From Poseidonibacter lekithochrous (GTDB lineage Bacteria; Campylobacterota; Campylobacteria; Campylobacterales; Arcobacteraceae): a stretch of DNA of 64,000 nt. Of the stretch, positions 1 through 64,000 are shown piece by piece (position 1 is the first letter of the stretch; every line of letters starts with the position of its first letter). A program made the position numbers and the translations under genes. The stretch covers positions 186,001 through 250,000 of the forward strand of contig NZ_JAHKQT010000017.1 in NCBI RefSeq assembly GCF_018861145.1. The letters run 5' to 3'. The notes below the pieces were generated by a model that ran no database searches, was not told the DNA's origin, and saw only the letters and a list, made by a program, of their open reading frames with translations.

Positions 1-240
1 AAAGCGGGATATATTGATATTCTTGTTGATGCAGGTGGTGTTGTATCTAATCCTACATGTGGAGCATGTTTAGGTGGATATATGGGAATTTTAGGTGATG
101 ATGAAGTATGTGTATCTACTACTAACAGAAACTTTGTAGGAAGAATGGGTTCAAGAAGTTCAAAAATTTATCTTGCTAACTCAGCAGTTGCAGCAGCATC
201 TGCTATTTCAGGATACATTACAGACCCAAGAGGTCTTTAA
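1..240 (+). CDS. leuC: 3-isopropylmalate dehydratase large subunit, C-terminal 79 residues (partial)
   Basis: The window opens inside this gene; frame 1 is open from base 1 to the TAA at 238-240. The visible end has the aconitase-family cysteine segment ([10 protein letters not shown]) that holds two ligands of the 4Fe-4S cluster, then the [11 protein letters not shown] substrate-binding stretch and the closing [10 protein letters not shown]. These match LeuC of Campylobacterota. LeuC pairs with LeuD to isomerise 2- to 3-isopropylmalate in leucine synthesis in the cytoplasm. Its stop overlaps the start of mobA by one base (TAATG), so the two are probably translated from one message. Confidence 0.93.
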
Positions 241-842
241 TGTCTAAAGTTTCTATTTCTTCAAAAATCCCTTGTGTGATTTTATGTGGGGGTAGAAGCT
301 CAAGAATGGGAGAAGATAAATCTCTTCTTCCTTTTTCTACATACTCCTCACTAACTGAATATCAATATAATAAGCTTAAAAACAATTTTGAAGACGTGTA
401 TATCTCTTCAAAAGTAGATAAATTTGGTTTTCTTTCTGAAAAAGAAAAATATTTAATCCTTGATAAAGGTGAAATATTCTCTCCAATTGTTGCTTTGGAA
501 ACTATTTTACAAACAATAAAAACTTCAAAAGTATTTATAATTACTGTTGATACTCCTTTAGTATCTCTTGATTCAATAAATGAATTACTCAGCAAATCAA
601 AAGAATATGATATATGTGTTGCAAGAACACAAAGAACCCATAATCTATGTGGTGTATTCTCTACAAGTTTAGTTAAATTTATAAATAAAATGTTAATAGA
701 AGATATTCATAAAGTTAATTATTTACTTAGAAATAATAATACTAACTATATAGATTTTCCTAATGATGATGAGTTTATTAATTTAAATAATAAAGATGAA
801 TATATACGAGCTCTAAATATTATAAGTAAATCTAATAACTAA
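240..842 (+). CDS. mobA: Molybdenum cofactor guanylyltransferase MobA
   Basis: Transfers GMP from GTP to molybdopterin, giving the guanine dinucleotide cofactor used by cytoplasmically matured molybdoenzymes such as formate dehydrogenase and nitrate reductase. The family hallmark is at residues 15-24 (LCGGRSSRMG) followed by DKSLLPF, the GTP-binding loop of MobA-like nucleotidyltransferases; a VDTPLV segment near residue 102 corresponds to the metal-binding Asp region. Length (200 aa) is normal. The ATG overlaps the leuC stop by one base, so no separate ribosome site is needed. Coupling to leuC looks like local packing rather than a functional link. Confidence 0.9.
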   Translation: MSKVSISSKIPCVILCGGRSSRMGEDKSLLPFSTYSSLTEYQYNKLKNNFEDVYISSKVDKFGFLSEKEKYLILDKGEIFSPIVALETILQTIKTSKVFIITVDTPLVSLDSINELLSKSKEYDICVARTQRTHNLCGVFSTSLVKFINKMLIEDIHKVNYLLRNNNTNYIDFPNDDEFINLNNKDEYIRALNIISKSNN

Positions 843-930
843 TCTTGTGTAAAACAAGCTAGATAAAAGTTCCTTATTATTTACTTTTTGGTATCCTAAA
901 ACAATAGAATAATTATGTAAAAGGATATTT

Positions 931-2400
931 ATGTCAAAAAATGAATTAGATAAAGCATTAGAATTAGTTGATGCAGAAGCAAAAAAAATTGGAATTTCAA
1001 GAAGAGAAGCTTTTAAATTAGCTGGTCTTGGTTCTGCTGCATATTTAATGGGTGGAACTAGTGAATCACAAGCTGCTACTGTTGCTCAAGCTAGTGAAGC
1101 AAAAGGTAAAATCTTAATCATTGGTGGTGGTTTAGCTGGAATGTCAACTGCAGCAAGATTAGCTACTACTTTAACAAGCCCTGATATCACTGTGATTGAA
1201 CCTCTTAGTAAATCAGTTTCATATCAAGCTGGAACTACATTAGTTGCTGGTGGAATATATGAAAAGTCTGATATCCTTTATAATACAAAAGATTTTTTAC
1301 CTGCAGGTGTAAAACTAATTAAAGATAGTGCAGTTGAATTTAACCCTGATGCTAATAAAGTAGTTTTAGGTTCAGGTGAAACATTAAGTTATGATTTTTT
1401 AGTTATTGCTGCTGGAATTACTCTTGATTTTGGAAAAATTAAGGGATTAGAAGAAGTTGGAGATGCTTATACTGCTGGAGATTCTTCGAAAATATTAAAA
1501 GCATTTGGAGATTCTGGAATTACCTCTATATATAATACAGATACAGCAGAAGCTACATGGATTCAGATGCAAAAGTTTATTCAAAAAGCAAAAAATGGAG
1601 AGAAAGTAAAAGGTATTTTTACTCATCCTAGTACTGCGATTAAGTGTGGTGGAGCTCCAAAAAAAATAATGAATTTAACTCATTCTAGATTAGTAGAAGC
1701 TGGTGCACGAGATAATGCTGAATTAAGATATTATGTAAATGGTAGCAATATGTTTGGTGTTAAAGAATATCATGATGCTATTTTAAAACAATTTGAAGTA
1801 AGAAATCTTAAATGGAATTACAAGCATAATTTAACAGCTGTTGATATTAAAAATAAAACGGCATTTTTTGACAAAAGATGGGATGAAAAAGGTCCTTATG
1901 ATGAAGATTTAGAAGAATACTCAACTATTACAAAACATCAAGAAGTAGAAGTACCTTTTGATTTTATGCATATTACTCCACCAATGAAAGCACCAGATGT
2001 GATTGCTAAATCAGCAGTTGGTTCAGGAAAAGGTTGGGTTCCTGTAAATAAAGAAACATTACAACATGTTAAATACAAAAATATATTTTCATTAGGTGAT
2101 ATTGCAGCTGTTCCTATGGGGAAAACAGGTGGAAGCGTTAGAAAACAGTATAAAGTATTAGTTGATAATTTAATTTCTGCTATGGAAGGAAAAGAATTAA
2201 CTGCTAAATATGGAGGATATACAGTTTGCCCTTTAATTACAGATATTGGAAAAGTGATGTTAGCTGAGTTTGATTGGACTAAAAAACCAACTCCTTCTTT
2301 CCCTCTAGATCCTACAGAAGAAAGATATATTTGGTGGTTATTAAAAGTTTATATGCTAAAACCAATGACACAATATGGAATGTTATCAGGTAAAGCATAG
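931..2400 (+). CDS. Tat-exported sulfide:quinone oxidoreductase-like flavoprotein
   Basis: FAD-dependent pyridine nucleotide-disulfide family protein. An N-terminal twin-arginine-like signal (SRREAFKLAGLG, residues 23-34) precedes a dinucleotide-binding loop GGGLAG (65-70), so a periplasmic location is likely. A second FAD-contacting segment is FSLGDIAAVPMGKTG (386-400). The only two cysteines are Cys239 (KCGGAPKK) and Cys433 (TVCPL), consistent with a redox-active pair as in SQR and flavocytochrome c sulfide dehydrogenase flavoproteins. A C-terminal helix-rich tail (YIWWLLKVYMLKP) could contact the membrane. Predicted role is oxidising sulfide and passing electrons to quinone or a cytochrome. 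It stands alone with its own promoter region and is followed by a strong terminator. The exact SQR type is not assigned. Confidence 0.82.
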   Translation: MSKNELDKALELVDAEAKKIGISRREAFKLAGLGSAAYLMGGTSESQAATVAQASEAKGKILIIGGGLAGMSTAARLATTLTSPDITVIEPLSKSVSYQAGTTLVAGGIYEKSDILYNTKDFLPAGVKLIKDSAVEFNPDANKVVLGSGETLSYDFLVIAAGITLDFGKIKGLEEVGDAYTAGDSSKILKAFGDSGITSIYNTDTAEATWIQMQKFIQKAKNGEKVKGIFTHPSTAIKCGGAPKKIMNLTHSRLVEAGARDNAELRYYVNGSNMFGVKEYHDAILKQFEVRNLKWNYKHNLTAVDIKNKTAFFDKRWDEKGPYDEDLEEYSTITKHQEVEVPFDFMHITPPMKAPDVIAKSAVGSGKGWVPVNKETLQHVKYKNIFSLGDIAAVPMGKTGGSVRKQYKVLVDNLISAMEGKELTAKYGGYTVCPLITDIGKVMLAEFDWTKKPTPSFPLDPTEERYIWWLLKVYMLKPMTQYGMLSGKA

Positions 2401-2430
2401 TTTTTATCTGATTTATATATTTTAGATATA

Positions 2431-2466
2431 AAAAAAGGGATTGAAGAAAACTTCAATCCCTTTTTT
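2431..2466. terminator. Bidirectional intrinsic terminator between SQR-like gene and rplT
   Basis: A perfect 16-bp inverted repeat (AAAAAAGGGATTGAAG, loop AAAA, then its complement) ends in T6. It is flanked by A- and T-runs on both strands and lies between the convergent SQR-like gene and rplT, so it can end transcription from both sides. Confidence 0.93.
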
Positions 2467-2483
2467 AGTTTATGCAAATTTAA

Positions 2484-2840
2484 TTATTTTAATGCATCTT
2501 TTGCAGAATTAACTAATGATATAAATGATGTATAATCATTCATAGCCATATCAGCTAAGATTTTTCTATCTAAAGTAATTCCAGCTATTTTTAATCCGTT
2601 CATGAATCTAGAATAGTTGATATCATTTAATCTACAAGCAGCATTGATTCTTACAATCCAAAGCTTTCTAATATCTCTTTTTTTCTGTCTTCTATCTCTG
2701 TATGCATATACCATTGAGTGTTCTAATTGCTCTTTGGCCTTTCTAAAATGCTTACTTCTACCACTATAAAAACCTCTAGCAGCTTTTAATACTTTCTTAT
2801 GTCTTCTTCTTCTAACTACACCAGTTTTAACTCTAGGCAT
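2484..2840 (-). CDS. rplT: 50S ribosomal protein L20
   Basis: Binds 23S rRNA and is needed early in assembly of the large subunit. The protein begins [16 protein letters not shown], rich in Arg/Lys, followed by the conserved core with [20 protein letters not shown], and its 118 residues are the normal bacterial length. It is last in the minus-strand series thrS-infC-rpmI-rplT, the classic order in bacteria. In E. coli and Bacillus L20 represses this operon by binding leader RNA; here the 106-base space to rpmI contains hairpins that could serve a similar role, but this is inference. Confidence 0.98.
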
Positions 2841-2884
2841 GTATATTTCCTTTCTTTACCATTATTTTAAAAAATAATAAGGTG

Positions 2885-2950
2885 TCAACAATATTGTTGA
2901 ACTTTTCCACAATATGTGGAGGGACTAAAAAATCATTTAAAAATGATTAC
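2885..2950 (-). promoter_or_regulatory. Structured rpmI-rplT intergenic RNA (possible L20 control or processing site)
   Basis: Between rpmI and rplT the transcript can form three hairpins: AATCATTT/AAATGATT just after the rpmI stop followed by a U-run (about 2926-2948), TCCACA-TAT-TGTGGA (2906-2920), and a perfect 16-bp palindrome TCAACAATATTGTTGA (2885-2900). The first looks like a weak terminator or attenuator inside the operon. No alignment to the known L20-binding leader was possible, so function is unproven. Confidence 0.4.
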
Positions 2951-3144
2951 GCTTTGTTTAACATTCTTTTAACTCTTGTTGAATCCACAGCTGCAACAGT
3001 TTGTGGTCCTCTAAGATTTCTTTTTCTCTTTTGAGACATTTTTGTTAAGATGTGACTTCTAAAAGCTGATCCTCTTTTAATAGAACCATTTTTCTTTATT
3101 TTAAATCTCTTTAAAGCGCCACTGTTAGTTTTCATCTTTGGCAT
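2947..3144 (-). CDS. rpmI: 50S ribosomal protein L35
   Basis: Small basic large-subunit protein of 65 residues. It begins [20 protein letters not shown] and contains the [17 protein letters not shown] segment typical of L35 across bacteria. It sits between infC (133 bases upstream) and rplT (106 bases downstream) in the standard translation gene block. A hairpin after infC and the 130-base AT-rich upstream space suggest that rpmI may also have its own promoter, though no clear -35/-10 pair was picked out. Confidence 0.97.
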
Positions 3145-3246
3145 TGAAAAATCCTTTTTTAAATTTGCAATTTCATTTAGAAATGAAAAAGTCTAGGATT
3201 ATACTTAAATTTTTATTAAATTATGTTTAAATAGGATTTGATAGTG

Positions 3247-3274
3247 AAAGAAGAGAGAGTAGGTTCTCTTCTTT
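3247..3274. terminator. Hairpin after infC
   Basis: Inverted repeat AAAGAAGAGA/TCTCTTCTTT with an 8-base loop lies directly after the infC stop. The T-run lies on the plus-strand side, so on the infC transcript it is a stem without a good U-tract and may be a partial terminator, a processing site or an RNA-stabilising end. Confidence 0.5.
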
Positions 3275-3276
3275 TT

Positions 3277-3813
3277 TTATTTGTGATTTTCGTCTTTTTT
3301 AGGAAGAGCCATCATATTTACGTATCTTCCTTCAAGTTTAGGTTCTTTATCCATTACAGCTAAATCTTCAACCATTGGCCATACTCTTTTAAGTACATCA
3401 ATACCTGCTTGTGGATTTGCCATTTCTCTACCTCTTAAAAACACTCTAAACTTTACATGATGTCCAGCTTCTAAGAATTCTCTAGAGTGTTTAACTTTAT
3501 AATTAATATCATTATCAGCAATTTTAACAGAAAGTTTAATTTCTTTTACAACAATTACTTTTTGATTTTTTCTAGCTTCTTTTTTCTTCTTTTCTTGTTG
3601 GTATTTAAATTTACCATAATCCATGATTTTTGCAACAGGCGGTTTACCATCTGGAGCAATAAGAACTAAATCTAATCCTAATTCATCTGCATGTGCTAAT
3701 GCTTCTTTTGTAGGGATAATCCCATAATTAGAACCATTATCTGCTGTACATCTAACTTCTGTGGCTCTAATATCTTCATTCATAATTACATTGTTTTTTT
3801 TGTCTCTACTCAA
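3277..3813 (-). CDS. infC: Translation initiation factor IF-3
   Basis: IF-3 binds the 30S subunit, keeps it apart from 50S and checks start codon and initiator tRNA. The 178-residue protein has the N-domain ([11 protein letters not shown] ... [18 protein letters not shown]), a lysine-rich linker ([14 protein letters not shown]) and the C-domain ([26 protein letters not shown]). The proposed start is TTG at 3813-3811, overlapping the thrS stop in TTGA and preceded by AAAGGAAG; an in-frame TAG two codons upstream rules out a longer form. An internal ATG at residue 11 is possible, but the ribosome site favours TTG. A rare start fits IF-3 self-control known from the AUU start of E. coli infC. Confidence 0.95.
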
Positions 3814-5618
3814 ATTCTACTTCCTTTTTTAATTTCATTTAACATAGTAATAAATTCATCTTTACTCATGTTAGACTGTTCTCTTGTTCTTCTATTTCTT
3901 AGTGCAATTGTTTGATTTTCTACTTCTTCATCTCCAACTACAACAATCATAGGAACTCTTTGTTTTTCTGCCATTCTAATTCTTTTATTCAAACTTTCAT
4001 TCATGTCAAAGATTTTAGAATCCATCTCATCTTCTAATAGTTCTTTTTGTAACTGTTTTGCATACTCAACATGAGTATCTGCAATTGGTACAAAAATAAC
4101 TTGCGTTGGAGCAATTACAAATGGAAACTCTCCCGCACAGTGTTCAGTTAAAATTCCAATGAATCTTTCAAAAGATCCAAGGATTGCTCTGTGAATCATA
4201 ACTGGTTGCTCTTTATGTCCTTCATCATTAATGAATTCTACATTAAATCGCTCTGGTAAGTTCATATCTACTTGTATTGTACCACATTGCCACTTTCTTC
4301 CAATAGCATCTGTAATTTTAATATCAATTTTTGGTCCGTAGAATGCTCCACCACCTTCATCAATACCATAAGGTAAATTTTCACTATCAAGTGCTTCCAT
4401 AATACCTTTTGTTGTAGTTTCCCAGAATGCATCATCACCAATAGCTTTTTTAGGTTTTGTTGATACTTCCATTTCATATTTAAAATCAAATGTTTTCATT
4501 AATGACTCAACAAATTCTAATACATCAATAATTACATCTTTAACTTGTGCTTGAGTACAGAAAATATGTGCATCATCTTGTGTAAATTCTCTTACACGAA
4601 ATAAACCATGCATTGCTCCACTCATTTCATGTCTATGAACAACACCATATTCAAAAAGTTTTTTAGGTAAGTCTTTATATGAAACTAAATCATTTTTAAA
4701 GATTTGAATATGACCTACACAGTTCATAGGTTTCATTCCATATTTTTGTCCGTCAATTTCTGTATAGTACATGTTTTGACCATAATTTGCATTATGACCT
4801 GAAACATCCCACATGTCAGACTTTAGTATCTCTGGACCACGAACTGGTTCGTAACCTCTAACTCTATGAGCTTTATATAAAAGATGTTCTAGTTTTGATC
4901 TTAATCTTGAACCATTTGGTAACCATAATGGTAACCCAGCTCCTACATCTTCATTAAATGTAAATAGCTCTAATTCTGTTCCTAATTTTCTATGATCTCT
5001 TTTTTTAGCTTCTTCTAGCATTCTTACATAATCGTTTAGTTCTTTTTTATCAAAGAAAGCAATACCATAGATTCTTGTAATCATTTCATTTTCTTCATCA
5101 CCACCAAGATATGCACCAGCTACTCTTGTAAGTTTAAAAGCTCTAATCATACCTGTTGTTGGTACGTGAGGACCACGACATAAATCTTCAAAATCACCTT
5201 GCTTGTACATAGTTAAGGTATCGTCAGTAATGTTCTTTAAAACAGCTTGTTTTAATTCATCATCAGCAAATTTTGCAATAATTTCTTCCCGTGTTGCTTC
5301 ATATCTTTCGATTTTTAGTTTTCTGTTTGCTATTTCTTTCATTTTCTTTTCAATAGTTGTTAAATCATCATCAGATATTTTAGCATCTACTTTAAAGTCA
5401 TAATAAAAACCTTCAGTTACGACAGGTCCTACAAAGAATTTTGCATCAGGGTAAAGCTCTTTAATAGCTTGAGCCATCATATGAGCACATGAGTGTCTAA
5501 GAATCTCTAAAGATTCAGCGGAGTTATCTTGCTTTATAACATCACCTTCGATATTTAAAGCTTCAGCAGTTTGAAGGTCATAAATTTGACCGTCTTTTAA
5601 TATACCTATTGGTTCCAA
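3810..5618 (-). CDS. thrS: Threonyl-tRNA synthetase (lacks canonical TGS domain)
   Basis: Class II synthetase that charges tRNA-Thr. The editing domain is present with HSCAH (His42, His46) and the CRGPH motif, followed by the catalytic core with zinc ligands in NCVGHI, DDAHIFC and MIHRAILGS, then the anticodon-binding domain ([19 protein letters not shown]). Only about 33 residues precede the editing domain, whereas the 640-residue E. coli type has a TGS domain of about 60 there; this short form is usual in Campylobacterota. The start is TTG (5618-5616) with AAAGGAAA six bases upstream. It is first in the thrS-infC-rpmI-rplT block and overlaps infC by four bases. Confidence 0.97.
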
Positions 5619-5730
5619 TAGTTTCCTTTATTTGTTAATTATATTATTAAATTTAGCTTATTTTATCGCAAAGAGACTTAAACTAAATTACTTATTTTAT
5701 AAATTTAATAAATTTTCGTTACAATTGAGT

Positions 5731-6246
5731 ATGATTTTAAACTTATCGAAAATAAAAACTGAAAGCTTATTACTATTTTGCAGAGATTTAATTCTTTCTT
5801 ATAAAGATAAAGAAGATATTTATATAAATGGAGTAGATAAAGAACTAATTGTAAAATTCAATAAAATTAGTGATGAAATGCTTACTCAAATAAATTATGT
5901 AACACATTCAAGTGATTATTATATAAAAAATAGAAAACACTATAAAATAAAAGCAGTACTTGATGGATATAATTTTATAAACAAAGAAATATCAAAGGCT
6001 TTAGAAAATAAAAAAACTTTTAACCCTTCTATGCTTTATTTTTCATTACTTGCTCTTTGGTTCAAAGAATTAAATAAAGAATCTCGTTCAAAAGAATATA
6101 TATTTTTTACTATTTATACATATGGTAAGGTATATGATGAATTATTAGTAAAGATAAAAAGTGAAGATTTTAAAAAATTGAATATTTCAATGCTTGAAGT
6201 TGCCGAAGAAGTTGTTTATAATTTGGATGCCTATTCTTTTAAATAA
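5731..6246 (+). CDS. Hypothetical protein, 171 residues
   Basis: I do not recognise this protein. It is mostly helical and charged with no signal peptide or clear membrane segment once started at the ATG at 5731. The reading frame is open further upstream to a TTG at 5632, but that would begin only 13 bases from the divergent thrS start and add a low-complexity Leu/Lys/Phe stretch, so the ATG is preferred although its ribosome site is poor. A YTHSSDYYIKNRKHYKIKAV segment and an acidic C-terminus (SMLEVAEEVVYNLDAY) are the most distinctive parts. It is monocistronic and ends at a terminator. Confidence 0.65.
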   Translation: MILNLSKIKTESLLLFCRDLILSYKDKEDIYINGVDKELIVKFNKISDEMLTQINYVTHSSDYYIKNRKHYKIKAVLDGYNFINKEISKALENKKTFNPSMLYFSLLALWFKELNKESRSKEYIFFTIYTYGKVYDELLVKIKSEDFKKLNISMLEVAEEVVYNLDAYSFK

Positions 6247-6266
6247 AAAGAGATAAATCTCTTTTT
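6245..6266. terminator. Bidirectional intrinsic terminator
   Basis: AAAAAGAGAT-AA-ATCTCTTTTT, a perfect 10-bp stem with A-run on one side and T-run on the other, between the convergent 171-residue hypothetical gene and the porin gene. Confidence 0.85.
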
Positions 6267-6274
6267 ATTATTTT

Positions 6275-7849
6275 TTAAAATTTATATCTCATATATGCTC
6301 TTACGTCTTGAGCGGAAACTACGTCTAATGTTGAATTAGGATTACCATCTTCACCAAAGAATGAATTACTTCCTGCATAGTCATAATCAATATAAACGTA
6401 ACTTACCCCAAAACTTAATGCATCAGTTAATTTTTGATTTCTATAAACTTCCCAAGCTTGACCTCTTACTGCAATTTTACTTCCAGCATAAGTATCTTCA
6501 GCATAAGTCATAGATCTCCAGTATTTGCTACCTTTATTCCATTCAAATCCAATTCTTGAATCATCAGGACTAATTGGACAAGCGGCATTTACACCTAGCC
6601 AAACAGATGTGCCTGTTTCAGACTCTTTAGAACCTAACATTCCTAATGAATTTGGTCTAGTTTTTGACATTGCAAATGAAGCAAATACAGTAGTATCATC
6701 TAAATAATCTGATATTCCATCTCCAATGCCTTCTGTTTTAAATAATATTGTTGCAAAATCTATATCGCCAACATCCTTAAAGGAAGGTGCAGCAATATTC
6801 ATTGCAAAGGCCGAATCATTTAACAATCCTAAATTATTTGAAGTTGGTGTTTGTTGATATGTTTGAGATGCATTTTGGTAGTTTCCATAAGCACCATAAA
6901 ATTGATTAATAGATTTACCATCATAACCAATTAGGTTCCAGGCTCTAGCATAATTAAAATGTACTGAATATTGTCCATCATCATAAGGTACCGCAATTAT
7001 TCCTAACATATCTACATCTATATTTTTTGTGTTATCTGTAGAATATGCAGGGGAGAACATATCGAATCTTGGAGTTGCATTTGTTAATCCTCTTCCTCCA
7101 CAAATTTTTAGCCATGAGCCCGTCCATCCTGTTGTTTCTTCCGTATCAAATTTAACAGAAAAACCATCAAATTCCACATCAACTACATGTGATAAGGGTG
7201 AATTAGCTTTTTGATTATTTCTTATATTTATAGGTAAACCATCTGTTGATGGTCTTCTACCAATTGAAACAGTCCATGGAATATCTGCATCAAATAAAGT
7301 GTCATTACTATATAGCCAGTAAGCTTCTTTTATTTTTACAGTATTATCTGTAGCATTTTCATTTGTAACCCAATCAAAATTTGCATAACCTGGATTAGTA
7401 TTTGATTGTGAATGATCAGCCGTATCACCAAATGCTTTGTTATAAGCTAATTTTGCAAAAAAAGATGAATTTTCATCAGCTTGATATTTTGCACCTAATA
7501 GTAATCTATTAGTTAAAAGGGCATTGTTTTTTGATTTTGAACCATCAGCATGCTTATATTGAATATTATCAACTTGTGTTCTAAAGTCAACATCCCATTT
7601 AATATTATCAGCAGCACTTTGAATTTTTGCAGCAGTAGCAGTTTTTGAAACTCTTGTAAGTTTTTTTTCAATTTTTGTAATTCTTTTTTCTTCAACTTTT
7701 GAATTTTGTTCATTCATCTTAGCTTCAAGTTCAGCTACTTGTTTCTTCAGTAATTGAAGTTGTTCATACATTTGTTTGTTAACATCTTCTGCAAAACTAG
7801 CAGTTGTAAAAGCAGCAATTGTTGAGAGTAAAATTATACTTTTTTTCAT
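6275..7849 (-). CDS. DUF3373-type outer membrane porin
   Basis: A 524-residue secreted beta-barrel protein. It has a signal peptide (MKKSIILLSTIAAFTTASFA), then a coiled-coil of about 50 residues (NKQMYEQLQLLKKQVAELEAK and the KITKIEKKLTRV-like repeat) which may anchor or trimerise it in the periplasm, then alternating Gly/aromatic-rich strands ending in MRYKF, with the C-terminal Phe expected of outer membrane proteins. This architecture is common in Arcobacter and Sulfurospirillum relatives (DUF3373). Substrate is unknown. It is a single-gene unit between two terminators. Confidence 0.85.
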   Translation of the reverse strand: MKKSIILLSTIAAFTTASFAEDVNKQMYEQLQLLKKQVAELEAKMNEQNSKVEEKRITKIEKKLTRVSKTATAAKIQSAADNIKWDVDFRTQVDNIQYKHADGSKSKNNALLTNRLLLGAKYQADENSSFFAKLAYNKAFGDTADHSQSNTNPGYANFDWVTNENATDNTVKIKEAYWLYSNDTLFDADIPWTVSIGRRPSTDGLPINIRNNQKANSPLSHVVDVEFDGFSVKFDTEETTGWTGSWLKICGGRGLTNATPRFDMFSPAYSTDNTKNIDVDMLGIIAVPYDDGQYSVHFNYARAWNLIGYDGKSINQFYGAYGNYQNASQTYQQTPTSNNLGLLNDSAFAMNIAAPSFKDVGDIDFATILFKTEGIGDGISDYLDDTTVFASFAMSKTRPNSLGMLGSKESETGTSVWLGVNAACPISPDDSRIGFEWNKGSKYWRSMTYAEDTYAGSKIAVRGQAWEVYRNQKLTDALSFGVSYVYIDYDYAGSNSFFGEDGNPNSTLDVVSAQDVRAYMRYKF

Positions 7850-7962
7850 AGGTTTTCCTTATAATAACTTATAAGAGAATTATATGATTTAAAAAGTTAA
7901 TGGATGATTAATAATACATAAGTAAAACTTATACTTATAATAAGAAAAAAGAGCCTAGTAAA

Positions 7963-7993
7963 AAAGGCTAATATTAATTTAATATTAGCCTTT
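7963..7993 (-). terminator. Intrinsic terminator of the cytochrome-like gene
   Basis: AAAGGCTAATATT, loop AATTT, then its perfect complement, 13-bp stem; on the minus strand it is followed by TTTTT. It lies 20 bases after the stop of the cytochrome-like gene. Confidence 0.88.
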
Positions 7994-8012
7994 AGTTTTT
8001 TTTAAAGTTATA

Positions 8013-8333
8013 TTAACAAGAAGGAACATTTCCTGAATCATTAGCAAATTTATATGAAAAATCATAAAGATGTTGGATATATTTATCTTTTACATCTGCT
8101 TCTTTTACTTTTGGACAAATTTTAAGTAATTCTTCTTTAAATTTACCAGCTTCCATTATCTCTTCCCATTCATCTTGAGAATGCTTAGCTGCAAATTTAT
8201 CTCCTGCAAAACCACAATCATTCTTATATTTTTTAACAAATAATTTTTGACCTTTTGTAGCATCTGCTAATAATGTAGTTGCACTAAAACTTAAGATTAA
8301 CGAACCTGCTAAAGCAATTTTTAATAACTTCAT
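8013..8333 (-). CDS. Periplasmic cytochrome c-like protein without a heme-binding CxxCH
   Basis: A 106-residue secreted protein with a signal peptide (residues 1-23, cleavage near LLADA). The mature part starts KGQKLFVKKYKNDCGFAGDKFAAKH, which resembles the start of small cytochromes c from Campylobacterota, but where CxxCH would be it has only Cys40 followed by GFAG. Two more cysteines are at ICPK and the very C-terminus (PSC). Heme would not be covalently held in the usual way. It may be a degenerate cytochrome domain or a small disulfide-bonded protein of the same fold. No partner gene is nearby; it is a single-gene unit. Confidence 0.65.
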   Translation of the reverse strand: MKLLKIALAGSLILSFSATTLLADATKGQKLFVKKYKNDCGFAGDKFAAKHSQDEWEEIMEAGKFKEELLKICPKVKEADVKDKYIQHLYDFSYKFANDSGNVPSC

Positions 8334-8425
8334 ATTTATCTCCTAATGATAATTTTGGTATAATCATATCTAATATATCTATAAATAAATCTTAGATAAT
8401 AATATAAGTATAAAGTGGAGTAATT

Positions 8426-9754
8426 GTGAAGTATTTTTTATTAAAACATTTAATTGAGTATTTAGTGAAGAATACCCAAAGTATCAAGCTAGTGAAGCGT
8501 ATTGACAATAATACTATTATAATAGAATTTAATAATAATAATATTATATATTTTGATATGTCAAAAGGCTCTAGTACTGTCTTTAAATCAAAGAATTTAT
8601 TGAAATCTAAGAAAGATTTTAACGCTCCTTTTGATGTAGCTTTACAAAAAAGATTTTATAATTCAAAAATTGAAAATATAGAAATGTATAACGATGATAA
8701 GATTATAAATATAAAAGTAAATTCTTCATCTTCATATAAAGAATTGACAACTATTCTTCAACTAGAGTTTACAGGAAAACACACAAATATAATAATTCTA
8801 GATGAAAATAGAGTGATAATTGAAGCATTAAGACATGTAGATGAATTCTCTTCAAGTAGGGTTGTTAAAGTTGGAATTAAGCTAGATGAAATTCCAAAAC
8901 AAACATTTATTCCAAAAATGGAAGAAGTTGATGATATTGAAAGTTACTTATATAAAATTCATGAAGAAAAAGAAAATCAGAATCTAGAGAATTTAAAAAA
9001 AGTAAAAATTAGCCAAATTCAAAAGAAAATAAAAAAATTAGATAAGACAATCAAATCATTACCAAAGAAAGAAGAGCTTGAAGAGGAATCAAAAAATCTT
9101 TATGAAAAAGCAAATTTGATACTATCAAATCTCCATACTTTAAAGCCATATCAAGACTCTTTTAAAGCATATAACTATGAAGGAATAGAAGTTGAAGTCT
9201 TTTTAGATAAAGCATCTTCAGCTTCAAAATATTCAAATGACTTATTTAAAAAAGCTAAAAAAGCAAAACAAAAAGCACTTCATATATCTATAGAAAAAGA
9301 TAATTTAGATGAAAAATTAGAATTTTTACATAGAATGGTAAATAGTCTAAAAATTGCAAATACAATTGAAGAGTGTGAATTTTTATATCCAAAAAAAGAG
9401 AAAAACCAAAAACGTACAAAAAAAGCACAACCTTATGAAAGTTTCTTTTTTGAAGGCTTTAAAATTATGTTGGGAACTAGTGAACGTGAAAACGTATACT
9501 TGTTAAAAAACTCTAAAGCAAGTGACTTTTGGTTTCATCTAAAAGATAGACCTTCTTCACATGTAATAGTTCAAAATACAAAGAAGACAATACCAGATTC
9601 TGTAATTGAACAAGCAGCAGTTTTATGTGCAAAATTTTCAGTAGATTTTCCAGGTGACTACGTAGTTGATTTTACTCAAAGAAGAAATGTTAAAGTGCAA
9701 TCAGGTTCTAATGTTTTATATAATCCGTATACTAGTATTGGAATTAAGATATAG
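8426..9754 (+). CDS. NFACT-family protein, RqcH-like
   Basis: NFACT proteins (RqcH/Rqc2/NEMF) bind stalled large ribosomal subunits; some add alanine tails to blocked nascent chains. The N-terminal NFACT-N part (IYFDMSKGSSTVF, LQLEFTGKHTNIIIL, ALRHVD), a coiled-coil middle (residues about 190-320) and the NFACT-R domain (DFWFHLKDRPSSHVIV, QAAVLCAKFS) are all visible. At 442 residues it is shorter than the 570-residue Bacillus RqcH, and the Asp-Arg pair needed for tailing there seems to be Asp-Lys here (NDDKIINI). Start is GTG at 8426 with GTGGAG upstream. Older databases call this family fibronectin-binding protein. Confidence 0.85.
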   Translation: MKYFLLKHLIEYLVKNTQSIKLVKRIDNNTIIIEFNNNNIIYFDMSKGSSTVFKSKNLLKSKKDFNAPFDVALQKRFYNSKIENIEMYNDDKIINIKVNSSSSYKELTTILQLEFTGKHTNIIILDENRVIIEALRHVDEFSSSRVVKVGIKLDEIPKQTFIPKMEEVDDIESYLYKIHEEKENQNLENLKKVKISQIQKKIKKLDKTIKSLPKKEELEEESKNLYEKANLILSNLHTLKPYQDSFKAYNYEGIEVEVFLDKASSASKYSNDLFKKAKKAKQKALHISIEKDNLDEKLEFLHRMVNSLKIANTIEECEFLYPKKEKNQKRTKKAQPYESFFFEGFKIMLGTSERENVYLLKNSKASDFWFHLKDRPSSHVIVQNTKKTIPDSVIEQAAVLCAKFSVDFPGDYVVDFTQRRNVKVQSGSNVLYNPYTSIGIKI

Positions 9755-9813
9755 GTTAAAATTATTATAATTTGTTTTTGGATATAATGAATTAATTTAA
9801 TTCTGGAGGAAAT

Positions 9814-10209
9814 ATGAAAAAGTTTGTAAAATATGGGGTAATTGCCTTATTGAGTTTATTTGTTTTAACAGGTTGTAGAACTGCGGCGGTATACAATGTG
9901 AATAACAGTTCTATCGGATCTAACACATCAAGTTCGAATGTTTACAAAGCAATTAAGAATGCAGGAGTTAGTAAAGGATGGATTATTACTCAATCTAGAC
10001 CAGGTTTAGCAATTGGGACAATTAATATTAGAAAACACAGAGCAGTTGTTGAAATTCCTTATACAAGTAATTCTTTTTCAATTAATTATAAAGATAGTAT
10101 GAATTTAAAATATGATTCAACTACAAATCAAATTCATAATAATTATAATGGATGGGTTCAAAATTTAGAGAATGCTATCAATGTTGAATTATCAAGATAT
10201 AGTAAATAG
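9814..10209 (+). CDS. Small lipoprotein upstream of darA
   Basis: A 131-residue protein with a lipoprotein signal: basic start MKKFVKYG, hydrophobic stretch and lipobox LTGC with Cys20. The mature part (residues 21-131) has no named domain that I recognise; it contains AGVSKGWIITQSRPGLAIGTI and a run of alternating polar/hydrophobic residues suggestive of beta strands. A strong GGAGG lies 7 bases before the ATG and a TATAAT -10 box at 9783-9788. The darA start follows 12 bases after its stop, so it is probably first in the dialkylresorcinol operon, but it could be an unrelated neighbour. Confidence 0.7.
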   Translation: MKKFVKYGVIALLSLFVLTGCRTAAVYNVNNSSIGSNTSSSNVYKAIKNAGVSKGWIITQSRPGLAIGTINIRKHRAVVEIPYTSNSFSINYKDSMNLKYDSTTNQIHNNYNGWVQNLENAINVELSRYSK

Positions 10210-10221
10210 AATATAAAATAA

Positions 10222-11169
10222 TTGAAAAAAGTACTTATTGTAAGTTACTCTCAATCTGGACAACTTAGTGAATTAGTTACTTCACTAAGTTCTCCTATTA
10301 GATGTGATGAAATAGAAATAAATCACAAAATAATCAAGCCAAAAAAAGACTACCCTTTCCCTTGGAGTTTTTTTGATTTTATGGATTGCTTTCCTGAATC
10401 TATATATATGGATCCATGTGAAATTGAGGAAGTTGAAGATTCTAATGATTATGATTTAGTAATTATCTTTTATCAAGTATGGTTCTTATCTCCTTCAATT
10501 CCTGTAACATCATTTTTAAAATCAAAATTTGCACAAGATAAATTAAAAAACAAACCAGTTATAACTGTTATAGGTTGTAGAAATATGTGGGTTATGGCAC
10601 AAGAAAAAATGAAAAATTTATTGAAAGATCTTGATGCAAAACTTATTGATAATATAGTCTTAATTGATCAAGGAAATTCTATAGCTACTTTCTTTACAAC
10701 TCCTAGATGGATGTTAACAGGAAGAAAGAACTCTTTTTGGAAAATTTTTCCAGAAGCTGGAATTGATAAACAAAAGATTAAAAATAGTTCACGTTTTGGG
10801 TTTGCTATAAAAGAAGCTATAACAAATAATTTAGAAAAAGAAAATAAAAGTATTTGTTATGGGTTAAATGCAGTAAGCGTTGATGAAAAACTTATAAAAA
10901 GTGAACAAATCGGGACTAAAAGCTTTATGATTTGGGGTAAATTAATTAGAAAAATTGGAAAGCCAGGGGATATAAAAAGAAAACCTTTTCTTGCTTTGTA
11001 TACAGCTTTCTTAATTTTGATGATTATAGTTGTCGTTCCAATTAATATGATAGTTCAAACAATTATTAGAAGGATAAATAAAAAGAAAATACTAAAAGAA
11101 AAAGCTTTTTATGAAATGCCATCAGGTAGTGAAGATTTTAGAATGAAGGATTTTAGTAAATATGAATAA
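10222..11169 (+). CDS. darA: Dialkylresorcinol condensing enzyme, DarA-like
   Basis: DarA acts with DarB in making dialkylresorcinols: DarB joins two beta-ketoacyl units and DarA aromatises the ring. The protein starts with a flavodoxin-like nucleotide loop (LIVSYSQSGQLSELV, residues 5-19), contains YQVWFLSPSIPV and the NMWVMAQEKM helix typical of this family, and ends with a hydrophobic segment (about residues 257-282) that may anchor it to the inner membrane. The start is TTG with a weak ribosome site 12 bases after the lipoprotein gene, so coupling is likely. It overlaps darB by 8 bases. The tight darA-darB pairing is the main support for the call. Confidence 0.85.
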   Translation: MKKVLIVSYSQSGQLSELVTSLSSPIRCDEIEINHKIIKPKKDYPFPWSFFDFMDCFPESIYMDPCEIEEVEDSNDYDLVIIFYQVWFLSPSIPVTSFLKSKFAQDKLKNKPVITVIGCRNMWVMAQEKMKNLLKDLDAKLIDNIVLIDQGNSIATFFTTPRWMLTGRKNSFWKIFPEAGIDKQKIKNSSRFGFAIKEAITNNLEKENKSICYGLNAVSVDEKLIKSEQIGTKSFMIWGKLIRKIGKPGDIKRKPFLALYTAFLILMIIVVVPINMIVQTIIRRINKKKILKEKAFYEMPSGSEDFRMKDFSKYE

Positions 11170-12301
11170 TGTATATATAAATAATATTCAAAAGTTTATG
11201 CCAAACGAACCAGTTTTTAATGAAGAAATAGAAGATTACTTAGGATGTATTGGCGGTAAGAAGTCAAAAGCTAGAAAAATTGTTCTTAGAAGTAATGGTA
11301 TAAAAAGAAGATTTTATGTTTTAGAAAAAGGAACACAAAAAGCACTTTTTTCAAATGCTAGTTTAACTGCAAATGCTATTAGAAAGTTAGAGAATGATAA
11401 TTTTAAATTAGATGAATTAGAATGTTTATCTTGTGGTACTACATCACCAGATCAATTTATGCCAAATCATGCATTAATGGTTCATGGTGAATTAAAACTT
11501 CATCCACTTGAAGTATTAAGTGCTTCTGGTATTTGTTTAAGTGGAGTGAATGCTTTGAAATATGTTTATTATGCTCTTAAGTGTGGAGAGATTAAATCAG
11601 GTATTTCTACAGGCTCTGAAGCGGCTTCTTTAATATTAAGTGCAAAGAATTTTGAGGAAGAATCAAAAAACCTTATTGAATTAGAACAAAATCCTCAGCT
11701 TGCTTTTGAAAAAGATTTTTTAAGATGGATGTTGTCTGATGGTGCAGGAGCTATGCTTTTACAAGATAAACCAAATGAAAATAGTATTTCATTAAGAATT
11801 GATTGGATTGATACCTTATCTTATGCAGGTGAGATGCCAGTTTGTATGTATAGTGGAGGAGAAGTTAAAGATAACACTTTCATTGGATGGAAAAATTATT
11901 CTCAAGATGAGATAATGGAAAAATCTTTATTAAGTGTTGCTCAGGATGTTAAGCTTTTAAATGAAAACATTGTTGAGTATACAGTAGTAAAACCTTTACG
12001 TAAAATTCTTAAAAAAAGAGATATTAAAGTAGATCAGATTGATTATTTTCTTCCTCATTATTCTTCAGAATTTTTCAAAGATAAATTATATGCTGGATTA
12101 AAAGAAGTCGGTTTTGAAATTCCTTTTGAAAAATGGTTTACAAATTTAACACAATTTGGAAATACAGGTTCAGCCTCAATTTATATTATTTTAGAAGAAC
12201 TTTTTAGTTCAGGTAAACTTAAAAAAGGTGAAAAATTACTTTGTTATATCCCTGAAAGTGGAAGATTTTCTACGGCATTTATGTTATTAGAAGTTGTTTA
12301 A
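11162..12301 (+). CDS. darB: KAS III-like ketosynthase, DarB-like
   Basis: Thiolase-fold condensing enzyme expected to join two beta-ketoacyl thioesters for dialkylresorcinol. The complete catalytic triad is visible: Cys125 (SASGICLSG), His299 (FLPHYSSE) and Asn334 (QFGNTGSAS). At 379 residues it is longer than FabH (about 320), as expected for DarB. It lacks the FabH housekeeping context and sits directly between darA (8-base overlap) and the 133-residue gene (TAATG overlap). A standard FabH role cannot be excluded from sequence alone, but this neighbourhood argues strongly for resorcinol synthesis. Confidence 0.88.
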   Translation: MNNVYINNIQKFMPNEPVFNEEIEDYLGCIGGKKSKARKIVLRSNGIKRRFYVLEKGTQKALFSNASLTANAIRKLENDNFKLDELECLSCGTTSPDQFMPNHALMVHGELKLHPLEVLSASGICLSGVNALKYVYYALKCGEIKSGISTGSEAASLILSAKNFEEESKNLIELEQNPQLAFEKDFLRWMLSDGAGAMLLQDKPNENSISLRIDWIDTLSYAGEMPVCMYSGGEVKDNTFIGWKNYSQDEIMEKSLLSVAQDVKLLNENIVEYTVVKPLRKILKKRDIKVDQIDYFLPHYSSEFFKDKLYAGLKEVGFEIPFEKWFTNLTQFGNTGSASIYIILEELFSSGKLKKGEKLLCYIPESGRFSTAFMLLEVV

Positions 12302-12702
12302 TGAAAGAAATAGAAGTTCCTAAAGAAGAAAATGTAACTTTAAACGGTATGCAAAAAGTTATGTATACAAAAGATTCAAGTGGAGATTTTATTAGAGAAA
12401 ATTATGGAAGTAATATAGAAGAATTTGCAACAAGAACTGCTGTAGATGAATATGAACTTTTAGAAAAAGAATCACTTGATAATATATCAAAAGGTATATC
12501 TTCTCCAATAAGTTTTTTTATGTACAAAAATAGAATGGACTTACCAACACTTTCAAGTATGGTTGGTATGTTTCAATTTAGAGTTAAAAGACATTTACAA
12601 ATGAAGCATTTTAAAAAACTAAATGAAAAAGTTCTTTCTAGATATGCTGAAGTTTTTAGTATTAAGATAGAAGAATTGAGGGATTTTAGAGATGGAAAAT
12701 AA
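12301..12702 (+). CDS. 133-residue protein of the dialkylresorcinol operon, function unknown
   Basis: Not assigned to a family. The N-terminal half is acidic and polar with no signal peptide. The C-terminal half (about 85-131) is a predicted three-helix stretch, TLSSMVGMFQFRVKRHLQMK then FKKLNEKVLSRYAEVFSIKIEELRDF, whose pattern recalls a small helical DNA- or protein-binding domain. Its ATG overlaps the darB stop by one base and its end overlaps the BtrH-like gene by 11 bases, so it is locked into this operon. Placement between DarB and the acyltransferase suggests an accessory or scaffolding role in the pathway. Confidence 0.75.
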   Translation: MKEIEVPKEENVTLNGMQKVMYTKDSSGDFIRENYGSNIEEFATRTAVDEYELLEKESLDNISKGISSPISFFMYKNRMDLPTLSSMVGMFQFRVKRHLQMKHFKKLNEKVLSRYAEVFSIKIEELRDFRDGK

Positions 12703-13681
12703 TTTTAAACATTCACAATTTGCTCATTGTGAAAGTGGTGTAATCTCAACACTTATTTCATCTTATGGATTAAAAATATCTGAACCTATGGCTTTTGGAA
12801 TTACAAGTAGTCTTGCTTTTGTTTTTATTCCAATAGTAAAAATAAATGGATTACCATTAATTGCTTATAGAGAATTACCTAAGAATATTGTGAAAAAAAT
12901 ATCTAAAGTTTTAGGTATTAAAATGAATAAGAAAAACTATTCAAATAAAGAAGAAGCAAATACTGAGTTAACATCATTAGTCCAAAGTGGTAAACTTGTT
13001 GGCCTTCAGAGTTCAGTTTATTATTTACCATATTTTCCTAAAGATATGAGATTTCATTTTAATGCACATAATTTAATCGTATATGGAAAAGAAAAGGATG
13101 AGTATCTTATTTCTGATCCTGTATTTGAAACTGAAGTTAAATGTAATGAAAATGATTTAAATAAAGCAAGATTTGCAAAAGGAGCATTCGCTCCAAAAGG
13201 ATTTATTTATTATCCAGAAAATATTCCTAAAGATATTGACTTTACAAATATTGTGAAAAAAGCAATAAGAAAAAATGCAAAATCAATGCTTACTCCTTTT
13301 CCCTTTGCAGGAATTAAAGGAATGAACAAGTTAGCAAAGAAAATATCTAATTTAAAACGTGATAATAATGATAGGTTTTTAAAAAACTATTTAACTCATA
13401 TTGTAAGGATGCAAGAAGAAATTGGAACTGGTGGTGGAGGTTTTAGATTTTTATATGCAGCTTTTTTAACTGAATCAAAAGAATATAATATAGATGAAGA
13501 GATTTTAGATGAAGCTTCTTCTTTACTAATTAAATCTGGGAATACATTAAGAGAGTTTGCTTTATATTGTGTTGAATCTAGTAAAAATTTAGATAAATTT
13601 GATCCTGAAAAGATTTCTAAGAAGCTAGTAGAATCAGCTTCTCTTGAAAAAGAAGCTTTTACTTTATTAAAAAAAATATAA
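12692..13681 (+). CDS. BtrH N-terminal domain acyltransferase-like protein
   Basis: The first half matches the BtrH N-terminal domain: HCESGVIST with Cys13 next to His12, ISEPMAFGITSSLAF, HFNAHNLIVYG and the YLISDPVF strand. BtrH in butirosin synthesis moves an acyl group from a carrier protein to an amino group, with the N-terminal cysteine region as catalytic site. The second half (about 180-329) is helical, as in the DUF4872 partner domain. In this operon it is the best candidate for transferring the finished aryl-polyenoyl chain from ACP to the resorcinol hydroxyl. It ends three bases from a convergent gene. Family assignment is firm; the substrate is inference. Confidence 0.82.
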   Translation: MENNFKHSQFAHCESGVISTLISSYGLKISEPMAFGITSSLAFVFIPIVKINGLPLIAYRELPKNIVKKISKVLGIKMNKKNYSNKEEANTELTSLVQSGKLVGLQSSVYYLPYFPKDMRFHFNAHNLIVYGKEKDEYLISDPVFETEVKCNENDLNKARFAKGAFAPKGFIYYPENIPKDIDFTNIVKKAIRKNAKSMLTPFPFAGIKGMNKLAKKISNLKRDNNDRFLKNYLTHIVRMQEEIGTGGGGFRFLYAAFLTESKEYNIDEEILDEASSLLIKSGNTLREFALYCVESSKNLDKFDPEKISKKLVESASLEKEAFTLLKKI

Positions 13682-13684
13682 AGA

Positions 13685-14509
13685 TTATTTACTAAATCTT
13701 AATAAATAGCCTTTTTTATTTTTATCCATTGATAGATAAATAAAACTCTTTTTATTTGTATTAAGCATAGATATTATATTTGTACATCCATGTATATTAT
13801 CATGTGAGAAAATTAAATCTTTGTTTATTTTAAGTTCATTTATTTCTTCTTTAGCATATTGATTTAAGGTAATTAAATCATAAATCACATCTTTAAGTAT
13901 GTCTTTTAGTTCAGAAAGATTAGAAAAACTCAAAAACTCTTCTATTTTTGCTATTGAGTTTTCCTTTTCTTTATTTAGATAAATCCATGAACTAGTATCT
14001 TTTGATGGATTATTTTGTTTATTAAAAATATACTTATTAAAATCATTTATATCATCAAGTGATTCATCTATATTTCCTATTAAAGCATCATTTACTTCAT
14101 TTATTTCTAAATCAAATAAGGCAAATTCTAAGGCCTTTTCAAAAGATAAATCATGTGAAGTTAATACCATATTTTTCCCATTTGAAACTAAGGCTTGTGA
14201 GACATAGAAGCTTACATTATTACTATTAATATTTAGAAAATCAAAAGGCATGACTATACTATTTTGGCTAACATCTTCTACAACTTTCTTAACACTAGTA
14301 ATTGAACCATATTCACTAGCTATGTATATTCCCATATTATTATACTTTGTATTATCCATGCATCTTAAAGCGCCTAGTATGGCTAAGATATTAAACTTAC
14401 TTGATCTTCGTAAGTTTATTTTTGAAATCTCTTTTAATTCACTCTTATATAGTTTAATACTTTTATTTTCATTATTTAATGAATATGTTTTATGAATATA
14501 CATTTTCAC
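13685..14509 (-). CDS. Chain-length-factor-like beta-ketoacyl synthase N-domain protein (ApeC-like), copy 1
   Basis: A 274-residue truncated ketosynthase-like protein. The visible match is to the beta-ketoacyl synthase N-terminal-like domain found in aryl polyene clusters: LRRSSKFNILAILGALRC, then GIYIASEYGSITSVKKVVE and VSQALVSNGKNMVL. There is no catalytic Cys-His-His set. Such proteins dimerise with a true ketosynthase and set chain length. It overlaps the neighbouring ketosynthase gene by 20 bases, supporting a heterodimer. It is the last gene of the minus-strand block, and its stop is three bases from the convergent BtrH-like gene. The C-terminal 130 residues are very divergent. Confidence 0.72.
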   Translation of the reverse strand: MKMYIHKTYSLNNENKSIKLYKSELKEISKINLRRSSKFNILAILGALRCMDNTKYNNMGIYIASEYGSITSVKKVVEDVSQNSIVMPFDFLNINSNNVSFYVSQALVSNGKNMVLTSHDLSFEKALEFALFDLEINEVNDALIGNIDESLDDINDFNKYIFNKQNNPSKDTSSWIYLNKEKENSIAKIEEFLSFSNLSELKDILKDVIYDLITLNQYAKEEINELKINKDLIFSHDNIHGCTNIISMLNTNKKSFIYLSMDKNKKGYLLRFSK

Positions 14510-15653
14510 TCTTATTACTTAATATTATTGAACTATTATTTCCACCAAAAGCTACAAAATTAAATAATACAGTTGTTTTTTGTATATTATTTTTATGTTT
14601 TAAAAGAGGTGTAAATTCTAGTTTTTCTTCTGATTTTTCAAAACCTAATGTTGCAGGGAAAAAGCCTTTTTCTATACAATAAAGTATAAGTACAATTTCA
14701 TTTGTACCACAAGCTCCAAGAGTATGCCCTATATATGGTTTTACAGCGGTAATATTTGTAGTAGATTGATAGTTATTAAATAAGTCATTAATTGCTTTAG
14801 CTTCAGAAGAGTTGTTATTTTCACTTCCTGTAGCATGAGCTTTAATTAAATCAATATTTTTAAGAGTCATACCAGCATTTTGGATTGAACTATTCATGCA
14901 ATTTAAAATAGGTTCCCCTGATGGGTTACTTGTTGTTTCTGAGTAATTATCACAAATATTAGAAGATGAGATATATTTAAAATCACTATCTTTATTTTTC
15001 ACAGAATCTAAAATAACGGCAGAACAAGCTTCTCCTAATATAATTCCATCACTTTTTTCATCAAATGGTCTATAAACTTTATTTTGAGATAAAAGCATAA
15101 GTGAAGAAAAACCATCAAAAGTACTTCTATTAAATAATTCAATTCCAATTATAATAGCTTTTTTAATTTTATTATTTTGAATTAACTTTGAAGCATAAGC
15201 AATAGCATTTGTACTTGAAGTACATGCAGTTGAGAATATAATAGATTTATATTTACTTTTTATATATTCTTCTACAAATGTTCCAATATATCCATATCCA
15301 ATATGTGATAACTCATCTATGTTTTTATTATTATGAAACTCTTGATTTGCTTCTTCTTCAATAGATATTCCCATTGAGGTTGAACCTATAAATATATGAA
15401 GGTTTTCTTTATCTTTTATTTGAGATTCATTTATTGATTGATCAATTACTTCTTTCAGAATTTTAAAGAATTTTTCTTTTTCTGAATCAAATCTTTCTTC
15501 AATTTTATAAAAAGCTTTTTCTTTAAATTTATTTTCTAGAAAAGATAGATAATTATCTTGTGATAGTTTATAAATTTCTTCTGTAATTTTTTCTTTAGTA
15601 TTACCTAAGCTTGTGTATAAAGCTTTTCCAATTATATAAGATTCTTTTTTCAA
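14490..15653 (-). CDS. Beta-ketoacyl-ACP synthase of the aryl polyene pathway, copy 1 (ApeO/ApeR-like)
   Basis: Type II condensing enzyme with a full active site: Cys144 (STACTSSTNA), His273 (KAHATGS) and His310 (YIGHTLGACG). It would elongate the aryl-primed chain by malonyl-ACP units. The 387-residue length is slightly short for FabF (about 410). The start is TTG at 15653, two bases after the ACP gene stop, and it overlaps the CLF-like gene by 20 bases; ACP-KS-CLF form a translational unit. Whether it corresponds to ApeO or ApeR is not decided here. A second ketosynthase lies at 26,731. Confidence 0.88.
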   Translation of the reverse strand: MKKESYIIGKALYTSLGNTKEKITEEIYKLSQDNYLSFLENKFKEKAFYKIEERFDSEKEKFFKILKEVIDQSINESQIKDKENLHIFIGSTSMGISIEEEANQEFHNNKNIDELSHIGYGYIGTFVEEYIKSKYKSIIFSTACTSSTNAIAYASKLIQNNKIKKAIIIGIELFNRSTFDGFSSLMLLSQNKVYRPFDEKSDGIILGEACSAVILDSVKNKDSDFKYISSSNICDNYSETTSNPSGEPILNCMNSSIQNAGMTLKNIDLIKAHATGSENNNSSEAKAINDLFNNYQSTTNITAVKPYIGHTLGACGTNEIVLILYCIEKGFFPATLGFEKSEEKLEFTPLLKHKNNIQKTTVLFNFVAFGGNNSSIILSNKSENVYS

Positions 15654-15655
15654 TG

Positions 15656-15922
15656 TTATTTGGGTTGGATATAGTCAGCTAAAGTATTAATAGAAACCAT
15701 AATCTTTCTAAGTTTTTTACTGTCGTTTGCTTGAATCCCATACTCTTTTTGCAAAGCCATTGAAATTTGTAAGGCATCCATGGAATCAAGTTCTAATGCA
15801 CATTCTTCACTAAATAAAATATCATCATCATTTATATCTGATGCTTCTATATCTTTATCACATTCTTCAATTATAAGCTCTTTTAATTTCTTTTTGAAGT
15901 CATCATCTTTTGAACCAATCAT
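15656..15922 (-). CDS. Acyl carrier protein, pigment cluster copy 1
   Basis: An 88-residue four-helix carrier protein with the phosphopantetheine site at Ser47 (LELDSMDAL), preceded by an acidic stretch (IEASDINDDDILF) as in ACPs. It carries aryl-polyenoyl or acyl intermediates as thioesters. It overlaps the ABC permease gene by four bases and is followed after two bases by a ketosynthase. The DSMD signature in place of the housekeeping DSLD, and its place within the cluster, mark it as a dedicated carrier comparable to ApeE/ApeF. Confidence 0.9.
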   Translation of the reverse strand: MIGSKDDDFKKKLKELIIEECDKDIEASDINDDDILFSEECALELDSMDALQISMALQKEYGIQANDSKKLRKIMVSINTLADYIQPK

Positions 15923-17079
15923 TTACTACCTTTTTTTATTAATAATACATATGAAATTATAAAACATATTATAGCAAAAAGAGTTAATTTAAAAATATAC
16001 TCTTTTATATCTATAAAAGTCCCACCATTTACAAATAGTTCTAAAAAACTATCTAGTGCCCAAGACATTGGAGAGAGTTCTGAAATCTCTTGCATACTTT
16101 GTGGCATTATAAATTTGGGTACCATAATACCACCAAGTGCTGCTAAAATAATATTTGATATTCCACCAATTGTAGTAGCATCTTCACTCTTTTTTGCAAT
16201 ATTTGCTATAACTAAAGCAAAGGATATTGCAGCTAGTGATACTACAGATGAAAGTAGAAATATAAGGAGGATATTTCCTTTAATTTGAAGACTGTCTGCT
16301 CCTAATATTGGCATTAGATAAATACCTATTAAAATCATAAATAGTACTTGAAATAAATTTATAAGATAATAAGGAATAATCTTTCCAAAAAGAATTGGCA
16401 ACATTGATACATTGATACTTTTTATTCTACTTAATGTCCCAAAATTCTTTTCATTTATAAAAGTATTTGATATTGGGATTAAAATAAAAAACATAGAAAA
16501 TATAAGCCATGCAGGTACACTTTGCTGAACTGAAGTTATTTTAAAACTATTTTCTTTTGATATATAATGATGTTTAATACTATTGTTAAAATCTTTAGTT
16601 TCTTGCGTATTTACATCAAGTTGTATAAGTAAGTTTTTTATTAGTTGTTTACTAATATTTGAGCTAAGTAAACTTTTTAATAGATTTATATTTTGAATTG
16701 ATAAATCAGGACTTGAATAAATATTTACATTTATATCTTTATTCTTTTGAATATCCTTTAAATATGTACTTGGCATCTGTATTAAAAAATCATAGTTTTT
16801 TGAGTATAAAATATCTTTTTTATTTGATACTTCTTTTGAATAAGTAATATTAAAAAAATTGTTGTCTTTTAGTTTTTTTAATAAATCTTGAATATCTTTA
16901 TTTTTATTTTCTGATGTTAATAATACTTCAAATTTTATATCAATACTATTTGAATAAGTATTCTTCAAAGCTAATGACATAATTATGATAAAAACACTAG
17001 GCATTACAAATAAAACAAGTAAAGCATGAATATTTCTAAAGATTAGTAAGAACTCTTTTTTTAATATATATTTAAGCAT
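15919..17079 (-). CDS. ABC-2 type transporter permease
   Basis: Integral membrane subunit with the ABC-2 layout: one N-terminal helix (about 15-37), a large extracytoplasmic domain (about 40-185), then five to six helices to the end at residue 386. The segment GGISNIILAALGGIMVPKFIMPQSMQEISELSPMSW corresponds to the conserved late region of DrrB/YhhJ-like permeases (quoted in pieces: GGIMVPKF, SPMSWAL). It pairs with the ATPase directly upstream (one-base overlap). Comparable ABC pairs occur in flexirubin-type clusters, where export of the finished pigment or a precursor is presumed. Confidence 0.85.
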   Translation of the reverse strand: MLKYILKKEFLLIFRNIHALLVLFVMPSVFIIIMSLALKNTYSNSIDIKFEVLLTSENKNKDIQDLLKKLKDNNFFNITYSKEVSNKKDILYSKNYDFLIQMPSTYLKDIQKNKDINVNIYSSPDLSIQNINLLKSLLSSNISKQLIKNLLIQLDVNTQETKDFNNSIKHHYISKENSFKITSVQQSVPAWLIFSMFFILIPISNTFINEKNFGTLSRIKSINVSMLPILFGKIIPYYLINLFQVLFMILIGIYLMPILGADSLQIKGNILLIFLLSSVVSLAAISFALVIANIAKKSEDATTIGGISNIILAALGGIMVPKFIMPQSMQEISELSPMSWALDSFLELFVNGGTFIDIKEYIFKLTLFAIICFIISYVLLIKKGSK

Positions 17080-17939
17080 TAATCTCTTAAATCCTGTTTT
17101 GTGATTTTTAAAAACATCTCTTCTAAACTTTTATTTCCATAGTTGATTGAGCTTATTCTTTTTTTATCTTTTTTTATCTTTTCAAATACATCTAATAATT
17201 CATCATATCCATTTTGTGTATTTATACTTATCTGTTCATCTTGACAATTAATTACAACATTACTATTTTCATTTATAAGATTTAGTTTTGAGTCTTTTTT
17301 AACTATATGACCCTTATCTAATATAGCTATTTCATGACATAAGTATTCAATCTCATCCATATAATGTGAAGTATAAATAATAGTTGTTTTCTTCTCTTTA
17401 TTTATATTTTGTATAATATCTAGGATATATTTTCTTGACTGAGGATCAATACCAACTGTAGGTTCATCTAAGTATAATATTTTAGGATCATTTAACAAGC
17501 CAATTGCAATATTCAATCTTCTTTTTAAGCCACCAGAAAATGTCTTTGCTTGCTTGTTTTTATAGTTTTCTAAAGCAGTCATTTTAATACATGAGTTGAT
17601 TTTTTCTTGCATTAAAGAGCTGTTTATTTTGTATAGTGCTGCAAAAAACTCTAAGTTTTCATAAGCTGTTAAATCAGGATAGAATGCATAAGATTGAGGA
17701 ACATAGCTACTTATACTTTGAATATAGTTTTTGTTTTCTTCATAAGATTTACCAAAGATTTTAATTTCACCGGAATCTTTTTTTTCTAAATAATTTAAGA
17801 TAGAAACTAAGGTAGTTTTTCCAGCACCATTTGGTCCTAATAAACCAAATATCTCACCTTCTTTTATATGGAGATTTAAGTTCTTTAATACTTCATATTT
17901 ATCATAGGTTTTATCTAATGATTTTATTTTAATTGCCAT
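17079..17939 (-). CDS. ABC transporter ATP-binding protein
   Basis: A 286-residue ATPase with Walker A GPNGAGKTT (about 34-42), signature FSGGLKRR, Walker B ILYLDEPTVGID and the switch His in YTSHYMDE. It belongs to the DrrA/CcmA-like group that serves ABC-2 exporters. Overlaps by one base with the permease downstream and the AMP-binding gene upstream. The C-terminal 60 residues after the switch are typical of DrrA-like ATPases. Together the pair most likely exports a hydrophobic product of this cluster, though the cargo is not shown by sequence. Confidence 0.9.
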   Translation of the reverse strand: MAIKIKSLDKTYDKYEVLKNLNLHIKEGEIFGLLGPNGAGKTTLVSILNYLEKKDSGEIKIFGKSYEENKNYIQSISSYVPQSYAFYPDLTAYENLEFFAALYKINSSLMQEKINSCIKMTALENYKNKQAKTFSGGLKRRLNIAIGLLNDPKILYLDEPTVGIDPQSRKYILDIIQNINKEKKTTIIYTSHYMDEIEYLCHEIAILDKGHIVKKDSKLNLINENSNVVINCQDEQISINTQNGYDELLDVFEKIKKDKKRISSINYGNKSLEEMFLKITKQDLRD

Positions 17940-19156
17940 TAAATATTTATCCTAAGTTTTTTTCCAACACTAGATGTTGGAATCTTGTCCACACATTTTA
18001 AATCCATTGAAAATTTTAAATTGGAAAGATTATTTTGCAAGATCTTTTTTATTTCTAAGGGCTTGAAAATCTTTTGCGTTTCTAGTGTAATATCTAATAT
18101 TTCACCTCTTAAAGTTTCTCTATCATTTTTTACGTAAACTAAAGCCTTTTGGATATGTTCTTGTTTTTCTAAAATATTTTCTATTTGAATAGTTGAGTAT
18201 CTTTTTCCTGCAATTTTTAGTATTTGTGAACTTCTTCCAATTAACTTGAACTTTTCTTCATCTTTTTCAACAAAATCAAAAGTTTGTATCTCTCCATTTG
18301 TATTTGAAAATTCTTTTCCCAATAATACTTTTGAAACAAAAGGTGATTTTACTTTTAATTCATTTTTCTTATTTGTGTGAATCTCTACATTTTCTAAAGG
18401 AGTCCATAATATATCATCATTAAATTTATAGGCAATACCGCCTGTTTCTGTTGAACCAAATAATTGCATTACAGGACATGAAAACTTTTCATTGAAGTGT
18501 TTAGCCTCTTTTGCATCAAGTGGCGCGGTTGAGCTTAAAAATATAGATTTAGATAGGTCTTTTGTGCTTGATATTTTATTTAAGGCTTTTATATAAAGTG
18601 GAGTTGTAACAACTAAAGAATTATCAGTACATATATCTAATAAGTCATTTGGTAGAAAGTGCTCTTTTAAAATAATATCAATATCATTAAAATATGGATA
18701 GAAAAGTCCAGTTAAAGAACCATAAATATGTATAAAAGGAACAGTTACAATTACTCTTTTTATATTATATTTTTTAAATAGAGTACTTAATGCTTTTATT
18801 TCACTTTCAATATTTTTTTTTGTTTTTAGTGCAGCCGTACTTTCTCCTGTACTTCCACTAGTGAAATAAACAAAAGAAAATTCTTTTTCATCAAAAATAG
18901 TAGATATATTATTAAAAGATTTAAAAGAGGGTATATTTAAATCTTCTAATCTTTTAACTAAAAGTTTATTTGTATCATCAAATAAAATTGATTTTGCATT
19001 TGAAAAATATGATTTGAATATATTTAAAGCATTAATTTCTTTTGATGAGCTTGAAATATAAGATACTCTATTTTCATATTTATTATTTATAAATTCATCT
19101 TTATTAATATGATGCGTAGTTATAGAGCCATTATCATTATAAACTTTTAGATGCAT
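17939..19156 (-). CDS. AMP-binding acyl/aryl-ACP synthetase (ApeH-like)
   Basis: ANL-family adenylating enzyme expected to activate the aryl acid starter and load it onto an ACP. Visible motifs: phosphate loop FTSGSTGES (98-106), LFGSTETGG (232-240), the hinge region LIGRSSQILKIAGKRYS, and the catalytic lysine near the end (SVGKKLRI, Lys399/400). At 405 residues it lacks about 100 N-terminal residues of the usual 500-residue enzymes, a feature of the compact aryl-polyene type. It overlaps the MMPL exporter gene by 20 bases. Substrate (coumarate-like acid) is inferred from the ammonia-lyase in the same operon. Confidence 0.83.
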   Translation of the reverse strand: MHLKVYNDNGSITTHHINKDEFINNKYENRVSYISSSSKEINALNIFKSYFSNAKSILFDDTNKLLVKRLEDLNIPSFKSFNNISTIFDEKEFSFVYFTSGSTGESTAALKTKKNIESEIKALSTLFKKYNIKRVIVTVPFIHIYGSLTGLFYPYFNDIDIILKEHFLPNDLLDICTDNSLVVTTPLYIKALNKISSTKDLSKSIFLSSTAPLDAKEAKHFNEKFSCPVMQLFGSTETGGIAYKFNDDILWTPLENVEIHTNKKNELKVKSPFVSKVLLGKEFSNTNGEIQTFDFVEKDEEKFKLIGRSSQILKIAGKRYSTIQIENILEKQEHIQKALVYVKNDRETLRGEILDITLETQKIFKPLEIKKILQNNLSNLKFSMDLKCVDKIPTSSVGKKLRINI

Positions 19157-21239
19157 TACTTACCTTTTGAAATAAAATTAAAATTAGAATTGCTAATATT
19201 CCTAATGTTGCTACACTTCCAATAGAAAATAGTGAATTAATATTTGAAAATATTAAAACACCAAAGCCTGCAAAAGAACTAATAACAGAGAAAATGATAG
19301 CTTTCTTTGTTTCTTTAGAGTTATCTTTACTAGAATAAATTGCATAATCTATACTAATTGCAAGAATAATAAAAAACATAAATATATGTAAAATATTAAC
19401 AGCTATAAAACATAAATATATAAATATTAAAGCACTTGGAAATAGTAAAAAATTAAGTGCTGGTATAATTTTCTTTTTTGTTATAAATGTTAGTATGATT
19501 ATAATAAAAAGAAGACTTGAAGTACCTAAAATAATTATCTTTTCTAAATCATTTTCTAAATCTTTTTCAAAAAGATTTTTTAAACTTACTGAATAAATAA
19601 ACTCTTTTCCTAGAACTTCTTTATATTTATCTTCAGAAATATTTATATATGAAATATATTCATTTTTATATTTTTTGATTGCTATTCCATATTCAAGTAG
19701 ATTTTGATATGAATATCTTGGTACTTGAACCTTATAATTATAGGCATCTTTAAATGAATCTTTTTTAAAAGAAGAGTTAATAATATATTTATTCAAGTTT
19801 TCTTTTATTTTATTAAGTTTAGTATTATTTAGATGATGAAATATCTCTTTGAATTTTTCTTTACTAATTAATTTATCTAATGATGAAGTCGAGTTATTAT
19901 CAATTTTTTTTATTTGCTCATTGTAAAAAATTAGTTCATTAATACTAGAAGCTTTAATCAATACGGTTTGGCTATTTGCTTTATTTAATTTTGATTTAAA
20001 AAAAATCTCTTTTTGTTTTAATTCTTTATTATTATAATCTAAAGATTTTATGTCAAAATCATAATTTAAATTTTGTAAAGATACGCCAAGAATTATGAGT
20101 GAGAATACAAAGAAATAAATACTTTTTATTGATATGAAATTTTGTGTATATAAATTAATTTTTTTTTGTTTAAATGTAATTTTTGGATAAATAAATGAAA
20201 ATATTAAATATGAAACCAATAAAGAAATCATTGCGAATCTTGTAATTTGTTCAATCAATAGAAAGTCACAAAAACTTAAAATAAAAAATGCAATAAAAGT
20301 AGTAAAAAATCCTAAAAAAACTTCTTTATTAAAAATACTTTTTGTTTCATAACTCTTATGAAAATAATGATGAAACATATAATCAATTGCAATGGTACTA
20401 ATAGATAAGCCGAAAACTAGTACAAATAAAGAGATCTCTTCATAAAATAAAGTTAGAGTTATAATTGCAACTAAAGCAGAAGTTCCAAGTGTTAAAAGTG
20501 TATTGATTAATAAACTGATATTTCTTAATATAAAGAAGTATAAAAAAATCAATAATGCACTTGCAAATAATATGATTTTATTGGTATCATTTTTTATATA
20601 TCTTGAGTTCTCAACAAAATAATAAATTGAAGAAAAGCTTGTAATATTATTAGTTTCTATTTCTTTTATTTCATCATAAATTTTTTCATAATCATTTAAA
20701 GAATTAATTGTATTCTTTATATTAAATATTGATAAGTAGCCATAATTTTCAATAAATAATCTTCCATTTTTTATATTAAATTTTATAGCTTCTTTTTTTA
20801 CTAGTTCAAAAGGATCTTGTTTATTTATATTAACTGTAATAAATGAGTTAACAATAGAATCATATAATTTTGTCAATGATTCCTCTACCTTTATTTCATT
20901 TATTTTTTTAGTATTTAATTCATTTAGATAAAAATAGTATTGCTTTTGATATTCTTTAAAATTTGTATTTATTGAAAGTTTATTTTCCTCTATTCCCTTT
21001 ATTCTTAAGATATTTTTCTCAAATGTTTTTATTTCTTCTAAGGCATCTTTATTATCGCCCCGAACTAAAACTAATATTTTCTTATTTGATTTAAATGCAA
21101 GAAACTCTTTTAATAGTTCTTTATTTTGTGAATTTGGTAATAAGGTCTGGATATTAGTTGATATCTTTTTATTTATATTAAAAGTAAAAAATATTGTAAT
21201 TAGAATACTAAATAAAATATAATTAAAATATTTAATCAT
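19137..21239 (-). CDS. MMPL/RND-family exporter (ApeM-like)
   Basis: A 700-residue membrane protein with one N-terminal helix, a large periplasmic loop (about 25-220), a group of five to six helices (about 225-350) containing the family segment STIAIDYMFHHYFH, a second loop and a second helical group with AISIDYAIYSSKD. The duplicated IDY segments are where proton-relay residues lie in RND/MMPL pumps. In aryl polyene clusters a similar protein works with a LolA-like carrier to bring the lipid pigment to the outer membrane. It overlaps the LolA-like gene by 8 bases and the AMP-binding gene by 20. Confidence 0.85.
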   Translation of the reverse strand: MIKYFNYILFSILITIFFTFNINKKISTNIQTLLPNSQNKELLKEFLAFKSNKKILVLVRGDNKDALEEIKTFEKNILRIKGIEENKLSINTNFKEYQKQYYFYLNELNTKKINEIKVEESLTKLYDSIVNSFITVNINKQDPFELVKKEAIKFNIKNGRLFIENYGYLSIFNIKNTINSLNDYEKIYDEIKEIETNNITSFSSIYYFVENSRYIKNDTNKIILFASALLIFLYFFILRNISLLINTLLTLGTSALVAIITLTLFYEEISLFVLVFGLSISTIAIDYMFHHYFHKSYETKSIFNKEVFLGFFTTFIAFFILSFCDFLLIEQITRFAMISLLVSYLIFSFIYPKITFKQKKINLYTQNFISIKSIYFFVFSLIILGVSLQNLNYDFDIKSLDYNNKELKQKEIFFKSKLNKANSQTVLIKASSINELIFYNEQIKKIDNNSTSSLDKLISKEKFKEIFHHLNNTKLNKIKENLNKYIINSSFKKDSFKDAYNYKVQVPRYSYQNLLEYGIAIKKYKNEYISYINISEDKYKEVLGKEFIYSVSLKNLFEKDLENDLEKIIILGTSSLLFIIIILTFITKKKIIPALNFLLFPSALIFIYLCFIAVNILHIFMFFIILAISIDYAIYSSKDNSKETKKAIIFSVISSFAGFGVLIFSNINSLFSIGSVATLGILAILILILFQKVSNASKSL

Positions 21240-21711
21240 TCAACTCTCTAATAGTTGTAATATTTCCTGATGTCATTTTTATAGTTATAAAATCAAGTTT
21301 TTTGTCTTTTTTAAATTCTACATTTTCAATATAATTACTTAAAGAATCTTTTGGATTTAGATTTGTTATTTTATTCTTTGTACTTACTTCAAAGTATTCT
21401 TGAAGTGCTTTTAAATTATTGTTATTAATAGATTCAATTAATAAGAAAATCATTTTTAATGTAACTTGCTTATTTAAATCTATACTTTGTGTATCATCTC
21501 CATCGTTTATAATAAGAGAATCGTTTTCATATATTAGAATTCTATTTGAGTTATTATATTTTAAAGAGATTTTCTTATCTATAAATTCAAGTGTACCTTT
21601 TTTGTAAACCGTATTATCAATAACTTCAATATATTTTTCTTCTTGAAAATTAATAATTGAGGCATTTAGATTTAAAAATAAAAAACAAACTATAGAAATA
21701 AATTTAGTCAT
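21232..21711 (-). CDS. LolA-like periplasmic carrier (ApeL-like)
   Basis: A 159-residue secreted protein with a signal peptide (MTKFISIVCFLFLNLNAS). The mature part has the LolA pattern: KKGTLEFIDKKISLKYNNSNRILIYENDSLII read as successive antiparallel strands (GTLEF, RILIYEN), then SIDLNKQ and the late VEFKKDKKLDFITIKM strands. LolA folds form an open beta barrel that shields lipids in the periplasm. It lies between the MMPL exporter (8-base overlap) and the COG4648-like membrane protein (8-base overlap), the same order as in known aryl polyene clusters. Divergence is high, so the call rests partly on context. Confidence 0.75.
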   Translation of the reverse strand: MTKFISIVCFLFLNLNASIINFQEEKYIEVIDNTVYKKGTLEFIDKKISLKYNNSNRILIYENDSLIINDGDDTQSIDLNKQVTLKMIFLLIESINNNNLKALQEYFEVSTKNKITNLNPKDSLSNYIENVEFKKDKKLDFITIKMTSGNITTIRELND

Positions 21712-22243
21712 GTAAAACCTTTAAGAAAATAAATCTACGATGTAAATATTGTATTATACCTGCAAATATAAATAAAAAATACCAACCAAAAGAACTATAA
21801 ACAATCCAAAAGTTTATATTTTGATTTTGAAATATTTGTAAATGAATAAAAATATTTATACAAGATACTAATATCCAAAAAAGTGTAGATTTGTGAATAT
21901 ATTTTTCTTCCTTTTGAGATATTTCTTTTTTTGAAAACTTCTTTGTAAAATATAAGATTATAGATTTTTTATTTAAATACGAAATAAAAATTATAATTGT
22001 AAATATTGAAGAAATTACTAAAGGCATAGCTTTTAAAACTAAAAAATCTTTAAAAAAATAAGTAAAAATAGAGAGTAAAATATATAAAACTGGATACAAA
22101 GACTCTTTATATGATTTTCTTATTGTAAAAGTAAACCATATACAAGAGCTAATAAATAAAAATATACTTACAAGCTCTATATCAAAATATCTAAGTGATA
22201 AAAACACCAAAGGTGCATATATTAAAGATATTATGATATTCAT
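21704..22243 (-). CDS. COG4648-like membrane protein (ApeG-like)
   Basis: A 179-residue inner membrane protein with five to six hydrophobic helices, including FWILVSCINIFIHLQIF and the closing WYFLFIFAGIIQYLHRRF. Similar small membrane proteins of unknown role accompany aryl polyene ACPs and adenylating enzymes (COG4648). It overlaps the LolA-like gene by 8 bases and follows the ketoreductase by three bases. The YSSFGWYFLF segment near residue 150 is the feature that most resembles the family. Exact function is unknown. Confidence 0.62.
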   Translation of the reverse strand: MNIIISLIYAPLVFLSLRYFDIELVSIFLFISSCIWFTFTIRKSYKESLYPVLYILLSIFTYFFKDFLVLKAMPLVISSIFTIIIFISYLNKKSIILYFTKKFSKKEISQKEEKYIHKSTLFWILVSCINIFIHLQIFQNQNINFWIVYSSFGWYFLFIFAGIIQYLHRRFIFLKVLHD

Positions 22244-22246
22244 AAT

Positions 22247-22960
22247 CTAACGAACCATTGCACCACTAATATTTAGTACTTCTCCACTAACATAAGTAGC
22301 TTCATGACCTATAAAATAAGCACATTTAGCAACTTCTTCCGTTTTACCAAATCTACCTAAAGGAATTGCTTTTTTCATTTGTTTTACATTTGGAATATCT
22401 TCAATCATTTCTGATTCAATTATTCCAGGTGCAAGAGCATTTACTCTAATATTATAACGACCTAATTCAATTGACAATGTTTTTGTAAGTGCAATCATTC
22501 CACCTTTTGACGCTGAATAATTAGCTTGTCCCGAGTTTCCAACAAGTCCAGAAATTGAAGCTACATTTACAATACTTCCACTTTTTTGCATCATCATATT
22601 TTTTACAACAGCTTTTATAATTTGATAAGGTCCCGAAAGGTTAGTTTCTATTACATCTTCCCACTCATCATCGTTCATAAAGAAAAATAGATTATCTTTA
22701 ATAATACCTGCATTATTAATCAAGACATCAATTTTAATATCTTCTAGTTTTTCTCTGATATCTTCTTTATTTTGCATATCAAAAGTGATTAGTTCAGCAT
22801 ATTCTATTTGCTCTAAAATACTTTGCGCTTTTTCTTGATTTGAATTGTAATGCACATATACAAAGTAACCATTTTTCGCATACTCTTTTACTATCGCTTC
22901 ACCAATGGAACCCGTTGCACCTGTTACTAATACTTTTTTTCTATGTATTTCTTTATCCAT
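22247..22960 (-). CDS. 3-oxoacyl-ACP reductase (ApeQ/FabG-like)
   Basis: Short-chain dehydrogenase with Rossmann motif GATGSIG (14-20), NNAG (82-85), and catalytic Ser135, Tyr148, Lys152 (VNVASISG, ANYSASKGG). It would reduce beta-ketoacyl-ACP with NADPH in each polyene elongation cycle. A housekeeping fabG would normally lie with fabH/plsX/acpP, so this is probably the dedicated enzyme. It is nine bases after the ammonia-lyase gene and three before the membrane protein gene. Length (237) is close to FabG (244). Confidence 0.9.
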   Translation of the reverse strand: MDKEIHRKKVLVTGATGSIGEAIVKEYAKNGYFVYVHYNSNQEKAQSILEQIEYAELITFDMQNKEDIREKLEDIKIDVLINNAGIIKDNLFFFMNDDEWEDVIETNLSGPYQIIKAVVKNMMMQKSGSIVNVASISGLVGNSGQANYSASKGGMIALTKTLSIELGRYNIRVNALAPGIIESEMIEDIPNVKQMKKAIPLGRFGKTEEVAKCAYFIGHEATYVSGEVLNISGAMVR

Positions 22961-22969
22961 GTTAATTCT

Positions 22970-24490
22970 TTATATAAATTTCCCATCAATTAATAATGTT
23001 TTTAAATTCTTAATATCAATATCCATTCTTCTATCTTCGTATAAAGGTTTAACAATAGCTCTAATTTCATCATGAATATTTTTTAAATATGGTGAGACTT
23101 CACTATTCCCTCTTATATCAACAGCTTGTGCCATTCCAATAAATGCAATTGAAAGCATATTATGTAAATCAGGCATCATTTTTGCAAAGTCGTTCGCAGC
23201 TGTTGTTCCCATAGATACTTTATCTTGATTTAATGATTCTGTTGGTCTTGAGTGAATTGAAGCTGCTGTTGTATTTTTGATAACATCAGCACTTAATGAA
23301 CTTAATGAAATTTGCATTGCTTTAAATCCATGGAAGAAAGGTTCTTTTGAGAGTTTTAAGTTTTCTCCTAAGCCACGGTTGAATTTATGGTCAACTAATA
23401 GTGCAAATTCTTTATCTAAAAGGTCAGCTAAATTAGCAGCACAAATTTTTAGTGTATCCATGGCATGTGCTACATATCCACCATAAAAGTTACCAGAAGT
23501 ATATATTTTTTGATTTTCACCATCAATTAATGGATTATCATTTACAGAATTTATTTCTGTTTCAACCCAGTTTTTAGAAATTTCTAAATTGTCTCTAATT
23601 ACTCCTAGAACTTGTGGTGCACATCTCATTGAGTATGTATCTTGAATATTCAGGTTATTATCAGCAAAGAACTTATCATATCTTCCATCTCTACCATGAG
23701 TTAATTTTGAACCTGATATTTTTCTTTGAATATTTTTTGCAGATTTAATTTGACCAGAAAAAGGTTTTGAATCATGTACAAAATCAGCAACTGGAGTGTC
23801 ATCCCCTAATAAAACTTCAAACATACCAGAAACATAAGATTCCATAGAATCTAAAATTATCTCAAACTCTTCAATAGCTTTAAGTGCAATTGCGCTCATG
23901 ATAGTAGTACCGTTCATAATAGCTAGTGCTTCTTTTGGTTCAAATATATAAGGAGTAATATTTAGTTCATTATAAACTTCCATTACATCTTTAATTTCAC
24001 CTTTATAATATACTTCTCTTTCACCTGCAACGACAGCCGCAATATAAGATAAGGGTGTTAAATCTCCACTAGCACCTACTGATCCTTGTGATGGAATTAC
24101 AGGAATAATATCTTTTTGGATTAACATCTCTAATCTATGTAAAAGATTTAATGAAACCCCAGAACGTGCTTTACTTAAAGAAATAGTTCTACAGATTACG
24201 GCATATTTACATACTTCATAACTTAAGTTTACCCCAATCCCACAACCATGGAACCTAAAAAGATTTGTTTGTAGTTTTGCTGCATCATCATAGTTTACAT
24301 AATTTCTTCCTGCATCTCCATAACCAGTAGTAATACCATAAATTGGTTTACCTTGCTTAATTGTATCCATCATAAAATCATGTGTATGATTAATAAATGT
24401 TGTGAATTCTTCATTATTAGATATTTCTATTGATGATGCTTTTGAAATTTCTTCAAGTGTAATGTGGCGTTTATCTATATTTAATTTCAT
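22970..24490 (-). CDS. Aromatic amino acid ammonia-lyase (HAL/PAL/TAL family, probably tyrosine)
   Basis: MIO-dependent lyase that removes ammonia from an aromatic amino acid; in aryl polyene and flexirubin clusters it yields 4-coumarate from tyrosine as starter. The MIO tripeptide is Ala140-Ser141-Gly142 (GSVGASGDLTPLSY) and the catalytic Tyr is Tyr51 (YGITTG). The substrate-selecting pair appears to be Phe80-His81 (LFRFHGCGIG), unlike Ser-His of histidine lyases. The start is set at ATG 24490, which overlaps the acyltransferase stop (TAATG) and has GGGAG upstream; an ATG 33 bases earlier lacks support. No hutU/hutI genes are near, so histidine degradation is unlikely. Length 506. Confidence 0.88.
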   Translation of the reverse strand: MKLNIDKRHITLEEISKASSIEISNNEEFTTFINHTHDFMMDTIKQGKPIYGITTGYGDAGRNYVNYDDAAKLQTNLFRFHGCGIGVNLSYEVCKYAVICRTISLSKARSGVSLNLLHRLEMLIQKDIIPVIPSQGSVGASGDLTPLSYIAAVVAGEREVYYKGEIKDVMEVYNELNITPYIFEPKEALAIMNGTTIMSAIALKAIEEFEIILDSMESYVSGMFEVLLGDDTPVADFVHDSKPFSGQIKSAKNIQRKISGSKLTHGRDGRYDKFFADNNLNIQDTYSMRCAPQVLGVIRDNLEISKNWVETEINSVNDNPLIDGENQKIYTSGNFYGGYVAHAMDTLKICAANLADLLDKEFALLVDHKFNRGLGENLKLSKEPFFHGFKAMQISLSSLSADVIKNTTAASIHSRPTESLNQDKVSMGTTAANDFAKMMPDLHNMLSIAFIGMAQAVDIRGNSEVSPYLKNIHDEIRAIVKPLYEDRRMDIDIKNLKTLLIDGKFI

Positions 24491-25347
24491 TATTTCTCCC
24501 AAAAATTGTAAAAATTGAACCATTGGTTTGGATATTTTATTAAAATACTCTCAAACTCTTTGGTATATTCGTTTATTGCTTTATCTAATGCCTCATTTTG
24601 ATTAAGTGTAAAGTCTAAATTTATAGTTATAGTTTTAACTGTATATTCTTGTAATCCTGTAAGTATTGTGAAGCATGCTAACATTGGAGTTTTAGTTCTA
24701 TATGCAATCTTAAATGGATTGATATTAAAATAAGCATCTTTATTAAAAAAGTTTATTTTATATTTATATTTTTTACTAGTTGGCCTATCTGTCATTATTG
24801 CAATTACTTCATTATTAGAAATTGCATTTGCAATTTCTATTGAGACAGAAAGTTGACCTTCTGATTGGTCAATGATATGTGTATTAGATACACTTTTTTC
24901 AATAGAATTCTCAATATCTTTTATACTATCTAGAATCACTTCTTGCATTACGATATTAACTTTATTTTTTGTTATTGGATTATTAGAACTTGCTGCCCAA
25001 CCACCAAAATGAGAAAATAATAAGATAGTTTTTGTATCAAGTAAATTTTCTACTTTTTCTTTTTCATGGTAAATAAAATTGTATGAGGATGGATCATGTT
25101 TTGATATAAATCTGTCTACCATACAAATAGAGAACACTCTTAAATGATTAAAATAAATCCAATTATTAAAAGGTTTATTTAATTTAGAGTAATAATCTTT
25201 TAAAGCTTTTTTTACATTTGAAGCAAATAAAAAATAAAAAAAGCTAACAGGATACATTAGATAATAAGTAAATTTATATCCAAAGAGTTTGTACAAATTG
25301 AATACTAATTTTATACTCCAACCACTTCCTCTTTGTTTTACTTTCAT
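24490..25347 (-). CDS. LPLAT-family acyltransferase (ApeD-like)
   Basis: A 285-residue membrane-associated acyltransferase related to lipid A lauroyl transferases. A hydrophobic helix lies at about 25-45; the expected HX4(D/E) site is LFSHFGGWAASS at His113, but the acidic residue is Ala118. Downstream blocks (IAIMTDRPTSKKYKYKINFFNKDAYFN, quoted in parts: MTDRPTS, FFNKDAYFN) match the substrate-binding region of the family. It could attach the polyene or a fatty acyl to a lipid anchor. It abuts the glycosyltransferase gene with no gap; in ApeJ-type proteins of other bacteria these two activities are fused. Confidence 0.75.
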   Translation of the reverse strand: MKVKQRGSGWSIKLVFNLYKLFGYKFTYYLMYPVSFFYFLFASNVKKALKDYYSKLNKPFNNWIYFNHLRVFSICMVDRFISKHDPSSYNFIYHEKEKVENLLDTKTILLFSHFGGWAASSNNPITKNKVNIVMQEVILDSIKDIENSIEKSVSNTHIIDQSEGQLSVSIEIANAISNNEVIAIMTDRPTSKKYKYKINFFNKDAYFNINPFKIAYRTKTPMLACFTILTGLQEYTVKTITINLDFTLNQNEALDKAINEYTKEFESILIKYPNQWFNFYNFWEK

Positions 25348-26052
25348 TTATTTATATCTCTTTTTTAAAAAAGTCTTTAAAGGTAATAATCTTATATGTA
25401 CCATTACAATAGCTGCTGTATCCCAAAACTTTTTAAAATGAGAAACTCTTTCTTCTGGTGTTGGGTAGTAGCAATCAACAATTACTTCTTTGATTGTTCT
25501 ACCTTTCCATGAATGTTTAACTAAAACTTCCATTTCCCAATCAAATCTTGATGTTTTAATATCCAGATCTAAAATTGATGTAGGGTATAATCTAAAGCCC
25601 GATAATGAATCTTTTATTTCTTGTTCTGTATCCCAAGTAGCCCAAAAATTACTAAACCATCTCCCGAACTTTGAACCATTAGGAACATTTTCAATATCAA
25701 AATCTCTTGCTCCAATTATAATTTGATCTTTTTCATTACAATTAACGATAATTTTTTCAATTTCACTTGCTAGATGTTGACCATCTCCATCAATACTTAC
25801 AAAATAATCATAACCTAGTTTTTTAGCTTCTCTTGCTCCACTTAAAATAGCTTCACCTTTACCTAAATTTATATCATGTCTAATAATTGTTAAATTATCA
25901 TTAGGAGTTAGTATATTTTTTACGGGATTTGTATATCCATCATCTATTACAATAACCTTATAGTTGTGTTTTAATACATCATTAACAACTGCTTGAATTG
26001 TATTGTCATTGTTTAGTGTTGGAATTATTACTATTATCTCATTCTGTTTCAT
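25348..26052 (-). CDS. Glycosyltransferase family 2 (ApeJ N-domain-like)
   Basis: A 234-residue GT-A fold enzyme: IIPTLNNDNTI start, VIVIDDGY, INLGKGEAILSGAREA and the metal-binding SIDGDGQH (Asp88-Gly-Asp90), all as in dolichyl-phosphate mannosyltransferase-like GT2. A hydrophobic C-terminus (MVHIRLLPLKTFL) suggests membrane contact. It overlaps the hotdog gene upstream by 14 bases and abuts the acyltransferase. In other aryl polyene clusters a GT2 domain is fused to an acyltransferase domain, so this pair is probably the split form. The sugar and acceptor are unknown. Confidence 0.85.
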   Translation of the reverse strand: MKQNEIIVIIPTLNNDNTIQAVVNDVLKHNYKVIVIDDGYTNPVKNILTPNDNLTIIRHDINLGKGEAILSGAREAKKLGYDYFVSIDGDGQHLASEIEKIIVNCNEKDQIIIGARDFDIENVPNGSKFGRWFSNFWATWDTEQEIKDSLSGFRLYPTSILDLDIKTSRFDWEMEVLVKHSWKGRTIKEVIVDCYYPTPEERVSHFKKFWDTAAIVMVHIRLLPLKTFLKKRYK

Positions 26053-26359
26053 ATATTATTTCACTAATCTTTTTTTCATGTTTTTTTATTATTATTTTAA
26101 ATTTATTATCATCTAAGGCTTTAATATTGTAGTCAATAACATCCTGAGGTAAAATCAATGAAATAAATTTAGCCTTTTTAATTGAGATGATTCTATGATT
26201 AAATATTTGTGCAATAATATCTATTTGCAAAAAACCTGGAAGTATTTCATTATCAGGAAAATGTGCTTTAAATACTGGATGATCTTTAGAAGATAATTTA
26301 ATACTACAATTAAAATTATCTTTATTTAATATCTTATACAGGTTATTTATTGATTTCAC
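26039..26359 (-). CDS. Hotdog-fold dehydratase (ApeI/FabZ-like)
   Basis: A 106-residue hotdog protein with the FabZ-type motif HFPDNEILPGFLQID: His33 in the active site and Asp47 in place of the usual Glu, followed by IIAQ. It should dehydrate 3-hydroxyacyl-ACP during polyene elongation, perhaps as a heteromer with the second hotdog protein at 28,487. It is the first gene of the minus-strand block, started by GTG (26359-26357), and overlaps the glycosyltransferase by 14 bases. It is shorter than FabZ (about 150), as hotdog partners in aryl polyene clusters often are. Confidence 0.78.
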   Translation of the reverse strand: MKSINNLYKILNKDNFNCSIKLSSKDHPVFKAHFPDNEILPGFLQIDIIAQIFNHRIISIKKAKFISLILPQDVIDYNIKALDDNKFKIIIKKHEKKISEIIYETE

Positions 26360-26492
26360 TATATTGGTCTCTATTTCTTTAAATAATTAATAAATATTAT
26401 ACAAAAATAATTATTAAGGAATCATTTATAAGATATATTCAAGATGAAAAATTGTAAAATAATTACTATTAAGAGAAAAGGTTAATATAATA
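26360..26492. promoter_or_regulatory. Divergent promoter region of the pigment cluster
   Basis: 133 bases between the divergent hotdog and ACP genes must drive both large blocks. The region is about 85% A+T, with many possible -10 boxes (for example TATTATAC reading both ways near 26395-26403, and TGTAAAATAAT near 26452), so no single pair can be chosen. A short AAAAGG ribosome site lies before the ACP start. A shared regulator would act here; no strong operator palindrome stood out. Confidence 0.6.
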
Positions 26493-26744
26493 ATGATTAC
26501 AAGTAATGAGTTTAAAGAAGTATTAATTGAAGGTTTAAACCTTGAAGATATTAGTGTTGATGACATTGAAGATAATAGCCCTTTATTTGGTGATGAAGGA
26601 ATAGGCTTAGATTCTGTTGATTCTATAGAATTAGTTTTAATTATTGAAAAAGAGTATGGAGTAAAAATAAAAAATTCTGAAGAATATCATGATATCTTTA
26701 GCTCAGTAGATAATTTATTAAAATTTATAAATGCAAATAAATAA
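26493..26744 (+). CDS. Acyl carrier protein, pigment cluster copy 2
   Basis: An 83-residue carrier protein with the phosphopantetheine attachment at Ser41 (GLDSVDSIELVL) and the acidic helix ISVDDIEDNSPLFGD before it. It is the first gene of the rightward block and overlaps the next ketosynthase gene by 14 bases, suggesting a fixed stoichiometry. It differs in its recognition helix from the copy at 15,656 (SVDSIELVLIIEKEYG versus SMDALQISMALQKEYG), so the two probably serve different partners, as ApeE and ApeF do. Confidence 0.92.
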   Translation: MITSNEFKEVLIEGLNLEDISVDDIEDNSPLFGDEGIGLDSVDSIELVLIIEKEYGVKIKNSEEYHDIFSSVDNLLKFINANK

Positions 26745-27846
26745 AAAAGTTTATATAAATAATTTTTCTTCTATTTCATGTGCTGGAAATAATAATACAG
26801 AATTATTTACAGCTATTTGTGAAAAAAAAGATTCTATTAGTATAGATAAAACTTATCTTGAAGATAAAGAAGTAGCAATTGGTAAAATTAAATCAGATAA
26901 AGAATTTTATGATAATTTATTAGATTGCTGCAATAATGTATTAAAAAACTCAAATTTAGAAAACTTTTCAAATACTTTTTTAATAGTTGGTTCTTCTGTG
27001 GGAGGAATGAGTCAAACTGAAGAAGTTTTTTTCAAAGATAAAAGTTACGAAAACATTGATTATAAAAAGCATGCAATTGATGCAATTTCTTACAAGTTAA
27101 AAGAAAACTTTAAATTTTTAGATGATGTCTCTTTTTCAACTGCATGTACATCTAGTGCGAATGCCTTAGGTTATGCAAAAGAAGTCATTTCAAAAAATAT
27201 TTATAAAAATGTATTAGTTATAGGTATTGACTCATTATCTTATACTACTGTTTGTGGTTTTTCCTCTCTTAGTGTACTTTCATCAAAACCATGTACTCCT
27301 TTTGATAAAAATAGAGAAGGAATGAATGTCTCTGAGGCAATCGCCGTATTATTAATACAAGACGAAGTTCAAGATAATTCAATTGAACTTTGTGGCGTAG
27401 GATATAGTTCTGATGCACATCATATGACACAACCACACCCAAATGGAAATGGTGCAATAAAAGCAATGCAAAATGCAATTAAGGATGCTAGAATCTCAAT
27501 TGAAAACATCTCTTATATTAATGCACACGGTACAGGAACTCAAGCAAATGATAGTGCAGAGTTAAATGCAATAACAAAGCTTTTTGGAAATACTAATGTA
27601 AAAGTAAGCTCTACAAAATCTGTTACTGGACATACATTAGGTGCTGCTGGTGCAATAGAAGGAATTATTTCATGTTTGGTTTTACAAAAACAATTAATTC
27701 CTCCCAATAAAAATATAAATAATTTAGAAGATACTAATATTTGTTTTCCAAGAGAAGTGATGTCTGAAGATATTTCATATGTTTTGAGTAATTCTTTTGC
27801 TTTTGGAGGAAATAATACTTCTTTAGTTTTTGGATTAACAAAATGA
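26731..27846 (+). CDS. Beta-ketoacyl-ACP synthase of the aryl polyene pathway, copy 2 (ApeO/ApeR-like)
   Basis: Condensing enzyme with intact active site Cys139 (STACTSSANA), His266 (NAHGTGTQ) and His301 (VTGHTLGAAG). Length 371, compact like copy 1 at 14,490. It closely follows the FabF pattern in the central region (SVLSSKPCTPFDKNREGMN), more so than copy 1. It overlaps the ACP gene by 14 bases and the CLF-like gene by four (ATGA), so ACP-KS-CLF is again a unit. It would extend the aryl starter with malonyl-ACP. Confidence 0.92.
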   Translation: MQINKKVYINNFSSISCAGNNNTELFTAICEKKDSISIDKTYLEDKEVAIGKIKSDKEFYDNLLDCCNNVLKNSNLENFSNTFLIVGSSVGGMSQTEEVFFKDKSYENIDYKKHAIDAISYKLKENFKFLDDVSFSTACTSSANALGYAKEVISKNIYKNVLVIGIDSLSYTTVCGFSSLSVLSSKPCTPFDKNREGMNVSEAIAVLLIQDEVQDNSIELCGVGYSSDAHHMTQPHPNGNGAIKAMQNAIKDARISIENISYINAHGTGTQANDSAELNAITKLFGNTNVKVSSTKSVTGHTLGAAGAIEGIISCLVLQKQLIPPNKNINNLEDTNICFPREVMSEDISYVLSNSFAFGGNNTSLVFGLTK

Positions 27847-28487
27847 AAATAAATTTAGAAATAATCGATGCAAAATTTATTTTTGCAGAAAAAAGCATTG
27901 AAGACTTAAATACTAAAGTATTAGTTCCTAAAATGGTATTAAGAAGAAGATTAACAAGATCTTCAAAGCTTGTAATTGAATTATTGTCAAAAATTAATAC
28001 AAATAAAGAAAGAATAATTTTTGGAACAGCATATGGTGAGTTATTATCAACTGCAAAAATATTAGATGCAATTAATGAAAAACTTCAAGTCTCTCCTACG
28101 GAGTTCCAAAATTCAGTTTATAATACTTCTATTTCATATGCATCTATTTTATCAGATAACATAAGTGAGATGTTAACTATCTCATCAGGAGATGAAACTT
28201 CATTAAAAACTCTAAAAGTTGGTGCTGTTAAATCTTTAGATGAAGATGAACTTATATTGATTTGTTCTGAAACATTAGATATCCCTAACATAGATCAAGT
28301 AAATAGATGTGTTAAATATTTAGAGTCAGCAGTTATTTTAAAAGTAAAAAATACAACACAAAAAGCAACAATTACCTTAAATGATATAGTAGCTGATAAT
28401 GATTTTCCAAAATCAATACACCATATGCTGTATCTAGCAAAGCAGTTCCAAAAAGATAATTCATTAATTTTAGAAATGGAGATCTAA
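27843..28487 (+). CDS. Chain-length-factor-like beta-ketoacyl synthase N-domain protein (ApeC-like), copy 2
   Basis: A 214-residue protein of the beta-ketoacyl synthase N-terminal-like family seen in aryl polyene clusters: LRRRLTRSSKLVIELL, then RIIFGTAYGELLSTAKILDAI and the SPTEFQNSVYNTSISYASIL segment, which is the most typical signature. No catalytic Cys-His-His set is present, as expected of a chain-length factor that dimerises with a ketosynthase. It overlaps the ketosynthase by four bases (ATGA) and the hotdog gene by one. It is 60 residues shorter than copy 1 at 13,685. Confidence 0.83.
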   Translation: MKINLEIIDAKFIFAEKSIEDLNTKVLVPKMVLRRRLTRSSKLVIELLSKINTNKERIIFGTAYGELLSTAKILDAINEKLQVSPTEFQNSVYNTSISYASILSDNISEMLTISSGDETSLKTLKVGAVKSLDEDELILICSETLDIPNIDQVNRCVKYLESAVILKVKNTTQKATITLNDIVADNDFPKSIHHMLYLAKQFQKDNSLILEMEI

Positions 28488-28849
28488 TGAACCTTCCTCA
28501 TCAAGAACCTATTCGATTTGCTCAAAATATTACAAAAAATGAAGAAGAATATAAAGTAGTTACTTGTACTTTTCCTTATATTCCTACTTTAGCAATGGTA
28601 AGTGAAGCAGCAGCACAAAGTAGTGCTTCTTTTGCACAAGATAATGATGAAGTAAAGGTGGGATTTTTAATCTCCTTAAAAAATATAATAAAAATTAAAG
28701 AATTAGAAGATTGTGATTATGAAATTAAAATTGAAAAGAGTTTTAGTTTTGGTTCTATGACTGAATTTTCATTTGAGTTAATTAAAAATAATCAAACTTT
28801 TGTTACTGGAAGTTTAACTGTAACTATTCCAGATGATGAAAATAAATAG
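28487..28849 (+). CDS. Hotdog-fold dehydratase (ApeP-like)
   Basis: A 120-residue hotdog protein: LPHQEP near the start with His5, and MVSEAAAQSSASFA with Glu40 in the position of the FabA/FabZ catalytic acid, followed by VGFLISLKNI. It resembles the ApeP partner which with ApeI removes water from 3-hydroxyacyl-ACP during polyene extension. Its own acid residue complements the Asp variant at 26,039. The start overlaps the CLF-like stop (TAATG), and its end overlaps the hydrolase start by 17 bases. Confidence 0.8.
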   Translation: MNLPHQEPIRFAQNITKNEEEYKVVTCTFPYIPTLAMVSEAAAQSSASFAQDNDEVKVGFLISLKNIIKIKELEDCDYEIKIEKSFSFGSMTEFSFELIKNNQTFVTGSLTVTIPDDENK

Positions 28850-30179
28850 ATTATTTATAAGTATAATTTTAGTTTTTACATATATAAATGCAAAAACTTT
28901 TTATGTTGATGAACCTGTATTAAATACAAAAGTATTTGTTCAAACATATGGAGATAAAAATAAAGAAGTTATTGTACTAGTTCATGGTTTAGGGCATGAA
29001 GCTTCTTCCATATGGAAAAATACAATTGAAAGATTCAAAAATGACTACTATGTAATAACTTTTGATCTTCCTGGTTTTGGTAAATCATCAAGAGTTAATA
29101 GAGAGTTAACTCCCACAAATTATGCATTATTTATCAATTATATAAGTAATTTATATGTAAAAAAACCATTTTATTTAATAGGCCATTCAATGGGGGGAGC
29201 TATTAGTTTAAAATATACTTCGATGTTTCCTAAAGATGTAAAAAAATTATTATTAATTGATGCAGCTGGAATACTTCATCGTGATACATATAGTAATTTT
29301 CTTATTACTGCAGGAATTGATAACTTTTTTAAAATCAAAAGTATAGAACCTTTAAATAAAATCTCAAGTATCTTTTCTCAAATAACAACAGGGATACAAG
29401 ATTATATACCAAGTGATTTATCACTAGTTATTAAAACAGAATATATAAGACAAATGCTTTTTAAAAATAATACAACAGCAATTGCAGCAATAGGCTTAGT
29501 AATGGAAGATTATTCAAATGTTGTGTATTCTATAAATACCCCTACTGAAATACTTTGGGGAGAAAATGATGATATTGCACCTGTACGAACTGGATACGCA
29601 TTAAATAAAATTCTTAAAGATTCAAAAATAAATGTAATTCCAAACTCCGGCCATATACCAATTATAGATTCAAAAGATATATATTTAAAATATGTGGATA
29701 ATTTTCTAAAAAACAAAAATATAAAACGTGCACAGAAAGATTCTTCTTTTAATACAAAATATTTATTAGTGAAAAATCAAAATAATGTAGTAATAAATGG
29801 AAAATATAAGAGTTTAAAAATAATAGATTCAAACAATATAAAAATAGATTCTTCAAATATAGAAGAATTAATAATCATAAACTCAGATGTTAAAATATTA
29901 AATTCGACGATTAAATCAAAGAATATAGCAATAGATGTTAAAAATTCTAATTTAGAAGTAACAGCATGTGATATTGATGGTTTTTATGCAATACAATCAG
30001 AAAATACGAGGCTTGATCTTGCTGGATCAACCTTAAACTCAATAGAAAATAGTATTAAGAATAAGAATATAAACAACAAAGACATATTAATTTTATCTTT
30101 AACAACAATAAATAGTAAGTTTTATAAAAATAGAGTTTTTCATGAGAAAATGGAAATAGATTCAAATAATAGAATATAA
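28833..30179 (+). CDS. Exported alpha/beta hydrolase with C-terminal beta-helix-like extension
   Basis: A signal sequence (MMKINRLFISIILVFTYINA) leads into an alpha/beta hydrolase with nucleophile Ser119 (LIGHSMGGA), oxyanion segment VHGLGHEA, acid in LWGENDDIAPV and His in NSGHIPII. After about residue 290 comes an extra ~155 residues made of short repeating units rich in I/N/S/K (for example VVINGKYKSLKIID, NSDVKILNST, NSNLEVTACDIDG) that look like rungs of a right-handed beta-helix. This combination is unusual. It overlaps the hotdog gene by 17 bases, so it is part of the pigment operon; it may release, trim or transfer acyl chains outside the inner membrane. Confidence 0.8.
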   Translation: MMKINRLFISIILVFTYINAKTFYVDEPVLNTKVFVQTYGDKNKEVIVLVHGLGHEASSIWKNTIERFKNDYYVITFDLPGFGKSSRVNRELTPTNYALFINYISNLYVKKPFYLIGHSMGGAISLKYTSMFPKDVKKLLLIDAAGILHRDTYSNFLITAGIDNFFKIKSIEPLNKISSIFSQITTGIQDYIPSDLSLVIKTEYIRQMLFKNNTTAIAAIGLVMEDYSNVVYSINTPTEILWGENDDIAPVRTGYALNKILKDSKINVIPNSGHIPIIDSKDIYLKYVDNFLKNKNIKRAQKDSSFNTKYLLVKNQNNVVINGKYKSLKIIDSNNIKIDSSNIEELIIINSDVKILNSTIKSKNIAIDVKNSNLEVTACDIDGFYAIQSENTRLDLAGSTLNSIENSIKNKNINNKDILILSLTTINSKFYKNRVFHEKMEIDSNNRI

Positions 30180-30188
30180 GGGATAAAA

Positions 30189-31253
30189 TTGAAAAAAAAG
30201 TTTTTTAAATATGATAAAAAAATTAGTGCACTAGATGCTCAATATCAAGCACAAAAAATTGCATTTGCACCTATAGTTTTTCAAGTTGTAAGAGTAATGA
30301 GAGATTTGAAATTATTAGAATATTTAGCAAAAAACAAGAATGGCTTAACTTATGATGGCTTATCTAAACTTTCAAATTTAAATAAATATGCAGTTCAAGT
30401 ATTATGTGAAACAGCTTTGAGTTCTGGTGTGATTTATGAAGAAGATGAAAAAATATTTTTATCAAAAATTGGTTTCTTTCTTAATAGTGATGAAATGACT
30501 ATTGCAAATATGAATTATAATCATGATGTTAATTATCAAGGTTTATTTTATTTAGAAGAAGCAATTAAAAGTGGAAAAGCTGAAGGTCTAAAAGTATTTG
30601 GAGATTGGGAAACAATTTATCCTGCACTTTCTTCTTTGCCAAAAAAAACACAAGATTCGTGGTTTGAATTCGATCACTTATATTCAGATTCTGGATTTCC
30701 TAGGGCAATTGAAATTTTAAAAGGATTAAAGCCTAGAAATATATTAGATATAGGTGGAAATACTGGTAAGTTTGCAATGTTATTAGCTCAAGATGAACCT
30801 AATATTGATATCACGATTATGGACTTACCACAACAAGTTAAACTTGCAAAACAAAATATTTATGAGAAAAATATTAATAATATTACTACTTATGAAGCAA
30901 ATATATTATTAGAAGAGACAAAGATTCCAAAGGGTTTTGATATTATTTGGATGAGTCAGTTTTTAGATTGTTTTAAGGAGGAACAAATTATCTCTATTCT
31001 TAAGAAAATAAAATCATCTATGTCAGGGAATAGTGAAATTTGTATAATGGAACCATTTTGGGATAGACAGATTAATGAAACAGCTGCTTATTGTGTTATA
31101 AATACTTCTCCTTATTTTACCGCTATGGCAAATGGATATAGCAAAATGTTTAAATATACTGATTTTGAAAAATATATAGAAAAATCAGGATTATGTGTAA
31201 TTGAGATAAAAGATAATATTGGCCTTTGTCAAACAATAATAAGGTGTAAATAA
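30189..31253 (+). CDS. SAM-dependent methyltransferase with N-terminal winged-helix dimerisation domain
   Basis: A 354-residue protein like plant- and actinomycete-type O-methyltransferases. The first 100 residues form a winged-helix dimer domain (LKLLEYLAKNKNGLTYDGLSK), followed by a class I SAM fold with LDIGGNTGK (186-194), IMDLPQQ and IWMSQFLDCF. The predicted substrate is the aryl head of the polyene (aryl polyenes often carry ring methyl or methoxy groups), but C- versus O-methylation cannot be read from sequence. The start is TTG at 30189 preceded by AAGGGAT nine bases after the hydrolase stop; its stop overlaps the MipA-like start by one base. Confidence 0.82.
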   Translation: MKKKFFKYDKKISALDAQYQAQKIAFAPIVFQVVRVMRDLKLLEYLAKNKNGLTYDGLSKLSNLNKYAVQVLCETALSSGVIYEEDEKIFLSKIGFFLNSDEMTIANMNYNHDVNYQGLFYLEEAIKSGKAEGLKVFGDWETIYPALSSLPKKTQDSWFEFDHLYSDSGFPRAIEILKGLKPRNILDIGGNTGKFAMLLAQDEPNIDITIMDLPQQVKLAKQNIYEKNINNITTYEANILLEETKIPKGFDIIWMSQFLDCFKEEQIISILKKIKSSMSGNSEICIMEPFWDRQINETAAYCVINTSPYFTAMANGYSKMFKYTDFEKYIEKSGLCVIEIKDNIGLCQTIIRCK

Positions 31254-32023
31254 TGAATAAAATGCTTCTAGTACTTTTAAGTTTTTTTGTATCTGTAAAT
31301 TTAGCTTTTTCAAAAGATAATTTAACATATGGTTTAGGACTTAGTGTCTTATCAACACCTTCTTATCTTGGATCAAAGAATCAAGAGTTAAGAGTTGTGC
31401 CTTTCCCATATATTGAATATAAAAGTAAATATATAAATATCGATAAAGATAAAATTTATAATGAATTTTACAATAAAGATAGGTTGAAAGTTGAAGTTAG
31501 TATAAGAGGAATGCTTCCTTCAAAAAGTGAGGAAAGCGCTAGAGTTGGAATGGAAGATTTAGATTTAATTATCGAAGTTGGACCAAAATTTATTTACGAT
31601 ATTTATTCAAAAAATGATATGAATATTGACTTTGAATTACCTTTCCGTGCAGCATTTTCTATTGGGAACTCTTTAGAACATCAAGGTTTTTTAGGAAGTT
31701 TTGATCTAAAATATAAAAATAAGTTATTAAATAATTATATTTTTAGTTTTACTACTGGTTTAGGTTTTGCAGATAAAAAATTCAACAACTATTATTATGA
31801 AGTAAATTCGCAAGATGTTACATCAATTAGAACAGAGTATCATTCAAAAAGTGGTTATAGTGGTTGGCATAATGCCTTAGCACTTACAAAAAGAGATGAG
31901 CATATGTGGTACGGTGGATTTATTAAACATTATTATTTAGATGGAGTAGTATTTAAAGATTCATCTTTATTAGAAACAAAAAACTCTCTATTTTATGGTC
32001 TTGCTTTTAGTTATCTATTTTAG
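31253..32023 (+). CDS. MipA/OmpV-family outer membrane protein
   Basis: A 256-residue secreted barrel protein with a signal peptide (MNKMLLVLLSFFVSVNLAFS), then the family opening YGLGLSVLSTPSYLGSKN, a VVPFPYIEYKSKY segment and amphipathic strands to a C-terminal Phe (AFSYLF). MipA/OmpV proteins are small outer-membrane barrels of variable function. The start overlaps the methyltransferase stop by one base, so it ends the rightward pigment block. It may be the outer-membrane station for the pigment, although no direct evidence shows that. A gap of 79 bases separates it from cdsA. Confidence 0.8.
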   Translation: MNKMLLVLLSFFVSVNLAFSKDNLTYGLGLSVLSTPSYLGSKNQELRVVPFPYIEYKSKYINIDKDKIYNEFYNKDRLKVEVSIRGMLPSKSEESARVGMEDLDLIIEVGPKFIYDIYSKNDMNIDFELPFRAAFSIGNSLEHQGFLGSFDLKYKNKLLNNYIFSFTTGLGFADKKFNNYYYEVNSQDVTSIRTEYHSKSGYSGWHNALALTKRDEHMWYGGFIKHYYLDGVVFKDSSLLETKNSLFYGLAFSYLF

Positions 32024-32102
32024 ATTTTAATTAATAAGATTTTACTTACACTTAACAAAGTCAAAAAATGTTAAAATATCCTAATTTAATTAAAGGTTAT
32101 GT

Positions 32103-32864
32103 ATGTCAAATCTTATAAAAGATAGTTCTACTAGAATTAAAACTGCTTTAGTTCTTTTTTTCGCATTTATTTTAGTATCTTATTTTGATACTTTATTTCT
32201 TGTTTGGGTATTTTTTGGTTTCTTTTTAATTGTAGGAATTTCAGAAGCTAAAAAGCTTTTTGAAATTGAGACTAATTACTCTATATATCAATATTCTGGT
32301 ATTATTTGGGTTGTTGCATATTTTTATCCAAATCCAATGGAACTGGTGTTTGTCTCTTTAATTGTAACTGCTTCAATCATGGCATATACTAAGAAAACTA
32401 ATCCAAAAATCATATTACCAATGCTTTATCCAATGGTTTCATTTTTATTCTTATTATCTTTATATACAGAGTATGGAATACAATCTTTATGGTGGATATT
32501 ATTTATTGTTGCAAGTGCTGATACTGGTGCTTATTATGTTGGAAAAAGTATTGGGAAAACAAAATTTTGTGAAACGAGTCCTAAGAAAACACTAGAAGGT
32601 GTAATTGGTGGAGTTATCCTTGCTGGATTATTAGGACCCTTATTTGCAATAGATAATATTTCATATTTTGCAGCATTAATTATTTCTTTAATTGTAGCTG
32701 TTTCATCTGTTTTTGGAGATTTATTTGAATCTTATTTAAAAAGAGAAGCTGGAGTAAAAGATAGTGGAGATATTCTTCCTGGTCATGGGGGTGTTCTAGA
32801 TAGAACTGATGGCTTCCTTTTTGCAGGTGTTATTATGCTTGTACTTCTTAGGATTGTAGCTTGA
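32103..32864 (+). CDS. cdsA: Phosphatidate cytidylyltransferase
   Basis: Makes CDP-diacylglycerol from CTP and phosphatidate at the inner membrane, first committed step of phospholipid synthesis. The 253-residue protein has about eight helices and the family signature near its end, SYLKREAGVKDSGDILPGHGGVLDRTDGF (key pieces KREAGVKD and GHGGVLDR). It overlaps dxr by four bases (TTGA). The order cdsA-dxr is a standard bacterial arrangement, here separated from the pigment block by a 79-base space with an AT-rich promoter region. Confidence 0.96.
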   Translation: MSNLIKDSSTRIKTALVLFFAFILVSYFDTLFLVWVFFGFFLIVGISEAKKLFEIETNYSIYQYSGIIWVVAYFYPNPMELVFVSLIVTASIMAYTKKTNPKIILPMLYPMVSFLFLLSLYTEYGIQSLWWILFIVASADTGAYYVGKSIGKTKFCETSPKKTLEGVIGGVILAGLLGPLFAIDNISYFAALIISLIVAVSSVFGDLFESYLKREAGVKDSGDILPGHGGVLDRTDGFLFAGVIMLVLLRIVA

Positions 32865-33928
32865 TTCTATTAGGTTCTACTGGTTCAATTGGTGTAAATA
32901 CTCTAAATATTGCACGTAAATTTAACTTAAATGTTGAAGTACTTGTAGCAGGTAGCAATATTGATGTATTAAATAAGCAAATTGAAGAGTTCAAACCTAA
33001 AAAGGTAGTGATTGCAAATAAAGAAGATATTTCAAAAGTAAATCATCCTGATGTTTTGGCAGGTGAAGATGAAATACTTAATGCGATTGAAAATAGTAAA
33101 TCAGAAACTGTAGTAAATGCTCTTGTAGGTTTTCTAGGTTTAAATCCAACATTAAAAGCAATTGAATGCGGTAAAAAATTAGCTCTTGCAAATAAAGAAT
33201 CACTTGTAGTTGCTGGAAAATTTATTGATTATACTAATTTAAGTCCAATTGATTCTGAACATTTTGGTTTATGGTATTTACTTCAAGATAAAGCAATTGA
33301 TTCTATGACAGTAACTGCAAGTGGTGGTTCATTTAGAGATTATCCTCTTGCAGATTTAGCAAATGTTTCTATAAAAGAAGCCCTAAATCATCCAAATTGG
33401 TCTATGGGAAATAAAATCACAATAGATAGTGCTACCATGACAAATAAAATATTTGAACTTATGGAAGCTGCATGGTTATTTGATATTAGAAAACTAGATG
33501 CAATTATTGAGACAAAATCACTAATTCATGCAATGGTTAATTTTAAAGATGGAAGTACAACAGCACATATTGCAAATGCTTCTATGCAACTTCCTATTGC
33601 TTATGCAATTTTAGGAAAATGCGATGAGCAGATTTTAGAACCAGTTAATTTACTTGAAGTTGGTTCTTTAGAGTTTAAAAAGATCGAGACTTCTAGATAT
33701 CCAATATGGGAAGCAAAAAATGATATTATAAATAATCTTGATTTAGGTGTTATTTTAAATGCAGCCAATGAAGTTGGAGTTGCAAAGTTTTTAGATTCAA
33801 AAATTGGATTTTTAGATGTTTCAAAGATTTCTTTAAATGCTTTAAATAAATTTAACAATGTCAAAATAAATACGCTTGATGATATTTTTGCAATTGATAA
33901 AGAAGTGAGGTCTTATTGTGAGTCTTGA
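32861..33928 (+). CDS. dxr: 1-deoxy-D-xylulose 5-phosphate reductoisomerase
   Basis: Second enzyme of the MEP isoprenoid route, rearranging and reducing DXP with NADPH. N-terminal NADPH loop LGSTGSIG (4-11), ANKESLV segment, metal/substrate sites in DSEHFGL and the flexible loop, and NHPNWSMGNKITIDSATMTNK in the catalytic domain (quoted NWSMGNKI). Length 355, about 40 residues below E. coli, normal for this group. The TTG start overlaps the cdsA stop; no other start fits because the nucleotide loop begins at residue 4. Overlaps the next small gene by 11 bases. Confidence 0.96.
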   Translation: MILLGSTGSIGVNTLNIARKFNLNVEVLVAGSNIDVLNKQIEEFKPKKVVIANKEDISKVNHPDVLAGEDEILNAIENSKSETVVNALVGFLGLNPTLKAIECGKKLALANKESLVVAGKFIDYTNLSPIDSEHFGLWYLLQDKAIDSMTVTASGGSFRDYPLADLANVSIKEALNHPNWSMGNKITIDSATMTNKIFELMEAAWLFDIRKLDAIIETKSLIHAMVNFKDGSTTAHIANASMQLPIAYAILGKCDEQILEPVNLLEVGSLEFKKIETSRYPIWEAKNDIINNLDLGVILNAANEVGVAKFLDSKIGFLDVSKISLNALNKFNNVKINTLDDIFAIDKEVRSYCES

Positions 33929-34205
33929 TATGCTTGTTCCCTTTGGAATATTATTAGCTTTAGTTGTTTATTTGATATTTACAAGATCGAAGTTTGAAAA
34001 AGATGTTATTAATGTATATGAAAAAAAGTTTGAAGAGTGGAAAGAGTTTAATACGACAACTACAAAAGAAGTTGAACCTACTAAAACTTTAGTTGGATTA
34101 GTTTATAAAACTGGATATAAAGTTAATATTGAACTTCTTGATGAGACTCCTAAGGCTCAACTTGAAAAAGGTAAATTTGAAATAAGTGATATAAAGGACA
34201 AGTAA
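33918..34205 (+). CDS. Small membrane-anchored hypothetical protein
   Basis: A 95-residue protein with one N-terminal membrane helix (LVPFGILLALVVYLIFT), a charged stretch (FEKDVINVYEKKFEEWKEF) and a small C-terminal part (LVGLVYKTGYKVNIELL). Started by GTG at 33918 inside the end of dxr and overlapping the next gene start by one base. No family recognised. It is probably an inner membrane protein facing the cytoplasm, of unknown function, co-transcribed with dxr. Confidence 0.7.
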   Translation: MSLDMLVPFGILLALVVYLIFTRSKFEKDVINVYEKKFEEWKEFNTTTTKEVEPTKTLVGLVYKTGYKVNIELLDETPKAQLEKGKFEISDIKDK

Positions 34206-34627
34206 TGAAGTACTTAATTCTATTTCTTATTTTTGTATCTTTATTAGATGCACAAATATATAGAAAAAGTTCACAAGTTGTTGTAGATACAAAAGAAATG
34301 CTTATGTGGGCAGATGATATTTCTGTAATTAAAGTAATGAAAACACATGATGATGCAATTTCTTATTGCGAAGCACTTGTCTTCTCTGGTTATTCTGATT
34401 GGCGAATACCAAAAATAGAAGAGTTTAAAACAATTGTTGATAAAAAGAATTTCAAAAATTATATAAATAAAGCATTTAGATATAACGTTCCAGATGGATA
34501 TTGGGCTGAAAGATCTCATTGGAGAACACTTTGGTTTTATGCTGATTATATGCATTTTGTAAGTGGAACAGCATATTTTGATAGTAGACATAAAAATAAA
34601 TATGTTAGATGCGTAAGAAAAATATAA
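34205..34627 (+). CDS. DUF1566 (Lcl C-terminal) domain secreted protein
   Basis: A 140-residue secreted protein with a signal peptide (MKYLILFLIFVSLLDA). The mature region shows the DUF1566 pattern: MLMWADD, DAISYCEALVFSGYSDWRIPKIEEF and the closing YVRCVRKI. The pair of cysteines in the two motifs probably forms a disulfide. The domain is common in periplasmic and surface proteins of Campylobacterota; function is unknown. The start overlaps the preceding stop (TAATG). Confidence 0.8.
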   Translation: MKYLILFLIFVSLLDAQIYRKSSQVVVDTKEMLMWADDISVIKVMKTHDDAISYCEALVFSGYSDWRIPKIEEFKTIVDKKNFKNYINKAFRYNVPDGYWAERSHWRTLWFYADYMHFVSGTAYFDSRHKNKYVRCVRKI

Positions 34628-34641
34628 GGGAGGATAGAGTT

Positions 34642-35172
34642 TTGAGTAAAAGAGTTTTAATATTACATGGTTTAGGTGGTAGTGATTATCCTCACTGGCA
34701 AGCTTGTTTGGCAGCTGATTTAATAAAACAGCATTACACTGTATCTTTTCCTGTAATGCCAAATAGAGATAATCCAAAACTTGAAGAGTGGAAAGAGTGT
34801 TTAAAGAAAGAAATATCACATTTTAATCCAGATATTGTTATCTGCCACTCTTTAGCAAACGTATTATGGTTTCATACTTGTGATGAATTAAATGTTAGTT
34901 TAGAAAAACTTATGTTAGTAGCTCCTGTTAGTAGAGAAAGAGTAGTTGAGGCTGCGAGTACTTTTTATCCTTACCCAATCGCAAAAGATTTGAAAGCTAA
35001 AGACATTATTATGTTAGCATCAACAAATGATCCTTATATGACAGAAGATGAAGCCTTAGATTTAAAAGAAAAATTAAATATTGAAATAAATGTACTCAGA
35101 AATGCAGGACATATAAATGCAGACTCTGGTTTTGGTTCGCATGATTTTGCATTAGATTGGCTTACTAAATGA
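34642..35172 (+). CDS. Alpha/beta hydrolase, RBBP9/YdeN type
   Basis: A compact serine hydrolase of 176 residues: [15 protein letters not shown] at the N-terminus, nucleophile motif CHSLAN, Asp in STNDPYM and His in [12 protein letters not shown]. These match the RBBP9/YdeN family, whose bacterial members have poorly known substrates. I start it at TTG 34642, which has AAGGGAGGA seven bases upstream; the longer ATG frame at 34609 lies inside the previous gene and has no ribosome site. It overlaps tsaD by four bases (ATGA). Confidence 0.82.
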
Positions 35173-36170
35173 TTTTAAGTATTGAAAGTTCATGTGACGA
35201 TAGCTCAATTGCAATAACAAATAGTGAAACTTTAGAGTTAGTTTATCACAAGAAAATATCTCAAGAATTACAACACAGTATTTATGGTGGAGTAGTTCCT
35301 GAATTAGCTGCAAGATTACATATTGAAGCCTTACCCAAAATATTAGAAGAGTGCGTAGACTACTTTCCAAAATTAAAAGCAATAGCTGTTACATCAGCTC
35401 CTGGATTATCAGTTACTTTAATGGAAGGAGTTACTATGGCAAAAGCTTTAAGTATTTCGCTTGATCTTCCTCTAATCTCTGTTAATCACTTAAAAGGTCA
35501 TATCTATTCTCTTTTTATAGAAAAAGAGGAAGTTCTTCCAATTACTATTTTATTAGTTTCAGGTGGACATACTCAAATAATAGAAGCAAATTCATTAAAT
35601 GATATGAATTTAATAGCAAGTACCATGGATGATAGTTTTGGTGAGAGCTTTGATAAAGTATCAAAGATGTTAGGTCTTGGATATCCTGGTGGTCCAGTGG
35701 TTCAAGAGTATGCATTAAAAGGTGATGAAAATAGATTTGAATTACCAGTTCCTTTAAGACAAAGTCCAAATATTGAGTTTTCATATTCAGGTCTTAAAAA
35801 TGCAGTGCGGCTTTTAATAGAAAAGTGTGTTAGCGAAGATGGAATAGTTAGTGACCAAGATAAATATGATATCTGTGCATCTTTTCAAAAAACAGCAATT
35901 GCACATATTATGCAAAAAACAAAGAAACTATTTAAACAAAAAGTTCCTAGAAACTTTGCAATAGTTGGTGGAGCAAGTGCTAATATTTACCTTCGAACGC
36001 AAATAGAAGAGTTATGTAAGAAAAATGGAACAATATTACATCTAAGTCAATTAAAATACTGTAGTGATAATGCTGCAATGATAGGTCGAGTAGCAGTTGA
36101 GCAGTACAAGCAAAAAGAATTTACAAAGCTTGATGACATAGATGTACAATCAAGACTAAAAGGATTTTAA
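35169..36170 (+). CDS. tsaD: tRNA N6-adenosine threonylcarbamoyltransferase
   Basis: TsaD (with TsaB and TsaE) moves threonylcarbamoyl to A37 of tRNAs reading ANN codons. The metal-binding HLKGH motif, [13 protein letters not shown] at the N-terminus, [11 protein letters not shown], and PGGP (about 178) are all present, with a late NAAMIGRVA containing the final Asp-type site. Length 333 is normal. The start overlaps the hydrolase stop by four bases, and the next gene begins directly after its stop, so it lies inside a housekeeping operon. Confidence 0.96.
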
Positions 36171-36551
36171 ATGATATTTGAAATGGGTGCAAAACTTGAT
36201 GGAGATAATCATGATACATCAAAACATAATGAAAAACCAAAGAAATCAAAACCTAATAATAAAAATAGTAAGAACAATAAACCAACAGCTCCTAGTACTT
36301 TCAATAAAAATGAAATCTTGCCAAAGAATCAACATCAATTAGTATTTACTTATGAAAAAAGAAAAGGGAAACCAGTAACTTTAGTAGGTAGATTTTCTTT
36401 AAATGATGCAGATAAAAAAGAGATACTAAAACTTTTAAAGAAAAAGTTAGCTTGTGGTGGTGCTATTAAAGATGAATGGATAGAACTACAAGGTGATGTA
36501 AAAGAGAAGATTATCACAATTTTAAAAGCAGATGGATGGAAATTTAGATAA
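36171..36551 (+). CDS. SUI1/YciH-family translation factor
   Basis: A 126-residue protein: a basic, low-complexity N-terminal half (KPKKSKPNNKNSKNNKP) and a C-terminal eIF1/SUI1 domain (about 53-126) with RKGKPVTLVGRF, LKKKLACGGAIKDEWIELQGD. Bacterial YciH binds the 30S subunit and resembles eukaryotic eIF1 in checking initiation; its physiological role is modest. The start ATG follows the tsaD stop at once, with AAAGGA upstream. Co-transcribed with tsaD and nnrD. Confidence 0.9.
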   Translation: MIFEMGAKLDGDNHDTSKHNEKPKKSKPNNKNSKNNKPTAPSTFNKNEILPKNQHQLVFTYEKRKGKPVTLVGRFSLNDADKKEILKLLKKKLACGGAIKDEWIELQGDVKEKIITILKADGWKFR

Positions 36552-36566
36552 GAAAAAGGATTTTTA

Positions 36567-37952
36567 ATGCAAAAAATATTTGATGAGGTAGGCTCTTTAG
36601 ATAAAAGATGTTATGAAGAGTTTTCTTTAAATGAAGATATACTTATGGAACATGCTGCTAATAGTATGGCTTTATATATTGAAGAAAAATTTTATGATAA
36701 AAAATCTATTTTAATAGTATGTGGTTCTGGAAATAATGGCGCAGATGGTATTACACTTGCAAGATTATTACATACAAAATTTGACGTGTCTTTATATTTT
36801 TATAAAGAAGCAAAAACAAATATTGGAAAGATTCAATATAAAAGGGTAAAGAGTCTAGGTGTTCCTGTTGTTAGTGAACTTGAGAATACAGATATTATAG
36901 TTGATTGTATTTTTGGTTCAGGATTAAATAAACCACTTGATAATGAAGCTATTTCTTTAATTAAGAAAATAAATAATATGGAAGCTATTAAAATTGCATG
37001 TGATATTCCAAGTGGTATTTTTAATGATGGACAACTAGACTCAGTTGCTTTTTATGCTGATATTACTATTACAATGGGAGCTTTAAAAACTTCACTTTTC
37101 TCTGATACTGCAAAAGATTATGTAGGTAAGATTAAAGTGGCTGACCTAGGAATACAAAGAAAACTTTATGAAACAAATACAAATAAATATCTTCTTGAAA
37201 AGAAAGATTTAAAACTGCCATTTAGAAATATACAAAACTCACATAAAGGTTCATATGGTCACTTAAATGTGGTTGCCGGATGTAAAAAAGGGGCAGGGAT
37301 AATAGCTGCAAAAGCTGCCTTTGGATTTGGTGCTGGGATTGTAAGTGTTGTATGTCATGAAAACCTTGATTTACCTTATCACATTATGCAAACTCATTTT
37401 ATAAGTGAAAACTGTACTGCAATTGCAATTGGTATGGGGCTTGGAAAATATGAAACAGAAGAGATTAAAAAAATACTTTCTAAAGATGTAAAAAAAATAG
37501 TTGATGCAGATTTATTTTATGATGAATTATTACTTGAAGTTTTAGATGAAGATATTGTTTTAACTCCACATCCAAAAGAGTTTTGTTCGCTTTTAAAAAT
37601 ATGTGATATAGCTGATATTAAAATTGATGAGTTACAAAACAACCGCATTAAATATGTAGAAAAATTTTGTTTAAAATATCCAAAAGTAGTATTACTTTTA
37701 AAAGGAACAAATGTAATTATTTCACAAGGTGAGAATTTATATATAAATACTTTCGGAACTGCTGTATTAAGTAAAGGTGGAAGTGGTGATGTTTTAAGTG
37801 GATTAGTAGGTTCTCTACTTGCACAAGGATATGAACCCTTGGATGCAGCAATTAATGCAAGTTTAGCACATGCTTTAGCAGCTGCAAACTTTAAGAGAAA
37901 TGACTATTCTCTAATTCCATCTGATTTAATAGAAGAGGTAAGAAGATTATGA
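36567..37952 (+). CDS. nnrD: Bifunctional NAD(P)H-hydrate epimerase / ADP-dependent dehydratase
   Basis: Repairs hydrated NAD(P)H. The N-terminal YjeF epimerase domain (about 1-200) has ILMEHAANSMA and VCGSGNNGADG; the C-terminal ribokinase-like dehydratase domain has SHKGSYGHLNVVAGCKKGAG, VLTPHPKEF and the closing KGGSGDVLSG (ATP site and catalytic Asp). Length 461 is that of the fused enzyme, as in E. coli YjeF/Nnr. It overlaps cutA by four bases. Confidence 0.93.
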   Translation: MQKIFDEVGSLDKRCYEEFSLNEDILMEHAANSMALYIEEKFYDKKSILIVCGSGNNGADGITLARLLHTKFDVSLYFYKEAKTNIGKIQYKRVKSLGVPVVSELENTDIIVDCIFGSGLNKPLDNEAISLIKKINNMEAIKIACDIPSGIFNDGQLDSVAFYADITITMGALKTSLFSDTAKDYVGKIKVADLGIQRKLYETNTNKYLLEKKDLKLPFRNIQNSHKGSYGHLNVVAGCKKGAGIIAAKAAFGFGAGIVSVVCHENLDLPYHIMQTHFISENCTAIAIGMGLGKYETEEIKKILSKDVKKIVDADLFYDELLLEVLDEDIVLTPHPKEFCSLLKICDIADIKIDELQNNRIKYVEKFCLKYPKVVLLLKGTNVIISQGENLYINTFGTAVLSKGGSGDVLSGLVGSLLAQGYEPLDAAINASLAHALAAANFKRNDYSLIPSDLIEEVRRL

Positions 37953-38260
37953 AAATAGTTTTAGTTCAAACAACATGCGCTTCAAAAACTGAAGCAAAAA
38001 ATATTGCGAAGATTTTAATTGATGCAAGACTTGCTGCTTGTGTGCAGTTAAGTGAATGTGAATCTCTTTATACTTGGAATAATGAGTTTTGTTGTGATAA
38101 TGAAATACTAGTTAATATTAAAACTAGAAAAGAAAACTTTGAAAAAGTAAAGAATAAAATTAAAGAATATCATAGTTATGATGTTCCTGAAATTATAGAA
38201 ATAGATATAACAAATTCAGGGAAAAAATATTTAAGATTTATTGAAGAAAATACAAATTAA
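37949..38260 (+). CDS. cutA: Divalent-cation tolerance protein CutA
   Basis: A 103-residue trimeric ferredoxin-like fold protein with the opening VLVQTTCASKTEAKNIAKILIDARLAACVQL and the SYDVPEIIEIDI end. In E. coli linked to copper tolerance, but its molecular job in most bacteria is open. Overlaps nnrD by four bases (ATGA) and ends about 40 bases before the tRNA promoter. Confidence 0.92.
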   Translation: MKIVLVQTTCASKTEAKNIAKILIDARLAACVQLSECESLYTWNNEFCCDNEILVNIKTRKENFEKVKNKIKEYHSYDVPEIIEIDITNSGKKYLRFIEENTN

Positions 38261-38300
38261 ATTAAATTTAGCTAAATTTCTCAATTTGTTAAATTTACTC

Positions 38301-38329
38301 TTGACAAAATAGTAAAAACATAATATAAT
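38301..38329 (+). promoter_or_regulatory. Sigma70 promoter of the tRNA array
   Basis: TTGACA (38301-38306), 17-base spacer, TATAAT (38324-38329), both boxes identical to consensus, 31 bases before the first tRNA. It should drive the tRNA-Pro to tRNA-Gly series at high rate. Confidence 0.9.
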
Positions 38330-38360
38330 TCCGTCCACTTTTCGTAAGAATTGTGATTGG

Positions 38361-38437
38361 CGGAGTGTAGCGCAGCCTGGTAGCGCACCTGGTTTGGGAC
38401 CAGGGGGTCGAAGGTTCGAGTCCTTTCACTCCGACCA
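38361..38437 (+). tRNA. tRNA-Pro(TGG)
   Basis: 77 bases with encoded CCA. Acceptor CGGAGTG pairs with CACTCCG; anticodon loop TTTGGGA gives TGG; T-loop GTTCGAG. First gene after the promoter. Confidence 0.97.
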
Positions 38438-38445
38438 TTATATGT

Positions 38446-38523
38446 GGTGGGTATAGCTCAGTTGGTTAGAGCATCGGTTTGTGGTACCGAGGGTCGCCGG
38501 TTCGAACCCGGTTACCCACCCCA
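38446..38523 (+). tRNA. tRNA-His(GTG)
   Basis: Includes the extra 5' G (G-1, 38446) pairing with C73, the identity mark of tRNA-His. Acceptor GTGGGTA/TACCCAC, anticodon GTG in TTGTGGT, encoded CCA. Confidence 0.97.
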
Positions 38524-38534
38524 TTTTTTAAATT

Positions 38535-38611
<77 letters not shown>

Positions 38612-38640
38612 TTTTTAATCTTTTTAGAAAAAAAGATAAT

Positions 38641-38725
38641 GCGGATGTGGTGAAATTGGTATACACGCTAGACTTAGGATCTAGTGCTTTACGGCGTGAA
38701 GGTTCAAGTCCTTTCATCCGCACCA
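38641..38725 (+). tRNA. tRNA-Leu(TAG)
   Basis: 85 bases with the long variable arm of class II tRNAs (TGCTTTACGGCGTGA region), acceptor GCGGATG/CATCCGC, anticodon TAG, encoded CCA. Confidence 0.96.
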
Positions 38726-38767
38726 TTTATACTTAAAGTATCTTCAGTTTTCTGAATTTATACTTTT

Positions 38768-38844
<77 letters not shown>

Positions 38845-38847
38845 TTT

Positions 38848-38896
38848 AAAAAGCCTTGAATAAGAAGTTTTTAAAACTTTTGATTCAAGGCTTTTT
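38848..38896 (+). terminator. Intrinsic terminator or processing hairpin inside the tRNA array
   Basis: AAAAAGCCTTGAAT pairs with ATTCAAGGCTTTTT; the loop itself holds a nested AAGTTTT/AAAACTT stem. The T-run makes it a likely terminator of the first five tRNAs, leaving the last two to read-through or another promoter. Confidence 0.8.
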
Positions 38897-38916
38897 ATTT
38901 TTAAACTATATAGAAT

Positions 38917-38993
<77 letters not shown>

Positions 38994-39035
38994 CTTTTTA
39001 ATAATTTTAATTTCTAATAGGAATTAATATCAGGT

Positions 39036-39112
<77 letters not shown>

Positions 39113-39117
39113 ATTAC

Positions 39118-39168
39118 AAGCTTTTATCTATTTGAACTTAGGTTCTTTTAGATGAAAGCTTTTTTTTT
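39118..39168 (+). terminator. Intrinsic terminator after the tRNA array
   Basis: AAGCTTTTATCT pairs (one G-T pair) with AGATGAAAGCTT; an inner GAAC/GTTC extends the stem; followed by a T-run. Confidence 0.8.
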
Positions 39169-39259
39169 GCTCAATTTTTATGTATAAAATTATTTCTTAA
39201 TTATTAGCTTTAATATATTATACTGTCACTTCAGATAAACAATAATCATTGGAGCTTTA

Positions 39260-42199
39260 ATGTCAAACTATATTGATTTTATGATACAAGCAGATGAATT
39301 AAATCAACTATTAGAAAGTAAGAAGAAAATAGTTATTATTGATGTTAGATTAAAAGAAGAGTATGATAATGGGCATATTGATACTGCTGTAAATTTCACT
39401 GAAGTTTTTACTTATTTGCCAAAGGGTATTACAACAAGAAAAGAGAAAGAATCTTTTATCAGCTTTTATGAAGAATTATTCTCAAAAGCTGGTGTTTGTA
39501 AAGATGAAATAGTTATATTCTATGAAGATAAATTTACACTAAAATCACCTCGTGGTTTAAGTATTCTAAAATATTTGGGGTATGATGAAGATAAGATAAA
39601 AGTACTAGATAGTGGTTTTCTTAATTGGAAAGAAAGTGGTTATAAAATAAGTAAAACTACTACTCATAATATAAAAAAGAAATTTATATCAAGAATAGAT
39701 GAAAGCTTTTTTGTAGATTATAATGAAATGTTAGCATGCATAGATAATCCAAAAATTATTAAACTAGATGTTCGTGATAAAGATGAGTGGCTAGGTATTA
39801 GTTCTTCACCTTTTGGAATAGATTTTGCTCCTAAAAAAGGAAGATTGCCTAATGCTATTTGGATAGAGTGGTATAAATTTATTACTAGTAATATGTTAAG
39901 TGTGGAATCACTTGATAAAATACAAAAAGAGTTAAAACAAAAAAATATAAAGAAAAATGATGATATTATTTTATACTGTTTTAAAGGTGCAAGATTATCA
40001 AATACTTATATAGCACTTAGAAAACTAGGATATAATCATATTAGAGTATATTTCGCTGGATGGAACGAATGGTGTAGAAAAGAAAATGCACCAATAATTA
40101 ATGAAGTTGAAAATGATAATAATCCACTTTTAAAAGAAAATATTGCATTAAAAAATATATTAGATTCTATTTATTCAAAAAATTCTAATTTAATTGATTT
40201 CCCAAAGTACAATAAAGAACCAGTATTTGCATTTAATAGAGAGGGTAATATTAGTTTTGAAAATAAAGCAAAGAAAGTAATACTTCCTAGTATTACAAAG
40301 ATATCTGATATCTTTCCTAGCTTTGAAACTGAAAATATCTATAATATGATAGATAATCAAGAAAATAAGAGTATTACAATACAAGTAAAAGATAGATATT
40401 TTTTATTAAACTGTATAGGTTCTAGAGGTTCAAATAATATACTTATTTATGGTTTTGAAACTACAGAAATAGAAAATTTAAATAAAAGTTTATCTTCTCA
40501 ATATAAACTAGTTCAAAATATCATAAATACAGTTCCCGTAAGAATATTTTGGAAAGATAGAAATTGTAGATATTTAGGTGCAAATAAATTATTTCTAAAA
40601 GATGCAGGAATTAAAAACATAAATGAAATTATTGGTAAAACAGATTTTGATATGCCTTGGAATAAAACAGAAGCTCAATATTATGTTGAGGATGATTTAA
40701 AAGTAATAAATACAGGAGTTGAGAAAATTAATTTTGAAGAATTTCAAACAAATGGAGATGGAAAAACAGCTGTTATATTAACTTCTAAAATACCACTTAG
40801 AGATGAAAATAATTATATTATTGGGACATTAAGTTCATATGCAGATATAACACATCAGCGTAAGATGGAATTAGAATTAAAAAAACAAAAAGATATTTTT
40901 ATTCATCAAGCACATCATGATGCTTTAACTGGATTACCAAATAGAGTTCTTTTTCAAGATAGGTTAGAACAATCAATACAATCTTCAAAACGAAAGAGAA
41001 CAAAAACAGCGCTATTATTTATAGACCTTGATCATTTTAAAGAGATTAATGATTCTTTTGGACATGATATTGGTGATGAAATCCTGAAAATTGTTAGTAA
41101 TAGATTAAAAAAAGTTGTTAGAGAAGAAGATACTGTGTCAAGATTAGGTGGTGATGAATTTACAATAATCTTAGGAGAATTAACTGAAGCTCAAGACAGT
41201 TCAAAAATAGCTAAAAAAATATTAAAAGTTTTATCAAAACCTATGTATACTAGAAATAATACATTTTATATTTCAAGTAGTATTGGAATTAGTATATATC
41301 CCAATGATGGAGAATCAACTCAAAACCTTCTTAAATTTGCAGATTCTGCTATGTATAAAGCAAAAGACGAAGGTAGGAATAACTTCCAGTATTACAACTC
41401 TTCTATGACAGAACTTGCATTTGAAAGAGTTGTTATGGAGGCAAGTCTTAGGAGATCATTGAAAGAAGATCAATTTGTAGTTTATTATCAAGCACAAATA
41501 AATGGAATTACAGATGAAATAATAGGACTAGAAGCCTTAGTCAGATGGGAACACCCAACAATGGGGATTGTGCCACCAGATAAATTTATTTCTTTAGCTA
41601 AATCAACAGAATTAATTGTTGATCTAGATAGAATTGTTATGGAAAAAGCTATGAGTCAAGTCTCAAAGTGGTATAAAAAAGGTTTAAATCCAGGTATTTT
41701 AGCTATGAATCTTGCAGTAAAACAACTTTATGAAAAAGATTTTATAGAAATGTTTGAAGAACTTATGGTAAAGACAGAATGTAAAGAACGATGGATTGAG
41801 TTAGAAGTTACAGAAGATCAGATTATGACAAATCCAGAAAAAGCTATTAAAATTCTTAGTAAAATAAGTGATTTAGGTGTTGAATTGGCAGTTGATGATT
41901 TTGGAACAGGTTACTCTTCTTTAGCATATTTAAAAAGGTTACCAATTGATAAGCTTAAAATCGATCAAGCTTTTGTCAGAGATTTACCTGATGATGAAGA
42001 AGATGTTGGAATTACACAAGCAGTTATAGCTTTAGCAAAGAGTTTAAATTTAAAAGTTATTGCAGAAGGTGTTGAAACAAAAGAACAAAAAGATTTTTTA
42101 GTTAAAAGTGGTTGTATAAATATCCAAGGATATTTATATTCTAAACCTATACCTGCTGATAAATTTGAAATACTTCTTAAAAAAGGATTTAAAATTTAG
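39260..42199 (+). CDS. Tandem rhodanese - PAS - GGDEF - EAL protein
   Basis: A 979-residue soluble multidomain protein. Two rhodanese domains form the N-terminal third (about 7-130 and 150-278): the first has no cysteine in its active loop (YEDKFTLKSPRG), the second has Cys240 in CFKGARL, like SseA-type sulfurtransferases. Then come a degenerate PAS-like stretch (about 318-405), a PAS domain (about 413-535), GGDEF (630-634) with an intact RxxD inhibition site (REED, five residues upstream), and EAL (758-760). Both cyclic-di-GMP motifs look functional. It likely links sulfur chemistry to second-messenger level. It has its own promoter region after the tRNA terminator and no partner gene. Confidence 0.9.
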   Translation: MSNYIDFMIQADELNQLLESKKKIVIIDVRLKEEYDNGHIDTAVNFTEVFTYLPKGITTRKEKESFISFYEELFSKAGVCKDEIVIFYEDKFTLKSPRGLSILKYLGYDEDKIKVLDSGFLNWKESGYKISKTTTHNIKKKFISRIDESFFVDYNEMLACIDNPKIIKLDVRDKDEWLGISSSPFGIDFAPKKGRLPNAIWIEWYKFITSNMLSVESLDKIQKELKQKNIKKNDDIILYCFKGARLSNTYIALRKLGYNHIRVYFAGWNEWCRKENAPIINEVENDNNPLLKENIALKNILDSIYSKNSNLIDFPKYNKEPVFAFNREGNISFENKAKKVILPSITKISDIFPSFETENIYNMIDNQENKSITIQVKDRYFLLNCIGSRGSNNILIYGFETTEIENLNKSLSSQYKLVQNIINTVPVRIFWKDRNCRYLGANKLFLKDAGIKNINEIIGKTDFDMPWNKTEAQYYVEDDLKVINTGVEKINFEEFQTNGDGKTAVILTSKIPLRDENNYIIGTLSSYADITHQRKMELELKKQKDIFIHQAHHDALTGLPNRVLFQDRLEQSIQSSKRKRTKTALLFIDLDHFKEINDSFGHDIGDEILKIVSNRLKKVVREEDTVSRLGGDEFTIILGELTEAQDSSKIAKKILKVLSKPMYTRNNTFYISSSIGISIYPNDGESTQNLLKFADSAMYKAKDEGRNNFQYYNSSMTELAFERVVMEASLRRSLKEDQFVVYYQAQINGITDEIIGLEALVRWEHPTMGIVPPDKFISLAKSTELIVDLDRIVMEKAMSQVSKWYKKGLNPGILAMNLAVKQLYEKDFIEMFEELMVKTECKERWIELEVTEDQIMTNPEKAIKILSKISDLGVELAVDDFGTGYSSLAYLKRLPIDKLKIDQAFVRDLPDDEEDVGITQAVIALAKSLNLKVIAEGVETKEQKDFLVKSGCINIQGYLYSKPIPADKFEILLKKGFKI

Positions 42200-42221
42200 A
42201 AAGAGTTTGAATTTTTATTTA

Positions 42222-42250
42222 TTGACAATGTAGAACTATTGTTCTATAAT
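42222..42250 (+). promoter_or_regulatory. Sigma70 promoter of the TetR-type gene
   Basis: Consensus TTGACA (42222-42227), 17-base spacer and TATAAT (42245-42250), 21 bases before the ATG. The operator palindrome overlaps the spacer and the -10 box. Confidence 0.88.
42231..42246. promoter_or_regulatory. Probable TetR autoregulatory operator
   Basis: TAGAAC-TATT-GTTCTA, a perfect 6+6 bp inverted repeat lying between the -35 and -10 boxes of the TetR gene. Binding here would block polymerase, as with other self-repressing TetR proteins. Confidence 0.72.
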
Positions 42251-42270
42251 ATTACAAATGGAGTTTAAAT

Positions 42271-42831
42271 ATGGCAAGACCTGTAGAATATGATTTAAAT
42301 AATGTACTTGATAATGCAATGGAGCTTTTTTGGCAAAAAGGATATGAAAATGTATCAATGGCTGAATTAGTTGAGCATACAAGTTTAAATAGAAGAACTA
42401 TGTATTCTTTATTCAAAGATAAAGAAGGTATTTTCAAAGATTCACTTGATAATTACTATTTAAAAAGATCCTCAAAGATTATTACACTTTTAAAAGATAA
42501 TCCAGGAAAAAAAGGTATAGAACTTTTTTTAACAAACTTCTCTTTTCATGATAAGTTTAAAGGATGTTTATTTAATAACTGCATGGGAAAAGGTGAGTTT
42601 ATGAATGATGATGCTTTTGAAATCCCAAAAAGCTATTTTGAAAGTTTACGTTTACAAATAGAAAAAAACTTGGAAGCGGCAAAAGAAGATGGTGACTTTA
42701 CTGGTGATGTTAAAACTATGGCACTTACAATTATGACTATTATTCATGGTTTTAATATTTATGGGAAATATAATCACTCTAAAGAAGAGGGCGAAAGTAT
42801 TATGAGAAATATTTTAAATATGATTAAATAG
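42271..42831 (+). CDS. TetR-family transcriptional regulator
   Basis: A 186-residue repressor with the N-terminal helix-turn-helix (VLDNAMELFWQKGYENVSMAELVEHTSLNRRTMYSLFKDKEGIF; recognition part LNRRTMYSLFKDK) and a helical ligand domain. Two cysteines in KGCLFNNCMG could act as a thiol switch. The closest neighbours, a DCC-type thiol protein and an Aat-like gene, lie on the other strand and end toward it, so the only evident target is its own promoter. Ligand is unknown. Confidence 0.88.
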   Translation: MARPVEYDLNNVLDNAMELFWQKGYENVSMAELVEHTSLNRRTMYSLFKDKEGIFKDSLDNYYLKRSSKIITLLKDNPGKKGIELFLTNFSFHDKFKGCLFNNCMGKGEFMNDDAFEIPKSYFESLRLQIEKNLEAAKEDGDFTGDVKTMALTIMTIIHGFNIYGKYNHSKEEGESIMRNILNMIK

Positions 42832-42838
42832 CTTTAAA

Positions 42839-43186
42839 TTATGATTTAATCCATAATGCAATTTTACGAAAGAATTTAAAACAATTATATACTATGTTAC
42901 CAAGAAATTTATTTGTAAAAATGAATTTCTGTAAAGAATAAAAAACTCCATCATATTTACAAATACTTATAAGCATTTCAACTGCACTTACTCCTTGGTA
43001 GCATTTATTTTCAAAGATAAGTATTACTCCATCATCGAGAATTATGTCTTTTTTATATTTTTTCCAAGACAAATCAATTCTTGCATCATATATAGTTAAA
43101 TCAAAACATTTTTTAAGTTTTAAAAAATCTGCATATCTATTGCAAAATGGACACTCTCCATCATAATATAAAAAAACTTTGTTCAT
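42839..43186 (-). CDS. DCC-family thiol-disulfide protein (DUF393)
   Basis: A 115-residue thioredoxin-like protein starting LYYDGECPFCNRYADF, with Cys12 and Cys15 as the CxxC pair of the DCC family. The start is placed at ATG 43186, which has GGGAG five bases upstream; an ATG four codons earlier has none. It follows the Aat-like gene by 18 bases on the same strand, so the two are probably co-transcribed. DCC proteins have been linked to disulfide handling, but the partner is not known. Confidence 0.83.
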   Translation of the reverse strand: MNKVFLYYDGECPFCNRYADFLKLKKCFDLTIYDARIDLSWKKYKKDIILDDGVILIFENKCYQGVSAVEMLISICKYDGVFYSLQKFIFTNKFLGNIVYNCFKFFRKIALWIKS

Positions 43187-43204
43187 TTTAACTCCCATTT
43201 AATT

Positions 43205-43921
43205 TTAAATAAATACCTTTGGTAACCATCGTTTTAAAAAATCATCTCTTGAGTATTTAATAGCACCTAAATCAAACTTATATTGCATATAAGGATGTCC
43301 TAAATTCCAAAAAACGTAGTTTTCTTTTTCTAAATACTTTGCTAAAAGAACTAGTTGTAATTTTCCATAATTATTGTATTTCTTTTCTTTTGAACTAAAA
43401 CCTGTAAGAGAAGTATATGTATCATAAATCTTGTAGCCAATTTCTGCAGCTATTAATTCATCTGTTTGCTTATCTATAATTTCTACACTCATAATAGTAA
43501 AATCAGGAAGAGAGTCATCTTTTTGCCTAAGTTCAAGTAATAGTTTATGATAATCACCTATTAACCAATTTGGATTATGATACTGATCAATTTTCTCTAA
43601 TACTTCATCAAATCTTGTATTGATTTGAAATTTATAATTATCTTTCTTTAGTAGTTTTTCTACTTTTTTACTTATATGCAAATTTTCAAAATCTAAAAGA
43701 GCATATTCAAACTGTAGTTCAGGAAGTAAGTAAAGTTTATCTTCATATATAGTTGTAGTTGAGATAAAACCACAGCGTGCAAGATGAATATAAAACTCTT
43801 TTGAGAAGTCATCACTAAAATAGTAATTTGTATTTTCATTAGAATAAATATCATTAAAAAGTATATCTGTATCTATTATATTTTCATATGTTAAATAGTA
43901 AATTGTATTATCAAGGCTCAT
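43205..43921 (-). CDS. Leucyl/phenylalanyl-tRNA-protein transferase-like protein (divergent Aat)
   Basis: A 238-residue GNAT-fold protein. The C-terminal half follows the Aat pattern: MSVEIIDKQTDELIAAEIGYKIYDTYTSLTGFSSKEKKYNNYGKLQLVLLAKYLE, then FWNLGHPYMQYKFDLGA (key pieces AAEIGYKI, SLTGF, NLGHP). The N-terminal half has YFSDDFSKEFYIHLARCGFIST, comparable to the Aat entry region, but the canonical CQ-x-HL motif is replaced by WNLGHPYM. So it may use a different substrate or be a related transferase. The upstream ATG is 74 bases from the divergent PLD-helicase start. Confidence 0.7.
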   Translation of the reverse strand: MSLDNTIYYLTYENIIDTDILFNDIYSNENTNYYFSDDFSKEFYIHLARCGFISTTTIYEDKLYLLPELQFEYALLDFENLHISKKVEKLLKKDNYKFQINTRFDEVLEKIDQYHNPNWLIGDYHKLLLELRQKDDSLPDFTIMSVEIIDKQTDELIAAEIGYKIYDTYTSLTGFSSKEKKYNNYGKLQLVLLAKYLEKENYVFWNLGHPYMQYKFDLGAIKYSRDDFLKRWLPKVFI

Positions 43922-43995
43922 AAAAAGGATTTTAGCATATATTACGTTTCATTTAATTATAATAATCAATAATTGCAATAAATGTAAGGCTTTTT

Positions 43996-46797
43996 TTGAA
44001 CACACTAATTACAAATAATCAATCTACGAACTTTTATAATCATCTTGAAGAATCGCTTCTTAAATGTAATAGTTTTATATTTAACGTGGCTTTTATAAAC
44101 TTCTCAGGACTTCAACTCTTACTTGATACTTTAAAAACTTTAGAACAAAAAGGTGTAAAGGGTAGAGTTTTAACATCTACTTATTTAAATTTTACAGAAG
44201 TCAAAGCCTTAGAAAAAATAAAAGAGTTTAAAAATATTGAATTAAAAATCTATGATAGTAGCAAAACAAATATAGGCTTTCATTCAAAGGCTTATATCTT
44301 TGAACTAGATAGTAGTTATGAGTTGTTATTAGGCTCTTCAAATATAACAGCAAGTGCTTTTAAAACAAATATTGAATGGAATATAAAAACAATATCAAAA
44401 AAAGATGATGTGTTTTTAACTGAAGTAGTAAATGAGTTTAATATTTTATGGGAAAATTCTTATTTTGTAAATGAACAGTTTTTAAAAGAGTATAAAGAGT
44501 TTAAACAAACTCTAGAAAAAAAAGCTTTTAACAATACTTTTAATTTTGAAAAATTAAATATAAACTATATGCAAGAAGAGGCTCTTTTAAATTTAGAGAG
44601 TTTAAGAGAAAATGGACAAAGAAAAGCTTTAGTAATTGCAGCAACTGGAACAGGAAAAACATATCTTAGTGCTTTCGATGTAAAAAAGGCAAGACCCAAA
44701 AGAGTTCTTTTTTTAGTTCATAGAGAAAATATTTTAATAAAAGCAAAGCAGAGTTTTGAAAGTATCGTTGATTCTTCTTTTACTTGTGGTTTATACACAG
44801 GAAATAAAAAAGAGCTAAATAAAAAGTATTTATTCTCTACTATTCAGACTATGAGTTTAGACTTTTTAAAGTTTGAAAGAAAAGAGTTTGATTATATAAT
44901 AGTAGATGAAGCACATCATGCAGTTTCTCCTTCATATAAGCGTGTTCTAGAGTACTTTGATACAAAGTTCTTACTTGGCCTTACTGCAACATCAAATCGC
45001 ATGGATGGTAGCTCTATTTATAAAGTTTTTGATAACAATATAGCTTGTGATATTAGATTAAATGATGCTTTGGAAAATAAACTTGTAGTACCTTTTCATT
45101 ATTATGGAATTACTGATATTAGTAGCATTGATTATTCAAGTCTTGATATGACAAAGATTGAAGAGATTACTAAAGTTTTAAAAGTGAACCAAAGAGTTGA
45201 ATATATAATTGAAAAGATGAATTTTTACTCGTATTGTGAAAATGATGATAACTGTGGAAATAAAAGAAAAGTACTTGCATTTTGTGTATCAAAAGATCAC
45301 TGTATCTATATGAGTGAGCAGTTTAATAAAGCAGGTATAAATTCTACATATCTTATAAGTAATAACACTATATCTCAAAGAGAAGAAGCTATAAAAAATC
45401 TTGAAGATGAGACAAATACTTTAGAAGTAATCTTTACAGTTGATATTTTTAATGAAGGAATTGATATCCCTTCAATAAATACAGTTCTAATGCTTCGTCC
45501 TACTTCCTCTCCAATTATCTTTACTCAACAACTAGGTCGCGGTTTACGTAAATATAAGGGTAAAGAGTTTCTAACAGTTTTAGATTTTATTGGTAACCAT
45601 AATAAAGCATATTTAATAGCACTTGCTCTTATTGGAAATAAAGCAATTGATAAAGAGAGTATAAAAATATCTTTAAAGAATAATTTTGCAAATATGCAAA
45701 ATGTATTTATCAAAATGGATGAGATTTCAAAACAAAGAATATTAGAACAAATTGATAAAGAAAACTTTAATCATTTAAAATATTTAAAAGAACAGTATTT
45801 TGAGTTTAAATCTATTTTAGGAAATAGAAGACCAAAATTAGTAGATTTCCTACAGTATGAAGATTTACTAACGCCATTAAATTTTATAAGTGATTCAAAG
45901 TCTTATATAGAGTTTTTATCTAAGGTTGAAAGAGATGAAGAGATTAATACTTTTTGTAAAGATGAGGTATTTACAAAAGCGATTAGATTTATAGAGTATT
46001 TACTTCCTGTAAAAAGAGTTTATGAGTTTGTTGTTTTAAGATATTTACTTTCAAATGATTATATAGATGAAGAAATTGCATTTGTAAATTTAAAAAAATA
46101 TTTAAATAAAATCAATAGAGATATAATACTTCATAGTTTTAATTTTTTAAATCAAGACTATTTTGATAAAGCGCAAGTTAGCAGATATTTAAAACTTGTG
46201 GAGTTTAAAGATGACAAATTAGTAAAATCAATAGAGTTTGAATCCTTAGTTGAAAATAAAGAGTATAAAAAAATATTTGAAGATAGTTTAGATTATGGGA
46301 TTATGCACTATGAAAAAGAGTTTGGAAGAGAAGATTATTCCCTACCATTTTTAAAATTATATACTAAATACAATATGTTAAATATCGCACAACTTTGTAA
46401 TTTTAATAAAATACATTCTTCTTTTAGAGGAAGTGGATTTTTAAAGTATAAAGATGATTTCTTCTTATTTATAAATCTAGAAAAAGTGAAGTTCTCTAAA
46501 TCTTCATATTATGATAATACTTTTTTATCAAAAGATACTTTTACATATCAAAGTAAGCCAAGTACTTCACAAGATAGTATTGATGGAGCTAAACTTATAA
46601 ACAATAAAAAGTTAAATGTAAAACTACATATTTTTGTAAGAAAATTTGTACTAGTTGATAAAAAGACTCAAGGCTTTATTTATTTAGGTCTTGCAAATAC
46701 TATTAAATATGAAGGAAATAAACCTATAAGCGTTCATCTAAAACTAGAAATTGCTTTAGATGATAAACTTTATGAAGAGTTTACAAAAATAGTTTAA
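43996..46797 (+). CDS. PLD-nuclease - DEAD/DEAH helicase - DUF3427 protein
   Basis: A 933-residue protein. Residues 1-165 form a phospholipase D-like nuclease half-site with HSKAY (96-100) and LLGSSN (111-116). A superfamily 2 helicase follows: ATGTGKT (216-222), DEAHH (303-307), LTATSNRMDG, and motif VI QQLGRGLRK. The C-terminus (about 760-933) is DUF3427, with SFRGSGFLKYKDDFFLFINL-type strands (RGSGFL) and IYLGLA. Such proteins are scattered among bacterial genomes and may act in DNA repair or phage defence. Start is TTG at 43996 with AAGG upstream. It has no methylase or other partner nearby. Confidence 0.87.
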   Translation: MNTLITNNQSTNFYNHLEESLLKCNSFIFNVAFINFSGLQLLLDTLKTLEQKGVKGRVLTSTYLNFTEVKALEKIKEFKNIELKIYDSSKTNIGFHSKAYIFELDSSYELLLGSSNITASAFKTNIEWNIKTISKKDDVFLTEVVNEFNILWENSYFVNEQFLKEYKEFKQTLEKKAFNNTFNFEKLNINYMQEEALLNLESLRENGQRKALVIAATGTGKTYLSAFDVKKARPKRVLFLVHRENILIKAKQSFESIVDSSFTCGLYTGNKKELNKKYLFSTIQTMSLDFLKFERKEFDYIIVDEAHHAVSPSYKRVLEYFDTKFLLGLTATSNRMDGSSIYKVFDNNIACDIRLNDALENKLVVPFHYYGITDISSIDYSSLDMTKIEEITKVLKVNQRVEYIIEKMNFYSYCENDDNCGNKRKVLAFCVSKDHCIYMSEQFNKAGINSTYLISNNTISQREEAIKNLEDETNTLEVIFTVDIFNEGIDIPSINTVLMLRPTSSPIIFTQQLGRGLRKYKGKEFLTVLDFIGNHNKAYLIALALIGNKAIDKESIKISLKNNFANMQNVFIKMDEISKQRILEQIDKENFNHLKYLKEQYFEFKSILGNRRPKLVDFLQYEDLLTPLNFISDSKSYIEFLSKVERDEEINTFCKDEVFTKAIRFIEYLLPVKRVYEFVVLRYLLSNDYIDEEIAFVNLKKYLNKINRDIILHSFNFLNQDYFDKAQVSRYLKLVEFKDDKLVKSIEFESLVENKEYKKIFEDSLDYGIMHYEKEFGREDYSLPFLKLYTKYNMLNIAQLCNFNKIHSSFRGSGFLKYKDDFFLFINLEKVKFSKSSYYDNTFLSKDTFTYQSKPSTSQDSIDGAKLINNKKLNVKLHIFVRKFVLVDKKTQGFIYLGLANTIKYEGNKPISVHLKLEIALDDKLYEEFTKIV

Positions 46798-46804
46798 TAA
46801 AATA

Positions 46805-46844
46805 TATTTTGTAAATACTATAAAAAAACACCATTTACAAAATA
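46805..46844. terminator. Bidirectional terminator-like inverted repeat
   Basis: TATTTTGTAAAT and its perfect complement ATTTACAAAATA, separated by 16 bases, lie across the convergent ends of the helicase gene and the cysteine-rich membrane protein gene. It overlaps the last codons of the latter. Confidence 0.6.
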
Positions 46845-47786
46845 GTATTTAAGAGTATAAAAAGTACAAATAAGAACAAAAAGTGTATTAAAAATCAGTG
46901 AATACTTTAATGTATAATCAAGACTTTTATTTATAAGTAGTTTTAATACTGCATGTGCAAAAGCAAAAAATACACCTAAAAATAATGATCCCCAAATAAA
47001 ATATCCAATATAAAAGTACTCATGTTGTAACATACAAAATGGACACTGATGAGTTGGAAGTTGATATACATAAGTGCCAAAAAAGTATGTAACGGCATAA
47101 TATGCAATGTAAATAAATAAAATATTTACAATAATATTTAAATACGGATTTTTTTGAATATTTACAAAAATACTTAAAAAATATAATAAATAAAATAAAA
47201 CTAAAAGCATAGGAATATTTAGATTAAATGGTATTTGTCCTCCTGTTGAACTTGCACCAAAAATTACAGAACAACAAAGTACTGGTTCTTGCGTAGAGAT
47301 ATTTGTTAAGTATAATATATCAACTGTTGTTTCAATAATTACAAGTAAAAAGATTAGAATAAAAAAATAAAACTTTTTCTTTGTATATGGATATGTTTTT
47401 TCTTTTAAATCTAGTGTATTTAAAATCATCCAAATACCTATAAAAAATAGAAGAACAACTTTAAAAGTTAAAAGAGGTTGTCCATACTCATTTGCACCAA
47501 TAACTCCCGCTGCACACATAGCACCAGGTACTATATGCGATAAAATATCTATACTATATGCAAAATAGGGCATTAAAAATATTTTTATAAGCATTGTAAA
47601 ACTAATTATTAGTATTACTAAATATGAACGTTTCTCAAGTTTATATTGTTCTTGAGTAGTCTTTGTATAATCCCAGTTTTTTATAATAGAAAGTGAATAA
47701 AAAAAAGAGATAGTAAGAAGTGATAAAAGTATTATTTGAGTAAACAAAAATACAATTATTTCATTTGATAAAAGTACATTATTCAC
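46818..47786 (-). CDS. Polytopic membrane protein with periplasmic/intramembrane cysteine motifs
   Basis: A 322-residue protein with about eight to nine hydrophobic helices and five cysteines at striking places: Cys91 (PGAMCAAG), Cys171-Cys172 (PVLCCSVIFG), Cys248 and Cys251 (HQCPFCMLQHEY). The CPFC next to a helix recalls the redox sites of VKOR/DsbB-type proteins, while the paired cysteines could also bind a metal. It is co-transcribed with an FtsX-type ABC transporter (four-base overlap). Together they may move or deliver a metal or thiol compound. No name is assigned. Confidence 0.72.
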   Translation of the reverse strand: MNNVLLSNEIIVFLFTQIILLSLLTISFFYSLSIIKNWDYTKTTQEQYKLEKRSYLVILIISFTMLIKIFLMPYFAYSIDILSHIVPGAMCAAGVIGANEYGQPLLTFKVVLLFFIGIWMILNTLDLKEKTYPYTKKKFYFFILIFLLVIIETTVDILYLTNISTQEPVLCCSVIFGASSTGGQIPFNLNIPMLLVLFYLLYFLSIFVNIQKNPYLNIIVNILFIYIAYYAVTYFFGTYVYQLPTHQCPFCMLQHEYFYIGYFIWGSLFLGVFFAFAHAVLKLLINKSLDYTLKYSLIFNTLFVLICTFYTLKYYFVNGVFL

Positions 47787-48451
47787 GTAATTTTTCCATC
47801 CTTTATATTTATAGTATTATCAACAAAATCAAGATTATCAAAAATTGGATCATGTGTTGCTATTATAATTGTTTTATTAAGCTTTTTTAAGTTTCTCATA
47901 ACTTCAATAAATTTTAATGAATTATCATTATCTAAATTAGCTGTTGGTTCATCACAAAGAATAATATCAGGATTATTAACTAAAGCTCTTGCTATTGCTG
48001 TTCTTTGTTTTTCTCCACCTGAAAGGTTTGATACAGTTTCATGTTTTTTATGTTCAATATTTGCAAGAGTTAAAGCAGTTAGAACTTTTTGATTAATTTC
48101 TTTTTGACTAAGACCTAAAGGAACTAAAGGAATCGAAACATTTTCTTCAACAGTTAATTCATTAAATAGATTATAAGATTGGAAAATAAATCCTAAATTC
48201 TTTGCTCTAAAAGCTGAACTATGTAAGTCAGGTAATTTTGCAATACTATCATTATTTATAATTACATCCCCAGATGAGGGTTTTGATAAAGCACCTAAAA
48301 TAGAAAGTAAAGTAGACTTTCCACTTCCACTAACACCTTTTAATATAACACATGAAGAAGTTTGAATTTCTATATTTATATCTTTTAAAGCTTTGAACTC
48401 TTTTTTTGTATTTTGATTAAATACTTTATTTAAATTATTTACTTTTATCAT
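47783..48451 (-). CDS. ABC transporter ATPase, LolD/MacB type
   Basis: A 222-residue ATPase with Walker A GVSGSGKSTLL, signature LSGGEKQRTAIARAL, Walker B DIILCDEPTANLD and H-switch ATHD. Short length and the LGFIFQSYNLFNELTVEENV stretch are typical of the LolD/MacB/FtsE group, which serves mechanotransmitting FtsX-like permeases rather than substrate importers. It overlaps the permease upstream by four bases and the cysteine-rich membrane protein downstream by four. Confidence 0.92.
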   Translation of the reverse strand: MIKVNNLNKVFNQNTKKEFKALKDINIEIQTSSCVILKGVSGSGKSTLLSILGALSKPSSGDVIINNDSIAKLPDLHSSAFRAKNLGFIFQSYNLFNELTVEENVSIPLVPLGLSQKEINQKVLTALTLANIEHKKHETVSNLSGGEKQRTAIARALVNNPDIILCDEPTANLDNDNSLKFIEVMRNLKKLNKTIIIATHDPIFDNLDFVDNTINIKDGKIT

Positions 48452-49626
48452 TTCATACTCTCACTTGGCTCAATTACTGCAATTTTCCATGTAGGGATTA
48501 AAACAGCAGAAATAAAAGGAATTATAAAAAATAAAAACAGTGTTGTAATAGTTGAAAAATCAATATTTGGTGAAAATGAAACACTATTCTCTAAGTTTCC
48601 AAAACCTAAAAAGATATTACTTAATATGGGAGCATCTAAAAAGAAAACAAAAATATAAGCAATAATAACACCAATTAGAAAAGAAATAAAAGCAATGATA
48701 AAAGTTTCCCAAATCTTTAGTCTTATTACATCTTTTATACTCCAACCAACAGCTCTTAAAATACCAATTTCTTTTCTATCACTTGAACTAATCATCGTAT
48801 ATCTTTGGTAAAGAATTAAAACAAAAGTTATCATAACAATAATAAATAAAATCAAGAAAATACCACCTTTATAGTTATATAGATTTTCATAGGCTTTTTT
48901 AATATCCTCTTTTTGAATAACTCTTATATCTAGGTGTTTTAAAATAAGTTCTATTTTGATATTGGAATGTTCTAATTCATTTGGTATATTTAAAACTATA
49001 TCAGTGGATTCATCTTCATTTATATTTAAAATCTCTTTAGCAAGAGAAATATCCATAATAATTAAATCATTTGCAATTATATTTGCATCTTTAGGTAAGG
49101 CTTTAAAAATTGATACTTCTTTTAATTCTCTATTATATAATTTAAATGAGTAATCATTAAAATAGTGAAATTCTTTGAGTACTTCTTTTACTCCATTTCC
49201 TATAATCATTGAATCTTTTTCTAAGAAATTCTCAATATCTAGTATTTTTAAAAGCTCTTTTATATTTTTATTAGTTGATTCTTCAAATAAATCAATACCT
49301 ACAATTGTAAAATATTTTTCTGAAGGTTCAAAGAAATATTGTCCATAAACTCTTTGTTGGATATTTGAAATACCATTTATCTCTCTAAAATCTTCAATCC
49401 ATGAGTTAGGTGTATTTACTATTTTACCTGATTTTATTCTTTGAACTACAAAATCGCTTTGTGCATCTAGAGTATTAAAGACTTCTTTTTGAACTGATGA
49501 TGATATAAAAAGTATTGAAGATATTAAAAATACAATTAAAATTGATATTAAAGAAATTGCTATATGTTTTGATTTATGCTTATAAATCAATAAAAATAAA
49601 AAGTTTAAAAAAGTACTAGTTTTCAT
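48448..49626 (-). CDS. FtsX/MacB-type ABC transporter permease
   Basis: A 392-residue permease with one N-terminal helix (about 15-43), a periplasmic domain (about 45-265), then three helices in the FtsX domain, including SDRKEIGILRAVGWSIKDVIRL (the conserved coupling segment) and a C-terminal end IEPSESMK. The layout matches MacB-like and LolC/E-like proteins. No TolC or HlyD-like partner is adjacent. It overlaps a possible small upstream gene by 11 bases. Confidence 0.88.
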   Translation of the reverse strand: MKTSTFLNFLFLLIYKHKSKHIAISLISILIVFLISSILFISSSVQKEVFNTLDAQSDFVVQRIKSGKIVNTPNSWIEDFREINGISNIQQRVYGQYFFEPSEKYFTIVGIDLFEESTNKNIKELLKILDIENFLEKDSMIIGNGVKEVLKEFHYFNDYSFKLYNRELKEVSIFKALPKDANIIANDLIIMDISLAKEILNINEDESTDIVLNIPNELEHSNIKIELILKHLDIRVIQKEDIKKAYENLYNYKGGIFLILFIIVMITFVLILYQRYTMISSSDRKEIGILRAVGWSIKDVIRLKIWETFIIAFISFLIGVIIAYIFVFFLDAPILSNIFLGFGNLENSVSFSPNIDFSTITTLFLFFIIPFISAVLIPTWKIAVIEPSESMK

Positions 49627-49876
49627 ATACGAAATCCAAATAATTTATTTTTCTTTGTCCAGGATAAGTAATATGAGAAAAATCTTCATATACTCTAATC
49701 CTTGGCTCATATTCTGAAGTAGAAAGTGATATTCCAGGAATCTTTATAAGAGTTGAAATACTTTTTGTGAATAAATTACTTTTCTTTTCAAAATTAGCAT
49801 GAATAAAAATAAAGAAAATTAATAAAGAAAATAATGATAATATTGTTAATAAAAAGTTTTTACTTAAAGTAGTGAT
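49616..49876 (-). CDS. Possible 86-codon exported peptide gene without ATG/GTG/TTG start
   Basis: On the minus strand just upstream of the permease there is an open frame that ends TAG at 49616-49618 and runs back to a TAA at 49877-49879 without any in-frame ATG, GTG or TTG except near the end. Its translation looks like a real protein: basic start, hydrophobic helix (FLLTILSLFSLLIFFIFIHA), then a polar domain ending PGQRKINYLDFVYEN. AGGAG lies six bases before an ATC codon at 49876, which might be a rare start. It overlaps the permease ATG by 11 bases. Alternatives: a decayed gene or a base error upstream. Confidence 0.45.
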   Translation of the reverse strand: MTTLSKNFLLTILSLFSLLIFFIFIHANFEKKSNLFTKSISTLIKIPGISLSTSEYEPRIRVYEDFSHITYPGQRKINYLDFVYEN

Positions 49877-50013
49877 TTAAAGCTCCTATAATTTATTAGT
49901 CATTTTATCTTTATAACATTAATAAAGTGTTAAATTTTTAGTTTTTATTACTCTTGAAGAATAAAACTTTTCTGTTTAGAAGTACCTAAAAATAGTGACT
50001 TGTAAAGCTCTTA

Positions 50014-50048
50014 TATTATATATATAATAAAAAGTATATAATTATATA
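50014..50048. promoter_or_regulatory. Tandem AT palindromes before dksA
   Basis: Two perfect palindromes, TATTATATATATAATA (50014-50029) and TATATAATTATATA (50035-50048), separated by five bases, lie just before the AAGGAG ribosome site of dksA. They contain possible -10 boxes and could also form a leader hairpin. Confidence 0.45.
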
Positions 50049-50068
50049 TATAACTAAGGAGAACTTTA

Positions 50069-50434
50069 ATGCCCAATAGACAACAGATTAGTGAATTAAA
50101 AGAGACATTAATCCAAAGACAAGAGACAATTCTAAAAAATATAAATGGAAGTAGAGATAATATTGATCAACTAAAAGATCAAGACATTAAAGATGATCTA
50201 GATTATGCGGAAGTAATAAGTGATTCATTTACAGAAGGTATGATAGCTAATCATCAATTAGCTGAGTTAAAACAGATTGAAGAAGCAATTAAGAAAATTG
50301 AAGATGGTTCTTATGGAACTTGTTCAATGTGTGGTATTACTATTCCTATTGGTAGATTAAAAGCTAAGCCATTTGCTAAGTTTTGTACAGAGTGTAGAGA
50401 AGTTTTTGAAAAAGAACAAGCTAAAAAACATTAG
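50069..50434 (+). CDS. dksA: DksA/TraR-family zinc-finger RNA polymerase regulator
   Basis: A 121-residue protein with a long coiled-coil (ELKETLIQRQETILKNI ... AELKQIEEAIKKIEDGSYG), acidic tip residues (DIKDDLDYAEVISD) and a C-terminal four-cysteine zinc finger (CSMC ... CTEC). DksA enters the secondary channel of RNA polymerase and works with ppGpp on rRNA and stress promoters. Length is a bit under E. coli DksA (151), usual for Campylobacterota. An AAGGAG site lies 9 bases before the ATG; a terminator follows. Confidence 0.93.
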   Translation: MPNRQQISELKETLIQRQETILKNINGSRDNIDQLKDQDIKDDLDYAEVISDSFTEGMIANHQLAELKQIEEAIKKIEDGSYGTCSMCGITIPIGRLKAKPFAKFCTECREVFEKEQAKKH

Positions 50435-50455
50435 TAGTTAAAGATAGTATAAAAT

Positions 50456-50489
50456 AAAATACTATTAGGTCTTATCCTAATAGTATTTT
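50456..50489. terminator. Bidirectional intrinsic terminator
   Basis: AAAATACTATTAGG, loop TCTTAT, then its perfect complement ending TTTT; 14-bp stem between convergent dksA and the BamB-like gene. Confidence 0.9.
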
Positions 50490-50497
50490 CTAGAAGA

Positions 50498-51481
50498 TTA
50501 TGGAAGTGTTATTACTCTTGAGTCAGTATATATTTTATTTCCAATAACGATTAATCTTTCTTCATTATCAAAATCAAAATTATAAACTTTATCATTTGTA
50601 AAATCATCATTTATATTTATAATAAATTCTTGTGATTCAATTGCATATAATGAATTTGTAAATGCAAGTGCATGAATTTTTGAGTACTTGAATTTTTTAC
50701 TATGTATCTCTTCTAATGCTAGATTTAATTGAACTAGTCTTCCATCAATAGTTGCAATATAAACATTTTCTTTATTTACAATAATATCTCTAATCTCATA
50801 ATCTTTTGAAAGAATATTTTTTGTAGATATTGTTACGATTTTATTTGCAGTTGCTGCAATTAAAGTTTGTTTATCTTCAATTACCTTTAAAAATATAATA
50901 TTATTGAATTCATTGTCTAAGTCAACAGATATATTTTTTACAGATTCATTTGTTTTTGTTGATATAATAATAATCTTTCCATTTAATGTAGGGAAAAGAA
51001 CTAAATTTCCCATAAAGTGTGGATTTGCAATTCTTGTATCATTTGCTAGAGATATTGATAAATATTCTTTAAAAAGTGTCTTCTTCGTTTCAATATCAAA
51101 TAGTTCAATAGAATTATTTGAATAAACTAATGCAAGTTTATTATCTTTTAAAGAAGCAGCAACTACGATATTCTCTACTTTTAACTCTTCATTACCAATT
51201 AATAATGTATCTTTATAGTTAGTTGCAAGAATTTTTCCTGTATTACTAACATTTAAAAAATCAAAATTTTCAGGAAGTTTAAAGTCAGAAATTCCATCTC
51301 TTGTAAGAATCGTACCGTCTTCTAAAGTTGCACCATCTCTATTCATGGATTTTATAGAAGAAGATAAAGTTGACTCATCTACTTTTAAAGTACTTTTTAC
51401 ATTTTCTGGCTCAAAATACTTTTTACTTCCACATCCTGTTATTAAAAATAATGTAGCTAATAAAATTAAAAAGTGCTTCAT
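50498..51481 (-). CDS. BamB-like outer membrane lipoprotein (beta-propeller)
   Basis: A 327-residue lipoprotein: signal MKHFLILLATLFLITGC with Cys17. The mature protein is a series of beta strands with repeating inner-blade patterns such as NGKIIIISTKTNES, NKIVTISTKN, DGRLVQLNLALEE, consistent with a multi-bladed propeller like BamB of the outer-membrane protein assembly machine. The neighbour upstream is YfgM-like, and yfgM-bamB is the order in E. coli too. Divergence from BamB is large, so the role in barrel assembly is an inference from fold and context. Confidence 0.72.
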   Translation of the reverse strand: MKHFLILLATLFLITGCGSKKYFEPENVKSTLKVDESTLSSSIKSMNRDGATLEDGTILTRDGISDFKLPENFDFLNVSNTGKILATNYKDTLLIGNEELKVENIVVAASLKDNKLALVYSNNSIELFDIETKKTLFKEYLSISLANDTRIANPHFMGNLVLFPTLNGKIIIISTKTNESVKNISVDLDNEFNNIIFLKVIEDKQTLIAATANKIVTISTKNILSKDYEIRDIIVNKENVYIATIDGRLVQLNLALEEIHSKKFKYSKIHALAFTNSLYAIESQEFIININDDFTNDKVYNFDFDNEERLIVIGNKIYTDSRVITLP

Positions 51482-51490
51482 AATATTCCT

Positions 51491-52072
51491 TTATTTTGTA
51501 AGTAAATAGTGTTCTAATAATGTAGATAATTCAGAGGCTTTTGATGACTTTTGGATTAGTGTAAGTGCAACTTTTGCCTCTTTATATTTTCCTTCATTAG
51601 CTAAAAGTAATGCTTTGTTAAATATTGCAAACTCTTTAAGTAAAAAATCACTTTTCATAGATAATTCATTTAACTTTGCAACATCATTACTTATTAATGC
51701 TTTTTGATATTCTGATAATTCTTTTAAATAAGGAATGTTTGTTTCAGGATAATTACCATCTTTTTTAGCTTGTAAATACATAGCTACTTCATAAAGTTTA
51801 TTATTTGTTTCTTTTAAAGTATCTAGTGCTTGGGTATCTTTTGGATTGGCAATTACTTTGTCAAATGCAATATTTGATGCTGTTTTATTTCTTTCATTAT
51901 TATAACTATTAATACCTATAGCAATTGCTGCAATTATTCCAATTGAAACAAGACCTATAATTAAAGCTTTATATCTTTTATAAAAGCTCTCAACTTTTAC
52001 AACGCTTTCTAGGAATTTTTCTTCACTATTTAGCTCATCTTTAACAAAATCAACATTTTCTTTCATACTCAT
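51491..52072 (-). CDS. YfgM-like membrane-anchored TPR protein
   Basis: A 193-residue inner membrane protein: cytoplasmic N-terminus, one helix (YKALIIGLVSIGIIAAIAIGI, about 34-54, quoted as GLVSIGIIAAIAIG), then periplasmic helical repeats (EVAMYLQAKKDG, LNELSMKSDFLLKEFAIFNKALLLANEGKYKEAKVAL). This is the architecture of YfgM, which associates with the Sec translocon and periplasmic chaperones. It precedes the BamB-like gene by nine bases as in E. coli. Start ATG at 52072 may compete with another Met two codons later. Confidence 0.75.
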   Translation of the reverse strand: MSMKENVDFVKDELNSEEKFLESVVKVESFYKRYKALIIGLVSIGIIAAIAIGINSYNNERNKTASNIAFDKVIANPKDTQALDTLKETNNKLYEVAMYLQAKKDGNYPETNIPYLKELSEYQKALISNDVAKLNELSMKSDFLLKEFAIFNKALLLANEGKYKEAKVALTLIQKSSKASELSTLLEHYLLTK

Positions 52073-52186
52073 ATTTATAAACCTTTTTTAAAACTAGATG
52101 ATATAGTACAAAAAAGTTTATAAAACCTTACTTTTATAAACTTTTTTGTATAATTTATCTTTATAAATTTAAAAGGTTATATACAT

Positions 52187-53476
52187 ATGAAGAAATTATT
52201 AGTAGCAATATCTCTTGGATTATTATTCTCTCAATCTATCGTTGCAGATGAAGAAAACGAAGAGAAATCGAGATTTGAGTCATTATCAAAATTAACAAAA
52301 GTAATCGGTACAGTTGAAAAATACTATGTTGATGATATAAAATTAGAAGAAATTGTAAACAAAGCACTTAAAGGGCTTATGCAAGAATTAGATGCTCATT
52401 CAACTTTTTTAGATGCTAAATCTTCAAAAGAGATGAATATTCAAACAAAGGGTGAGTTTGGTGGTTTAGGAATCACTGTTGGAATGAGAGATGGTGCTTT
52501 AACTGTTATTTCTCCAATTGATGATACTCCAGCTTTTAAAGCAGGAATAAAATCTTCTGATATTATTTTAAAAATCGATGAAACATCAACTTTAAATATG
52601 ACTTTGGATGAAGCTGTTTCCCTAATGAGAGGAAAACCAAAAACTGATATTTTATTAACAGTTGTTCGAAAATCGGAAAATAAACCCGTTAAAATTAAAA
52701 TTACAAGAGATATTATTAAAATTCAATCAGTATTTTCAAAAACATTTGAAAATGAAAATTTATTATACTTAAGAGTTTCAAGTTTTGATAGAAAAGTAGT
52801 TGATGGTTTAGAAAAAGCTATCAAAGATAATCCAGATGTAAAAGGTTTAGTTCTTGATTTAAGAAATAATCCAGGTGGTTTACTTTCACAAGCAATTGGA
52901 GTAGTTGATCTATTCGTTGATAGAGGTGTTATTGTATCTCAAAAAGGTAGAGATGAGGAAGACGAAGAAAAATTTGAAGCAACAAGTTCTAACACTGCTT
53001 CAAGACTTCCTATGGTTGTTTTAATAAATGGTGGTTCAGCCTCTGCCTCTGAAATTGTTTCAGGAGCATTACAAGATCATAAAAGAGCTATTTTAATTGG
53101 TGAAAAAACATTTGGTAAAGGTTCAGTTCAAGCCATTTTACCTATTACAAAAGATAGAAAAGAGACTATAAAACTTACAATTGCAAAGTATTATTTACCA
53201 AGTGGTAGAACAATTCAAGCAGTAGGTGTTACCCCTGATATTATTGCCTTTTCAGGAAAAGCTACACAAGGTGAAGATTCTGAGTTTAAAATAAAAGAAG
53301 CAGATCTAAAAAAACATCTTGAAGGTGAATTAGAAAAAGTAGATGAAAAAGTAAAAAAAGAACAAGAAGAAAATAAAGAAGATAATAAGATTATTACTAA
53401 AGAAGATGTTTTAAATGATAATCAACTAAATACTTCAATTGGTATTTTAAAAAGTCTTATAATTATAAATGAATAA
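52187..53476 (+). CDS. ctpA: Carboxy-terminal processing protease
   Basis: S41-family periplasmic protease with a signal peptide (cleaved near residue 20), a PDZ domain (about 90-165, FGGLGITVGMRDG start) and the protease core. Catalytic Ser286 (NGGSASASEI) and Lys311 (TFGKGSVQ) are 25 residues apart, as in E. coli Prc. It trims C-termini of periplasmic proteins and lipoproteins. It has its own promoter region and is followed by purC after 11 bases, so the two may share a message. Confidence 0.94.
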   Translation: MKKLLVAISLGLLFSQSIVADEENEEKSRFESLSKLTKVIGTVEKYYVDDIKLEEIVNKALKGLMQELDAHSTFLDAKSSKEMNIQTKGEFGGLGITVGMRDGALTVISPIDDTPAFKAGIKSSDIILKIDETSTLNMTLDEAVSLMRGKPKTDILLTVVRKSENKPVKIKITRDIIKIQSVFSKTFENENLLYLRVSSFDRKVVDGLEKAIKDNPDVKGLVLDLRNNPGGLLSQAIGVVDLFVDRGVIVSQKGRDEEDEEKFEATSSNTASRLPMVVLINGGSASASEIVSGALQDHKRAILIGEKTFGKGSVQAILPITKDRKETIKLTIAKYYLPSGRTIQAVGVTPDIIAFSGKATQGEDSEFKIKEADLKKHLEGELEKVDEKVKKEQEENKEDNKIITKEDVLNDNQLNTSIGILKSLIIINE

Positions 53477-53487
53477 CAGGAGAATAA

Positions 53488-54441
53488 ATGAAAATTAGTG
53501 ATATTGTTGCATTGGGGCTTTGGCCAGAATCAAAGAAAACAACATCAAAAAAAGGTATAGATGAACTTGAAGAATTAGGATATAACCTTTTTTATATTGG
53601 GAAAAATGCAGATTTATATACTTGTCCAGGTGAAGATCGAAAGGTTTTATTAGTAAGAAGTGATAGATGTTCAGTTTTTGATATTCCTTTAAATTTAGAA
53701 ATTGAAGGTAAGGGTGTGTCTCAAACTGCAATTTCAAATAATGGTGCACTATTTGCAAAAAAATCTGGCATTAGAACTGCAATATTATCTGAAAAGATTG
53801 ACCAAAGCTTAAGCATCGCTCCTAGATGTCAACTAATGGAATTATGTAAACCTTTGGAAGCTGAAATTGATGGTGAGCTTGTACAGTTTGAATTTATTTT
53901 TAGAAACTATTTAACAGGTTCATTATTTGATGCTTGTCAAAATGGAAGTGATCCTTATGGTTTAGATTTATCTTCTGATTTAAAACAATGGCATAAATTT
54001 GAAACTCCGTTATTTACTCCAACTACTAAGGGTATTAAAGATGTACCTTTAAACTCTAAAATTGTTAGAGAAAAATTTCCAGAAATCATTTCTAGTATGG
54101 AAAAATTATTTAAAGACTTTACAAAATTTGCATATGATAATGGAATTGTAGTTGTTGATACAAAATTTGAAATATTTATTGATGAATCTGGACAATGGGT
54201 TTTAGGGGATGAAGTTTTAACACCTGAAAGTTCAAGATTTATTGCACGAGAAGATTTTGAGAATGCAAATTATATTTCTATGGATAAACAAATTTTAAGA
54301 AATTTCGGTAAAGAAAATAACTGGAAAGAAAAATCAAAAGATTTAAAAGGCGGTGAAAAGTTAGAAGTAAATGTACCTGATTCTATTAAGAATACAATTT
54401 TAAATGGGTATACTACTATTCTAAATAGCTTAAGTAAGTAG
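53488..54441 (+). CDS. purC: SAICAR synthetase (purine synthesis)
   Basis: Joins CAIR and aspartate with ATP in purine synthesis. Diagnostic region VVDTKFEIFIDESGQWVLGDEVLTPESSRF (pieces DTKFEIF, LGDEVLTPESSRF) with the catalytic acids, plus FRNYLTGSLFDA. Length 317 is greater than E. coli PurC (237) and resembles longer bacterial/eukaryotic forms; the extra is mostly an N-terminal lead-in (KTTSKKGIDELEELGYN) and loops. A GGAGAA site precedes the ATG. Followed 100 bases later by purS-purQ. Confidence 0.93.
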   Translation: MKISDIVALGLWPESKKTTSKKGIDELEELGYNLFYIGKNADLYTCPGEDRKVLLVRSDRCSVFDIPLNLEIEGKGVSQTAISNNGALFAKKSGIRTAILSEKIDQSLSIAPRCQLMELCKPLEAEIDGELVQFEFIFRNYLTGSLFDACQNGSDPYGLDLSSDLKQWHKFETPLFTPTTKGIKDVPLNSKIVREKFPEIISSMEKLFKDFTKFAYDNGIVVVDTKFEIFIDESGQWVLGDEVLTPESSRFIAREDFENANYISMDKQILRNFGKENNWKEKSKDLKGGEKLEVNVPDSIKNTILNGYTTILNSLSK

Positions 54442-54540
54442 CTTAAAAATAGATGTAGTCATAAATATAGAGTGTTTTTTTCTAAACTACCTAAAGGTAA
54501 TTTTAGATATAATCGCAAAAATATAAATTGAAGGGAATAA

Positions 54541-54786
54541 ATGAAAGCAATTGTAAATGTAGCATTAAAGCAAGGCGTATTAGACGATCAAGGTAAAGCA
54601 ACTCATCATGCTTTAGATACTTTAGGATTCAAAGAAGTAGTAAAAGACGTAAGAATTGGTAAACAAATTATTATTGAATTAAACTCTTCAAATGAAACTG
54701 AAGCTAAAGAAGAAGTTGTAAAAATGTGTGAAAAACTTCTTGCTAATACTGTTATTGAAGATTACGATATCGAAATAGTAGGTTAA
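54541..54786 (+). CDS. purS: Phosphoribosylformylglycinamidine synthase subunit PurS
   Basis: An 81-residue subunit that bridges PurL and PurQ. The protein shows the typical opening KAIVNVALKQGVLDDQGKATHHALDTLGF and VRIGKQIIIELN. A TATAAT box at 54508-54513 and AAGGG before the ATG give it its own promoter. PurQ starts one base after its stop codon. The purL subunit is not in this window. Confidence 0.95.
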   Translation: MKAIVNVALKQGVLDDQGKATHHALDTLGFKEVVKDVRIGKQIIIELNSSNETEAKEEVVKMCEKLLANTVIEDYDIEIVG

Positions 54787-54787
54787 T

Positions 54788-55459
54788 ATGAAAGTTTCAG
54801 TATTACAATTTCCAGGAACAAATTGTGAGTATGATACACAATATGCTTTTGAACAATTAGGTGCAGACGTAGAAATTGTTTGGCACAAAGAAAAGAATAT
54901 TCCAAAAGATACAGACCTTTTAGTAATTCCTGGTGGATTTTCGTATGGTGATTACTTAAGATCAGGCGCAATTGCTAGATTTGCAAATATCATGGATTCA
55001 GTTCAAGCGTATGCAGCTAGTGGTGGTAAAATTTTAGGAATTTGTAATGGATTCCAAATTTTATTAGAAGCTGGTTTATTACCAGGAGCTATGAAGAGAA
55101 ATGATTCTTTACATTTTATTTCTAAATTTCACAATTTAAAAGTTATTGATAATAATAATACATTTTTATCACTACTTAAAAAAGATGAAGTTGTTAATGT
55201 TCCAGTTGCTCATCATGATGGTAATTATTTCATTGATGCAAAAGGTTTAAAACAATTAGAAGAGAATGGTCAAATATTATTAAAATATTGTAATGAAGAT
55301 GGAACTACAAGAAATTTAAATGGTTCTGTTTCTAATATTGCAGGTATTTGTAATAAAGAAAAAAATATTTTTGGTTTAATGCCTCATCCAGAAAGAGCAA
55401 TGGAAAATTTGCTTGGTGGTGATGATGGAGTAAGAATGCTTAAGGGTTTTTTACAATAA
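54788..55459 (+). CDS. purQ: Phosphoribosylformylglycinamidine synthase subunit PurQ
   Basis: Glutamine amidotransferase that feeds ammonia to PurL. Class I GATase triad: Cys in ILGICNGFQILLEAGLLPGA (nucleophile elbow GICNGFQ), and His-x-Glu in MPHPERAM near the end. N-terminal LQFPGTNCEYDT and VIPGGFSYGDYLRSGA are also characteristic. 223 residues, normal. Starts one base after purS; a hairpin follows. Confidence 0.96.
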   Translation: MKVSVLQFPGTNCEYDTQYAFEQLGADVEIVWHKEKNIPKDTDLLVIPGGFSYGDYLRSGAIARFANIMDSVQAYAASGGKILGICNGFQILLEAGLLPGAMKRNDSLHFISKFHNLKVIDNNNTFLSLLKKDEVVNVPVAHHDGNYFIDAKGLKQLEENGQILLKYCNEDGTTRNLNGSVSNIAGICNKEKNIFGLMPHPERAMENLLGGDDGVRMLKGFLQ

Positions 55460-55460
55460 A

Positions 55461-55480
55461 GATATAGCTTTGGCTATATC
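55461..55480 (+). terminator. Hairpin after purQ
   Basis: GATATAGC-TTTG-GCTATATC, a perfect 8-bp stem with a weak T-rich tail (CTTATTC), directly after purQ. Probably a modest terminator. Confidence 0.65.
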
Positions 55481-55501
55481 CTTATTCTGAAAAAGCTAAT
55501 T

Positions 55502-56572
55502 ATGAAAAAAATATTATCTCTAATAATTTTAGCAAATATTTTATTATCAATAAACTTATTTGCTGCAAAAAACTTATATGTATCATATAAGGAAATTCCA
55601 AAACAAGTTTATAAAAATCAAAAGTTTGAAGTAACTATAAAAGCTCTAGTAACAACGAAAAACTTTGATTATATTACAACATCTTTTTCAAATGCAAGAA
55701 ATATAAAAGTACTTAATCCAAATAGTAAGTGGGTAAATACATCTGGTGCAAATTATGAAAATAAGTTCTTTTTCAAAGCTGATAAGGGAAGTTTTAGATT
55801 ACCAACTTTTTCTAATAAATTAGTAAAAGATGGAAATATTATTGAAGTATCAAATCTATCTTCACGAAGTATTGCTTATTCAGATATTGCAAAAGGTGAT
55901 GAAAGATTTTCTAATGTAATTGCAAAAGATTTTAAACTAAAAGCATATAAAACCAAACAATATAATAATAAAGAATCATTAACAATAATTGATGTAGATG
56001 CAATCAATTCTAATCTTGAAGATTTCTCAATTTTTGGAATAGAAGAACAAGGTACTTCTAAACTAAATGATAATTATCCTAACCAGAATATGATTTATTA
56101 TGTAGTTATGCCAATTCACAAGAAAAAACTTCAGTTTACTTATTATAATACTACTAGTAAAAGTTTTATAACTATTACTGTTCCATTGATTCTACAAAAT
56201 GAATTAGTAAGCACTCAAACAGATTTAAATCCAAATGATTCGAATTTTGAAAAGTATAAAAAAATTGCAGTTGTTGTATTATTGGGCCTTTTTATATTAC
56301 TTTATATTTGGAAAAGAAATAGAATATATTTAGGAATTTCTGTTATTCTATTAATTATTACTATTATATATTTAATGCCTAATAAAACTGGAGTTGTAAA
56401 AAAAGACTCTTATATTTATATTTTACCAACAAAAAATTCTACTATATTTTTTAAACTTGAAAATCAAGAAAAAGTTGAAGTGCTAAATGAGAAAAAAGAG
56501 TTTATTAAAGTAATGGGAATTGATAAAAAGTTTATTGGTTGGATTAAGGAAGAAAATTTTGGCAAGAATTAG
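55502..56572 (+). CDS. Membrane protein with extracytoplasmic domain and SH3-like C-terminus
   Basis: A 356-residue protein, not assigned to a named family. Signal peptide (MKKILSLIILANILLSINLFA), then a periplasmic beta-rich region (about 24-255; YVSYKEIPKQVYKNQKFEVTIKALV start, BatD-like in style), two membrane helices (about 256-295) and a C-terminal stretch with VVKKDSYIYILPTKNSTIF ... EKVEVLNEKKEFIKVMG that looks like an SH3_3 fold. BatD/SH3 combinations occur in aerotolerance operons, but no BatA/B is nearby. Overlaps plsC by 14 bases. Confidence 0.65.
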   Translation: MKKILSLIILANILLSINLFAAKNLYVSYKEIPKQVYKNQKFEVTIKALVTTKNFDYITTSFSNARNIKVLNPNSKWVNTSGANYENKFFFKADKGSFRLPTFSNKLVKDGNIIEVSNLSSRSIAYSDIAKGDERFSNVIAKDFKLKAYKTKQYNNKESLTIIDVDAINSNLEDFSIFGIEEQGTSKLNDNYPNQNMIYYVVMPIHKKKLQFTYYNTTSKSFITITVPLILQNELVSTQTDLNPNDSNFEKYKKIAVVVLLGLFILLYIWKRNRIYLGISVILLIITIIYLMPNKTGVVKKDSYIYILPTKNSTIFFKLENQEKVEVLNEKKEFIKVMGIDKKFIGWIKEENFGKN

Positions 56573-57245
56573 AGGAATAATACTTTTCATACAGTTTTCA
56601 ATTACAGTTGCTATTACAGTACTTGCAATGTATTTGTTTAGGAATCATACTCATAAAGTAATAAAAATTTGGATGAAAATACAAATGAAACTTTTAGGTA
56701 TAAAATTACAAACACAAGGTACCTTAGATGAATCTTGTGATTTAGTTCTTATGAACCATCAATCTTTACTTGATATTATTGTAATGGAACATATTCACAA
56801 TAGAGATTTAGCATGGGTTGCAAAAAAAGAGATATCTGATTTATTCTTTTTTGGACATATTATAAAAGCTCCTCGCATGATTTCAATTGATAGAGAAAAT
56901 AAAGCAGGAATAATGCATTTATTTAAAGAAGTAAAAGATAGATTAGAAAAAGGTCGACCAATTGCAATGTTTCCTGAAGGAACAAGATCAGATGGGACAA
57001 AAATGCTTAAGTTCAAAGCTGGTGCTAAAATGGTTGCAAATAAATATAAATTAAGAGTTCAACCTGTTCTAATTTTTAATACTAGAAATATTGTAGATTC
57101 AAAAAAACTTGAAGCTAGTCCTGGTGTAGTTAAAGTAATATATTTAGATCCAATTCAAGCAGATAAATCAACATCATGGTTTGAAGATACTGAAGAAAAA
57201 ATGAAAACTCTTTTTGAAGAAGAAATAAAAAAGTATGACTCTTAG
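56559..57245 (+). CDS. plsC: 1-acyl-sn-glycerol-3-phosphate acyltransferase
   Basis: Adds the second acyl chain in phosphatidate synthesis. One N-terminal helix, then the catalytic NHQSLLDI (HX4D), and FPEGTRSDG for glycerol-phosphate binding. I place the start at TTG 56559, which has AAGGAAG six bases upstream; a longer frame at 56520 has no such site and would overlap the preceding gene more. Resulting length is 228, close to E. coli PlsC (245). Its end overlaps the fluoride channel gene by 11 bases. Confidence 0.87.
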   Translation: MARIRGIILFIQFSITVAITVLAMYLFRNHTHKVIKIWMKIQMKLLGIKLQTQGTLDESCDLVLMNHQSLLDIIVMEHIHNRDLAWVAKKEISDLFFFGHIIKAPRMISIDRENKAGIMHLFKEVKDRLEKGRPIAMFPEGTRSDGTKMLKFKAGAKMVANKYKLRVQPVLIFNTRNIVDSKKLEASPGVVKVIYLDPIQADKSTSWFEDTEEKMKTLFEEEIKKYDS

Positions 57246-57621
57246 TTGGCAAACTATTTTAGCAATTGGTGCTGGAGGCTTTCTAGGAGCAATTGCTAGA
57301 GCATATAGTGTTCATTTCTCTAATAAATATATTCCTTTAGATTTTCCTATGGGAGTTTTACTTGTAAATATAATAGGTTCTTTTATAATAGGAATTTTAT
57401 TTGCATATTTTACTCATTTTACAGTTTCCGATACTCTAAAAGCATTTTTAACTACAGGCTTTTTAGGTGCACTTACTACATATTCAACTTTTGCAATTGA
57501 GTCATATTTATTATTCGGAACATCTATATACTTAGCAATTACAAATATGGTATTAAATTTATTTGGAACAATTCTAGCTGCTGGTTCTGGTTATAAAATT
57601 ATCAATTTTCTTTTAAAATAA
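57235..57621 (+). CDS. crcB: Fluoride ion channel FluC/CrcB
   Basis: A 128-residue dual-topology channel with four helices. Signatures: GGFLGAIARAYSVHF in the first helix and FLTTGFLGALTTYSTFAIES with the conserved Thr-Tyr-Ser-Thr-Phe pore region. It exports fluoride down its gradient and gives resistance. Translationally coupled to plsC with no fluoride riboswitch, since the leader is inside plsC. Confidence 0.92.
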   Translation: MTLSWQTILAIGAGGFLGAIARAYSVHFSNKYIPLDFPMGVLLVNIIGSFIIGILFAYFTHFTVSDTLKAFLTTGFLGALTTYSTFAIESYLLFGTSIYLAITNMVLNLFGTILAAGSGYKIINFLLK

Positions 57622-57683
57622 AGTACAAAAAATTTTAAGCATTAAAAAGTTATAATAAGTCCAAATTAACATAAGGATTAGTC

Positions 57684-57920
57684 ATGGGTATGCCAGGCGG
57701 AATGGAATGGATATTAATAGCATTAGTAGTATTACTACTATTTGGAGGTAAAAAAATACCTGAATTAGCTAAAGGTCTTGGTTCTGGAATCAAAAACTTC
57801 AAAAAAGCTGTAAAAGACGATGAAGAAGCTGAAGTTGCTGACAAAAAAAATGATGAAATCGAAAAAAAATCTGAAACTGAAACTAAAGTAGATGATAAAA
57901 ACGAAACTAAAACAGTATAA
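57684..57920 (+). CDS. tatA: Twin-arginine translocase subunit TatA
   Basis: A 78-residue protein: short N-terminus, one membrane helix ([35 protein letters not shown], key [10 protein letters not shown]) and an acidic tail rich in Asp/Glu/Lys. TatA forms the pore of the Tat system that would export Tat substrates such as the SQR-like protein at 931. Single gene here; tatB/tatC not in the window. Confidence 0.95.
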
Positions 57921-57929
57921 GAGTAAATA

Positions 57930-59519
57930 TTGCAAAATTTAGTAAAAGAATATATTGAAAAGATATTAGAGGCAAGTGTTGTTCTAGAAAAACCAAAAGA
58001 TGTTTCTTTTGGTCATTATGCAACGCCTGTAGCATTTTCACTTGCAAAAGAGTTAAGAAAATCACCAATGATTATTGCTGAGGAATTAGCTTCAAAATTT
58101 GATGATCCAAAGATATTTGAAAAAGTTGAAGCTGTAAAAGGTTTTATAAATTTTAAATTATCTGCAACTTTTTTACAAGAGTTAGTTGACAAATCGCTTG
58201 AAAGTGAAAGTGAATTTGCAAAAGAAGAAAAAAAAGATAAAAAGATTCTTTTAGAATATGTTTCAGCAAATCCAACTGGTCCATTGCATATAGGTCATGC
58301 ACGTGGCGCAATTCAAGGTGATACAATTGCTAGAGTTGGAAGACATTTAGGTTTTGATATTACAACTGAATACTATGTAAATGATGCAGGTGCTCAAATG
58401 GATATGCTAGGGCTTTCAATTTCACTAGCTGCTAGAGAGTTTATTTTTAAAGAAGAGGTTGAATATCCAGAGACTTACTATAGAGGTGAATATTTAGAAC
58501 AAATTGCACCACTTGTAATAGAAAAATTTGGGAAAGATGCTTTAAGAGATGAATCTAGATATAAAGAAATTGCATTTTTTGCAAAAGATTTAGTAATGGA
58601 TATTATTACAAGTGATCTAAAAGATTTAGGTATTGAATTTGATACTTTTGTATCTGAAAAATCTCTATATTCTGCTTGGGATGAAACTAGAAAAGTATTA
58701 GAAGATAATGATTCACTTTATACTAAAGATGATAAAGTATGGATTCGTTCAACTAATATTGGTGATGATGTTGATAGAGTAGTTGTAAGAGATAATGGAA
58801 TTCCAACATATCTTGCAGGTGATATTATTTACCATAAAAATAAATATGACAGAGGCTTTGACGAATATATAAATATTTGGGGAGCTGATCACCATGGCTA
58901 TATTAAAAGAGTTAAAGCTGCAATTGAGTTTTTAGGAAATGATTCTTCTAAACTTGAAGTACTTTTATCTCAAATGGTTTCACTTTTAAAAGGTGGAGAA
59001 CCATATAAAATGTCTAAGCGTGCTGGTAATGTAATCTTAATGTCTGATATAACAAATGAAATTGGTTCAGATGCTTTAAGATTTGTATTTTTAACTAAAA
59101 AAAGTGATACACATTTAGAGTTTGATTTAGATAGATTAACTAATCAAGATAGCTCAAATCCTATTTTTTATATTAATTATGCTCATGCTAGAATTAATCA
59201 AGTATTTAAAAAAGCGGAATTAACTTTTGAAGATATTAAAGATGAAAGTTTTGAGAATTTAAATCAAGATGGTTTAAATTTAATTTATGAATCTTTATTA
59301 TTAGGTTCAGTTTTAAATGAAGCTTTTGAAAAAAGAGAAATGCAAAAAATCACTGAATATTTAACTTCATTAGCAGCTTCTATACATAAGTTCTACAATG
59401 ATTATAAAGTTGTAGGAAGTGATGAACAAAATATGTACCTAAAAGCTCTTAGTATGGCTGCATTAAGTATTAGAGTTGGTTTAAGTTTATTAGGAATTAA
59501 AGCTAAGGATAAAATGTAA
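57930..59519 (+). CDS. argS: Arginyl-tRNA synthetase
   Basis: Class I synthetase with signature HIGHARGA (HIGH) and KMSKRAGN (KMSKS-like), SANPTGPLHIGH region, and the DALR anticodon domain (INYAHARINQVFKK). Length 529 is short for the family, as is normal in Campylobacterota. The TTG start (57930) lies nine bases after tatA; SD AAGAGT-like. Followed directly by a 39-residue gene. Confidence 0.96.
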   Translation: MQNLVKEYIEKILEASVVLEKPKDVSFGHYATPVAFSLAKELRKSPMIIAEELASKFDDPKIFEKVEAVKGFINFKLSATFLQELVDKSLESESEFAKEEKKDKKILLEYVSANPTGPLHIGHARGAIQGDTIARVGRHLGFDITTEYYVNDAGAQMDMLGLSISLAAREFIFKEEVEYPETYYRGEYLEQIAPLVIEKFGKDALRDESRYKEIAFFAKDLVMDIITSDLKDLGIEFDTFVSEKSLYSAWDETRKVLEDNDSLYTKDDKVWIRSTNIGDDVDRVVVRDNGIPTYLAGDIIYHKNKYDRGFDEYINIWGADHHGYIKRVKAAIEFLGNDSSKLEVLLSQMVSLLKGGEPYKMSKRAGNVILMSDITNEIGSDALRFVFLTKKSDTHLEFDLDRLTNQDSSNPIFYINYAHARINQVFKKAELTFEDIKDESFENLNQDGLNLIYESLLLGSVLNEAFEKREMQKITEYLTSLAASIHKFYNDYKVVGSDEQNMYLKALSMAALSIRVGLSLLGIKAKDKM

Positions 59520-59638
59520 TGAAATGGTTTATAATTATTTTAACAATTGCTGTTGCTATTGCAATTTTTACAGGTAATATGGGTGGAGCTAAAGATGCTG
59601 CAGGTAATTATAATAAAATAATGAGACAAGGGCAATAG
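59519..59638 (+). CDS. 39-residue small membrane protein
   Basis: A short open frame whose ATG overlaps the argS stop by one base (TAATG). Translation starts MKWFIIILTIAVAIAIFTG, a single membrane helix, followed by a polar tail (NMGGAKDAAGNYNKIMRQGQ). It ends TAG at 59636-59638. The clean coupling and a convincing membrane helix make it a likely real small protein, function unknown. Too short for a standard gene caller. Confidence 0.6.
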   Translation: MKWFIIILTIAVAIAIFTGNMGGAKDAAGNYNKIMRQGQ

Positions 59639-59653
59639 AATTTTTAAATTCTA
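59636..59653. terminator. Inverted repeat with both stop codons
   Basis: TAGAATTT-TT-AAATTCTA, perfect 8-bp stem whose two ends are the TAG stops of the convergent 39-residue gene and rsfS. No T-run follows, so it is a stem but a weak terminator. Confidence 0.45.
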
Positions 59654-59971
59654 TGCTCTTGAGTCTAATTGAGATAAGAAATCTTCTAAAGAGTACTTCT
59701 TTCTATAATCTTCACTCATTAAGTGAATAAACATATCTCCTAAATCTATAACAGTCCAATTATCATCTTCATTTACTCTTAAGAATTCTTCACCAAGTGG
59801 CTTTAATTCTTCTTTTAAGTAGTTTAATAATGCAAAACCGTGTTTTGAGTTTAAAGTAGTTGCAATTACAACATAATCAACAATATAATCTTTTGATGTT
59901 AAATCAATAACATCAATATTTTCTGCTTTTTTTTCATCTAAAAGCGTTTTAATAGTTTCTAATCTATTCAA
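59651..59971 (-). CDS. rsfS: Ribosome silencing factor RsfS
   Basis: A 106-residue protein that binds L14 and blocks subunit joining when starved. Characteristic middle and end: IDVIDLTSKDYIVDYVVIAT, DWTVIDLGDMFIHLMSEDYRKKYSLEDF (here DNWTVIDLGD). TTG start at 59971 with AAAGG upstream, three bases after the nadD stop; the pair nadD-rsfS is a common bacterial operon. Confidence 0.94.
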   Translation of the reverse strand: MNRLETIKTLLDEKKAENIDVIDLTSKDYIVDYVVIATTLNSKHGFALLNYLKEELKPLGEEFLRVNEDDNWTVIDLGDMFIHLMSEDYRKKYSLEDFLSQLDSRA

Positions 59972-59974
59972 GAA

Positions 59975-60523
59975 TTAACCTTTTTCTTTTCTTTGAAGAT
60001 TTATTATATCTTCTTTTATTTGTATTGGTATAAAATCTAAATCAATTTTATCTCTTAACATTGTAGAACTGATATTAATATCGATTTTTAGGTTCTTAAA
60101 CTTAAAAAAATCATTATTAATAAAACCATCTCTTGAAGCAACAACAAAATGAACTAAGGATTTTAATTCATCAATTGAGTCCCATTTATCTAAATCTTTT
60201 ACATTATCTGCACCAATAATCAAATATATTTTTGATGGATTATATAAATTTTTTAAATATTTGATAGTTTCAATGGAGTAAACTGCTCTATTTTGTTTTA
60301 TCTCATAATCACTAATATCCACTTTAGGATTATTTGAAAAAACTTTTTTTAAAAGTTTTTCTCTGATTCTTGGCTCTAAATGAAAGCTATTTTTAAAAGG
60401 ATTTAAATATGTAGGAACTACAACTATTTTATCAATATCTAGTTTTTCTATTGCTTGATTTACAATTGCTTCATGAGCTATATGTATGGGGTCAAAACTA
60501 CCACCAAATACTGCAAGTTGCAC
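59975..60523 (-). CDS. nadD: Nicotinate-nucleotide adenylyltransferase
   Basis: Makes deamido-NAD from NaMN and ATP. GGSFDPIHIAH (about 6-16) is the phosphate-binding motif of the family, and NISSTMLRDKI near the end carries the ISSTxxR motif. 182 residues, typical. GTG start at 60523. Divergent from gapA, 89 bases away; joined to rsfS. Confidence 0.95.
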   Translation of the reverse strand: MQLAVFGGSFDPIHIAHEAIVNQAIEKLDIDKIVVVPTYLNPFKNSFHLEPRIREKLLKKVFSNNPKVDISDYEIKQNRAVYSIETIKYLKNLYNPSKIYLIIGADNVKDLDKWDSIDELKSLVHFVVASRDGFINNDFFKFKNLKIDINISSTMLRDKIDLDFIPIQIKEDIINLQRKEKG

Positions 60524-60612
60524 TTAATTCATACCTTTGTTATATACTTAAATAATATTATAGCAATTTTTCGATAAAATATCTACAATTAAGATTTACA
60601 CAAGGGAAAAAT

Positions 60613-61608
60613 ATGGCTATTAAAGTTGCAATTAATGGATTAGGAAGAATTGGAAGATGTGTAGCACGTATAGTTGCTAATAGAGAAGATGTTGAATTAG
60701 TAGCAGTAAATGCTAGTGGTAGTGAAGAAATGATTCAATACAATCTTAAGTTTGATACAGTACATGGAAATAGACAAGATATTAAAGTTGAAGATGGTTA
60801 TGTTTATATTGCCAATGATAAAGCTAAACTATTAAGTGAACGTGACCCTGCAAAATTAGATTTTGCATCTTATGGTGCTGATGTAGTTTTAGAATGTACT
60901 GGTGCATTTTTAACAATGGATTCAGTTCAAGCTTATATAGATAATGGAATTAAAAAAGTTGTAATGAGTGCTCCTGCTAAAGATGATACTCCAACTTTTG
61001 TAATGGGTGCTAATGAAAAAACATATGCTGGTCAAGCTATTGTTTCAAATGCATCTTGTACTACTAATGGTTTAGCTCCTGTTGCTAAACTTTTAGATGA
61101 TGAATATGGAATTGAAAAAGGATTAATGACTACAATCCATTCTTATACTTCATCTCAACCAATTTTAGATGCAAAAGATAAAAAAGATCCAAGAAAAGGA
61201 AGAGCGGGTGCAACTAATTTAATTCCTGCATCAACTGGAGCTGCAAAAGCTATTGGTAAAGTTATGCCACACTTAAATGGAAAATTAAATGGTCAAGCAA
61301 TTAGAGTACCAACTCCAAATGTTTCTTTAGTTGATTTAACAGTAACACTTAAAAAAGATACAACATTAGAAGAACTTCAAACTGCATTTACAAAAGCATC
61401 AGAAGGATACTTAAAAGGTATTTTAGGTGTAGATACTGAGGGAAGAGTAAGTTCTGATTTTAATGGTGAAGAATTATCAAGTGTAGTTCCATTAGATACT
61501 ATTCAAGTAATTGAAGGAAATATGGTAAAAGTTTTAGCATGGTACGATAATGAGTGGGGTTACTCGACAAGACTTGTAGACATGGGTGTACACGTAGTAA
61601 ATAATTAA
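60613..61608 (+). CDS. gapA: Glyceraldehyde-3-phosphate dehydrogenase
   Basis: Type I phosphorylating GAPDH: NGLGRIGR at the N-terminus, catalytic Cys149 (SNASCTTNGL) and His176 (TTIHSYTS), and closing WYDNEWGYSTRLVD. The NAD-determining Asp after the second strand is replaced: VAVNASG, with Ala34 where most GAPDH have Asp; also Ala187-Lys188 instead of Leu-Pro. This suggests NADP or dual cofactor use, as in biosynthetic GAPDH. AAGGGA precedes the ATG. First in gapA-pgk-tpiA-fabI. Confidence 0.96.
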   Translation: MAIKVAINGLGRIGRCVARIVANREDVELVAVNASGSEEMIQYNLKFDTVHGNRQDIKVEDGYVYIANDKAKLLSERDPAKLDFASYGADVVLECTGAFLTMDSVQAYIDNGIKKVVMSAPAKDDTPTFVMGANEKTYAGQAIVSNASCTTNGLAPVAKLLDDEYGIEKGLMTTIHSYTSSQPILDAKDKKDPRKGRAGATNLIPASTGAAKAIGKVMPHLNGKLNGQAIRVPTPNVSLVDLTVTLKKDTTLEELQTAFTKASEGYLKGILGVDTEGRVSSDFNGEELSSVVPLDTIQVIEGNMVKVLAWYDNEWGYSTRLVDMGVHVVNN

Positions 61609-61627
61609 TTTTAAATAAAGGCAATAA

Positions 61628-62827
61628 ATGAAATTACAAGAACTAAAAAATATTGATATCTCCGGTAAAAGAGTATTTATTAGATGTGACTTTAATGTTC
61701 CAATGGATGAATATAATAATATAACTGATGATAGAAGAATAAGATCTGCCTTAAATACAATAAGATATTGTATTGATAATGATTGTTCAATTATATTAGC
61801 ATCTCATTTTGGCAGACCAAAAAATGGTTTTGAAGAAAAATTCTCTTTAAAACCAATTGCTAAGAGACTACATACTTTATTAAAACAAGAAATTAAAATA
61901 GCAACAAGTACTATTTGTGATGAAACTATTGAAATGGCAAAAAATTTAAAAGCAGGTGATATTTTACTTTTAGAGAATATGAGATTTGAGGAAGGTGAAA
62001 CTAAAAATGATCCACTGCTTAGTAAAACATTAGCTTCAATGGCAGATATTTTTGTAAATGATGCTTTTGGTGTTTCTCATCGTGCTCATGCATCTGTTGA
62101 AGGAATTGCACGTCACTTTGATATTGAACATAAAGCTGCTGGATTCTTACTGGCAAAAGAAATTAAATTTTTCCATCATATTGTTCATCAACCAAAACGG
62201 CCATTTGTATCTATTGTTGGTGGTTCAAAAGTTTCAGGAAAACTTCAAGCACTTTATAATCTTGTACCAAAAGTTGATAAAATTATTATCGGTGGAGGAA
62301 TGGCCTTTACATTCTTAAAAGCCTTAGGTTATGAAGTTGGGAATTCATTAGTTGAAGATGATTTAATTCCAGAAGCTATTAAAATTATGGAACAAGCAAA
62401 AGAATTAGGAGTTAAATTTTACTTACCTGTAGATGTTGTTGCAGCTGAAGCCTTTGACGAAGAAGCTTTTGCTAAACCTACGACAGTTCAAGAAATTCCA
62501 AAAGGTTGGATGGGTCTTGATATTGGACCTGCTAGTTCTGTACTATTTGCACAAGCTTTAGAAGATGCTCATACTATTCTTTGGAATGGTCCAATGGGTG
62601 TTTATGAAATGGATAAATTTGCAAAAGGAAGTAGTAAACTTTCTCATGCCGTTGCTAGCTCGTATGCTACAACTGTTGTTGGTGGTGGAGATACCGCTGA
62701 CTTAGTTAGAGTTACTGGTGATGAAGATGAAATGACATTTATAAGTACTGGTGGTGGAGCTTCTTTAGAATTAATTGAAGGAAAAGTATTACCAGGTGTT
62801 AAAGCACTTGTAATAGAGGAAGATTAA
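61628..62827 (+). CDS. pgk: Phosphoglycerate kinase
   Basis: Converts 1,3-bisphosphoglycerate and 3-phosphoglycerate with [19 protein letters not shown] near the start, [18 protein letters not shown], the nucleotide segment [12 protein letters not shown] and the C-terminal GGGDTADLV and [14 protein letters not shown] are all present. 399 residues. Twenty bases after gapA; TAATG overlap with tpiA. Confidence 0.98.
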
Positions 62828-63537
62828 TGTCTATTATTGCTTCAAACTTTAAAACTAATCATACAAGAAAATCAACAGCAACTTTTGTAAAAGAAGTAAA
62901 TGATTTTTTAGTATCAAGTAAAATTACTAATGATGTATATATTTTCCCAACATCAACATCATTAGATACTTTTGATAGTGTTTCGAATCTTACTATGGGT
63001 ACACAAAATGCATATGCAACAGTAAAGGGTTCTTTTACAGGTGAAATTGGAACAGAGCAATTAGATGAGTTTGGAATTAAAACTATTTTAATTGGGCACA
63101 GTGAAAGAAGGCATATTTTAGGTGAATCTCAAGAAGAAATAGCTAAAAAATTCGTTTTCTACAAAGAACTTGATTATAAAATAATTTACTGTATTGGAGA
63201 ACCTTTAGAAGTTAAAGAAGCTGGATTAGAAAAAACATTAGAATATATTTATGAGCAATTTGTAGGAATCGATACAAATTATGAAAATTTAATCTTAGCT
63301 TATGAACCTGTATGGGCAATTGGTACGGGAGTAACAGCAACTAATGAGGATATTACATCGGTTCACTCTGCTATTAAATCTCAAATTGATAAACCTTTAT
63401 TATATGGTGGTTCAGTAAAAGTTGCCAATGTAGCAGAAATATGTAAATTAGAAGGTGTTGACGGCGCATTAATCGGAACTGCTTCTTGGAATGTTGAAGA
63501 TTTTAAACAAATTATTGAAAATACAAAGGATTTATAG
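62827..63537 (+). CDS. tpiA: Triosephosphate isomerase
   Basis: TIM barrel enzyme. Active-site Lys in SNFKTN, electrophilic His in IGHSERR, base Glu in YEPVWAIGTG, phosphate loop YGGSVK. Length 236 is short by about 15 residues compared with E. coli, usual in Campylobacterota. The start overlaps the pgk stop; the next gene begins directly after its own stop. Confidence 0.97.
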   Translation: MSIIASNFKTNHTRKSTATFVKEVNDFLVSSKITNDVYIFPTSTSLDTFDSVSNLTMGTQNAYATVKGSFTGEIGTEQLDEFGIKTILIGHSERRHILGESQEEIAKKFVFYKELDYKIIYCIGEPLEVKEAGLEKTLEYIYEQFVGIDTNYENLILAYEPVWAIGTGVTATNEDITSVHSAIKSQIDKPLLYGGSVKVANVAEICKLEGVDGALIGTASWNVEDFKQIIENTKDL

Positions 63538-64000
63538 ATGTTTATGAAAGGCAAAAAAGGTGTTGTTTTAGGTGTTGCAAATAATAAGTCTATTGCTTAT
63601 GGAATTGCTAAAGCATGTGCTGATCAAGGTGCTCAAATTGCATTTACTTATCTAAATGATTCTTTAAAAAAAAGAGTTGAACCAATAGCTCGTGAGTTTG
63701 AAAGTGAAAATTTAGTATATCCATGTGATGTATCAAATCCTTTAGAAATTAAAGCTTTAAAAGAATCTTTAGAGAAAGATATGGGGAAGATTGATTTTAT
63801 TGTTCACTCAATTGCTTTTGCTCCAAAAGATGGATTAACAGGAAGATTTTATGATATTCCAAAAGCATCTTTTGATATTGCTATGGATGTATCTGTTTAC
63901 TCACTAATTGAAGTTGTTAGAGAACTTAAACCAATTATGAGTGATAATTGTTCAGTGTTAACACTTTCTTATTATGGTGGGGTTAAATATATTCCAAACT
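63538..64000 (+). CDS. fabI: Enoyl-ACP reductase FabI, N-terminal part (cut by window end)
   Basis: The last gene runs off the window after 154 codons. It begins MFMKGKKGVVLGVANNKSIAYGIAK, with the FabI-type cofactor loop GVANNKSIAYGIA, then VYPCDVSN and the FIVHSIAFAPK segment of the NADH site and SYYGGVKYIPN close to the active-site Tyr. It reduces trans-2-enoyl-ACP in fatty acid synthesis. The first ATG directly follows the tpiA stop; a second Met two codons later is an alternative start. Confidence 0.95.
   Translation, partial: MFMKGKKGVVLGVANNKSIAYGIAKACADQGAQIAFTYLNDSLKKRVEPIAREFESENLVYPCDVSNPLEIKALKESLEKDMGKIDFIVHSIAFAPKDGLTGRFYDIPKASFDIAMDVSVYSLIEVVRELKPIMSDNCSVLTLSYYGGVKYIPN

Follow-up and report, generated by a model that had tools for sequence, protein, structure and literature searches.

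Among described c-di-GMP enzymes, E. coli DosP and similar sensor–PAS–GGDEF–EAL proteins carry an N-terminal sensor followed by GGDEF and EAL domains. The sensor of DosP is a haem PAS, not a sulfurtransferase, and its haem has been discussed as an H2S sensor (PMC9918477). Persulfide has been tied to c-di-GMP level and biofilm through SqrR of Rhodobacter capsulatus (PMC9143464), but SqrR is a transcription factor that acts via gene expression and not a sensor domain on an enzyme. Thiosulfate is the signal of the ThsS/ThsR two-component sensor, which differs in being a histidine kinase, and the paper describing it makes no mention of rhodanese (PMC5408782). A census of c-di-GMP sensory inputs mentions neither rhodanese nor persulfide (PMC8846402), and in the open-access literature on rhodanese together with GGDEF, c-di-GMP or sensor kinases we found no description of a rhodanese–GGDEF or rhodanese–kinase fusion. 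A one-component sensor on a GGDEF–EAL protein is a known kind of system; a rhodanese as the sensor is new.

We analysed a 64,000-nucleotide stretch of DNA from Poseidonibacter lekithochrous (contig NZ_JAHKQT010000017.1, positions 186,001–250,000; hereafter the window), in which tandem rhodanese domains fused to PAS–GGDEF–EAL had been proposed from sequence reading. We found that the fusion is real: the ORF listing gives a single ATG frame of 979 codons without interruption, the opposite strand of the same interval has many stops, the Pfam domains (two Rhodanese stretches at 7.8e-33, PAS_4, GGDEF and EAL) all lie above their curated cut-offs, and full-length orthologues of 979 aa each, 80–81% identical, occur in two further genomes (L048 and L049). 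The features, in window coordinates, are as follows.

39251–39254, plus strand: GGAG ribosome-binding-like site, read from the sequence, five bases 5' of the ATG at 39260
39260–42199, plus strand: tandem-rhodanese / PAS-like / PAS / GGDEF / EAL protein, 979 aa
39290–39634, plus strand: N-terminal rhodanese, residues 11–125, inactive, with E89 (39524–39526) replacing Cys (Pfam, alignment)
39725–40078, plus strand: C-terminal rhodanese, residues 156–273, with active-type loop C240-F-K242-G-A-R245 (Pfam, alignment)
39977–39994, plus strand: active-site loop CFKGAR, residues 240–245, unchanged across 5/5 fused modules (alignment)
40073–40075, plus strand: C272 codon, Cys in 5/5 fused modules (alignment)
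40121–40174, plus strand: predicted helix/coil linker, about residues 288–305
40175–40474, plus strand: degenerate PAS-like domain, about residues 306–405
40532–40861, plus strand: PAS_4 domain, residues 425–534 (Pfam)
40910–41383, plus strand: GGDEF domain, residues 551–708, 1.3e-54, with I-site RxxD 621–624 and GGDEF motif 630–634 (Pfam)
41441–42148, plus strand: EAL domain, residues 728–963, 8e-71, with EAL motif 758–760 (Pfam)

The gene begins 148 bp past the last of seven tRNA genes (38361–39112), a cluster that includes two copies of tRNA-Arg(tct) and is overlain by a probably spurious ORF (38466–38726, minus strand). A TetR-like regulator (42271–42831) lies directly 3' of the gene; one is likewise found 3' of the L041/L048 orthologue and not in L049. 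Direct reading of the N-terminus revealed no evident signal-peptide-like or transmembrane stretch, so the protein should be cytosolic.

The two PF00581 stretches form a tandem in which the first domain is inactive and the cysteine loop sits in the second, and alignment places E89 and C240 at the equivalent positions, in keeping with the original prediction that one rhodanese lacks its cysteine and the other keeps Cys240. SseA/3-mercaptopyruvate sulfurtransferase (MST) and other tandem rhodaneses share this arrangement. The MST loop is CG(S/T)GVT, from which the CFKGAR loop of the window protein differs. The description of the protein as SseA-like thus stands in the general tandem-rhodanese sense and fails for SseA itself, since the match to NF008557 reaches 64.9 bits against a cut-off of 250. 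The window loop instead follows the C-x-K-x-x-R pattern of yeast RDL2 (Cys106, Lys108, Arg111), a protein without a signalling part, in which the loop-end Arg111 drives the decomposition of thiosulfate and is crucial to moving sulfane sulfur off it (PMC8533005). The loop residues of the C-terminal rhodanese appear compatible with a thiosulfate sulfurtransferase.

The GGDEF motif, the I-site (R621–D624) and the EAL motif are intact, in agreement with the earlier claim, and the phosphodiesterase residues are all kept (E758, N817, ELEVTE 847–852, D879 D880, K900, E936 and Q956). Furthermore, the GGDEF–EAL half aligns gap-free to the solved GGDEF–EAL protein 5m3c (1.2e-126). Because these catalytic residues are intact and the alignment is gap-free, both cyclase and phosphodiesterase activities appear possible.

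Between the rhodanese pair and PAS_4 we found a degenerate PAS-like domain, absent from the architecture first proposed. Residues 306–405 give no Pfam PAS match; the model of this region has PAS-like topology at pLDDT 78, and several of its top matches in the PDB are PAS domains with probability 0.9–1.0, yet the E-values are weak (best 0.011). In other Campylobacterota this PAS-like stretch turns up again, flanked by a YgaP-like transmembrane domain on one side and an HD-GYP domain on the other (L086:62-1156(-), L087:1348-2448, L088:1126-2226(-) and L090:1660-2733). YgaP is itself a rhodanese membrane protein, and because of this the HD-GYP proteins may be another link from sulfur to c-di-GMP. 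The predicted structure of the tandem-rhodanese module, run for four sequences, reached a pLDDT of 42; we therefore draw no argument from it on the fold or on the C240–C272 distance.

The central observation is that the N-terminal part of the protein occurs with more than one output. Residues 1 to about 400 are fused to a histidine kinase in two other Arcobacteraceae, G019 (L043) and the Halarcobacter MAG G136 (L050), at 61% identity, and there the output is HisKA–HATPase, with or without a PAS domain, instead of GGDEF–EAL. The breakpoint between the module and the swapped output falls just after the PAS-like domain. Five fused modules are thus known, with GGDEF–EAL in three genomes (the window genome, L048 and L049) and a histidine kinase in two (L043 and L050). 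At L043:5405-8634 an MsrA-like methionine sulfoxide reductase gene begins 80 bp after the kinase version, and no response regulator was seen among the genes adjacent to the kinase. Residues 1 to about 400 thus constitute a portable module, a part of the finding that had previously gone unnoted. Since the outputs exchange among classical types while the module and Cys240 stay, a pattern typical of sensors, the module behaves as an input, and from this pattern we conclude that the rhodanese module most likely works as a sulfur sensor. The reverse arrangement, in which the sulfurtransferase is the output and is controlled by PAS or by c-di-GMP binding, would suit the intact loop, which leaves the rhodanese potentially competent in catalysis, and EAL and GGDEF domains can serve as c-di-GMP receptors. 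We regard it as very unlikely, as it is the opposite end of the protein that swaps between the classical outputs GGDEF–EAL and HisKA–HATPase, and both GGDEF and EAL are intact here.

We examined the origin of the module with a maximum-likelihood tree of 59 tandem rhodaneses and a column comparison of 61 sequences (5 fused and 56 others). The five fused modules form one clade (support 99/99). Its sister group, supported at 100/100, consists of free-standing cytosolic sulfurtransferases from Nostoc, Paraburkholderia and Rhodobacteraceae that have a CFKG(A/S)R loop. The common clade and the shared loop place the module in this family. The free-standing enzymes, some of them encoded on Rhodobacteraceae plasmids, are 34–37% identical to the module over about 270 residues and have the loop, the SSSPY...GR motif and the WNEW motif in common with it; they differ in lacking fused signalling domains and in two residues, with Cys where the module has A190 and Ser where it has C272. 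Cys240 is present in 60 of the 61 sequences, and K242 and R245 in every fused and free-standing CFKGAR sequence compared. C272, in the motif WNEWC, is found in 5/5 fused modules and 0/56 others, its place being taken by Ser in all five nearest free-standing relatives and by Gly, Ala or Ser in the rest. Having been gained with the fusion, C272 suggests itself as a resolving thiol, and we treat it as a lead only.

By alignment, C240 and C272 are both kept in all five fused modules, a possible counterpart of the two conserved cysteines that bond through sulfur in SqrR/CstR/BigR-type persulfide sensors; Pfam detected no ArsR/CsoR-type DNA-binding domain of the kind found in those regulators in the window protein. 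The second cysteine, confined to the fused forms, would also suit a thiol redox sensor, in which Cys240, perhaps with Cys272, answers peroxide, NO or disulfide stress and the fold merely holds a low-pKa cysteine. That enzymes of c-di-GMP turnover sense redox state is well established (PMC8846402), and the MsrA-like gene adjoining one kinase version (L043:7441-8634) points the same way. A pure redox thiol would not, however, need the substrate-type residues K242 and R245, which are kept in 5/5 modules, and we judge the redox reading rather unlikely, if worth keeping in view. The rhodanese pair might instead dock onto a partner, such as a sulfur carrier or a sulfurtransferase client, and localise the enzyme with no persulfide signal. 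The N-terminal rhodanese is inactive, and a rhodanese domain with a non-enzymatic role has been described in TBC1D23 (PMC7274447), but the complete active-type loop and its cysteine do not vary among the five fused proteins or their free-standing relatives, and such docking strikes us as improbable.

Fusion of the rhodanese module to a signalling enzyme is rare. A distribution search, of the sort the original prediction called for, found the module in 5 of 104 Arcobacteraceae genomes (three GGDEF–EAL, two kinase) with scores of 778–824 bits, the next best match reaching 114; no copy was seen beyond the family among the genomes searched, which hardly cover other phyla. Of 397 Campylobacterota genomes sampled, only two gave matches at this level, and both belong to the same five. 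Among the matches listed for 40 genomes of the order, rhodaneses lie in frames of at most 417 aa, the exception being the window gene, whose two domains share a 986 aa frame. Scanning 84,980 species genomes by pattern, a method that reaches close relatives only, gave three relatives, all in Campylobacterota. A phage or mobile-element origin was considered and rejected: two phage records gave only a 23% SseA match, and no fused relative is named among the plasmid matches listed with annotation.

Rarity, together with a site 148 bp past a seven-tRNA cluster, a common kind of insertion site, would fit a recent neutral fusion in which the rhodanese is a domain-shuffling passenger without a signalling role. 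Purifying selection on the rhodanese part argues otherwise, the rhodanese domains having dN/dS of 0.15–0.27 versus 0.13–0.15 for EAL. Across five genomes the module has also persisted, at identities as low as about 60%, with its active site unchanged, and it has been retained with two different output classes. A passenger is, of all the explanations weighed here, the one to which we give the least credence.

A second pairing of tandem rhodaneses with signalling proteins, unrelated to the fusion, is common in Campylobacterota. Members of another Campylobacterota tandem-rhodanese clade, with signal-peptide-like N-termini, are encoded directly upstream of a membrane signalling gene on the same strand, with gaps of −4 to +21 bp (L099:2970-5858 (G000:C6), L015-L034, L056-L085 and L140-L147). 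The partner matches a GGDEF or kinase core in 33 of 34 distinct Campylobacterota loci, confirmed by Pfam in examples; at the 34th, the downstream ORF is type-A-like without a detected domain. Type A operons have GGDEF partners in 12 of 13 cases, and the 21 type B operons divide into 7 with GGDEF and 14 with histidine kinase partners, which rules out the simpler idea of GGDEF partners throughout. A further 17 rows of periplasmic tandem rhodaneses in this phylum have no such partner, with a GGDEF gene within 1.5 kb in three. No description of a periplasmic rhodanese with GGDEF–EAL/kinase operon was found in the open-access literature.

A type A operon is present in the window's own genome (L099:2970-5858). 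Just before it (L099:2-2872) lie a repeat-rich adhesin-like frame and a TpsB-type secretion-pore-like gene, an arrangement that recalls adhesin control by c-di-GMP receptors and was not seen in the other loci examined.

Like the fusion, the operons tie a tandem rhodanese to the same two output classes, c-di-GMP enzymes and histidine kinases, which alternate in both pairings. They differ in having a separate rhodanese gene, a signal-peptide-like N-terminus, another rhodanese clade and other active loops, YCx(I/V)G(R/K) or, in type B, YCDGGAEA. The maximum-likelihood tree separates the fused module from types A and B, which excludes derivation of the module from the periplasmic operon rhodaneses. 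Because the operon clade is separate from the fused clade, rhodaneses became linked to signalling on at least two occasions in this phylum. The type B loop is without K and R, and the fusion and operon systems thus need not sense the same molecule. Of the contextual evidence that the tandem rhodanese is sensory, the operon pairing, which lies outside the original prediction, weighs most in our view.

The window genome contains 38 GGDEF and 14 EAL matches, and its sox region includes SoxB (836 bits versus a cut-off of 550). With SoxB present in the same organism, thiosulfate would be a plausible substrate of the window rhodanese. Two rhodaneses, 217 and 225 aa long, are also encoded in the sox region (L104:2728-12715); both have a signal-peptide-like N-terminus and neither matches an NCBIfam family. 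At two other loci of this genome (L100:2237-5439 and L101:2663-5068) single-domain rhodanese genes adjoin GGDEF or GGDEF–EAL genes. The SQR-like protein at 931, earlier offered as a link to sulfide oxidation, makes a weak one, and we set it aside: it is a remote family match, scoring 173.5 bits against the curated SQR cut-off of 525, and lies 38 kb away.

Our favoured reading, held with modest confidence, is that the window protein is a cytosolic one-component sensor in which a CFKGAR-related tandem sulfurtransferase became the input of a GGDEF–EAL enzyme, with sulfane sulfur on Cys240 as the signal. Thiosulfate, polysulfide or a low-molecular-weight persulfide would charge Cys240, in the second rhodanese, with a persulfide, a chemically sensible sulfur signal. 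Cys272 may resolve this persulfide to a disulfide or polysulfide, in the fused versions only. The altered rhodanese pair would then act, via the coil and then the degenerate and second PAS domains, on a dimeric GGDEF/EAL pair, whose response would shift the c-di-GMP level. The sequences show the architecture, the intact motifs, the selection, the exchange of outputs and the conservation of both cysteines; we infer the ligand, the persulfidation, the role of Cys272, and the coupling with its sign. Against a rhodanese sensor we count that the second PAS could be the real sensor, that there are five fused copies only, and that rhodanese folds can dock without chemistry. In a more general form, which we put forward tentatively and with more doubt than belief, the tandem rhodanese would be a general sulfur-sensing input in bacterial signal transduction that Campylobacterota took up on two or more occasions, as a cytosolic fusion and as a periplasmic protein with a membrane GGDEF–EAL/kinase partner, and in the fusion the Cys240 persulfide, resolved by Cys272, would be the c-di-GMP switch.

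With a module that swaps outputs and operons of two genes, the idea of sulfur sensing becomes testable, and these systems could yield genetically encoded thiosulfate or polysulfide sensors. Sulfur oxidisers must choose between staying and swimming as the supply of sulfur dictates; a direct biochemical connection between sulfane sulfur and c-di-GMP would account for how they do so.
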